Translations under genes and position numbers: made by a program
DNA from: a virus
Reading direction: 5' to 3' (one strand)
IMG/VR virus record: IMGVR_UViG_3300042485_000327
Location: 1-34,621 of that record
Length of the DNA stretch: 34,621 nt
Notes under the pieces: generated by a model
Databases searched by the model: none
Told to the model about the DNA's origin: nothing
What the model saw: the letters and a program-made list of their open reading frames with translations, nothing else
In this document: one piece after another, positions 1-34,621 of the stretch
Layout of the letters: each line of letters starts with the position of its first letter
Numbering within the stretch: the first letter of the stretch is position 1

Positions 1-32
1 ACAGTCTCCGCCGGAGAGCGTACAGTCTCCGC
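1..32. repeat. short direct repeat at window start
   Basis: The 11-mer ACAGTCTCCGC occurs at 1-11 and again at 22-32. Between the copies, TCTCCG (5-10) and CGGAGA (12-17) form a small inverted repeat. The block lies downstream of the leftward terminator at 55-83 and so outside the recombination operon. Its role is unknown; it could be a protein-binding site or the edge of a longer repeat cut by the window boundary. Confidence 0.5.
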
Positions 33-54
33 ACGGACACGGATAATCTGAACG

Positions 55-83
55 AAAAAAAGGGCCACGATCTCTCGTAGCCC
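55..83 (-). terminator. intrinsic terminator of the leftward recombination operon
   Basis: Read on the minus strand, a 9-bp stem (GGGCTACGA with TCGTGGCCC, one G-U pair) closes a GAGA (GNRA) tetraloop and is followed at once by a run of seven T. It lies about 65 bases past the ssb stop codon, where transcription from the promoter near 3450 should end. Every element of a rho-independent terminator is present. Confidence 0.9.
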
Positions 84-147
84 CCTTTCCCTTTGCTGCT
101 TTGATGGAGGTGCCGCAACTACCAGATTACGACTCTTTCATTATATA

Positions 148-558
148 TCAGAATGGCAAATCGGACGGCATATCATCGAAAGCGGATTTGTAAGGGTCTG
201 ATTTATCATCTTTCATAGGAACTACGTTACCCGTCTCTTTTGCCTTCCCTCCCAAGAACTGCACTGTATCAGCCGCGATCTTGGTGGAGTATTTCACTGC
301 GCCAGATTTGTCCTCATACTTGTCAGTTTTCATACGCCCTTGAACGTAGACCTGCGACCCTTTGCCGATGTACTGACCGCAAAGTTCTGCCAGCTTCCCG
401 AAGGCTGAAATATTTACCCATTCAACTCCTTCAGATTTTTTGGTTTTCCAATCGCAAGCAATACTGAAATTCGCTACAGAATCCCCCGCTGGCGTGACGC
501 GCAATTCCACATCCTTCCCAAGCCTACCGATAAAGCTACATTGATTTAAATCAGACAT
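148..558 (-). CDS. ssb: single-stranded DNA-binding protein
   Basis: 136 residues with the bacterial SSB layout. An N-terminal OB fold runs over about residues 1-105, opening SDLNQCSFIGRLGKDVELR and including the WVNISAFGKLAE and GSQVYVQGRMKT strands. A short linker follows, and the acidic tip ends DDMPSDLPF, the type of tail that recruits partner proteins. It coats ssDNA during phage replication and recombination. It is last in the operon; its ATG overlaps the end of the exonuclease gene by 13 bases and has a GGAG SD. Together with the exonuclease and the annealing protein upstream it completes a Red-like recombination set. The shortened linker compared with host SSB is usual for phage versions. 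Confidence 0.95.
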   Translation of the reverse strand: MSDLNQCSFIGRLGKDVELRVTPAGDSVANFSIACDWKTKKSEGVEWVNISAFGKLAELCGQYIGKGSQVYVQGRMKTDKYEDKSGAVKYSTKIAADTVQFLGGKAKETGNVVPMKDDKSDPYKSAFDDMPSDLPF

Positions 559-1169
559 CCCGTTTTCTCCAGTTGAATTAAAGAATTTTCTACTTCGCTT
601 AAAAATTTATGCACTTCCGTTTCCATCCTTTCTATTAGATCATCATCCCGCTCTAGCCTGACTATAAATAGCTGTAGATGATTCGGCACTCTAGGGTCAA
701 ACGATACAAAGTCGCACCAAGCCCGACCAGTTACCCACATTTGCGTCTGCATTTGATTGATGTAAGCAGCCGGGGCTTTCTTGTCGAGCAAATAGCCCAG
801 GTGCGTCTGTGTATTAGGACACTTGATTTCTAATAGCCCTCCTGTATCGTTCAGAAGCCCATCAGGTGAAGCCCCAAGCCATTTTATCGTGGGGTGAGTA
901 TAGAACTCAGCCTCGTCTACAATACGCCCTGTATCGGCTGCATATCGCATCCTAGCGAAAGGCTCCTGTTCTGTACCCCACTCCATCGCCGCACTAGAAA
1001 AACTTTCCGATACTCGACCAGTAATACGTTCTGCAATGATCTGCATCCTGTATTTAAGGCGAGTGACGGCTTCTCCTGATTTCCCCTTTGCGAGTACATC
1101 ACTCATCCGGCTGGCTGTAACTGAGCCAAGACGGCTTTTAAACCAAGCTTCTGACCCTTGAATATCCAT
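546..1169 (-). CDS. YqaJ/lambda-type alkaline exonuclease
   Basis: 207 residues of the PD-(D/E)XK viral recombinase-exonuclease family. The family motifs appear in order: EWGTEQEPFA (about 63-72), the ASPDG aspartate (about D103), and LEIKCP (E114, K116), followed by the QMQTQMW helix (about 139-145). Such enzymes resect double-stranded ends 5' to 3' and hand the 3' strand to an annealing protein, here probably the product of 1989-2465. GAGG lies about 8 bases before the ATG. The first 32 bases are also read in another frame as the end of the HNH gene upstream, so its SD sits inside that gene. Family membership is clear; the pairing with the annealase is inferred from context. Confidence 0.92.
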   Translation of the reverse strand: MDIQGSEAWFKSRLGSVTASRMSDVLAKGKSGEAVTRLKYRMQIIAERITGRVSESFSSAAMEWGTEQEPFARMRYAADTGRIVDEAEFYTHPTIKWLGASPDGLLNDTGGLLEIKCPNTQTHLGYLLDKKAPAAYINQMQTQMWVTGRAWCDFVSFDPRVPNHLQLFIVRLERDDDLIERMETEVHKFLSEVENSLIQLEKTGCLI

Positions 1170-1728
1170 TTAATTTTCCTCGTTTAAGTCTCATGTGTGC
1201 TGCGCCACGACTTATCATTAATATGACAGCAGCATCGTTAATATGAATTACGCTTTCCCCATCAGTAACAAAAACAGAGCTATTCTTATTCCTGCCTTGT
1301 TGTGTACTTGTTGCCCACCTAACATTCCCCGGCTCATATCCTTTTTTATTATCAATTCTGTCCACTGAATGTGCTTTCGATGGACTAAAACCAATATGAT
1401 TGAAAAATGACTGAAAATTACTTATCCAACCACTAAATAAGGTTATGCCTTCATTCCCATATCTTTCAAAATCCTTTGAATTCTTGTTCAGACATCTGCC
1501 TTTTATGGCAACCCATGTTGTGTATTCTTTTGTATACCTCATTCCATGAGTTGTCTTACTTTTAGAAGTAAGTCGAGATACGCATTTCCTACACCGACTT
1601 ACCCGATTTAGACGAACTCTAGTAGCAAGATATTCCCCAATACCACCGCAAGCACATTTACATATCCATATAATATGTCCGTCTTTTGATTTATTTGGAG
1701 AAACAGATACGAATGAAAGTGATGGCAT
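1138..1728 (-). CDS. HNH homing endonuclease-like protein
   Basis: 196 residues from an ATG at 1728 with AAGGG six bases upstream. A zinc-ribbon-like N-terminus (CKCACGG then CRKCVS) precedes the phage HNH core: THGMRYTKEYTTWVAIKGRC, then SVDRIDNKKGYEPGNVRWAT and QQGRNKN. The C-terminus (IHINDAAVILMISRGAAHMRL) looks like a small DNA-binding helical domain. This is the free-standing homing endonuclease type common in phages. The gene is AT-rich beside its neighbours and its 3' end overlaps the exonuclease start by 32 bases, which fits insertion between the HTH gene and the exonuclease gene. Activity is not proven; the motif residues appear intact. Confidence 0.85.
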   Translation of the reverse strand: MPSLSFVSVSPNKSKDGHIIWICKCACGGIGEYLATRVRLNRVSRCRKCVSRLTSKSKTTHGMRYTKEYTTWVAIKGRCLNKNSKDFERYGNEGITLFSGWISNFQSFFNHIGFSPSKAHSVDRIDNKKGYEPGNVRWATSTQQGRNKNSSVFVTDGESVIHINDAAVILMISRGAAHMRLKRGKLNGYSRVRSLV

Positions 1729-1788
1729 CAAATACCCTTGTTATAGATTAAAAGCGTATTATAAACCATTCCGGCGATCCCTGAGTTA

Positions 1789-1992
1789 TCATTTTAAGAA
1801 GTACCTCCCAATGACCTTCCCGTTATCGAGGTGGACGTTCTCTGTGTGGATGTTGTAGCCCATCGTGCGTAGATTATAAACCCGCGCTGATAACCTCATA
1901 CACTGCGCCTCATACATTGCGTCGAGAGAAGTTATCCGGCGTTTCTTCTTTAGCTGTGCAAGTAACCAAAAGTTCTGTGATGATGGGTTCAT
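1789..1992 (-). CDS. small helix-turn-helix protein
   Basis: 67 residues. The core (KKKRRITSLDAMYEAQCMRL, then SARVYNLRTMGYNI) reads as a winged helix-turn-helix of the small phage HTH_39 type. It ends with a beta wing (VHLDNGKVIGRYFLK). Its ATG overlaps the stop of the annealing protein gene (ATGA), so the two are probably translationally coupled. It could regulate the operon or assist the recombination proteins. It is the only obvious stand-alone DNA-binding regulator in the early region, and no operator can be named. Confidence 0.7.
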   Translation of the reverse strand: MNPSSQNFWLLAQLKKKRRITSLDAMYEAQCMRLSARVYNLRTMGYNIHTENVHLDNGKVIGRYFLK

Positions 1993-2465
1993 GTCGTTTC
2001 CTTTTCTATGTGAAGTACGCCTTTATGCCAGAGTTCAAGACCTGCACCGAATCGCATTGCAGCATTTCGCAGCGCGTCTCCGATCCGTTCTTTACTAGCG
2101 TTAGCCCCGACCTTTCCCTGTGCGTCTCCATAACCCAAGCGAGTCACTCCCAGAACTGTCAGTCGAATCCACATCCCGCCTTCTGAGTCTACAAAGGGTA
2201 GTCCGTTCTCATCGTAAGCAAGCGGCTCCCAGTGCCAGCTAGGATCAACATCGAGAAGCCGATCTGTTAAAGCAGCGTGACCTACATAATCGAGGTGTAC
2301 TACTTTCGGATGATGCCAGCCGCCACACTCATTACATCTAATACCTTTCATGTAATCGGCTCGTACTTCTTCGGTCTGTTTTGCTGTAGGTTTTGGTAGT
2401 CTACCGATTAGATGATCTGGGAATTTGGTTCTCATCGTTACGGGTTCGGCTATAATTTTTTCCAT
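1989..2465 (-). CDS. Rad52-superfamily single-strand annealing protein (likely)
   Basis: 158 residues from the ATG at 2465. An ATG 21 bases further out is rejected because a GGAGG SD lies between the two, five bases before 2465. The segment VGHAALTDRLLDVDPSWHWE, then a GGMWIRLTVLGVTRLGYGDA strand pair, then SKERIGDALRNAAMRFGAG matches the pattern of phage Rad52/Sak-like annealases. In that pattern a basic SDALKRAA-type helix follows a beta hairpin. A CNECGG...H motif near the N-terminus may bind zinc. Neighbouring exonuclease and SSB genes support a role in phage recombination. The Rad52 assignment rests on pattern reading; an Erf-type annealase is the main alternative. Confidence 0.75.
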   Translation of the reverse strand: MEKIIAEPVTMRTKFPDHLIGRLPKPTAKQTEEVRADYMKGIRCNECGGWHHPKVVHLDYVGHAALTDRLLDVDPSWHWEPLAYDENGLPFVDSEGGMWIRLTVLGVTRLGYGDAQGKVGANASKERIGDALRNAAMRFGAGLELWHKGVLHIEKETT

Positions 2466-2530
2466 CTCAACCTCCAAATATGGCAAAATGCCAACAAGTA
2501 TTATAACTTAAATCAAGATATATTATAGAA

Positions 2531-3409
2531 CTATCTGCCCTCCCATCCCTCGATAAAACCTGATAACTGTTTAGCAAGAGATTTGTAAGCCTTATTGTCT
2601 ATTACAATTAATTTTGTATCTGGATGATATTTTGCCATTCTCTTAATTTTTGTTTTGCTTCTATCGTCCATCCACCCCTTTACTTCGTGATAAGACTCCG
2701 ATCCATTTAATTCTTTTACCCAGAAATCTGGCAAGTAACTCATGCACCCGCGCTTTATTCCTTCAAACCAAAAGGTTTTGGATTCGTGCTTCCAATCCGC
2801 TATCTGCTTTTTTGATTTAAGCCATTCTAAATATCTCGCGTAATTAGCCTCCCAAGCAGACCTATAATATTTGCGTTCGCTTCCTATATCTCGCCAAGCA
2901 GCCTTCCAAGAAGCGTTTGCTCTGTTCATAGTTTGCTTTGCTCCAGCTATGCTCATTCTTAATGAATGTGCATCTTTTTTTTCTTCAGACATATTCGCCC
3001 ACATACTTTTAGAATGTTGGCCCATTACTTCTTTTGCTTCTTTTGTATGGGTTTTCCCAAGCATCCCTTTGGGGTGTCCAAAGGTTGCTATTCTTTTTTT
3101 TGTTCTTTCGCCGATTATCTTTTTGCGTTCTTCCGTCATTTCGGGGAATGTATGCCCAAATTCTACAGCCCTTTTTTTCATAACCGCAGAGTGAACCGGC
3201 CTCTTTTTACCTATTTTGCTTAATCTTGCTTTTTCTTGCCACGCTTTAAAAAACTCAGAATTCTTATCTTGTTTTAAGTTTAATCTGCACGCCATTGTTC
3301 TGACTTGTCCATTAGATTTTTGCAGTTCGCCCATACACCATTTTATTCCCATAGTAGGGTAGTTATTAATAAGCGATTCCTTTTCAGCATCCGTCCATTT
3401 TGTTATCAT
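2531..3409 (-). CDS. NUMOD3-containing PD-(D/E)XK homing endonuclease-like protein
   Basis: 292 residues. The N-terminus (WTDAEKESLINNYPTMGIKW) resembles an HTH/Myb-like DNA-binding element. The middle holds NUMOD3-like segments (HPKGMLGKTHTKEAKE), typical DNA-contact modules of homing endonucleases. The C-terminus (about 180-285) has a restriction-type fold: YRSAWEANYARYL helix, SYLPDFWV aspartate, then YHEVKGW (E-x-K) and KLIVID. It is AT-rich, is first in the leftward operon, and has AGGGA six bases before the ATG. It is probably a mobile gene inserted between the promoter and the recombination genes. The exact cleavage family is uncertain. Confidence 0.8.
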   Translation of the reverse strand: MITKWTDAEKESLINNYPTMGIKWCMGELQKSNGQVRTMACRLNLKQDKNSEFFKAWQEKARLSKIGKKRPVHSAVMKKRAVEFGHTFPEMTEERKKIIGERTKKRIATFGHPKGMLGKTHTKEAKEVMGQHSKSMWANMSEEKKDAHSLRMSIAGAKQTMNRANASWKAAWRDIGSERKYYRSAWEANYARYLEWLKSKKQIADWKHESKTFWFEGIKRGCMSYLPDFWVKELNGSESYHEVKGWMDDRSKTKIKRMAKYHPDTKLIVIDNKAYKSLAKQLSGFIEGWEGR

Positions 3410-3447
3410 TATTTTCCCTATAGGCTTAAACTAATTATCAACATCTT

Positions 3448-3476
3448 ATTCTATAGTTAAAATTAAAAGTTTACAA
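3448..3476 (-). promoter_or_regulatory. leftward early promoter
   Basis: On the minus strand TTGTAA (3476-3471), a 17-base spacer and TAGAAT (3453-3448) form a sigma70-like promoter placed to transcribe 3409-148. Its -35 box overlaps the -35 box of the opposing promoter at 3470-3498. The same -10 hexamer, TAGAAT, is used by the promoter before terS. This is inferred from consensus match. Confidence 0.7.
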
Positions 3477-3498
3477 GAATGAAGTTGTAATACATAAT
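3470..3498 (+). promoter_or_regulatory. rightward early promoter
   Basis: TTTACA (3470-3475), a 17-base spacer and CATAAT (3493-3498) match the sigma70 consensus at 5/6 in both boxes. The expected start near 3504-3506 puts a small hairpin (TCGGG 3506-3510 with CCCGA 3520-3524) at the very 5' end of the mRNA. It drives the replication operon. Confidence 0.75.
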
Positions 3499-3505
3499 AC
3501 TCATA

Positions 3506-3651
3506 TCGGGATTAGTAACCCCGACTTCAGAGAGGGAGTCAGTTATGCAATTCAGTATTTTTTTCGGTGAGATAAGGGCTTACAGCCTACCCCTTTCTAT
3601 GGTTGTATGTCTGTCGGGTTACTACCGACTCTCACCGAAAAGGATATTGAA
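3506..3651 (+). promoter_or_regulatory. structured 5' leader that buries the ribosome-binding site of the replication operon
   Basis: After a 5' hairpin at 3506-3524, bases 3551-3572 pair with 3630-3651 in an uninterrupted 22-bp helix: 19 Watson-Crick pairs and three G-U pairs. The helix ends at the base just before the AUG at 3652. The SD of that gene (AAAAGGA, 3638-3644) lies entirely inside it. The enclosed loop has its own elements: GTCGG/CCGAC (3613-3617 with 3625-3629), which abuts the big helix, and AAGGG/CCCTT (3574-3578 with 3591-3595). A 36-codon ORF runs through the structure (separate entry). The structure is seen; regulation by coupling is inferred. Confidence 0.75.
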
Positions 3652-3655
3652 ATGA
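3545..3655 (+). CDS. leader peptide ORF, 36 residues
   Basis: An ATG at 3545, preceded by GAGGGAG (3532-3538) with six bases of spacing, opens a 36-codon frame starting MQFSIFFGEIRAYSLP and ending SPKRILK. Its stop overlaps the start codon of the DUF1376 gene as ATGA (3652-3655). The coding path crosses both arms of the 22-bp helix, so a ribosome translating it would melt the helix and expose the next SD. The peptide has a short hydrophobic stretch but no recognised family. It may matter only as a cis-acting leader. Strong SD, exact stop/start overlap and placement support it. Confidence 0.65.
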   Translation: MQFSIFFGEIRAYSLPLSMVVCLSGYYRLSPKRILK

Positions 3656-4431
3656 GTTCAACTCCGTGGTTCAAGTTTTATCCCGGCGATTATTTAGCCG
3701 ACACCAGACGCCTAACGCGCAGCCAGCACGGTGCATATCTATTACTTTTGATCGACTACTTTGCTACAGGCGAAGCCCCGCCGAATGATGATATTGTTCT
3801 CGCTAGGCTTACGCTATGCGATACGCAAAGTGAATGGTTAGCGATACGCAAAGCGATTGCACAACATTTTGAAATAACGGATGTTTGGCGTAATCCACGC
3901 TGCGAGAAGGAATTGCTAGCCAGACGGTCGGAACATACCAAAAAGAGTGAAGCTGGAAAGAAAGGTAATGAAATCAAGAAGGGACTATCGCAAAGCGAAT
4001 CGGTAAGCGATACGCTAAATGATCGCAATACCAGAAGTCAGATGTTAGAGGTTAGAAGTCAGAAGTTAGATGTTAAAGATCAGAAGTCAGAACCAGAAGA
4101 ATCTAAGTCAAAAGACTTGCGCGGTTCGCGCCTAAAATATTCTAATATTATTGATGAATGGGTCGATTGGGCAATACTAGAAAGACCAGAACTGACAGCA
4201 GATAAAGTCCATTCCATATACGATCAATTCTATGATTATTGGAAGGCTCAACCGGGAAGCAAAGGAATTAAACTTGATTGGTTTGCTACTTGGCGTAACT
4301 GGGTAAGGCGTGATAAGTCGTTTGGTAGAGTAGAAAGGTTATCTGTTGCAGAACAGAATCGAGCAGTAGTGGACGCTTTCAATTTGAAATTGGACCAACA
4401 AGAGGAGGGGGCTATATATGAACACGAGTGA
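3652..4431 (+). CDS. DUF1376 (YdaU-like) replication protein
   Basis: 259 residues. The DUF1376 signature begins at residue 1 (SSTPWFKFYPGDYLADTRRL, then QHGAYLLLLIDYF), which fixes the start at 3652, not at the in-frame ATG at 3607. A charged, repetitive linker (about 125-150) leads to a C-terminal domain with WVDWAILERPELTADKVHSI and LDWFATWRNWVRR, the DnaT-like region seen in phage primosomal proteins. Known relatives occupy the lambda O position and are thought to help start replication. The next gene overlaps by 14 bases and looks like a helicase loader, supporting a replisome role. Iteron-like repeats lie inside the gene (3818-4019). Confidence 0.85.
   Translation: MSSTPWFKFYPGDYLADTRRLTRSQHGAYLLLLIDYFATGEAPPNDDIVLARLTLCDTQSEWLAIRKAIAQHFEITDVWRNPRCEKELLARRSEHTKKSEAGKKGNEIKKGLSQSESVSDTLNDRNTRSQMLEVRSQKLDVKDQKSEPEESKSKDLRGSRLKYSNIIDEWVDWAILERPELTADKVHSIYDQFYDYWKAQPGSKGIKLDWFATWRNWVRRDKSFGRVERLSVAEQNRAVVDAFNLKLDQQEEGAIYEHE
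3818..4019 (+). repeat. iteron-like repeats, candidate replication origin
   Basis: GCGATACGCAAAG occurs at 3818-3830 and 3841-3853, and a variant GCGATACGCTAAA at 4007-4019. CGCAAAGCGA occurs at 3847-3856 and 3989-3998. The first two copies are 23 bases apart, so they are read in different codon frames (CDTQ and AIRK). That suggests the DNA, not the protein, is being kept alike. Placement inside the initiator-like gene recalls lambda, whose origin lies within O. Origin function is inferred. Confidence 0.4.
4033..4091 (+). repeat. imperfect repeats encoding the DUF1376 protein linker
   Basis: AGAAGTCAGA occurs at 4033, 4054 and 4082, with GTTAGA-type units in between, encoding the charged stretch RSQMLEVRSQKLDVKDQKSE. 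This is a low-complexity linker between the two domains of the replication protein. Slippage expansion is the likely origin; no separate DNA function is suggested. Confidence 0.7.
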
Positions 4432-4981
4432 GAAAAAGGAATTTAATAACCTGCTTATCGGTACTTTTGAAGTCTACGGAACAAAACTAACGCCAGCTTC
4501 AATAATGATCTGGGCGAACTCGATGGATAAGTATTCGTTTTCTGATCTTAAAAATGCTCTTTCATATCATATTCAAAGTTCACCTTTCGCTCCAAAGCCT
4601 TCCGATCTTATTCATATCATACAAGCACAAGACGGGAGGCCTTCTGCCGATGAAGCGTGGGGCATGATTCCACGCAATGAAAGCGTCAGTGCTATCCTAT
4701 CCCAAGAAATGCTTACCGCTATGGCAGCAGCGCAGCCGTTGCTTAACGAGGGCGATCAGGTGGCAGCTAGGATGGCTTTTAAAGAATCATATTCGAATCT
4801 GGTCAATGCAGCCCGCCAGACTTCTCGACCTGTCGAGTGGTTCCCTAGTCTTGGAGATGATAAGTACGGTAGGGAAGCAGTCGTTAAAGAAGCTATTAGA
4901 CTTGGTAGAATCTCCGAGACACACGGCAAAAAGCTACTGCCTCAGATCACGAACTGGACTGAATTAATGAGGCTGTCATGA
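4418..4981 (+). CDS. helicase-loader-like replication protein
   Basis: 187 residues, largely helical. The N-terminal part reads EFNNLLIGTFEVYGTKLTPA, then MIWANSMDKYSFSDLKNALSY, then a short FAPKPSDLIHII segment. This layout recurs in phage proteins placed after a DUF1376/O-type initiator and thought to load the host helicase. The C-terminal half (EAWGMIPRNESVSAIL, EWFPSLGDDKYGREAVVKEA) has no motif I can name. A strong GAGGAGGGGG SD precedes the ATG, which overlaps the DUF1376 gene by 14 bases. The call depends on gene order and helical pattern; another primosomal accessory role is possible. Confidence 0.55.
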   Translation: MNTSEKKEFNNLLIGTFEVYGTKLTPASIMIWANSMDKYSFSDLKNALSYHIQSSPFAPKPSDLIHIIQAQDGRPSADEAWGMIPRNESVSAILSQEMLTAMAAAQPLLNEGDQVAARMAFKESYSNLVNAARQTSRPVEWFPSLGDDKYGREAVVKEAIRLGRISETHGKKLLPQITNWTELMRLS

Positions 4982-5382
4982 CTTGGCCTGTGGGTTCTCA
5001 ATACTTCGACCTGACTGGCAAAGGATCGCTCGTTGGTATCGCTGAGGAAATTCTAAGTATCAATAAATTGAACCGCCAGAAGCGAGACTCTGCCCAAAGA
5101 ATTAGGCTTATGCGAACGGTGGAGATGAGGGACTATAAAAGGGAAAGCCGCGCTAGACCAAGCAAAAGAATGACCGAAGCAATGCGAGACATTGTGAAAT
5201 ACATCACCAAAAAACCCGGCGCACAACGTAGAGAGTTGCTAGAAAAGGCTTTAGGTGGACACATTATCTCGCCCTCAAGTCTTGGCGGTAGCTTAAAAGC
5301 CCTAGTCGATCAGAAGATCATCACTGGAAACGGACGCACCACCAATCGAAAATTTTACTTAGTAGGGGAAAGTTTTGACTGA
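4978..5382 (+). CDS. uncharacterised protein with C-terminal winged-helix-like domain
   Basis: 134 residues, not recognised as a family. The first half is basic (NRQKRDSAQRIRLMRTVEMR). The second half (MTEAMRDIVKYITKKPGAQR, RELLEKALGG, SLGGSLKALVDQKIITGNG, RKFYLVGE) reads as three helices and a beta wing, the shape of a winged helix DNA-binding domain. Its ATG overlaps the stop of the preceding replication gene (ATGA). It may bind DNA at the origin or act as a regulator; neither is shown. Confidence 0.6.
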   Translation: MTWPVGSQYFDLTGKGSLVGIAEEILSINKLNRQKRDSAQRIRLMRTVEMRDYKRESRARPSKRMTEAMRDIVKYITKKPGAQRRELLEKALGGHIISPSSLGGSLKALVDQKIITGNGRTTNRKFYLVGESFD

Positions 5383-5719
5383 CACTATCGATCCCATTAT
5401 CAGCCCTTTCGCAGCACTTGATTTTATACGCGACCATTCGACAGCCCTCGCAGAAGCAAAGGCAGTCGTTTTATATCTGACTGAATACCGCAAAAGCAAG
5501 AAGGCGCTGCTCATGATCGAGTCGGACGCCAAGACGGAATCAGCTAAAGAAAGCTACGCTTACGCTCATGTAGACTACATCGCCCACATTAAAGCCCTAG
5601 CATCAGCGGTGCAAGAATACGAGAGGTTGCGTTGGTTGATGGTAGCAGCAGAGGCTAAGATCGAAGTATGGAGGAGCCTAGAGGCTTCTGCGCGGCTAGA
5701 GATGAAGTCTACCCAATGA
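5375..5719 (+). CDS. conserved-looking helical phage protein of unknown function
   Basis: 114 residues from a TTG start at 5375, with AGGGGA about seven bases before it. No ATG is available before codon 47, so TTG is the best start. The body (AEAKAVVLYLTEYRKSKKAL, AHVDYIAHIKALASAVQEYE, RLRWLMVAAEAKIEVWRSL) is nearly all amphipathic helix and probably a helical bundle or coiled coil. It overlaps the previous gene by 8 bases and the next by 4. Position suggests a replication or nucleic-acid accessory role, with nothing direct to support it. Confidence 0.6.
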   Translation: MTDTIDPIISPFAALDFIRDHSTALAEAKAVVLYLTEYRKSKKALLMIESDAKTESAKESYAYAHVDYIAHIKALASAVQEYERLRWLMVAAEAKIEVWRSLEASARLEMKSTQ

Positions 5720-5991
5720 ACAGAAAGAAGGAGTACGCGAGGATCGCTGAATGGGGCTGCATCCTGTGTCGGCATAAAGAGATGTATGATACTCCGGCAG
5801 AAATTCATCACATCAGGAACGGTGGCAAGCGTGAGAACTCTCCTGTTATTCCGCTATGCCCAGAACATCATCGAGGAAAAACGGGAGTACACGGGTTGGG
5901 TAGTCGAGGCTTTCTACGAGTCCACGGGATTAGCGAGGAGACATTATTGAGTTATCTAATATTAATTATGGGAGGGAGGGAGAATGTTTAA
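5716..5991 (+). CDS. Ref-like HNH nuclease
   Basis: 91 residues from the ATG at 5716, which overlaps the preceding stop (ATGA). An upstream in-frame ATG at 5668 would add 16 unrelated-looking residues. Motifs in order: RIAEWGCILCRHKE, PAEIHHIRNGGKR, IPLCPEHHRGKTGVHGLG, FLRVHG. These match the Ref (recombination enhancement) group of HNH nucleases, with a CxxC/CxxH zinc site and the HH catalytic pair. Phage P1 Ref cuts DNA at RecA displacement loops. Placement in the early operon fits a recombination or repair role, unlike the homing endonucleases elsewhere in this genome. Confidence 0.82.
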   Translation: MNRKKEYARIAEWGCILCRHKEMYDTPAEIHHIRNGGKRENSPVIPLCPEHHRGKTGVHGLGSRGFLRVHGISEETLLSYLILIMGGRENV

Positions 5992-6289
5992 TGAAGAAGT
6001 TATGTCAGGCAAACGGAAAATATCTGCCCAGAATTTTTTAGCGGATCAAAAAAGATTCCCAGAGTTGCGTTGGAAAGCAAGAGATGGGATGTTGTTTGAA
6101 TTTCGTAGAGAACGTGACGCGCACAATCTTCATCTAACATTGAAGAAAAAAATAGACATTATTTTTAACGACCCAAAAACTAACTGCCATTCATTAGTAA
6201 CGCGGGAAGTTTTTTTCAAGTTGATTACAGAATGGGAGTCCTACGAATGGAGTACATTCGTTAAATTGTTTCATGAGGAAAAAGCATGA
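5984..6289 (+). CDS. uncharacterised small early protein
   Basis: 101 residues, no family recognised. It is basic in the middle (FEFRRERDAHNLHLTLKKKI) and aromatic at the end (EVFFKLITEWESYEWSTFVK). A purine-rich SD (GGGAGGGAG) precedes the ATG, which overlaps the Ref-like gene by 8 bases; the following miniprotein starts on its stop codon. No transmembrane segment or signal peptide is seen. Confidence 0.55.
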   Translation: MFNEEVMSGKRKISAQNFLADQKRFPELRWKARDGMLFEFRRERDAHNLHLTLKKKIDIIFNDPKTNCHSLVTREVFFKLITEWESYEWSTFVKLFHEEKA

Positions 6290-6405
6290 CAACGAAATTT
6301 AAGCGTAAGTTATCGGCTCATGAAGGCTTGCTTGTCTTTCTCGCAATGGCCCCAATAGTCGTGATCCTCGTAATCATTGGGTATCTCATAGGACTCATGC
6401 TATAG
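6286..6405 (+). CDS. 39-residue single-pass membrane miniprotein
   Basis: The ATG at 6286 overlaps the previous stop (ATGA) and follows GAGGAAAAA. The product begins MTTKFKRKLSAHEG and is then one long hydrophobic helix (GLLVFLAMAPIVVILVIIGY onward) to the end. By the positive-inside rule the basic N-terminus would stay in the cytoplasm. The SD of the cell-wall hydrolase gene (AGGAGG, 6404-6409) begins in its stop codon, so the pair is tightly linked. It could be a small holin, a pinholin or another membrane effector. Confidence 0.6.
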   Translation: MTTKFKRKLSAHEGLLVFLAMAPIVVILVIIGYLIGLML

Positions 6406-6413
6406 GAGGTCGA

Positions 6414-6779
6414 ATGGCTGAAGTTCTTTTATGGTTAACGATGACGGTGTATTTTGAAGGTCGCTCTGAGCCTGTAATCTGTCAAGAAAAAATAGCTAGG
6501 GTAGTTTTGAATCGGATGAAGGACGGAGATATTAAAAAAGTTATTCTGGCCCCATATCAGTTTAGTTGGGTGCCTGAGAAAATGAACGGAGAAGTTTTAA
6601 AGCCTGAGCATCGACCGAACATAGAGAGCGTGGCGTGGAAGCAAGCCGAGCAGTCTGCTAGAACCGCCCTTTATACAGATAGAGAATTCAAAGCTACACA
6701 CTTTCACTCAAAATCAGTTAACCCTAAATGGAACAGACCTTTTTACATAACTTGCGGGAATCACCACTTCTACTTATGA
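6414..6779 (+). CDS. SleB/Hydrolase_2-type cell-wall hydrolase
   Basis: 121 residues that cover the SleB-type catalytic domain and little else. Features are the TVYFEGRSEP helix with the likely catalytic Glu15, VVLNRMKDG, PYQFSW, WKQAEQSARTAL, then ATHFHSKSVNPKW and the CGNHHFYL ending. The family cleaves peptidoglycan glycan strands as a lytic transglycosylase. No signal peptide is apparent. It has an excellent AGGAGG SD and follows a one-TM miniprotein, but it sits in the early operon, far from the M15 endolysin at 7399-7833. It may be a second endolysin or act on the wall at another stage. Confidence 0.85.
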   Translation: MAEVLLWLTMTVYFEGRSEPVICQEKIARVVLNRMKDGDIKKVILAPYQFSWVPEKMNGEVLKPEHRPNIESVAWKQAEQSARTALYTDREFKATHFHSKSVNPKWNRPFYITCGNHHFYL

Positions 6780-7273
6780 GAACACCATACGAGACAGCAC
6801 GTCAATTAGCCGTAGAACGAGCCATAGCTACCGCAGTTGAACAAAAACGCGGAACAAAGTTACTTAAACTGCCCGATAAATGGATTTTAGATTATGCTGT
6901 ACATAATAAAAACAATGAGATTACTTGCTATGTAGAAATACGAACGCTGACTAATACTTATGAACAGGTAAAGCGATATGGTGGATATTTTTTAAATGTT
7001 AACAAGTGGCTTGCAGCAAAACACTATTACGAAGCATTAAATAAACCGACCGTTATAATAGTACGAACATCAGAAGGGAGAGTCTCGTACTTAACACTTA
7101 CAGACTTCCCTAATAATATTCCTCATTGCATTACAGGAAGGGAAGATCGTGGCGATCCTGACGACAAAGAACCTGCGTTTAAGTTCAAGATAGAGAATCT
7201 CAAATTTCTTTTAAATTTTTCTGATGAAGAATTAGAAGCGTCAATCTTGGCAGCTAATAAGTCGGGCGGCTGA
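6776..7273 (+). CDS. putative PD-(D/E)XK-fold protein
   Basis: 165 residues from the ATG at 6776 (ATGA overlap with the hydrolase stop). An outer ATG at 6728 would overlap the neighbour by 52 bases and is less likely. The order resembles a restriction-type fold: an N-terminal helix with Glu (YETARQLAVERAIATAVEQK), a strand with Asp (WILDYAV), a strand CYVEIRT where E-x-R replaces the usual E-x-K, helix NVNKWLAAKHYYEALN and strand TVIIVRT. It is last in the rightward operon. It may be a nuclease or a catalytically altered DNA-binding relative. Confidence 0.5.
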   Translation: MRTPYETARQLAVERAIATAVEQKRGTKLLKLPDKWILDYAVHNKNNEITCYVEIRTLTNTYEQVKRYGGYFLNVNKWLAAKHYYEALNKPTVIIVRTSEGRVSYLTLTDFPNNIPHCITGREDRGDPDDKEPAFKFKIENLKFLLNFSDEELEASILAANKSGG

Positions 7274-7379
7274 TAAAGAATTTACTGGGTTTCCCGACGC
7301 AGAACTCTAAAACAGTTTTCGGCTATGTCCTCCTAGCCTGACTTATTCGGCACTTTATACTTATCTATATCTCAAAACA

Positions 7380-7400
7380 GGTATAAATGAGTATACTTTT
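7380..7400. terminator. weak bidirectional terminator-like hairpin between convergent operons
   Basis: GTATA (7381-7385) and TATAC (7392-7396) enclose AATGAG, followed on the plus strand by TTTT and on the minus strand, after a few bases, by GTTTTG. It sits where the rightward early and leftward late operons meet. The stem is AT-rich and short. A second small dyad, GGCTA/TAGCC (7321-7325 with 7334-7338), lies nearby. No strong terminator is visible in 7274-7398. Confidence 0.3.
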
Positions 7401-7833
7401 AACTGTAAAGGCGGGTTCCAGCACTATCAATAATCAATCCGCTTCGTCTTGGCTTGAACTCAAGCAGCGGAATAGATACATGAGTCCAGCTATTAAACTC
7501 CAAAATTACTTGGTCGTATTCTAATTTGGATTTTATGATTGCCTCGCAGACCTGCCGAGGAGTCATTCCTACTACACGAATATCTGCCGCGCAGCCAAAG
7601 CGGTGTTGGCTCGTATCCTTACTTCCAACCGAGTCATTGACCAGTTTGCAGCGATAGCCTGACGTAATCGAGATAGGCTTATTCCCTAACACTACTCTAA
7701 CTCGCTCTAGGAACGCCGCCAGTCGCATTAAATTAGCTGTGTGGTCGGCATTAGGGGTGTTATCCCATCCCCGTCTTTGCGCCGCGTCTGAAGCGGTCAT
7801 TTCGTCAAGTGTAAAGTGTTCGGATAGCTTCAT
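7399..7833 (-). CDS. peptidase M15 endolysin
   Basis: 144 residues matching the Peptidase_M15_3 type: HFTLDEMTASDAA at the start, SITSGYRC, then SQHRFGCAADIRV with zinc ligands His77 and Asp84, and WTHVSI with His118. Glu112 in the VILEF strand is the likely catalytic base. Such enzymes cut peptide bonds in peptidoglycan. There is no signal sequence or transmembrane segment, so export should depend on a holin, and 8309-8497 is the nearest candidate. It overlaps the Rz gene by ATGA and is the last gene of the late operon. Confidence 0.9.
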   Translation of the reverse strand: MKLSEHFTLDEMTASDAAQRRGWDNTPNADHTANLMRLAAFLERVRVVLGNKPISITSGYRCKLVNDSVGSKDTSQHRFGCAADIRVVGMTPRQVCEAIIKSKLEYDQVILEFNSWTHVSIPLLEFKPRRSGLIIDSAGTRLYS

Positions 7834-8312
7834 TCTATTTTCGATTGATTACGAATCCACTCTTGCAGCGAGTTCAGTTGCGTTATGTTTTCGTGGCACG
7901 AACCGTAATTGGCGTTAATGGTTTCGGTAACGTCTGCAATTGAGACGGTTTGAGCATTAGCAAAGTCGGTGGATGAGGGAACGGAGTTCGTGGCGGAACT
8001 GTCGTGGAACACCCGAAAGCTAGAAGGCAGAATAATACTATCGTCCACTTTTGCATTTCTTAATATCTCCCTCGACCGCTTCTGTACCTGTCCAATAGTT
8101 GCTGAGTAATCCGTGATGACTTTATCAGTAACCAGCACCTGCTCTGTGATTGCCTGTACCGTATGCCTCTCTGACTCAATTACAGCCTCTCTACAGGACG
8201 CTTCGCCAATTCTGATGCCCTGATAAACCCCCGCGCCGAATAATGCGACAGAGAGCGTTACAACAGCGGCAATTTTAGTGGCAAGCGGTAGTGCTAATAA
8301 AAACGGAATCAT
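7830..8312 (-). CDS. Rz: Rz-like inner-membrane spanin
   Basis: 160 residues. One N-terminal transmembrane helix (about 12-31, IAAVVTLSVALFGAGVYQGI) is followed by a long periplasmic helical region (EAVIESERHTVQAITEQVLV and on) and a C-terminal helix ending NSLQEWIRNQSKIE. This i-spanin layout is used to fuse inner and outer membranes in the last step of Gram-negative lysis. The partner Rz1 is encoded within this gene in another frame (7883-8056). It overlaps the holin candidate and the endolysin genes by ATGA junctions. Sequence identity to lambda Rz is not apparent; the call rests on topology, position and the nested Rz1. Confidence 0.85.
   Translation of the reverse strand: MIPFLLALPLATKIAAVVTLSVALFGAGVYQGIRIGEASCREAVIESERHTVQAITEQVLVTDKVITDYSATIGQVQKRSREILRNAKVDDSIILPSSFRVFHDSSATNSVPSSTDFANAQTVSIADVTETINANYGSCHENITQLNSLQEWIRNQSKIE
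7883..8056 (-). CDS. Rz1: Rz1-like outer-membrane spanin lipoprotein nested in Rz
   Basis: 57 residues read in a different frame wholly inside the Rz-like gene. It begins MQKWTIVLFCLLAFGCST, a short signal peptide ending in a lipobox (LAFGC) with the lipidated Cys at position 16. The mature part is proline-rich (VPPRTPFPHPPT and later LPKPLTP), the hallmark of Rz1 proteins. GAGGGAG lies a little upstream of the ATG. The mature lipoprotein should sit in the outer membrane and bind the Rz C-terminus across the periplasm. Lipobox, proline content and nesting leave little doubt. Confidence 0.93.
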   Translation of the reverse strand: MQKWTIVLFCLLAFGCSTTVPPRTPFPHPPTLLMLKPSQLQTLPKPLTPITVRATKT

Positions 8313-8497
8313 TCAATCGGTTCGGTAGTTTTGAATCTCAAAATCATATTTCCGGCACTGCTAACAAAGATTAGACCAGCATAAACGATGGGCTGGATAA
8401 AAAATTGGAATGTGGTGGCGGCTAATTCTATTAATCCCAGAGACAGAATTAATACTGCGTTCCACCAGAGCGTCTTTGAATGATGAGCCTGTTTCAT
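8309..8497 (-). CDS. small membrane protein, holin candidate
   Basis: 62 residues with two hydrophobic helices (about 12-30, NAVLILSLGLIELAATTFQF; about 34-52, PIVYAGLIFVSSAGNMIL) and polar ends. Size, two-TM topology and position directly before Rz and the endolysin fit a class II-like holin. ATGA overlaps join it to both neighbours. No dual-start motif typical of lambda S is seen. Another membrane role cannot be excluded, and the 77-residue neighbour is an alternative holin or antiholin. Confidence 0.6.
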   Translation of the reverse strand: MKQAHHSKTLWWNAVLILSLGLIELAATTFQFFIQPIVYAGLIFVSSAGNMILRFKTTEPIE

Positions 8498-8727
8498 TTG
8501 TCTGCTTTGGTATCTAGCTTATCGAATATCTTTTCTAACGTAAGATCTATCTTATCGAAGCGGCACTGAATGTCATCCTTTCTACTATAGTGAGACGGTA
8601 GACAGACCTCGATCCTCTGAATATCTGTTTTGAGTCTCTCGACCGCATCCCAAAGAGTGCGGCAAAGCCAGCCGAATGTTGCTAGTGTCGCGCCAGCCCC
8701 GATATTGATTAGAGTTTGAGCATCCAT
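8494..8727 (-). CDS. small membrane-anchored coiled-coil protein of the lysis cassette
   Basis: 77 residues. A hydrophobic N-terminus (TLINIGAGATLATFGWLCRT) is followed by a charged helical stretch (RKDDIQCRFDKIDLTLEKIF, DKLDTKADK) that should form a coiled coil. Proteins of this build are common between the last fibre gene and holin genes in phages, with function unknown. It begins right after the fibre stop (TAAATG) and overlaps the holin candidate by four bases. It might modulate holin timing. Confidence 0.55.
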   Translation of the reverse strand: MDAQTLINIGAGATLATFGWLCRTLWDAVERLKTDIQRIEVCLPSHYSRKDDIQCRFDKIDLTLEKIFDKLDTKADK

Positions 8728-11190
8728 TTATGTTGGGTAGACTAGGTCTACTCTCGTATTAAGTGCCACGCCAGTTGTGAATACTACTGAAGTTCCGCTT
8801 GTTACCGTTACGTCAGCAGCGTTAACCATCTTTACGCCGTTTGCATACACTTCGATCTTACCAGATATATATGTCGCGCTGGTGGTAAAGGTGGTCTGAA
8901 GTGCTGTAGCAGTGAACTGGTCATAGATCATCTTTCCAGCGACTACTCCGGCAGCTACCCCGTTCGCAGTTGTAGCCGTACCAGCAGTCAAACCAGTTGC
9001 CGTACCTGTGCAGCTAGTAAGAACGCCAGCCGATGGAGTGCCGAGATTAGGCGTTACCAATACGGGAGAGGTGTCTACTACAAACTTACTTCCCGTTCCT
9101 GTCTGAGAAGCGATGCTCGTGGCGTTGCCTACAGAAGTTATCGGGCCAGTTAAATTCGCGTTGGTAGTTACATTACTCGCAGTGAAAGCGGTAGCTGTGC
9201 CGGAGATGTTTGTTCCGACCAAAGCCGTTGGAGTGCCGAGTGCTGGTGTAACGAGTGTCGGAGATGTTGCCCGGACAAATACTCCTGTGCCTGTCCCCGT
9301 ATATTCAGCAGCAGTCGAGTGATAATACTCGTTTGCCGAGCCGCCATTCAGACCCGCTAGATCATTGTGCAGATTCGCCAGTGGAGAGTTGACGTGAGTA
9401 TTCCTCTCAGTGCCGTTATAAGTCAGCGTGATAGTTCGCGTGTGGTCAGAAGTAACGAAACCTAAAATCCCTAGCCTAGTTGCGATAGTGACCGCTGTTG
9501 ACGGCTGAGTTATATACGCATCTAGTTGGGAATAATCGGGGGAGATGGAAGTTATGTCCGGCGTTGTTACTCCAAAGAGTTTCTTCCATACCGTACCCGC
9601 TACTGCTGATTCGTTTGTGTATCCGCTTAGTGTTGCGATAGTAACTACTGTATCTGAAGTTCTGCCCGTGATCTGATAAATCCCGTTCGGGGTTTGTAGA
9701 TAGGAAGATACCAGCACACTTGCAGAAGCATCAATAACTGCCGCAGCGAAAGGAGTTCCAGTCGATGCCGTAGCCGTTCTACTTGTTCCTGTTCCCGTGG
9801 TCGTAATCGTTCCAGTGACAAGTGGAATCGCAGTATAAATCTGCCGCGTGATTGTAGTGATCGATCCACTAGCATCGCTATCAACCCCCGCCCAGATAGT
9901 AAAATCCCAGATACCCGCATCGAATATAGTTCTGCCCAAAGGTGCGGAAACAAAAGCGGAAAAGCAGACCGTGTTACTAACCGCCGTTCCAGTAATTGTT
10001 ACCTCTGCGGTAGTGACTGGGATAGTTGCGAATGTCGAAATAGGGATAGCGTTATTCGCCCCGACAGGAGTTATGTTAGGGGTCGCGTTATAAAATACAA
10101 CTCCCGTACCTGCTGATGATGTATCTGAATTAGCGTTAGCCCAAGCCGTTCCGTTATATCTCAATACCTGATTGACTAGCGGGGTTCCAATCGTTACTTC
10201 ATTCAGATTGGATAATGGAATATCTATAGCTGCCGAGCCATTAAATGAAACGCCAGCAATATCACGCGGGGTAGTTAGGGTCGCAGCCGATCCCGTAGTA
10301 TCTGCATTAATGGTCGCTGGTAGGGATAGAGTCACCGCACCAGTCGGAGAGGAAACGTCTATCTCGTTTGCTGTTCCCGTGATAGAGACTACAGCCCCAT
10401 CACCTTTATCGTTAAAGGTATTCCAATCAGTCGAGCTTAGATAGCCAGAGGTAGCTACTCCAGCAGCACTGATGCTTATATCAGGAGCCGCGCCGCCGCT
10501 GGATGAAATAGGGCTGGTAGCGGTAACAGAAGTGACCGTGCCGACACTGACCGAGCCGCCGAGGGCTGTAACTGATCCGTTTATTGTGATATTTGAATTG
10601 ACCAGCTTGGCGTTTGCTATCGAACCCGCCAGCATTGTATTGGTGACGGTCGAGGTGTCCGTTGTGTAGACACCATCCGTTACCGTTCCAGCATTGCCGC
10701 CAATTGAAAGACCAGAGGCAGTGCCAGAGATATTGGTTCCGACCAAAGCGGTCGGAGTTCCGAGAGCCGGAGTGATGAGAGTCGGGCTAGTTGCCAGAAC
10801 ATTATCCCCTGTCCCCGTATTCGCTACGCTTACAAGATTACTAGACCCGTCTGTAGCCACTGCATACGAGGCTGTAAGCCCCGATATGTTCGCGCCTAAT
10901 ACAGACACTACACCGGAGTCATCCAGCGTAGCTGTGGAGTTCTGAATAAGAAGTCCAGTCGCACCATCGAATCGAGTTATAGCGTTGTCGGTAGATGAAC
11001 CGGGGCCAACTACATCCCCCGATCCAGCCCCGCCAGTATTAACCGTGACGATAGATTCTGTTCCATCATCCTTTTTCATGTACAGCTTGCCATCGTATGT
11101 ATTGATAGCAAGTTCACCCAAAGCCAAATCAGTGGTCAGCGGAACCTTTGCGGCAACCGCCGACCGTTTAATCTTGATACTGTTAGCCAT
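8728..11190 (-). CDS. large tail fibre protein with Mtd-like N-terminus
   Basis: 820 residues. The N-terminus (MANSIKIKRSAVAAKVPLTT, then LGELAINTYDGKLYMKKDDG) matches the short attachment domain known from major tropism determinant proteins and many fibres. The shaft is Gly/Ser/Thr/Ala-rich with at least three copies of a SPTL(I/V)TPALGTPTALVGTNI module and a GNAGTVTDGVYTTDTSTVTN module shared with the fibre at 11228-12505. The C-terminus (YISGKIEVYANGVKMVNAAD, ending RVDLVYPT) resembles the domains at the end of the J-like protein. GGGGAG precedes the ATG. It is probably a host-recognition fibre. Confidence 0.85.
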   Translation of the reverse strand: MANSIKIKRSAVAAKVPLTTDLALGELAINTYDGKLYMKKDDGTESIVTVNTGGAGSGDVVGPGSSTDNAITRFDGATGLLIQNSTATLDDSGVVSVLGANISGLTASYAVATDGSSNLVSVANTGTGDNVLATSPTLITPALGTPTALVGTNISGTASGLSIGGNAGTVTDGVYTTDTSTVTNTMLAGSIANAKLVNSNITINGSVTALGGSVSVGTVTSVTATSPISSSGGAAPDISISAAGVATSGYLSSTDWNTFNDKGDGAVVSITGTANEIDVSSPTGAVTLSLPATINADTTGSAATLTTPRDIAGVSFNGSAAIDIPLSNLNEVTIGTPLVNQVLRYNGTAWANANSDTSSAGTGVVFYNATPNITPVGANNAIPISTFATIPVTTAEVTITGTAVSNTVCFSAFVSAPLGRTIFDAGIWDFTIWAGVDSDASGSITTITRQIYTAIPLVTGTITTTGTGTSRTATASTGTPFAAAVIDASASVLVSSYLQTPNGIYQITGRTSDTVVTIATLSGYTNESAVAGTVWKKLFGVTTPDITSISPDYSQLDAYITQPSTAVTIATRLGILGFVTSDHTRTITLTYNGTERNTHVNSPLANLHNDLAGLNGGSANEYYHSTAAEYTGTGTGVFVRATSPTLVTPALGTPTALVGTNISGTATAFTASNVTTNANLTGPITSVGNATSIASQTGTGSKFVVDTSPVLVTPNLGTPSAGVLTSCTGTATGLTAGTATTANGVAAGVVAGKMIYDQFTATALQTTFTTSATYISGKIEVYANGVKMVNAADVTVTSGTSVVFTTGVALNTRVDLVYPT

Positions 11191-11204
11191 TAGGCTCCCC
11201 TTTA

Positions 11205-11216
11205 GGCTATATAGCC
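11205..11216. repeat. 12-bp perfect palindrome between two fibre genes
   Basis: GGCTATATAGCC is a perfect dyad in the 37-base gap upstream of the large fibre gene, just before its SD. It could form a very small hairpin or be a protein-binding site. No function can be assigned. Confidence 0.4.
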
Positions 11217-11227
11217 GGGATTAAAAA

Positions 11228-12505
11228 TTAGAACGTGCCGCCGTCCACATTGATTTCATAATCAGCCGCGTCGGTCAATTGCCCCTGTGCGTTAACTGTG
11301 AACGCGGTTGTATAAAATCCATCATTAGTTCCGTATGCTGCTGCGGTTACTGCGGTGTTAGTAATCGAGAACTCGTTACCTGTCAGCGTCAATCCTGTGC
11401 CAGCAACATAGGCTCCAGCGGCAGAGAACTGAACCCAAGTTACAGGAGTCGTTCCGAGCGTTCCACCAGAGTTTACTGAGCAAACCCACCCGCTATCTGC
11501 TTGTGTGGTTCCCTGTTCGATAAAAGTAAATGCGCCGATTAAAGAATCCCAAGTATTCGCATCGGTAGTCCGGGTCCACGCACCAGCGTTGCATTGATAG
11601 ATGCCGTTGTTCTCGTCTAGCGTTTGATTCTTTACCAGCACGCGCATACCAGCAGTGATTGAAATTCCATCAATCGTTTGTGCGCCAGATAAAGTAATGT
11701 TAGCAGTGGTAGCAGCAACGCACGAAGCCTTTGGATCAAGACCCTGTGCGACTGAATCTACATAGGCTTTAGTAGCGGCATCTTGAGCAGAAGTAGGGTC
11801 GCCCAGACCAGTGATCTTGTAAGTACCCCAAGCTACATCGCCTGTTGGTGCGGTCAAATCAGAGATAGAAGCATCGACCGCAGCCGTTACTAGACCCTTT
11901 GCATTTACGGTCAATTTGGTGAAAGTGCCTACATTGCTATTGACTGTAGCAAGCGTACCCGTTCCCGTCACTGCTGCTGTGCCGTCGAAAGCATCCGAGG
12001 TGTAAGCAATATCGCCAGTGATGGAGATAGTGCGACCAGTCTCTAAAGCTACAGCGGTGTCGGCTGTTCCAGTTAGATCACCAACGAAGTCGGTAGAGGT
12101 AACAGAGACTAGACCAACAATAGTTGTTTCAGAAGAACCTAAAGTAATTTCTGTGGTTCCTACTGTAACGGAATCATTCACCAGCATTGTGTTGGTAACG
12201 GTTGCCGTGTCGGTTGTATAAACGCCGTCGGTAACTGTTCCAGCATTGCCGCTAATGTCAGCGACGATTTCATCAGTAAAGGTTTTTATTCCATCGACTG
12301 TCTGTGCAGAAGATAGATCTACAAACGCGCCATTACCAGCGATAGTAATAATGCTAGTAGCTGTACCACCAGCCCCGCCCGTTCCTGTACCATAATACAA
12401 TATATTTGTTTGCTCATTGAAGGCTAGTTCTGCGTTCTCTAGTGAAGCGGGTGCGCCAGCCCCGCCGCCATTTGCTCTACGTTTAATTCTGATCTTGTTT
12501 GCCAT
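11228..12505 (-). CDS. second tail fibre protein with Mtd-like N-terminus
   Basis: 425 residues. It opens MANKIRIKRRANGG, then LENAELAFNEQTNILYYGTG, the same attachment-type domain as the 820-residue fibre. The GNAGTVTDGVYTTDTATVTN module is shared with that fibre. The mid-part (QDAATKAYVDSVAQGLDPKA, then VLVKNQTLDENNGIYQC) is a domain often seen in phage fibres. The end (YEINVDGGTF) resembles the end of the 76-residue protein upstream. AAGGAG precedes the ATG. The HNH gene at 12523-12963 separates it from the rest of the fibre array. Confidence 0.82.
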   Translation of the reverse strand: MANKIRIKRRANGGGAGAPASLENAELAFNEQTNILYYGTGTGGAGGTATSIITIAGNGAFVDLSSAQTVDGIKTFTDEIVADISGNAGTVTDGVYTTDTATVTNTMLVNDSVTVGTTEITLGSSETTIVGLVSVTSTDFVGDLTGTADTAVALETGRTISITGDIAYTSDAFDGTAAVTGTGTLATVNSNVGTFTKLTVNAKGLVTAAVDASISDLTAPTGDVAWGTYKITGLGDPTSAQDAATKAYVDSVAQGLDPKASCVAATTANITLSGAQTIDGISITAGMRVLVKNQTLDENNGIYQCNAGAWTRTTDANTWDSLIGAFTFIEQGTTQADSGWVCSVNSGGTLGTTPVTWVQFSAAGAYVAGTGLTLTGNEFSITNTAVTAAAYGTNDGFYTTAFTVNAQGQLTDAADYEINVDGGTF

Positions 12506-12522
12506 TTTTAATACTCCTTAGT

Positions 12523-12963
12523 TTAGATAACCCAGTTTTTACCTCTAATCACACAACTAACCATATTCTGCGATACATTGAATAATTTTTTTAATTCCAT
12601 TTGTGTTATTTTAGTCGTTTCGTATAACATTTTAATGCGTCCAACCATATCTGGATTTAATTTAACTGAAAGCCTATTTCTCGACTGCATTGTTGCATCA
12701 GCCCACCTGCAATTTTCTTTAGAATAACCTAACAAATTATTAATTCTGTCAATAGATTCGTGAAGTTTAGGCGATCCCATATCACTTAAGAATATTTCAA
12801 AATCATCCCAAGATTTTTCAATTGTTAAATTTTTATAATAAATTACATCTCTCCCACGCGGGGCATTTATACGTCTACGCATACCAACCCATATTGAATA
12901 CGCCTTTGCAACTTGTTCACCACGCCGGTCTTTCAACATAGCGACTTTGTTTGCATAAGCCAT
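12523..12963 (-). CDS. HNH homing endonuclease-like protein inserted among fibre genes
   Basis: 146 residues. The phage HNH core is present: AYSIWVGMRRRINAP, IEKSWDDFEIFLSDMG, ESIDRINNLLGYSKENCRWA and QSRNRL. A C-terminal helix-turn-helix follows (MVGRIKMLYETTKITQMELK, KLFNVSQNMVSCVIRG). It belongs to the same broad group as 1138-1728 but lacks the zinc-ribbon N-terminus. The gene is clearly AT-richer than the fibre genes on both sides. Its ATG shares one base with the preceding stop (TGATG). It is probably a mobile gene rather than a structural one. Confidence 0.82.
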   Translation of the reverse strand: MAYANKVAMLKDRRGEQVAKAYSIWVGMRRRINAPRGRDVIYYKNLTIEKSWDDFEIFLSDMGSPKLHESIDRINNLLGYSKENCRWADATMQSRNRLSVKLNPDMVGRIKMLYETTKITQMELKKLFNVSQNMVSCVIRGKNWVI

Positions 12964-13193
12964 CAGAAATTACCTCCATCGGTTATTTCGGTTTGGTTAA
13001 CATTGTTCCATTCGTTAGAACCGAACATTACTACATCCCGATATTGAATATTACTCATCACCACGGGATAACCTGCGATGAGATTATTATTACCGCCACC
13101 ACCTCTATTAATCTGGATGATTTGTTTAGGAACTGGCGTTACCTGTACCGTGAGATTATTCCCATCGGTTACGTTCACATTAAGATTCGCCAT
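12963..13193 (-). CDS. small fibre-associated protein
   Basis: 76 residues, unrecognised as a named family. It begins MANLNVNVTDGNNLTVQVTP, has a glycine/asparagine turn (RGGGGNNN), and ends NEWNNVNQTEITDGGNF, resembling the DGGTF end of the 425-residue fibre. It is probably a small virion protein of the distal tail. The SD is weak, so it may depend on translation from the gene upstream, whose stop lies one base before its start. Confidence 0.55.
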   Translation of the reverse strand: MANLNVNVTDGNNLTVQVTPVPKQIIQINRGGGGNNNLIAGYPVVMSNIQYRDVVMFGSNEWNNVNQTEITDGGNF

Positions 13194-13194
13194 A

Positions 13195-13721
13195 TCAAAC
13201 CTTTACTATTCCATCACTGCGAATGATAAATAGAAGAAAGATTATATTGTCCTCTGCCGGAGTGCTTCCAGCAGCGACAAATCCTATCTTGATCCGACCA
13301 GAGAAACCCGCGCCATTGACTGAACTTATAGCTAGTTGAGCATCATCATCAACTAAGTCCCACGAGGTGTCATCTATGATAAGCGTGAACGAGCCATTAG
13401 CATCGTCGCGGTTAACGATAGTCAAAGGGATCGGTGTTGGGGTAGGGGTGTAATTCGTTATATCGAAGGTCAGACCGTAGCGGGAGTCCTTCACATTGGA
13501 TAAGGTTCTACGGACTATCTGAGCGTCTATGGTCGCGTCAACTAGGTTGACAGGCGTTACGCCATCATCACCAGTTAAAGTGAGATTCCAGAAGGTAGAC
13601 TGTTGGTATACGAGTTCGCCAGCGATGATCGGATTGTCGAATCCGCTGACCTGAGATAGGGAGTTCTTGTTAAAGACAGCTATGACGCTACCCTAACCTT
13701 TTGCTGCGATGCCGTTCTCAT
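13195..13721 (-). pseudogene. tail-associated beta-sandwich protein interrupted by a one-base frameshift
   Basis: An ATG at 13721 with AAGGAG six bases upstream starts MRTASQQKVRVAS and stops at 13680. The adjoining frame then runs open, with no start codon, from GSVIAVFNKNSLSQVSGFDN through FWNLTLTGDDGVTPVNLVDA to the stop at 13195. Adding one G to the GGG run at 13691-13693 (minus strand) joins the two into one protein of about 175 residues. Its pattern (FWNLTLTGDDG..PVNLVDATIDAQI) fits a phage virion beta-sandwich domain. The only internal start, GTG at 13494, would truncate that domain. Either a real mutation or a sequence error could explain it; no classical slippery heptamer is present. 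Confidence 0.7.
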
Positions 13722-13744
13722 GCTCTGCTCCTTACTAGGAATTC

Positions 13745-13765
13745 GGTTCGCTCACTAGCGAAACC
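13745..13765 (-). other. intergenic hairpin in the late operon
   Basis: GGTTCGCT (13745-13752) and AGCGAAACC (13757-13765) pair with one bulged base around a CACT loop. The hairpin occupies the gap between the membrane protein gene ending at 13797 and the start at 13721. There is no T run, so it is more likely an mRNA stability or processing element than a terminator. Confidence 0.5.
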
Positions 13766-13796
13766 GTGCAGTCATGTTGTGTCTTATGTTGAGATT

Positions 13797-14009
13797 TTAA
13801 TCTAGTTTCCCGACAAAATCTATAGGAACAAAGTGAAAGAAAGCCAAGTGACAATCATCATATCTTTGGTATATCTCTCTGACTAATCCAGTCATTGCAC
13901 TAATCAGAGCAGCCATCCAGAGTGAGGTAATGAATGAGAATCCAATGACTAGGGCCGCACCTACGATCAGGTGTAGAGGCTGGTCTATGAACTCTTTGTT
14001 GATTGTCAT
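13797..14009 (-). CDS. small membrane protein
   Basis: 70 residues. A hydrophobic region covers about residues 12-42 (LHLIVGAALVIGFSFITSLW, MAALISAMTGLV), probably two helices, followed by REIYQRYDDCH and an aromatic tail. Its ATG overlaps the previous stop (ATGA). Similar small membrane proteins occur between fibre genes of other phages with no fixed role. It might be an additional holin-like protein, but it lies far from the lysis cassette. Confidence 0.55.
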   Translation of the reverse strand: MTINKEFIDQPLHLIVGAALVIGFSFITSLWMAALISAMTGLVREIYQRYDDCHLAFFHFVPIDFVGKLD

Positions 14010-14395
14010 ACTGCCAATGCTTTTAGTTCATCCAACGTTGTAGCCGCATCCGCTAACTTAGTAACGTCACGCAGCCTTTGTTTCTCGCTGATGATAATGG
14101 TGGTATCTCTGCCATCTTCTTGAGCGCGTTGGTACTGGACATCGAGTGCTGTTAGCAGTGGAGCGCGTTCAACACGGAGTCGCTCTTTTGTGATATTGAC
14201 GGCTTTTGGCATATCAACTGTGAGGTCTTCTTTCCAAGCATTTCTCCACGTTCTATCGCTTGGTACTTCATCGCCATTGACAATTTGGAAGGGTACGCCT
14301 GCTGGTACGTCCTTAGCGCAAACTTCCTCGATAGACAATTCACCTGTTGGGGTGATGATTGCAACGCCTGCTTCTGTTTGGTAGATTATTTTCAT
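14006..14395 (-). CDS. tail-fibre-associated phage protein
   Basis: 129 residues from the ATG at 14395, chosen because AAGGAG lies just upstream; an outer start 33 bases further out would overlap the fibre gene. The sequence (MKIIYQTEAGVAIITPTGEL, AKDVPAGVPFQIVNGDEVPS, DRTWRNAWKEDL) is a pattern I recognise from proteins next to tail fibre genes in proteobacterial phages. The C-terminal half is helical. It could be a fibre assembly factor or a small virion component; direct evidence is lacking. Confidence 0.6.
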   Translation of the reverse strand: MKIIYQTEAGVAIITPTGELSIEEVCAKDVPAGVPFQIVNGDEVPSDRTWRNAWKEDLTVDMPKAVNITKERLRVERAPLLTALDVQYQRAQEDGRDTTIIISEKQRLRDVTKLADAATTLDELKALAV

Positions 14396-14408
14396 GCTTT
14401 CTCCTTGG

Positions 14409-14990
14409 TTAGCGGAATATTGACACACTAATTAAAGATGAATCAGTAGACCCCGACCCCGACCCTTCCTTAATTTTGAATCTTATTGAGCCAGTCGCAA
14501 AGTTAGGAATATCCGCTTGTGGACAGATACCCCATATATAATTTCCGGCACTGCTTATGCCAGCAGTGCCATTAAGCGAATAATTCGCATCCACAATAGC
14601 AGTCGTAAAGTTCACCGTGTAATCACCCACACCGTTATCCGTAATACTCGACACATTCCCGCTTGCACGAATAGCTACAGTACCTGTGCCGTTGAAGTTT
14701 ACCCAAGCGCGAGCTGAATAAGATGGAGCAGAACCAGAAGCCGTTGATAATGCGGCAGGTGCAGGTATTCCAGTACAGTTAGCCAAATTGCCGGAAGTTG
14801 GGGTCCCCAATAATGGAGTAACTAGAGTAGGTGAAGTCCCCAGCACATTAGCACCAGTACCCGTAGAAGTAGTAACTCCAGTGCCGCCATTAGCTACAGG
14901 AAGCGTTCCCGCAACCCCTGTGGTCAGAGTGACCTGACCCGATGAGTTCGTATTATTTGCTAACTGACTTAGATTAAAAGCATTTGTCAT
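14409..14990 (-). CDS. short tail fibre or fibre-tip protein
   Basis: 193 residues. The N-terminal half carries the LPVANGGTGVTTSTGTGANV and SPTLVTPLLGTPTSGNLANC repeat modules also found in the 820-residue fibre. The C-terminal half (SYSARAWVNFNGTGTVAIRA, GDYTVNFTTAIVDANYSLNG, SSLISVSIFR) is a compact beta domain found at the tips of many phage fibres. It starts on the stop codon of the J-like gene (ATGA). It probably binds host surface structures. Confidence 0.8.
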   Translation of the reverse strand: MTNAFNLSQLANNTNSSGQVTLTTGVAGTLPVANGGTGVTTSTGTGANVLGTSPTLVTPLLGTPTSGNLANCTGIPAPAALSTASGSAPSYSARAWVNFNGTGTVAIRASGNVSSITDNGVGDYTVNFTTAIVDANYSLNGTAGISSAGNYIWGICPQADIPNFATGSIRFKIKEGSGSGSTDSSLISVSIFR

Positions 14991-17900
14991 GCTGCCCCCG
15001 CGCGTGCGAATGTTTGTTGGAGAATCACGTTGTTAACTGTATCAGGAGCATTAGTTAATGTATATGCCCCAACAACAGTCGTAAAGTCCGTTCCTAACTT
15101 TAATAATACACCGTTTTGATACAGATTAAAACCACCCGAAGTGAATGAGAATGGGTATGTTACCTGACCTATTATAGTTTGGATAACCTCATTGACTGGC
15201 GTTCCGTTAGGCACTCCCAGATTGTTTGGTGTCCATTGTATTATCTCAAGATCGCCCGTTGTTACATCGGGAAAGTTTGTAATAGTCTGCCCGATAATAT
15301 CGTAGTCTTGCTCATTGACCACCGTTCCATTAATGAATAGAAGTTCGTAGCCTGAGATTAAGGTAAAGCCTGATACTGTATAACTTCCAGCGGCTGATAG
15401 AACTGCTGAATTCCTACTGAATGAAGCATAAGAACCTGTGGCGGTATTGGTCGATCTAAAGGATATAACAGTAATGATATTATCTAATACTACTCCTGTT
15501 CCAAACGTCACCCCGCCAGCCGCGTCCGTATATTCCGAAGTCTGGCACAATGTCCCCTGATTAAATACGAAACATTGCCCAACTATATAAGCCACATTCC
15601 TAGAGACTGAGAATACTGTCTGTCCACTTGTCGCAGTGAATGTCGATATAGTCATTTCAAAAGTGTCGGGTGCGGTGAAGCCTACCACCCGCCCATAAAT
15701 ATCAATGGTGAGCGTTGCTGCCGATGCTGTGTAGGTATAAACCCCCGCGCCGAAGTCTAGGTAGGGTGCAAGATGAGCGACTACAACTCCATCAGAATTA
15801 TTAGAGACAGATATTTCACCAGTTCCGACGCTCGTAGTCCCCACCTTTAATAGCTGTCCTGTTCTTACATCAAGATCAATGTAGTTAGTTCCATCAGGCA
15901 AAGCCGCCCAGATTGTAGGATCGAATAGATTGCTCTCGTATGGAACGAAAGCCGCTGTGCCAGAAGCGTAGATAGCAAAGCCTGTGTCGAAGGATATTTT
16001 GCGACCCGTTCTATTCGTATACAGAGGATAGATGGTCGTTCCGAAAGCGGGTTCGGCTAGATACCAAGAGTAAGCCGCCGGATCAATGCTAGGCGTTATG
16101 CTGTTTTGATTAATCAACCCGTAGTAATACTTGCCTCTGGGATTAAGATCAAAGCCCGTACCTGTGATCGTATCGGCATAAGCGATAACCAAGTATTGGT
16201 CTGAGTATTGGAAGGTCGTGGGCCGCCAATGAAAGACCGCACTAGGCAGACTGAAGCTAGACGCTCCCAGACTATTCATCATTCGAGTGACGAAATACCA
16301 ATCCCCAGAAGGAATCCCCGCCAGAGAGATTAAGGGGAGGACTGTATTAGTATTCCACGGAGTGCCGTTAGCCTGTACCTCGCTTGTACCTGCAAAGATT
16401 AGCTGCGCCTCTGTAGGGCTTGCGAACGCGGTGTAATAGAGTTCCGCATATTGAGAGATGCCAGCCGCCGGAGTCGTTACTTGAACCAAGAATAAAGGAT
16501 TCACATAAGTCGGATACTCTGTCTCAACTATTGGTGGTGGCACTGTTCCGAATACTAGCGGATCGCCGATACCTGTGTTCGGGCTTGGTTGGAATTCGGT
16601 TATAGCTACATCATCATAGACGGTAGGGTTAAATTCCATCAGCAGCAAGTTAACTACAATCGCCCCGTCATCTTTGAATGTCTGCGATACTTTATTAGTT
16701 CTGAATAGCTTATCTACCCATCCATAATTAGCATTGGTTAATGTCATTACATCACCTGCTTCTAGTTGGAGTCCATCAAACCCAACAGAACAAGTGACCT
16801 GCAAATCCTCCCGCGAGGACTTTAAGAATCGGTTAGCTAGATACTGTGCGCGTACATTATTGTTACAGAATGGAACTGTTATTGATTGCTTATTAATCGG
16901 CTCATTAGGGAATAGAAGTGCCGGATCAATTTGGGCTAGATCAAAAGTTGAAGTATTAAAAGCATCTTGATTAGACTTGTCGGGGAACTTGACCTCGGCA
17001 ATATTGAATGAATTAGATAGATCAATAGGCGTTACCTGTATCGAAGAAATGATATTGCTATCATTTATAGCCATTGCTACGGTGTATGTGGGCTTCTGGA
17101 CGATCACGCCCCACTTAGCCGTAACCTCGTCATACCTTAATAAGCAATCGCAGCTAGAGGTCATGTTCTGTAGCGTACTCATGATAGTCCGTGCCGCGTC
17201 TACCGCCCCATCAAACCTAAATCTAGTCTGGGTTGTTACCACTCCACTATAATCTGTATAGGTGAATGACTCGTCCGAATAAACATCTAGTGCCGTAAGG
17301 CTTGTGGTGTCAATCTGATTTGAAGGAATTGCCGCGCCATACCGAGTGTTGGTCAAGAAGTCTGAGAAACATTCTCCCGGCTTATGTCTGCTATTTTTTA
17401 CTTGAAACCTAGTCGGAGCCAAGCCTCGGATATTCGCTGTGACGCTATAAGTAAGGACAAGAATTGCGAACGCGCAATTGGTCATTAGCTTTGTTGCATC
17501 CCATTTATAAGTCAAAGCAGAATTTGACATTATTTGGATTGCTGTCTGATCTGAATTTGTAGGTGTATTTGAGCCGTTGCTATACAGGTATATATTAATT
17601 TTACCTTTCACATTCGTCTCAGATTCCCCTGTGGATTCGTCTAGCAACGCATCTACTTGATATTGATTCGTCGCATTAAATACGCATTTCTTTCCTGAGT
17701 AGTAAATATCCCCGAAAGTAATTGTATCGGCAGTCTGACCGGGGTTAGTATTCGTAACCTCGCTCAAAGCTAAAACGTAATATAATTTCTGATCGTTATC
17801 GGTTATGCTTAAATCTATTACGGTTCCACCGATCCACGAATCGCCATAGACAACAGGAAGTTTATTAGATGTAGCCGGAGGTATCTGGGTTCTGTTCCCC

Positions 17901-18166
17901 GGGTCGCGCTGCTCCCCACCACCACCACCACCGGGAGCATTAGGGCCACCTATAACCGCTGAGACTGCAAAAGATATAGCCATTGATACAACCATACTGA
18001 TCGCAACAGCTAAGACTTGGGCTGTAGCAAGCGATATAGTTAACGCTGTGACAAGAAAGGCTGTTAGCGTAGCGACGAACGCATAAGCCTGACTTGTGAA
18101 TGTCAGCGTACTTAGCCCGACAAAAATTACCCACGTTCTTTTATTTATGAAAGTTCTTTTATCCAC
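14987..18166 (-). CDS. J-like tail tip/host specificity protein
   Basis: 1059 residues, GTG start with GGAAGA upstream. It begins with a long hydrophobic region (about 12-72), then a glycine run and the conserved QIPPATSNKLPVVYGDSWIG stretch seen in J-type tail tip proteins. The middle includes segments such as TRFQVKNSRHKPGECFSDFL and FNIAEVKFPDKSNQ, typical of the ring-forming hub. The last 200 residues contain three related beta domains centred on FNQGTLC, FINGTVV and YQNGVLL. It closes the tail tube and contacts the receptor. It overlaps the GNAT gene by 22 bases. The hydrophobic N-terminus is common in this subgroup and might touch the host membrane. Confidence 0.88.
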   Translation of the reverse strand: MDKRTFINKRTWVIFVGLSTLTFTSQAYAFVATLTAFLVTALTISLATAQVLAVAISMVVSMAISFAVSAVIGGPNAPGGGGGGEQRDPGNRTQIPPATSNKLPVVYGDSWIGGTVIDLSITDNDQKLYYVLALSEVTNTNPGQTADTITFGDIYYSGKKCVFNATNQYQVDALLDESTGESETNVKGKINIYLYSNGSNTPTNSDQTAIQIMSNSALTYKWDATKLMTNCAFAILVLTYSVTANIRGLAPTRFQVKNSRHKPGECFSDFLTNTRYGAAIPSNQIDTTSLTALDVYSDESFTYTDYSGVVTTQTRFRFDGAVDAARTIMSTLQNMTSSCDCLLRYDEVTAKWGVIVQKPTYTVAMAINDSNIISSIQVTPIDLSNSFNIAEVKFPDKSNQDAFNTSTFDLAQIDPALLFPNEPINKQSITVPFCNNNVRAQYLANRFLKSSREDLQVTCSVGFDGLQLEAGDVMTLTNANYGWVDKLFRTNKVSQTFKDDGAIVVNLLLMEFNPTVYDDVAITEFQPSPNTGIGDPLVFGTVPPPIVETEYPTYVNPLFLVQVTTPAAGISQYAELYYTAFASPTEAQLIFAGTSEVQANGTPWNTNTVLPLISLAGIPSGDWYFVTRMMNSLGASSFSLPSAVFHWRPTTFQYSDQYLVIAYADTITGTGFDLNPRGKYYYGLINQNSITPSIDPAAYSWYLAEPAFGTTIYPLYTNRTGRKISFDTGFAIYASGTAAFVPYESNLFDPTIWAALPDGTNYIDLDVRTGQLLKVGTTSVGTGEISVSNNSDGVVVAHLAPYLDFGAGVYTYTASAATLTIDIYGRVVGFTAPDTFEMTISTFTATSGQTVFSVSRNVAYIVGQCFVFNQGTLCQTSEYTDAAGGVTFGTGVVLDNIITVISFRSTNTATGSYASFSRNSAVLSAAGSYTVSGFTLISGYELLFINGTVVNEQDYDIIGQTITNFPDVTTGDLEIIQWTPNNLGVPNGTPVNEVIQTIIGQVTYPFSFTSGGFNLYQNGVLLKLGTDFTTVVGAYTLTNAPDTVNNVILQQTFARAGAA

Positions 18167-18588
18167 GTTTCTTCCATTTTCTTAAAGCCGTATTTTTTAT
18201 AATTCAAATTAGGGCTGTTATGCAGCTTGCCCATTACAAAAAAAGTTATTCTGCTTTCGTCTTTTAATTGGTTTCCGTAGTTCACGAATTCCTTAAAGAG
18301 CCTATATCCTACCGTAGACTTCCTATATTCCGGCTTCACATACCACGCCAATTCATGTAGTCCAAACGTTTTGTTACACCACAAAGAGGGAACTATCATC
18401 CCTATTATCAGCCCCTTCCCCGGCTCTATAAAAATTACCCCTAGTCCAGAATTAATGCTATCAAATAACTGACTCCACCAGTCTGGGTTCTCTAATGCTC
18501 TAAGGAAGTCAATGTCGCTTTCCGTCTTGAACATTCGCATCATTTCAATGACATCGGCTTTATCAAATTTATTAGATTTTCTTATCAC
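18145..18588 (-). CDS. GNAT-family acetyltransferase-like protein
   Basis: 147 residues, GTG start overlapping the previous stop. GNAT features appear in order: an N-terminal helix region (KADVIEMMRMFKTESD), beta strands GLGVIFIEPGKGLIIGMIVP, then HELAWYVKPEYRKSTVGYRL, which holds the acetyl-CoA-binding turn, and LNYKKYGFKKMEE near the end. GNAT genes are found beside tail tip genes in several phage groups, where the substrate is unknown. It may modify a phage tail protein or a host target. It lies tightly between tail tip genes and is expressed late. Confidence 0.82.
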   Translation of the reverse strand: MIRKSNKFDKADVIEMMRMFKTESDIDFLRALENPDWWSQLFDSINSGLGVIFIEPGKGLIIGMIVPSLWCNKTFGLHELAWYVKPEYRKSTVGYRLFKEFVNYGNQLKDESRITFFVMGKLHNSPNLNYKKYGFKKMEETWIKELS

Positions 18589-19190
18589 GACGAAGCTAAA
18601 GCATCTTTTCCAAAATTATAATTAATAGTGCTTATGAAGGCCACTCTATTCATGCTTGTGTCACCCGGAGCAAAAAATTGCCAAGCATTGTCATTCGTAT
18701 ATCTTCCAGCAGTTCTATTCTGCAAGATCATTTGAATTGATGAGGCTGATACCGTTATAACACCAACATACGATCTAGCTTCCTCTAGCCATTCTTCCGA
18801 GATGGAGAATGAAGTTATATATCCGTTAAAATATTGATATAGCCCACCAGTGCCGCCATCGGTGAGTAACACTCCATCCGTCCCGAAAAAACCTTTCCAC
18901 GCCTCGATCTGCGAACCCTTTATATTCTTACTTAATACGAAACCTAACATTGCCGTATCAATTCCAACAAAAGAAAACGTAGTCTCGTTGGCAGTTGACT
19001 TTATGTCTCTAATAGCATCTCCAGCTTTTACTAATACCCCTAACCCAGAAAATGGTTGCGCGTCTATTTCTGGAATGGTAAGTGTGGACGGGGCTGACGA
19101 TATTAAAAAAACCTCCTCCGGCGTAGTGATCCGAAGAAAGTCTGCATAGCGAATGTTATTAGTGCCGTCAACGGGTGGGATAACATTCAT
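18585..19190 (-). CDS. tail tip assembly protein (putative)
   Basis: 201 residues. It opens IRYADFLRITTPEEVFLISS, continues FSGLGVLVKAGDAIRDIKST, TTFSFVGIDTAMLGFVLSKN, and ends with a tail-module pattern (QNRTAGRYTNDNAWQFF, TSMNRVAFI). Position between the distal tail candidate and J corresponds to the lambda L/K region. No cysteine cluster like that of lambda L is present. The proteins in this slot build the tail tip plug and hub. The specific family could not be named from sequence alone. Confidence 0.6.
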   Translation of the reverse strand: MNVIPPVDGTNNIRYADFLRITTPEEVFLISSAPSTLTIPEIDAQPFSGLGVLVKAGDAIRDIKSTANETTFSFVGIDTAMLGFVLSKNIKGSQIEAWKGFFGTDGVLLTDGGTGGLYQYFNGYITSFSISEEWLEEARSYVGVITVSASSIQMILQNRTAGRYTNDNAWQFFAPGDTSMNRVAFISTINYNFGKDALASS

Positions 19191-19867
19191 AGGACTGCCT
19201 CAAACGCTTTGAATGTTCCCTGCCAATTTATAAAAGAATCATTCTGCATCGGAATTAAGGTGTAGGCGGGATAGTCCCGAAGGATAACTGGGAATGTGCA
19301 GCCTGTATAAGAATCGCCGCCCATTGCTACCGTTGTTCCATATTGCCCTATAACCGCCGCCACGGGGCTAACAAGTTCTGTGATTAGGTTACGGTGGACT
19401 GGTATGTTAACGGTCAACCCGGAGCCTCTAACTACGTCTGCTGTGGCAATGTAAGAATATCTGCCAACCTGACAGAAGTCTCCGGCTTTAACTATATAGA
19501 GTCCGGCGCCAATACTGGGAAGCGAACCAAGAACTAGAACCTTTGCTGCTGACGCTATCTGCCACTCGCATACTTCGATAGCACCAGAACTCATGTCTCC
19601 CTGATATGCTATGTAGTTGACCCATCCAGTCACGCCAAAATTTAAGTATTGCTCTAAAGACTTATCAGGAATCCGTAGGGAATTAAGAAGCCCTCTGCTT
19701 TGACTGTATTTCAAATAGTTATGCGGCTTCATCTCGAACGCGAAAGGAACTACCGTTACAATTTCAGCGGTCGCTATTCTCTGATTCCGGCTGACTACTT
19801 GACCGACAAAGCGGTGGTCGTTGATCCCTACCGACTCGCTATTAATTAAGATCGTATTAAGGCTCAT
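19187..19867 (-). CDS. distal tail/minor tail protein (putative)
   Basis: 226 residues, mostly beta-rich (IVTVVPFAFEMKPHNYLKYS, YIVKAGDFCQVGRYSYIATA, LTVNIPVHRNLITELVSPVA). It follows the tape measure gene by three bases, the usual place of the distal tail protein or lambda M-type minor tail protein. The end (YTLIPMQNDSFINWQGTFKA) resembles tail proteins in this slot. It overlaps the next gene by ATGA. Function is assigned from gene order. Confidence 0.6.
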   Translation of the reverse strand: MSLNTILINSESVGINDHRFVGQVVSRNQRIATAEIVTVVPFAFEMKPHNYLKYSQSRGLLNSLRIPDKSLEQYLNFGVTGWVNYIAYQGDMSSGAIEVCEWQIASAAKVLVLGSLPSIGAGLYIVKAGDFCQVGRYSYIATADVVRGSGLTVNIPVHRNLITELVSPVAAVIGQYGTTVAMGGDSYTGCTFPVILRDYPAYTLIPMQNDSFINWQGTFKAFEAVL

Positions 19868-19870
19868 AGT

Positions 19871-21823
19871 TTACCTGTTCACTGGAACGGATTTGTTCGC
19901 GGATTGATTCGCCGCCCATACACCCATCTTGTTTTTAGATAGGAACTGAAGTGCTGATTGGGTATCTATCGCTGACATTTGCGCGATGTACGGGCCATTA
20001 TATACAATGGAAGGCTGACCGCTTGGGCTGAGAGCATCCGACAGTCTGTTGTTCGGTATGACATTCCCCCTTCCTGATGGAATAAAAAGTTCTGGGCCTT
20101 TCTCTCCAACTATCGTGGGACCGCCGATCTCTCCGCCTTCTGCTGCAAATCCAGTGCCAGTCATCCCAGAAGGCATAAACCCGCCCTTCATTGAGCCACC
20201 CTTCCCCATTCCACCACCACCAAACGCACTCGTAATAAACCCGACCGCCATCATAGCCAATTGCATCGCATAGAACTTGGTAATCATTTTAGCTATATCA
20301 GCTATAATACTTAGCGTAAATTTGCCGAATGATTTGGTTCCATTCTCTGCGAACTGATCTATGGCTGATCCAATAGTATTGGTGAACATACTAAAGGCAC
20401 CCTCTCCCATCTTGCTATAGTTCAGAGCGTCATCGTTGAACTGATTAAAGGATTTTTCCCAACCGAAGGAAAATGAATACTGTTGAGCGTTTATGCTGCG
20501 GATCGTGGACTCAGTTAGCTCGATGTACATCTTCCCCTGTTCTTGGATAATGTCTCGCTGTTGCTCTAGGACTACAGCCAACTTCTCGTTGCCCATAATG
20601 CGAGCATCAAGAATCTTTAATGTAATCTGTGCTATCTGATTGCTAAGTTGTTGTTCTACATTAAGAACGTCCATCCTTACTTTCTGTTCGCGTTGCGCGT
20701 AGACCGCTATTTCAGCGCGAGTCGTAACCTGTTTTAATGCTAATTCATTCTGACGAATATACTCTGCCGACAGCAATTTGGCCCGATCCAATGTCTGCTG
20801 CATTTGTACCGCTTTAGCCGCGTCGGGGTCTTTTGCAGCGGTTACAACTCGTCCTGTGCCAGCCACACCAGAAGCCGACTTTCCTAATGGATCGATAACG
20901 TCCTGCATCAATCTTTGATTCGCCGCCCACGTTTCAAGATTCTTCGCCTTCAGAGCGTCGTATCCGGCAGCAATACCTTTAAAATCTCCCGCCAATACTT
21001 TTGCTAAAGATGACCCCATAAATACTAGAGTATCGGCAAGTTGAGCCACCGCCGATGCCAGCGTATTTATTCCAACCGCCGCATGTTTAACAAACCATTC
21101 TAATTTCTCAAAAAAGAATTTGGACGCCGCAGTATTTTTATTCCAGTGATCGAACAACGTGCCAAGCGTAGGGATAACCGCGTTAGTAAACATCAGCATT
21201 GTCTGACCAGCTTTTGCGCTTAAAGCGTCATGCAACCTTCCGGCTTCTTCTACCGCTGCCGCATAAGCCTTAAACTTATCCCGCGCCGCCTGTGTTCCAT
21301 TCACCAAACCGATCCAATCTACGCCCTTACCTGCTCGGCTGAACATCTCCACTCCCGCAGCAGCCCTAATAATTGGGTCTTGAATAGCGGCAATAGAATA
21401 TAGAGTCTTGTCGAATAACTTATCCGGGCTTAGTTTAGCTAGATCATTTAATGAAACGCCCAAGCGACCGAAGGCTTGTTGTGCGCCTAGTGAACCCTGT
21501 GCGGCTTCGCCTACTTTAGATGAGAACGAGGATAAGAACTTGCCAGCGTTATCGGCTGACCCTCCATTTTCTGCCAGACCCTTAGAAAGGGCTAGTATAG
21601 AGGCTACAGCGACTTCATTGGCTTTGGCAGTATCAGAGATAGCGTCACCGTAAGATAACGCTTTGTAGGTCATTGCAACGAAGGCAGCACTTGCTATCGT
21701 CGCGGCTTGCTGTGCATTATGAGCGAATTTTGCGAGACTGCGATCAGCACCCTCGATGCCCTTCTGAAACTCTGCTGAGTCCAGCCCCAGAACTACGCCA
21801 AGTCTTGCTAACATTCCCATCAT
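19871..21823 (-). CDS. tape measure protein
   Basis: 650 residues, the longest alpha-helical protein here. The N-terminus (RLGVVLGLDSAEFQKGIEGA) is a typical tape-measure opening, followed by long Ala/Lys/Gln-rich helices. A membrane-prone segment (FYAMQLAMMAVGFITSAFGG) and a Gly/Met-rich stretch come near the end. The last 80 residues contain EGGEIGGPTIVGEKGPELFI, a very common tape-measure C-terminal motif. At about 0.15 nm per residue the protein would set a tail near 100 nm. It starts directly after the GT stop codon (TAAATG), as expected for chaperone-tape pairs. Confidence 0.93.
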   Translation of the reverse strand: MMGMLARLGVVLGLDSAEFQKGIEGADRSLAKFAHNAQQAATIASAAFVAMTYKALSYGDAISDTAKANEVAVASILALSKGLAENGGSADNAGKFLSSFSSKVGEAAQGSLGAQQAFGRLGVSLNDLAKLSPDKLFDKTLYSIAAIQDPIIRAAAGVEMFSRAGKGVDWIGLVNGTQAARDKFKAYAAAVEEAGRLHDALSAKAGQTMLMFTNAVIPTLGTLFDHWNKNTAASKFFFEKLEWFVKHAAVGINTLASAVAQLADTLVFMGSSLAKVLAGDFKGIAAGYDALKAKNLETWAANQRLMQDVIDPLGKSASGVAGTGRVVTAAKDPDAAKAVQMQQTLDRAKLLSAEYIRQNELALKQVTTRAEIAVYAQREQKVRMDVLNVEQQLSNQIAQITLKILDARIMGNEKLAVVLEQQRDIIQEQGKMYIELTESTIRSINAQQYSFSFGWEKSFNQFNDDALNYSKMGEGAFSMFTNTIGSAIDQFAENGTKSFGKFTLSIIADIAKMITKFYAMQLAMMAVGFITSAFGGGGMGKGGSMKGGFMPSGMTGTGFAAEGGEIGGPTIVGEKGPELFIPSGRGNVIPNNRLSDALSPSGQPSIVYNGPYIAQMSAIDTQSALQFLSKNKMGVWAANQSANKSVPVNR

Positions 21824-22635
21824 TTACCCCTTAAATATTTTCTTGGGTGCGTTCGGTGCTGATCTCATATAACTTTGCAAAGCCGTATTAGCGGCTGCGT
21901 CTTTTTGTTCCTTCGTCAGCGGTGGGTATAAATATTCATACGCCTTCGGTATGATGTCTTGTAGTTTAAAAGCGGTCTGATTTTCAGACCTCATGTAATT
22001 ATATATCGCGCCAGTCAATGATCCTAGCACTTCTAACATCCCTCGGTTGCCTATCAGCCCATCGACATACATGATGCAAATGTCTGTGAACCGTTCTTCG
22101 TCTATGCTGTCAGGATCAGTTCCGTTTGCAGTTAGCATCGCTTTAACCTGCCTACGGACTGACCCAGTTATTTTCCCTTTGCTTCCTCGTATCCGGGGGA
22201 GACTGTCTCGCTGATATTCTTAATCACCTGTAGCTGGATCGGCAGAGGGAATAACTCATCTATCATAGGGTAGGTGATGTTAGCCATATCAAAGTCTGCT
22301 TCTTCTGGTACTAGCAGTCGGAATAGTTCTGTAATACGTTGCTCCAGTATTCTTTTATTCGTTGCTGCCGCCTTCATAGAGTTGCCGTCTACTAGAACAT
22401 CGTCCTCAGTAATGTGACAGTTCTCACTTTCTTCCAAATCTTTAATCAGGTCTTGGTAGTAAATGTCGATGATTTCATCATCTATCAACTCCATACGAAC
22501 CTGCATCTCCTCGAATTCTTTTGTAAGCGGTACTTTAACTTTAAAGGTATGACCGCCCATAGTGAATGATCGAGTCCTTACGCTTTCTTTATGCTTTACG
22601 AACTGTGAACCTAATGCCTTCTCTAGCTTATTCAT
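21824..22635 (-). CDS. GT-like tail assembly chaperone made by -1 frameshift
   Basis: Reading codons from 22635 to the GGGAAAA site at 22177-22171, slipping back one base and continuing to 21824 gives a 270-residue fusion. It holds the 155-residue G-like protein, a joining segment ITGSVRRQVKA, and the 104-residue T-like part that starts MLTANGTDPDSIDEERFTDI. In lambda and many other siphophages such a fusion binds the tape measure and recruits tail tube subunits. The T-like frame has no SD of its own and runs open back to the slip site. Confidence 0.9.
22168..22635 (-). CDS. G-like tail assembly chaperone
   Basis: 155 residues, the unshifted product. It begins MNKLEKALGSQFVKHKESVR with a beta segment (HTFKVKVPLTKEFEEMQVRM), followed by an acidic helical body, and ends SPGYEEAKGK right at the slippery site. 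AAGGAC precedes the ATG. It lies between the HK97 gp10-like gene and the tape measure gene. It is expected to be made in excess over the frameshifted form and to keep the tape measure soluble. Confidence 0.88.
   Translation of the reverse strand: MNKLEKALGSQFVKHKESVRTRSFTMGGHTFKVKVPLTKEFEEMQVRMELIDDEIIDIYYQDLIKDLEESENCHITEDDVLVDGNSMKAAATNKRILEQRITELFRLLVPEEADFDMANITYPMIDELFPLPIQLQVIKNISETVSPGYEEAKGK
22171..22177 (-). promoter_or_regulatory. -1 programmed ribosomal frameshift site GGGAAAA
   Basis: On the minus strand the heptamer G GGA AAA is in the phase needed for tandem -1 slippage (X XXY YYZ), and the zero-frame stop TAA follows immediately. The overlapping frame is open through the site. 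Lambda uses a near-identical heptamer in the same gene pair. Confidence 0.92.
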
Positions 22636-22646
22636 GTCTTGTCCTT

Positions 22647-23156
22647 TTATATGTATCGAGATTTGTACTTGCTCATATTTTCCCAGATCAGTTTAGATAA
22701 AATATTAAGCACTGCACCTGCTTGGCCTTCTAATGCCGGACGTAGGAATGGAGTTGCCGCCATATTCTTTGTCCCGAACTCTACTGCTGTTGCTCTTGCA
22801 TCACTTCTGACTCCTGTTTGCTTAGACTTTGTTTTTAAGTTCTTAAATTTCATCTTTGCTAACTTCTTTCCGGGTGCTGTTGTAACCAGCCCAATTACCG
22901 TATCACTTGGGTCTATGTACTTTGACCGCTTATCCTTACCCGTAGGGTTCCTAGCTTCGATCTGTAGAGACGCTGCGAGTGCGCCAGTGTCCCGAGGTAC
23001 TAATGCTTTCGCCTGAGCGAGAACTGGTGCCATAGCTTGCCTTACCGACTTCTTAAGAATAAGACTTTGATCTCTAGGCCCGAAGTTAGAATATAACGCT
23101 TTAAATGCTTCGTGAAGTTCTTTGTGACCTACGAAAGCAATTTTGACTGAGGCCAT
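22647..23156 (-). CDS. HK97 gp10-like tail completion protein
   Basis: 169 residues. Family features are the N-terminal HKELHEAFKALYSNFG helix, RQAMAPVLAQAKALVPRDTG (with the typical ALVPxDTGAL motif), and the C-terminal VEFGTKNMAATPFLRPALEG. The middle insert is lysine-rich (KFKNLKTKSKQTG). HK97 gp10 relatives complete the neck or tail end during head-tail joining. It shares one base with the stop of the 74-residue gene (TAATG). Here it lies after the tail tube gene, not before the terminator gene as in HK97, a modest rearrangement. Confidence 0.88.
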   Translation of the reverse strand: MASVKIAFVGHKELHEAFKALYSNFGPRDQSLILKKSVRQAMAPVLAQAKALVPRDTGALAASLQIEARNPTGKDKRSKYIDPSDTVIGLVTTAPGKKLAKMKFKNLKTKSKQTGVRSDARATAVEFGTKNMAATPFLRPALEGQAGAVLNILSKLIWENMSKYKSRYI

Positions 23157-23380
23157 TAGTCTCCCTTAACGACTATCTTTTTATAGATTTCGTTATTCAG
23201 AGCGACTGTGTAGTCGGCTACCTCCTCCGGCGTCATTGTGTCGGCGTGGTTCTTTGCTATCTCATAGGCTAGATGAATTCCAGCTATGCGCTGCTGCTGG
23301 TGACTGAACCAATTTTTTTGGCCTGAGTTAGCCTGATGAATTATGTATTCGAGAAGTGCTGCGGAACTATTTGTTGTCAT
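23156..23380 (-). CDS. small protein between tail tube and gp10-like genes
   Basis: 74 residues, helical (SSAALLEYIIHQANSGQKNW, QQRIAGIHLAYEIAKNHADT, TPEEVADYTVALNNEIYKKI). No family recognised. It follows the hairpin after the tail tube gene, has only a weak SD, and ends in a TAATG junction with the next gene. It is probably a minor tail or assembly factor. Confidence 0.55.
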   Translation of the reverse strand: MTTNSSAALLEYIIHQANSGQKNWFSHQQQRIAGIHLAYEIAKNHADTMTPEEVADYTVALNNEIYKKIVVKGD

Positions 23381-23391
23381 ATATTGTAGAA

Positions 23392-23407
23392 CCGCCCCGA
23401 AGGGCGG
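23392..23407 (-). terminator. C(UUCG)G hairpin after the tail tube gene
   Basis: On the minus strand CCGCCC-TTCG-GGGCGG forms a six-pair GC stem with an extra-stable UUCG tetraloop, extended by a G-U and an A-U pair. It lies in the 35-base gap behind the tail tube stop. The following bases (TTCTACAATAT) are only modestly T-rich, so it may be a partial terminator or a 3' end protector that raises tail tube mRNA over downstream genes. Confidence 0.7.
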
Positions 23408-23415
23408 CTCATCTC

Positions 23416-23940
23416 TTAGGTGTTGTTAGACCAGCCGTAGTTCAATCCACCAATAGGATGGATAGTGAACTCGAACTTACTTTCAGCGTTAGGCTGCAAA
23501 TCCCACTTCAAACCACCGACCATACCATTGAAGGCATAAGCGACAGTATCGGTGCCGTCATAAACTGCTACTACATAGGTGCGAACAACTGTACCGCCAT
23601 ATCCATCTTCACGGATTTGCAATTGTGCCACGTCGGCAGGATTCCAAGCAGAAGTAACCGTTAATGAAGTTACTTGATTCTGCGTCGTGACCTTCGCGCC
23701 AGTTCTTGCGCCAGCGACCGAGTAAGCTGCTACAGCATCATCAGAACCAAAAGCAGGTACAGCCTCAACAGGAACCGCCATACCTGTAGAACCTACACCG
23801 CCAGCAGACGTTCCTACGAGTTCTTCTACCCAACCTGTCCACGTTGAAAGATTAGCAATAGAAAAAGGGGTTGGAGTTGCCGCAGATTGCATCCAGAGAG
23901 TAGCTGTGTATCCGGGTAAAATTTTATTAATCAGTGCCAT
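23416..23940 (-). CDS. major tail (tube) protein
   Basis: 174 residues. It opens MALINKILPGYTATLWMQSA and is beta-rich. SLTVTSAWNPADVAQLQIRE and YAFNGMVGGLKWDLQPNAES, then KFEFTIHPIGG, match the fold pattern of lambda V-like tube proteins. AAGGAA precedes the ATG. Gene order (terminator gene before, chaperones after) supports the call, and the strong hairpin behind it fits a highly expressed product. No Ig-like C-terminal extension is present. Confidence 0.85.
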   Translation of the reverse strand: MALINKILPGYTATLWMQSAATPTPFSIANLSTWTGWVEELVGTSAGGVGSTGMAVPVEAVPAFGSDDAVAAYSVAGARTGAKVTTQNQVTSLTVTSAWNPADVAQLQIREDGYGGTVVRTYVVAVYDGTDTVAYAFNGMVGGLKWDLQPNAESKFEFTIHPIGGLNYGWSNNT

Positions 23941-23976
23941 AATAATTCCTTTGAATAAGATTTAAGAAATTTTGTC

Positions 23977-24402
23977 TTATGATGATGTTGGAATGTCCAT
24001 TTTTACATCTAGTATAATTTGATTCATGCCTAACTCGTTATCATAGGTATTGTATAACCAATGTACGTCAGCTTTAGCAATGAAAAATCCTTCTGCTAGA
24101 CTACCGAATAATCCCGAGTAGCCGTGCAATTCTTGCAGTATCGTATTGCCCAGACTAAAAGCGTCTGTCATAGCTTTGCAAAATATCGAGGTCTGAAAGA
24201 TCGGGGTGTCGATACCTTTATTATCCTGAGTCTGTCCTGTGTACACGGGCTGATGGACGTTCCGCAGTTGCCACGTTATGAACTTTTCTTCTGTTGCCCA
24301 GTTCCGATTAAAGTTTGCATAGACTGGAACGGGGTCAACAATCGCAGCCAGTTGATATTGAATCGCTTGTGCGTACACATAGGGATTATTCTGGGTTGTC
24401 AT
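23977..24402 (-). CDS. tail terminator protein (lambda U-like, putative)
   Basis: 141 residues. It has an N-terminal helix (NNPYVYAQAIQYQLAAI), then strands including VPVYANFNRNW and EKFITWQLRN, and a VHWLYNTYDNELGMNQIILD end. This layout suits the ring protein that stops tube growth and joins the tail to the neck. It is directly before the tail tube gene and overlaps the stopper gene by ATGA. Assignment rests mainly on position and size. Confidence 0.65.
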   Translation of the reverse strand: MTTQNNPYVYAQAIQYQLAAIVDPVPVYANFNRNWATEEKFITWQLRNVHQPVYTGQTQDNKGIDTPIFQTSIFCKAMTDAFSLGNTILQELHGYSGLFGSLAEGFFIAKADVHWLYNTYDNELGMNQIILDVKMDIPTSS

Positions 24403-24743
24403 ACGGGTGTCTCCGGGTCGTTGCGATAGCAGATATAAGTCACCTTCATCCGATCATTCGATTCCCTAATGTCCGTAATTCTCCAATCAAATCCGCGCCA
24501 AGTAATGCTAAACAAATTCTGGTTATCTACGATCTCCTTATTATTCGGAGTGTAATTAACCGTGATCTTTACTAAGTCTTGATAGACTCTATATCTCTCG
24601 CTTATCCGTAATGAATTAGCTACGTCAGCCACAAGCCCTCGCGTCTCGAACCACGGAGTAATCGTGGTCGTGTATTCCCCAACGGTATCAACCCCGTTGG
24701 TGACGTTATTAATCGTAAGGTTCTCATAACGGACTATAGTCAT
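24399..24743 (-). CDS. head-tail stopper/joining protein (HK97 gp7/SPP1 gp16-like, putative)
   Basis: 114 residues from the ATG at 24743, which shares its A with the preceding TAA stop. An outer start 48 bases further out lies inside the connector gene and is less likely. The protein is beta-rich (TIVRYENLTINNVTNGVDTV, ENLFSITW-like strand at NQNLFSITWRGFDWRITDIR, then MKVTYICYRND). Order between the gp6-like adaptor and the tail terminator fits the stopper that plugs the portal channel. Confidence 0.65.
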   Translation of the reverse strand: MTIVRYENLTINNVTNGVDTVGEYTTTITPWFETRGLVADVANSLRISERYRVYQDLVKITVNYTPNNKEIVDNQNLFSITWRGFDWRITDIRESNDRMKVTYICYRNDPETPV

Positions 24744-25405
24744 TACATCACAAGCGGCTTGTATGGTCGAAGTAAAGTATCCACGCCCCAACTAATCATT
24801 TGGGTTGTATTCATCGCCCCGTTGCTAGTCGCACTTCTGTTGTTGTAGATGTGCGTAAGCAGCATTAATCCAGCCTGTTTAACGACAGGATAATTCGCAA
24901 TAGGGTTAGCGTTTTGCGTGTATGTGACTATGATCGGATTAGCAAAGGTCTGATTAAGCGTGGTAGGTATTGCCGATACCACAACTCTATTCCCTGTCTG
25001 ATCGTAGAAATAGTTACTTGATGCCAGAGTAATTGGTGCGTTACTTTCCACTCCGTAATAGCTAACTGAATTGACTGTAACTCCTGTCGATCCAATTGAT
25101 ACTTCTGGCAAGTCGAGATAAAGTGCCGAACCATAGACGCCAGCATTGCCGTAATACACTCTGAACTGCGTGCTGAATATAGCCATCCCTAAATAATCTT
25201 CAATGGCAAATCGAGTTGCTAGTTCGATGCTTTCGAGATAAGCATCCTGAGATTCGTCTTGAAATAGGTTTAACTGCTGCGTTATTTCCTCAAGCGAGAG
25301 CCATTGCGTTACCGTGTCCCGCGCTATCTGTTCTACTTTCGCATAGTTATACGGATTTCGGTTTGATCCGAAAAACTCCGATAGCGTCATATTTTCGACT
25401 GGCAT
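24743..25405 (-). CDS. head-tail connector (HK97 gp6-like adaptor)
   Basis: 220 residues. The N-terminal helical part (QWLSLEEITQQLNLFQDESQ, YLESIELATRFAIEDYLGMA) is the signature of the gp6/gp15-type adaptor that forms a ring under the portal. A beta insertion follows (GVTVNSVSYYGV), then a C-terminal helix (YPVVKQAGLMLLTHIYNNRS). It is next after the second capsid gene. The end (SWGVDTLLRPYKPLVM) matches the LL.PYR-type close common in the family. Confidence 0.88.
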   Translation of the reverse strand: MPVENMTLSEFFGSNRNPYNYAKVEQIARDTVTQWLSLEEITQQLNLFQDESQDAYLESIELATRFAIEDYLGMAIFSTQFRVYYGNAGVYGSALYLDLPEVSIGSTGVTVNSVSYYGVESNAPITLASSNYFYDQTGNRVVVSAIPTTLNQTFANPIIVTYTQNANPIANYPVVKQAGLMLLTHIYNNRSATSNGAMNTTQMISWGVDTLLRPYKPLVM

Positions 25406-25415
25406 AGTTCACTCC

Positions 25416-26453
25416 CTATGCTGGACAGACTGCGCGCACACCAGCAAATACATCACGAATGGTTGAGCATACCCGCTTCTCTGCATACAGAGAAATAAAT
25501 CCGGGCTGATACTGCTCAAGACGTTGAATACTCATCATTTCGTTATCGGCAATGGTCATGAAGCTATCCCAAGCGGCTAGATAGATAGGGTAGGTGCTTG
25601 CCCCATATTCGCTCATGTATGGGTTTGGAATGACGGGGAATCCAAAAATGCTACATACGGAACCACCATCATCATCACCTGATTCAAATAAGACTGGGAA
25701 TCCAGCGGTGTCTTTCAATTGCCTAAACAATTGAATTGTGTTTGGGTGCATCATCCACGCTGTACACGGACTCATCCAATACTGTGCAGGAAGTGCAGAA
25801 GCTAAAGCGGTAAGGTCGTTGTAAGTAACAACAGTTTTAGACGCTGCGGCTGTCTGTAGCATCGTGTGCCGACCATTAGTAGTTGCTGATCCGCTAGTGC
25901 CGAAAGATGCTGCCGAGGTACTTCCAGCATATAAATTTAATCCGCGCAGCCCGTCAACCTGACCAGTTTGGGGTGTTGATGCTCCGCTAGCTTGGTCGTT
26001 GTTCAACATCATAGAAAGGGCTTCTTGCTGTGCGAATTCTAAGGCTATATCTGAGACAATGCTTTCATCAAGTCCGTTAATGTCAGACATAATTGCCGTC
26101 CGAATAGGCACGACTGCATTAATAGATTTAACAGAGACTTGCCAGAAAGATGTGGCGTAGTTGCCTACATCATTCTTTACGCTGTAGCCCCACGGGTTCG
26201 TGGTGCTAGTTTGAATTACTGTAGCGTTACCTGTCTTGACTACGAAGGCTTCATCAGAACCGATAGTGGTTATTTCGCGAACGCCACACATACGAAAGGG
26301 GTTGCCGTATCGCAATGGCGCAAAGGCTTGATCGTAAATAACGCGACCACCGACACCAGTACCAGAACCCGTAAGTCCGGCTGCTTCCTTCAAACTAACA
26401 TCAGCCCGACCCTCGGACAATGCTGTTTTTACTGCTTCGAGAATTAGGCTCAT
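25416..26453 (-). CDS. second HK97-fold capsid protein, lacking the delta domain
   Basis: 345 residues, clearly paralogous to the larger capsid protein upstream. Matching blocks include KEAAGLTGSGTGVGGR, WGYSVKN, PIRTAIMSDINGLDESIVSD, VDGLRGLNLYAG, ALPAQYW, FGFPVIPNPYM and QPGFISLYAEKRVCSTI. It starts only about 22 residues before the KEAAGL block, so it lacks the 80-odd-residue coiled-coil delta domain and the presumed cleavage site. AAAGGA precedes the ATG. It may be a minor shell component, such as a pentamer or portal-vertex subunit, made at a lower level because of the hairpin at 26479-26496. Confidence 0.85.
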   Translation of the reverse strand: MSLILEAVKTALSEGRADVSLKEAAGLTGSGTGVGGRVIYDQAFAPLRYGNPFRMCGVREITTIGSDEAFVVKTGNATVIQTSTTNPWGYSVKNDVGNYATSFWQVSVKSINAVVPIRTAIMSDINGLDESIVSDIALEFAQQEALSMMLNNDQASGASTPQTGQVDGLRGLNLYAGSTSAASFGTSGSATTNGRHTMLQTAAASKTVVTYNDLTALASALPAQYWMSPCTAWMMHPNTIQLFRQLKDTAGFPVLFESGDDDGGSVCSIFGFPVIPNPYMSEYGASTYPIYLAAWDSFMTIADNEMMSIQRLEQYQPGFISLYAEKRVCSTIRDVFAGVRAVCPA

Positions 26454-26478
26454 GTGAGTTTCCTTTAAATTGGAAAGA

Positions 26479-26496
26479 CGGGGGATTTCTCCCCCG
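26479..26496 (-). terminator. terminator-like hairpin between the two capsid genes
   Basis: On the minus strand CGGGGG-AGAAAT-CCCCCG is a perfect six-pair GC stem with a six-base loop, followed by TCTTTCC. It sits in the 50-base gap after the larger capsid gene. The T tract is imperfect, which suggests partial termination or a barrier to 3' exonucleases. Confidence 0.7.
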
Positions 26497-26503
26497 CGTT
26501 TTC

Positions 26504-27847
26504 TTAGTCGTTAGCCGTATAGGTTGAACGGTAACGGATAATGCTGAAAGGATCAACAACGCTGGTACATAGACGCTTCTCGCCGAAGAAAGTAATAAAT
26601 CCGGGGAGAGTCTGATCGTACCTACGGAGAACCATATTCAAACGATCGACGATGGTATGTCCGCGCGACCAGTCACCAAAATACATTGGGTACAGGTTAT
26701 TTTTGTCCACTCCAGCGTAGCTAGGGGTATCCAGATACTTATTCACAACAACATCGAATCCACACAAGCGACCTACGATTCCGTCTGTTTCCAGAGGACT
26801 CATACGCTCGAATACTGGCGTGCCGTTGTCATCGGTCAATCCGCGAATCTGTGAAAGCAAAATTGGATTGATAACGAAACGTGCAGATGTTGTCCAGTAT
26901 TGTTGTGGCAACGCATAGATGAAGTTAATAACGTCCTTGTACTGGATGTTTGCTGCGCCAGCGGCGTTGCCATTCGTTACCAACTGGTCGTAGGTAGCGA
27001 TGCTAGACAATCCACTGCTAGAGCCTGTTCCGCTTGTTCCGTATGCAGCCGTAGTGGTTACACCCGGAGCGTAGGCACCGTTACCACCAGCGTATTGGTT
27101 CAAACCGCGCAGACCATTAATACCACCAGTTGCAGCGATAACACCAGCATCAGAGCTTTGATCGTCGTTCTGGATCATTGAGATACCTTCTTGCTCACTG
27201 AACTCGACCAACATATCAGATACTACGTTGCTTTCCAGACCATCAATGTCGTCCAGTGCAGCGGTACGCAATGGGAACTGAACATTAATATCTTGCAGAG
27301 TCAGTTGCCAGATATTCGTGGCTACTGTGGTTGCCGATCCGTTGTTCTGGATAGGATAGCCCCAAGCCGGGCCAGTGTTGCCAATTTTGGCGCGGAATTG
27401 ATAGGTAGAGCCATCAGTTGCAACGGTGCGTGATACGCCGCGCATAGGATTAGCCAAACGCAATGCAACGAATACAGGATCATAGGCAGTACGACCGCCG
27501 ACACCCGCGCCAGAACCCTGTAGGCCAGCGGCTTCTTTTAAGAAAGCGTCATACTGGGAATCGCTCTCGAACAGGCTAATTTCTTTTTCCATCCGGCTAC
27601 TAGACTTCGTGAAGTCGCTCAGTTGTTCCTTAACTCTGCGGTTCACATCTTGCGAGACGGTCTTAGCTTTAGGCTGAATGATTGAAGGGATTTGAATAGA
27701 TGCAACCTTAGCTTCTAGGGCTGCGACTTTCTCATCGACCTCGGCGCGTACAGCTTCCAGAGATACATTTACTTCGCTCTTGATTTCTTCGATCTTGGCA
27801 GTGTTAGCTGCTTCGATATGGTCTAGCTTCTCAATAACTTCGTTCAT
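26504..27847 (-). CDS. major capsid protein, HK97 fold with delta domain
   Basis: 447 residues. Residues 1-80 are coiled coil (EEIKSEVNVSLEAVRAEVDE, KVAALEAKVASI), the scaffolding delta domain of HK97-type capsids, normally removed by the protease encoded next to it. The shell part starts near KEISLFESD..FLKEAAGLQG and includes QFPLRTAALDDIDGLESNVV, EQEGISMIQNDDQSSD, INGLRGLNQYAGG and the P-domain end LPGFITFFGEKRLCTSVVDP. AAAGGA precedes the ATG. The exact cleavage position cannot be read with certainty; it should fall about residues 85-100. Confidence 0.95.
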   Translation of the reverse strand: MNEVIEKLDHIEAANTAKIEEIKSEVNVSLEAVRAEVDEKVAALEAKVASIQIPSIIQPKAKTVSQDVNRRVKEQLSDFTKSSSRMEKEISLFESDSQYDAFLKEAAGLQGSGAGVGGRTAYDPVFVALRLANPMRGVSRTVATDGSTYQFRAKIGNTGPAWGYPIQNNGSATTVATNIWQLTLQDINVQFPLRTAALDDIDGLESNVVSDMLVEFSEQEGISMIQNDDQSSDAGVIAATGGINGLRGLNQYAGGNGAYAPGVTTTAAYGTSGTGSSSGLSSIATYDQLVTNGNAAGAANIQYKDVINFIYALPQQYWTTSARFVINPILLSQIRGLTDDNGTPVFERMSPLETDGIVGRLCGFDVVVNKYLDTPSYAGVDKNNLYPMYFGDWSRGHTIVDRLNMVLRRYDQTLPGFITFFGEKRLCTSVVDPFSIIRYRSTYTAND

Positions 27848-27858
27848 TTTAATTTCCT

Positions 27859-28653
27859 TTATTTAAGACGTTGGGATAATGCCTTCAGCAATTCTCGCTC
27901 TTTTAGGGCTTTAAGAATTTCGTCGGCTTGCTTTGTTGCCACCGCATCAGGCTCCCCCTGAGTTGGTTGAGTGTCAAGATTTTTATGGGTGGCTTCCCGC
28001 GCATCCACTATTTTCTTGAATACCATAGATGCGGTGGTCGCATCTTTTCGCGTTAACCCTGCTTCCCGCAGAGTCTTTTCGATTACTCGAATCATTAGCT
28101 GTCCTTCAGCATTAAATGCTTCCAGCCTACTGATTTCTGAATTAGGATTATTGGGGTACATTACGACAGAGACTTCCCGCAGACCGCCTTTAGTGATTCT
28201 AAAGTAGCCATCAGCCTCTTTTGTTGGGTTGCCTTCTTCATCGACCATCGCTGCTTCTTCTGCGAACGCGCCGACACTGACACCACCAAACATATTAGGA
28301 GATTCTTTTAATACAGAATGAAGATCAGAGCCGCCTACAGTATTCATGTAGATTTGCCCTTTAGCTGTCATGCCTTCTTCATCGAAAGAAAATTCGTTCC
28401 ACTGACCGACAGGCATACCGCTGTCATTGTGGTTTAGGAACATAGGAAGCGGCTTATCCGCTTTGGAGAATTCGTCTGCCCATTGAGCAAAGCCTTCCGG
28501 CTGATAATTAAATCGCCGACCGTCTAGCCCTTCTCTCGCACCCCAAGTGGTAGCACGAGCCTCTATAGAGCCTCTATTGCTGCTTAACTCGCTTTCGTCT
28601 AGGCTTAGTTTCGCTTCGCAAACTAGCATCAGATTTTTCATTGACTGCCCCAT
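27859..28653 (-). CDS. HK97-type prohead protease (S78 family)
   Basis: 264 residues. The serine protease core is visible: IEARATTWGAREGLDGRRFN, LPMFLNHNDSGMPVGQW with the catalytic His75, and SPNMFGGVSVGAFAEEA with the nucleophile Ser126, then LREVSVVMYPNNPNSEI. The last 70 residues are helical and probably shed or used in targeting. An inner ATG at 28641 has GGGG upstream and could be the true start. The first part overlaps the 67-residue gene by 70-80 bases. It trims the delta domain from the capsid protein. Confidence 0.93.
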   Translation of the reverse strand: MGQSMKNLMLVCEAKLSLDESELSSNRGSIEARATTWGAREGLDGRRFNYQPEGFAQWADEFSKADKPLPMFLNHNDSGMPVGQWNEFSFDEEGMTAKGQIYMNTVGGSDLHSVLKESPNMFGGVSVGAFAEEAAMVDEEGNPTKEADGYFRITKGGLREVSVVMYPNNPNSEISRLEAFNAEGQLMIRVIEKTLREAGLTRKDATTASMVFKKIVDAREATHKNLDTQPTQGEPDAVATKQADEILKALKERELLKALSQRLK

Positions 28654-28777
28654 TATTTATAGATTGATTATTATCTTTTATTGTATGTGGCTTCTCAAGA
28701 GTAACCGCCGGAATAACTACATCCGACTTCCTTACTTGTTTAGCAAAAAAACCTAGTATCGTATCGAGGATGCTCAT
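28574..28777 (-). CDS. small protein between portal and protease
   Basis: 67 residues. The ATG overlaps the portal stop (ATGA) and AGGA lies upstream. It opens MSILDTILGFFAKQVRKSDV, echoing the portal opening MGILDIF, and ends strongly basic (ETKPRRKRVKQQ). The last 70-80 bases are shared with the protease gene in another frame. The opening could be an amphipathic helix. Start context supports translation, but the function is unknown. Confidence 0.5.
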   Translation of the reverse strand: MSILDTILGFFAKQVRKSDVVIPAVTLEKPHTIKDNNQSINNGAVNEKSDASLRSETKPRRKRVKQQ

Positions 28778-30168
28778 GTTTTTCCTATGTTCATTTTACT
28801 CGTTTGATTCCCGCCTCCACCACCTGTATCTTGTGGGCTTGTTCCATCTATCATACCACCACTTGCGTTCTGTGTTAACTGATCTCCACCAGCGACCATA
28901 TCCATATTCAAATATTCTCTCGCTTCATTCGGGGTAAATATACCATTAGAGACACCAGCTACCACAAAATTCATTTGGTCTAGGGCTGCACCTTTTAAGA
29001 AGTCTTTTGTATCGAATCTGATCGAGAGGTTAGGGTAGCCCTTTAATAGATGCTGCTTTAACTTTTGCTCTATGTTGATAATCATCGGGTACATAGTTGT
29101 TTTGTAGAACTCATCCAGTAGCGTCTGCGTGTTATTGAACTTCCCGTCTGATACCCCTAGCATTTGAGGAGGTACGCCGAATAGACCGCATATCCGCTTC
29201 ATAGTCTGAATCTTTAATTCGGCAGTCTGAGCGTCTTGTAGGGTTAGCATATCGACAGGCGTATATTGCATCCCCTGATCTAATAACATTCCCTGACCTG
29301 CTTTACTCAAGTCTGAGTTCCTACTTCCAGTCATTGCGTTCCAAGTCTCTTTAAGGCGGCTTGCTACTTCTTTATACTTTGCGTCTGGGATAACTTGATC
29401 GGTAGTAAAAATGCCGGAGGGCTTCGCGCCGTTCTGCATAATGAAGTTAGCGTAAACGTCTATATCCTGATCGAGTGCGACTAACTCGGTCGCTAGGATG
29501 CCCTTGTTAAAGCCTGACGATCCCTGCCACGGTGCTTCCTTAATGTGCATCACTTGATGAGATTCTAGCGGCTGATCTTTGCTGAAGCCGTAGCTCGGAG
29601 TTGACAGACGGTATGAAGGGTAGCGCGTAGGATTCAGAATAACCGTGATGAGGGTCGAATCCAGCATATACATTTCAAGCGGGGTCGATAGACTATCCTT
29701 CTGGTCTTTTCTCCACCATAGCGTGAACGACTCGCCGCTTATGTCTTGCCACATACACCACTGATACCAGAACTCGTACTGACTCTGAAAATTATTAGGG
29801 TTCGTTAGCAATGCTAGAACCTGTTTCGCTTTAGCCTTCTCTCTATTGCCTATCTTCGGATCAGTGAGGGCGTTGGTAAAGGTGCCGTCATCATTCTTAG
29901 ACATTACCGCCAGAGAGCATTGGGCCAGCGACCGAGCCTTCACCCCAACGCATGACATAACAGTAGAGTTCCGCGTCAGTGCGGACACATCTATAACGCG
30001 ACCTGCGACCGTAGTGCTGCTAGTTGTTACATAGAGTAGCTGCGAGGATGTGGACTGTTGACCTGCGGTGGCGTATACAACCTGATTCCCTAATTGTAAT
30101 TGTCCCAGAACTGTATTAGCTTCCTTTTGTAGCGTGGCCTTACTCTTAAAAATGTCTAGTATTCCCAT
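28774..30168 (-). CDS. portal protein (HK97 gp3-like)
   Basis: 464 residues from the ATG at 30168, five bases behind GGGGG; a GTG four codons earlier is part of that SD. Family patterns are the VMSCVGVKARSLAQCSLAVM helix, QSQYEFWYQWCMWQDISGES, HIKEAPWQGSSGFNKGILAT, QDIDVYANFIMQNGAKPSGI, and RICGLFGVPPQMLGVSDGKF. The C-terminal wing ends in a Gly/Asn-rich tail. It forms the dodecameric DNA entry ring at one vertex. It is followed immediately by the small gene and protease and preceded by terL. Confidence 0.95.
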   Translation of the reverse strand: MGILDIFKSKATLQKEANTVLGQLQLGNQVVYATAGQQSTSSQLLYVTTSSTTVAGRVIDVSALTRNSTVMSCVGVKARSLAQCSLAVMSKNDDGTFTNALTDPKIGNREKAKAKQVLALLTNPNNFQSQYEFWYQWCMWQDISGESFTLWWRKDQKDSLSTPLEMYMLDSTLITVILNPTRYPSYRLSTPSYGFSKDQPLESHQVMHIKEAPWQGSSGFNKGILATELVALDQDIDVYANFIMQNGAKPSGIFTTDQVIPDAKYKEVASRLKETWNAMTGSRNSDLSKAGQGMLLDQGMQYTPVDMLTLQDAQTAELKIQTMKRICGLFGVPPQMLGVSDGKFNNTQTLLDEFYKTTMYPMIINIEQKLKQHLLKGYPNLSIRFDTKDFLKGAALDQMNFVVAGVSNGIFTPNEAREYLNMDMVAGGDQLTQNASGGMIDGTSPQDTGGGGGNQTSKMNIGKT

Positions 30169-30199
30169 CGAAACCCCCACAAATTTTCTTGATCTTATC

Positions 30200-31867
30200 T
30201 CAAAAACTTCTGAAACCGAAGCTATTTGAGATGAAAGGATTATCTAATGCACAATGAGCCGCAATAATTAACGCGATGATACCATCTACCTTCGCCGATT
30301 TGTCAGCCTCGTTTTTCCTTACTTTTATATTAGAATTCACGTCCGTGTAAACTTCGCAATTCCCTAGCTGCCACCCGACAAAAGGATTGCCCCTGTGCGT
30401 GATCTGCTTGCTCATAATCATCCTTTCAATGAACTTAGACGGGTTATTTAATACGCCCATCCCCTGTCCTACCTTCTTTACTGGTACGCCAGCATCATGC
30501 AGCCTAGCTACAATTGAAGCGGCATTATAAGCATCATAGCCCACCTCTTTCACATCATATATCTCGCACTGTGATTTAATGTAGTCGGAGATTTCTCTAT
30601 CGTCCATCACGTTGCCTTCTGTGATCTGCAATATCCCGCTGGCAATAGCAACCCTAAATATATCTTGGTAGTGGTTAGGTATTAGGGCTAGACCTGCTTC
30701 CGGCAAAAAGAACTTCCACTCAGCGTCGAAGTCTGATTCCCCGTACCGCTTCAGAGTACAGACCGCGTTCAAATCTCGCGTAGCTGCCAGATCGAATCCC
30801 ATAAACACGGACTCGGGTTCTGGTCTAGGTTCTTTAATACATATCGGGTCATCCCAGTGTTGACGGTCGATCCACGCGGTGTTAGCAGATACAAAGACAT
30901 TCAGCGTCTTGCATAAGAACTCATTAAGTGCCGCTGGTTTGTGGCTTGCTTCTTCGGCTCGTTGTTTAATGGCTTCTTCAAATACCGAAACGCCGTGCAT
31001 CGGATTAGCCTTCCCCCAAGTTGCCGGATCGTGCCAGTCATCCTGTAGGTCTAGGCCATAGAGCAAACCGAACCATCGTGGATTATCTACAGCGTCTCCG
31101 TGCAGCATCGACTTGTACATCACCAAGTCCTCGTGGAACTTTGTGTCTTTAGTAAATGACGCGGTTGTAATATATATCCGCAATGGGTTTTTTCTTGCCA
31201 CCATTCCAGAGTGTAATACTTCGATAGTGTTTCGGTCGAGTACCTGCGCGGCTTCGTCTACGATAACGCATGAAGGATTTTTCCCATCGCCCGTCTTTTT
31301 GGTATCGCGGGATAACGCTTTAAACATTGACTGCGTATCGCCCTTTCTTTTTATCTCATACTTGCTCACCACGAACTGATTAGCCATTAAAGGGTTCTCC
31401 ATACTCTCTATGAAGCCTTTGGCTGCATCAAAAACGATTGTAGCTTGCTCTCTATTGGTTGCGACAGTAAAGACCTCAGAACCCTTCTCTCCGCAAACCA
31501 GTTCATAAAGGGCGATCACTGCGGTGAGCGTAGACTTCCCAGACTTGCGAGGAATGAATAGTATTACATCCGTTACCATCCGCTTCTTTCTATCGCCCTT
31601 CTTACGGAAGCCGTAGACCGCGCAGATCAGAAGTTCTTGGAATGGAGCGAGTACGATTGGCTGCCCCGCTAGTGGGCCTTTGGTATGGACAAGACGGGAC
31701 GCGAATCCTAAAACGTGTTCGACATAACGAGCATCGAACTCCCATTCCCATTCTTGGTTTTCGTACTGATTGAGAAACCGCTGACAGGAAAGCCGTATTT
31801 CAGAACATACGCTTACATCACCCCTCGCTACAGCCTTCGCGTAAAGTACACCATCTTCCCAACTCAA
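30200..31867 (-). CDS. terL: terminase large subunit (HK97-like)
   Basis: 555 residues. The ATPase has Walker A PRKSGKST (106-113) and Walker B VIVDEA (201-206), with ITTAS as the coupling motif. The RNase H-like nuclease carries MGFDLAATRDLNAV, VGYDAYNA and KVDGIIALIIA, giving three acidic residues. It packages DNA into the prohead and cuts it. The start is TTG at 31867 overlapping the terS stop (TTGA), with no nearby ATG, so expression is probably coupled to terS. The N-terminal domain (YAKAVARGDVSVCSEIRLSC) is typical for the P27/HK97 group. Confidence 0.95.
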   Translation of the reverse strand: MSWEDGVLYAKAVARGDVSVCSEIRLSCQRFLNQYENQEWEWEFDARYVEHVLGFASRLVHTKGPLAGQPIVLAPFQELLICAVYGFRKKGDRKKRMVTDVILFIPRKSGKSTLTAVIALYELVCGEKGSEVFTVATNREQATIVFDAAKGFIESMENPLMANQFVVSKYEIKRKGDTQSMFKALSRDTKKTGDGKNPSCVIVDEAAQVLDRNTIEVLHSGMVARKNPLRIYITTASFTKDTKFHEDLVMYKSMLHGDAVDNPRWFGLLYGLDLQDDWHDPATWGKANPMHGVSVFEEAIKQRAEEASHKPAALNEFLCKTLNVFVSANTAWIDRQHWDDPICIKEPRPEPESVFMGFDLAATRDLNAVCTLKRYGESDFDAEWKFFLPEAGLALIPNHYQDIFRVAIASGILQITEGNVMDDREISDYIKSQCEIYDVKEVGYDAYNAASIVARLHDAGVPVKKVGQGMGVLNNPSKFIERMIMSKQITHRGNPFVGWQLGNCEVYTDVNSNIKVRKNEADKSAKVDGIIALIIAAHCALDNPFISNSFGFRSF

Positions 31868-32331
31868 CCTTCTGGGCCTCGCATAAAGATAGCAACTTCA
31901 CTTTCCGACTCTACCTTACCTGATGCCAAGCGGCTCCGGGGAGTTAAGCCTAGTTCATTCATTAGCTGAAGAATAAGCGTCATAGTCTTATGGCGTACAT
32001 TGACATAAGGATTAACCACTATCATCGAATTATCCAGCGTAACAGTTATGCCATTAGCCAAAATACCTTTGGTGCAGTTAATATAAGTATCAATATGGTC
32101 TGCCAGCATCGCCAGCGCGTGTTTGTCCTGATTGTTCCCGATGCCGTAGACTTCATAAAGAAACTGAGAAGTCTCGTCTATGAATTGCGCTTTGTTCCAA
32201 GCGTCAAAGTTGTCCATCCACTCGGCTTGTGGTATTCTTTTCTTGAGTTGTTCTGGAATCGGAGCAGCTTGGATCGCTGCTCGTTTGTGCGTTCCATCAA
32301 TGAGATGTAGTTCCGGGGCTTTTCTGTTCAT
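31864..32331 (-). CDS. terS: terminase small subunit, P27 family
   Basis: 155 residues. The P27-type layout is clear: ELHLIDGTHKRAAIQ at the start, a helical middle (KHALAMLADHIDTYINCTKG), VNPYVNVRHKTMTLILQLMN, and the diagnostic ELGLTPRSRLA near the end. It recognises the packaging site and regulates TerL. No SD precedes the ATG at 32331, and a strong promoter -10 box ends eight bases upstream, so the mRNA may be leaderless (see promoter entry). Confidence 0.92.
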   Translation of the reverse strand: MNRKAPELHLIDGTHKRAAIQAAPIPEQLKKRIPQAEWMDNFDAWNKAQFIDETSQFLYEVYGIGNNQDKHALAMLADHIDTYINCTKGILANGITVTLDNSMIVVNPYVNVRHKTMTLILQLMNELGLTPRSRLASGKVESESEVAIFMRGPEG

Positions 32332-32338
32332 GCTACGG

Positions 32339-32368
32339 ATTCTAAGTATTAATTCCGCTATTTGTCAA
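32339..32368 (-). promoter_or_regulatory. strong sigma70-like promoter of the structural operon
   Basis: On the minus strand TTGACA (32368-32363, full consensus), an 18-base spacer and TAGAAT (32344-32339, 5/6) precede terS. The expected start falls at about 32333-32331, which is at or within a few bases of the terS ATG. Confidence 0.75.
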
Positions 32369-32378
32369 ACTGGTTTGC

Positions 32379-32425
32379 GACCTTCCCGGCCCTAGCTATG
32401 CTCTGAGGGGGGCGGTCTTTTTTTT
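32379..32425. other. candidate cos/packaging region
   Basis: In the gap between the packaging HNH gene and terS, a GC-rich patch contrasts with AT-rich flanks. It contains GACC (32379-32382), CCCGGCCC, GGGGGGC, GGTC (32414-32417) and a run of eight T (32418-32425). GACC and GGTC are dyad partners. Cos sites of HNH-TerS-TerL phages often lie here. The exact nick sites cannot be read. A plus-strand terminator is the alternative, but no plus-strand gene leads to it. Confidence 0.35.
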
Positions 32426-32455
32426 AGTTTCTAATTGTTTTCAATGACTTAGACG

Positions 32456-32902
32456 CTAAATGATAAGCGATGCCACCCCCTCATAGTCTTGAATATAATA
32501 ATCTTTATAAGAGCCTGAGTGATAGTAGCGATAGATACCCTTAGCCTCTAGCGTGGTCTTAGTGCTATGGCATGACGCGCAGAGTGATTGGAATAGATTG
32601 ATGTAGAAGGCTTGCTTCCCTATCTGTTGCCACGGGAATACATGATCGACGTGATGGGCTTGGGTTACTATGTTCCGAGATATACAGCCCGAACATATAG
32701 GCTGCTTACTTAGTTGGGCTTGCCTGACTTGTTGCCAGTGTCGGGTAGAGTATTGAGCGTTGCTCTCTCTCCTCTCGTCTGTTGGTTCTACATATCTACT
32801 TACTGTGTCCCTGCCCCCGTGTTGTAGGCAGTAGATAGTTAAGGTGCGTGGGCTATTGCAGCCTAACTCCGCGCAGGTCTGTTGCTGTGGTACTGTCGGC
32901 AT
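32456..32902 (-). CDS. HNH nuclease of the DNA packaging module
   Basis: 148 residues from the ATG at 32902; the start MPTVPQQQTCAELGCNSPR resembles the usual opening of this group better than the ATG six codons further out. N-terminal Cys/His pairs (CAELGC, YCLQHGG) may bind zinc. The HNH core reads WQQVRQAQLSKQPICSGC, TQAHHVDHVFPW, NLFQSLCASCHSTKTTLEAK. Relatives such as HK97 gp74 sit beside terS and are needed for terminase-mediated cos cleavage. It is therefore likely a packaging component and not a homing endonuclease. It overlaps the previous gene by about 50 bases. Confidence 0.85.
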   Translation of the reverse strand: MPTVPQQQTCAELGCNSPRTLTIYCLQHGGRDTVSRYVEPTDERRESNAQYSTRHWQQVRQAQLSKQPICSGCISRNIVTQAHHVDHVFPWQQIGKQAFYINLFQSLCASCHSTKTTLEAKGIYRYYHSGSYKDYYIQDYEGVASLII

Positions 32903-33119
32903 AGTGGTTAACGAATACATCAGTGAACACGATAGCTGGCAGTGATGCCCCTTCTACTATTAGCTTGGCATACTCTATGGTATCGGCTCGGCTACGTCCT
33001 GAGACTACCGCTGTGGTATGACCCCACGGGCTACCCTCGTCATCGTAATGAATCTCCCTGACCTCGTAGTAGATACCAGACTCGTCCTCTAGCTTTACCA
33101 TTCGGAGAGTCCAGTTCAT
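32853..33119 (-). CDS. uncharacterised small protein
   Basis: 88 residues. It reads WTLRMVKLEDESGIYYEVRE, IHYDDEGSPWGHTTAVVSGR, RADTIEYAKLIVEGASLPAI, with the first part beta-rich and a helix following. The pattern recalls short phage proteins of beta-alpha type with no assigned function. Its ATG overlaps the preceding stop (ATGA) and its 3' end overlaps the HNH gene by about 50 bases. Confidence 0.55.
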   Translation of the reverse strand: MNWTLRMVKLEDESGIYYEVREIHYDDEGSPWGHTTAVVSGRSRADTIEYAKLIVEGASLPAIVFTDVFVNHYADSTTATDLRGVRLQ

Positions 33120-33595
33120 CTTAGGAACCTCAGTTTGTAGATAGTGCTGTCGATTAGTCCGGCTATCTCGTCAACTAAGTTCTGCAATTCTGAGTCTTGG
33201 GGCAGGTCTTGGCGTTCATCCTTTACATAGTCATTCAGACTGATGAGATATTCTAGGGCGGGAGTAGGCAAGAAGTAATCTTGTTCATAGTTAGAGATGA
33301 TGCCGTACTTTCCCTGATACGCCTCTACAAAGCTATCGACTAACTCTCCCATCTCCTCATAGTACGCGCCTAGAGCAACGTGTTCAGAGTATGAGCGAGA
33401 CTGAAAGTGTAGGATGTGGGCGTTTGTAACCGAGTGCAGCATTGTTAGAACGAAGTGTTGTGGCGTGTAATCCATCTTAGTCTCCTTAAATCCGCTTGCT
33501 TGGGCTGCGGCTGCTACTTGTAGGGCTTTCTGTTTGGTAGGGAATGGGCCTTTACTGCCCCAATACCATCCGTCTTTATCATTTCTGATTGGCAT
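33116..33595 (-). CDS. DUF5856-like (Dps-resembling) phage protein
   Basis: 159 residues in two parts. The opening (MPIRNDKDGWYWGSKGPFPT, KQKALQVAAAAQASGF) is a short module seen at the front of several phage proteins. The second part (TMLHSVTNAHILHFQSRSYS, EHVALGAYYEEMGELVDSFV, EAYQGKYG) matches the pattern I associate with DUF5856. Its His- and Glu-rich helices look like those of Dps/ferritin-type four-helix proteins. Such a fold could bind metal or DNA, but that is inference. It is upstream of the packaging genes and downstream of a zinc-finger miniprotein. Confidence 0.7.
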   Translation of the reverse strand: MPIRNDKDGWYWGSKGPFPTKQKALQVAAAAQASGFKETKMDYTPQHFVLTMLHSVTNAHILHFQSRSYSEHVALGAYYEEMGELVDSFVEAYQGKYGIISNYEQDYFLPTPALEYLISLNDYVKDERQDLPQDSELQNLVDEIAGLIDSTIYKLRFLR

Positions 33596-33597
33596 AT

Positions 33598-33780
33598 CTA
33601 CCTCAGTTTATAACGATCCCTACACGGCGCACATACGGACTCTATAAGGCGTCCACTGTACTCCCCACATAGAGTACAATCTCCGGGTTCGCCCTTCGCC
33701 AGCGGCTTCCTAGCCTGTTTAATCAATATGTCCAGCCGTTGCTGCGCTTGGTCGTTTGCAACATCTACATCATCGCTCAC
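33598..33780 (-). CDS. DksA/TraR-type zinc-finger miniprotein
   Basis: 60 residues, GTG start overlapping the previous stop (GTGA). An N-terminal helix (DQAQQRLDILIKQARKPLAK) precedes a C4 zinc finger (CTLCGEYSGRLIESVCAPCR), the arrangement of short phage TraR-like proteins. Such proteins can bind the RNA polymerase secondary channel, often reshaping host transcription. The acidic coiled-coil tip residues needed for that are not obvious here, so activity on RNA polymerase is uncertain. Confidence 0.75.
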   Translation of the reverse strand: MSDDVDVANDQAQQRLDILIKQARKPLAKGEPGDCTLCGEYSGRLIESVCAPCRDRYKLR

Positions 33781-34382
33781 AACAATTTACCTCTGCTCTG
33801 CATAAAATCTACTGGGTCTTTTGCACATTTCTGATTATTACATTGTTGCCTAAGTAGTTGAATATTCCAATCTTCATTCGCCCCGCCTCTAGAAATTGGC
33901 ATTATATGGTCAAGATGGAAATCTTTACCTAATGGCTTTTCACAACAAGGACACTTGCCATTTTGTAACTTAAATAGCTTTTCAGTCAAACCTATTGATA
34001 ATTTAGACCCTGATGATTTTATTAAAGCCCTACGATTCTGGCTGTCTATTCTTTTAAAATCAGGATTTGCTAATAACCACGCTACTTTTGATGCTTTATC
34101 TTTTTCTGGATGAGTTTTCCGATATATAACATTTTTCTCTCTTAATTTATCTCTATTTGCAGCAGCATATTTATCTAATGTAGCCCTACGCTTGTCTTTA
34201 TTTAAAGCATTCCAAGCATATGACGCTGCGTTTACTTTATCTTTATTTTCTTTGTAATATTTAGACCGACTTAAAGATAGCTTTTCTCCATTTTCTTTAC
34301 GCCACGCAATACATCTATTTCTGTTACAAACAGGACAAGCCCTTAAATCAAATTCAGCTTTGCATTTTCGGCAGATTTTCAT
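33777..34382 (-). CDS. HNH endonuclease with N-terminal zinc ribbon, probably mobile
   Basis: 201 residues. The N-terminus (CRKCKAEFDLRACPVCNRNR) gives a CxxC...CxxC zinc site. The basic middle has helical repeats rich in Lys, Asn and Tyr (SRSKYYKENKDKVNAASYAW and similar units). The HNH core is CPCCEKPLGKDFHLDHIMPI, SRGGANEDWNIQLLRQQCNN. The gene is very AT-rich next to its neighbours, which suggests recent entry. It joins the downstream miniprotein by GTGA. A homing role is likely but unproven. Confidence 0.83.
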   Translation of the reverse strand: MKICRKCKAEFDLRACPVCNRNRCIAWRKENGEKLSLSRSKYYKENKDKVNAASYAWNALNKDKRRATLDKYAAANRDKLREKNVIYRKTHPEKDKASKVAWLLANPDFKRIDSQNRRALIKSSGSKLSIGLTEKLFKLQNGKCPCCEKPLGKDFHLDHIMPISRGGANEDWNIQLLRQQCNNQKCAKDPVDFMQSRGKLL

Positions 34383-34388
34383 ATAAGA

Positions 34389-34610
34389 CTATCGTCCATC
34401 TACCATTCTCTGTCGATAACAAAATATCTTGCACTTGCAGCCGCCTTCTTGCACTTCATTAATACCATAGGTTCGGAATCGTGCGATTAATTCCTTTCTT
34501 GCTTCTCTACATCTCTCCTTCGATATTAATCTTTCTCGGCAACTACGGCAATTGAATTGGTATAGACCAGAATTAGGATTCTGTTTTGCTGTCTCGCACT
34601 CAGGACACAT
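34389..34610 (-). CDS. cysteine-rich small protein, possibly 5'-truncated by the window
   Basis: 73 residues from the ATG at 34610. CPECETAKQNPNSGLYQFNC, RSCRERLI and GGCKCKIFCYRQ provide several Cys pairs that could bind zinc. The middle (SKERCREARKELIARFRTYG) is helical and basic. The frame stays open upstream to the window edge and no SD is visible in the eleven remaining bases, so the true start may lie outside. The family is a common unnamed phage type; function unknown. Confidence 0.55.
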   Translation of the reverse strand: MCPECETAKQNPNSGLYQFNCRSCRERLISKERCREARKELIARFRTYGINEVQEGGCKCKIFCYRQRMVDGR

Positions 34611-34621
34611 TAAATATGTAC

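Follow-up and report, generated by a model that had tools for sequence, protein, structure and literature searches.

Tandem HK97-fold capsid genes in a widespread siphophage lineage: the second product is probably a minor shell protein and may be a penton subunit

In most HK97-type phages the hexamers and pentamers of the head are built from one and the same protein, T4 being the textbook exception. The viral DNA analysed here, a stretch of 34,621 nucleotides referred to below as the window, carries two capsid genes in tandem. What is the second of these for?

The two genes, MCP1 and MCP2 (Table 1), belong to a head operon with the order terminase large subunit (TerL), portal, a 67-amino-acid ORF, S78 protease, MCP1, MCP2 and gp6-like connector. 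BLASTP aligns the two products over 362 columns with 37% identity (E 3e-66). They score 77.5 and 88.6 bits against the PF05065 Phage_capsid profile (curated cut-off 24.2) and both match PHROG 10/15928 ('major head protein'). AlphaFold models were built from alignments of the window proteins with metagenomic relatives, leaving out the rows of Methylophilaceae phage P19250A. Confidence in these models is modest (mean pLDDT 56 for MCP1 and 71 for MCP2), and Foldseek matches both, over the whole shell domain, to RcGTA and HK97 shells with a probability of 1.00. The best match of both proteins, by model and by sequence profile, is the RcGTA major capsid protein (PDB 6tb9/6tba/6tsu), their nearest solved relative at an identity of only 14-19%. 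The RcGTA shell is made from a single capsid gene product. HK97 gp5 resembles MCP1 in its fold, its N-terminal delta domain and its association with an S78 protease; this one protein supplies both types of capsomer, hexamers and pentamers, and its cleavage follows Lys103. A first-pass annotation of the window had described two tandem HK97-fold paralogues, only one of them with a delta domain. ORF positions, BLASTP, Pfam, PHROG and the AlphaFold models all confirm this, and the N-terminal delta domain proposed for the 447-residue protein appears in its model as three predicted helices. The MCP2 model begins with only a short helix (residues 3-14) and a strand.

Table 1. Position of the capsid genes, their neighbours and the sequence elements discussed in the text (window coordinates)
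Feature	Position	Strand	Evidence
Terminase large subunit	30200..31867	(-)	PF20441/PF03354
Portal protein	28774..30180	(-)	PF04860 E 1.4e-62
Prohead protease, Peptidase_S78	27859..28653	(-)	PF04586 E 2.9e-9
Conserved [V/I]-C-E-A motif near the start of the protease	28612..28623	(-)	
MCP1 (447 aa), HK97-fold major capsid protein	26504..27847	(-)	ORF; PF05065 E 6.1e-25; AlphaFold/Foldseek match to RcGTA and HK97 capsids
Delta domain of MCP1 (residues 1-105)	27533..27847	(-)	Predicted helices 2-50, 64-81 and 96-105; ends at invariant E105
Candidate cleavage site, MCP1 L103-K104-E105/A106	27530..27541	(-)	Invariant Glu; form as in the T4 gp23 site
MCP1-MCP2 gap: terminator-like hairpin (stem 26497-26478) with an imperfect U-tract	26470..26497	(-)	Gap MFE -19.9 kcal/mol, z -4.2
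MCP2 (345 aa), HK97-fold capsid paralogue lacking a long delta domain	25416..26453	(-)	PF05065 E 1.5e-21; Foldseek to RcGTA capsid E 1.1e-17
Putative mini-propeptide of MCP2 (short N-terminal extension, residues 1-23)	26385..26453	(-)	Conserved helix xILxAIKxALxEG, then L-x-E, in 100 aligned loci; helix in model
Candidate cleavage site, MCP2 L21-K22-E23/A24	26382..26393	(-)	Invariant Glu; P3 Leu in 158 of 170
Head-tail connector (gp6-like), adjoining MCP2 on its downstream side	24743..25405	(-)	PF05135, PHROG 442

The pair is a fixed trait of its lineage. A locus counted as testable if its MCP1 stop was complete and the sequence continued for 1.2 kb or more downstream of it. Both genes are present in all 365 such loci (269 distinct pairs), a sample of the nearest relatives with the far edge of the family lying outside it. 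The first-pass annotation had proposed looking for the same pair in related genomes and for decay of the 345-residue reading frame in close relatives; essentially no decay was found. Loss of MCP2 was also considered and rejected, the two seeming absences being reading-frame offsets of one contig. The family is large in IMG/VR, with a few additional MAG contigs, and its carriers are widespread, little-studied and mainly aquatic siphophages. In the annotated phage collection, relatives of both genes occur only in P19250A, and Burkholderia phage Bcep176 gives one distant match (22%). The earlier view that such a pair is uncommon in siphophages of this size is consistent with the annotated collection but does not hold within the lineage, where the pair is universal.

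Some loci depart from the usual arrangement. In L044:5692-7020, and likewise in L045-L047, the reading frame of MCP2 extends upstream through a domain of ~98 aa with no assigned family. This gives a 442-aa ORF and may represent a gained N-terminal domain. MCP1 of L051 (257-1669) lies in two overlapping frames, probably due to a sequencing or assembly frameshift, and the C-terminus of the L074 MCP2 is shortened and shifted. Five head-module contigs (L159, L160, L161, L162 and L163) have been binned into MAGs of Nitrosotalea, Alpha-, Beta- and Gammaproteobacteria and Rhodocyclaceae; this binning may be wrong and the hosts are therefore uncertain.

P19250A (KX815270) is an isolate with the same order TerL-portal-protease-MCP1-MCP2-connector, and its MCP1 and MCP2 are 66% and 51% identical to those of the window. 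In this phage MCP2 (P19250A_0006) carries no annotation beyond 'hypothetical protein', and the literature searched yielded no structural study of this phage. Similarly, a limited set of literature on two or paralogous capsid proteins in siphophages contained no description of the pair of this lineage. Methylophilales phage Venkman (MT375522) is said to resemble P19250A, as a marine variant (PMC8163748). We rejected it as a second cultured carrier: it has no match to MCP1 or MCP2. Its head module (L417:30815-32827) is podophage-like, with a single capsid gene, a separate scaffold gene and tail tube A/B. A diverged duplicate of the capsid gene has been described in Caulobacter phage Colossus, a large siphophage of the phiCbK group (PMC3556154). 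There, however, ~21 kb separate the two copies, and the case is that of one phage of a much larger type; the genes of the present pair are adjacent.

A tree of 40 pairs separates the MCP1 rows (40) and the MCP2 rows (40) into two sister groups with 100/100 support. This implies one duplication or acquisition older than the diversification of the lineage, and a single old duplication would account for both genes. Purifying selection on the two is equally strong (median dN/dS 0.076 for MCP1 and 0.072 for MCP2 in 43 close pairs), while the mean pairwise identity of 59% for MCP2 against 68% for MCP1 indicates a somewhat faster amino-acid divergence of MCP2.

The gap between the two genes, usually 47-77 nt, holds a strong G+C hairpin. 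Using as criterion a stem of at least 6 pairs, at least 5 of them G-C, a hairpin lies at most 75 nt from the MCP1 stop in 265 of the 269 distinct pairs; in two of the remaining four an interrupted hairpin is visible by eye. Hairpins with a T-rich tail occur in the 70 nt after the MCP1 stop at 148 of 185 loci, compared with 27 of 18140 other 70-nt windows, and are rare after MCP2 (8/171). The T-tract of the window hairpin itself is imperfect: TCTTTCCA. The hairpin sequences are diverse (122 distinct), and no structural RNA families were found in the window. The hairpin is most simply explained as an attenuating terminator, or else as a 3' stabiliser, through which MCP1 would be expressed above MCP2 and the neck and tail genes. 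A position of MCP2 behind an attenuator fits the expectation for a minor component, although the hairpin predicts reduced expression of everything downstream and no vertex role in particular. It also bears on whether MCP2 might be a co-major protein, forming mixed capsomers or an alternating lattice with MCP1 at comparable copy number. Two full-length shell subunits under equally strong selection would fit this arrangement, but we regard it as improbable, since the hairpin predicts unequal expression and the scaffold-like delta domain is present on MCP1 only.

The N-termini of the two proteins share a motif. MCP2 had been thought to begin near the presumed cleavage point of its neighbour; its start in fact lies 23 residues ahead of the point where the shared motif ends. 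The N-terminal consensus of MCP2 (100 loci) is xILxAIKxALxEGxxTVNLxEASALTGSG and that of MCP1 after the delta domain is xYDAYxKEASALTGSG. Among 170 distinct pairs, Glu occupies P1 in all 170 MCP1 and all 170 MCP2 proteins, P3 is L, M, I, F or V and P2 is free to vary. At P1', 149 MCP1 proteins have A or S and 165 MCP2 proteins have A. Judged by sequence, this L-x-E-[A/S] conservation pattern is that of a protease site of T4 type. The protease carries a conserved [V/I]-C-E-A near its own start in 154 of 156 relatives, a possible self-cleavage site. As MCP2 combines a short extension with the same invariant motif as MCP1, it is probably cleaved as well and not 'born mature'. The first-pass annotation had the 345-residue protein entering the prohead without needing cleavage. 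That part does not agree with the retained extension and motif; the accompanying suggestion of a minor shell or pentamer role is supported indirectly by the universal pairing, the purifying selection, the hairpin and the T4 gp23/gp24 parallels described below.

Within a phage, MCP1 and MCP2 resemble each other most in the motif region, which provides the top nine of all 9-residue windows (~4 SD). The excess over the cross-phage average is 0.044 there against a mean of 0.004 (window SD 0.010; 329 shared columns). Such resemblance is expected for two substrates of one protease and suggests that both are substrates of a single co-evolving enzyme, although the effect is small and part of it may be due to phylogeny and relatedness. 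Recent gene conversion as the source of the common motif was rejected because there is no excess of synonymous codon identity (0.469 in the motif and 0.474 elsewhere).

The same residues could instead be a structural element of the N-arm, with the N-terminus of MCP2 being kept. The motif runs directly into a conserved N-arm, T-G-S-G-x-G-x-G-G-R, in both proteins, and the Peptidase_S78 of HK97 cuts after Lys, so that we infer Glu specificity here from the form of the motif. However, a free P2, an invariant P1 Glu and P3 and P1' of fixed type are features of a protease site, a similar motif lies at the N-terminus of the protease itself, and the prohead proteases of T4 and of giant phages cleave after Glu in x-x-E motifs (for giant phages, PMC5694885 and PMC10052503). 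We therefore consider a purely structural motif rather unlikely. It would concern maturation only and is compatible with a vertex role for MCP2.

The motif is also relevant to whether MCP2 builds a separate particle outside the infectious head, such as an encapsulin-like shell or an alternative capsid. Encapsulin shells share the HK97 fold and have no delta domain, and MCP2 likewise lacks a long one. Nevertheless, MCP2 keeps a protease-type motif that co-varies with that of MCP1, and its gene is always flanked by MCP1 and the head-tail connector inside the head operon; we judge a separate particle very improbable.

The closest parallel is with T4. Genes 23 and 24 are also adjacent paralogues with the major capsid gene first and the minor second, and they encode a long and a short N-terminal propeptide respectively, as is predicted from sequence for MCP1 and MCP2. 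The T4 protease gp21 removes 65 residues from gp23 and 10 from gp24 and trims nine of its own N-terminal residues; gp24 is the penton protein and is thought to derive from gp23 by duplication (PMC9958956). In the T4 record the sites are FLTE/A (E65/A66) in gp23 and LLRE/S (E10/S11) in gp24. MCP2 similarly is a paralogue of MCP1 encoded immediately downstream of it, and its short predicted propeptide ends in L-x-E and is followed by a small residue. T4 also has a hairpin with TTTTTT after gene 23 and before gene 24, comparable to that between MCP1 and MCP2. There are clear differences: T4 is a large prolate myophage and the carriers of the present pair are siphophages; the T4 scaffold consists of separate proteins, while here a delta domain is fused to MCP1; and gp23 and gp24, ~20% identical to each other, are not detectably related in sequence to MCP1 and MCP2. 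No sequence homology of MCP2 to the gp24 family was found (its only Pfam match is PF05065, and gp24 is not among the PDB sequence matches). MCP2 is therefore not filed as a member of that family, only as possibly gp24-like in function. The T4 GIY-YIG homing endonuclease gene segD sits between genes 23 and 24, and similar ORFs lie exactly between MCP1 and MCP2 at L152:5815-6528 and L074:5339-5992 (a NUMOD3 match in L074 and an FYIGKG motif in both).

Taken together, MCP2 is very probably a minor or specialised shell protein of the virion. Within that class we favour, by a modest preference, a penton or vertex protein working like T4 gp24. A minor subunit at another special place, either a ring at the portal vertex or positions in hexamers that set capsid size or curvature, would account equally well for everything that suggests a minor protein of shell fold processed by the protease. 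An insertion of ~70 aa, rich in beta structure, in the MCP2 E-loop of L073, L075, L078 and L079, absent from the window MCP2, is in keeping with such a site. We think another site unlikely, though still to be reckoned with: the known minor HK97-fold paralogue whose short propeptide is cut at a site of this kind, T4 gp24, is a penton, and no sequence feature points to the portal. MCP1 is of normal length in L073, L078 and L079, and the E-loop insertion of MCP2 may be a surface decoration.

If MCP2 is a penton protein, the system could work as follows. After an old duplication of the major capsid gene, MCP2 would have become a dedicated minor subunit. MCP1, with its built-in delta scaffold, would be made in excess of MCP2 and of the neck and tail products because the hairpin directly after its gene lowers transcription into the downstream genes. 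MCP1 would form the hexamers; MCP2 would enter the same prohead and fill the non-portal vertices. The S78-type protease would then cut after the Glu of L-x-E-[A/S], removing ~105 residues from MCP1 and ~23 from MCP2. Still more tentatively, and with somewhat less confidence than in the penton role itself, we suggest that these HK97-type siphophages of ~35-40 kb independently evolved a penton protein, with the attenuator setting the hexon/penton stoichiometry and a Glu-specific S78-type protease removing both propeptides, as a smaller system convergent with gp23/gp24 of T4.

MCP2 genes are at present annotated as 'hypothetical', or would be counted twice as major capsid proteins in phylogenies. 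If the penton reading is true, the pair would represent a second independent penton/hexon specialisation, in an abundant lineage of small siphophages with a cultured member, and would show how such specialisation evolves after duplication. It would also provide an accessible model of one protease maturing two shell proteins, and of expression setting their ratio.
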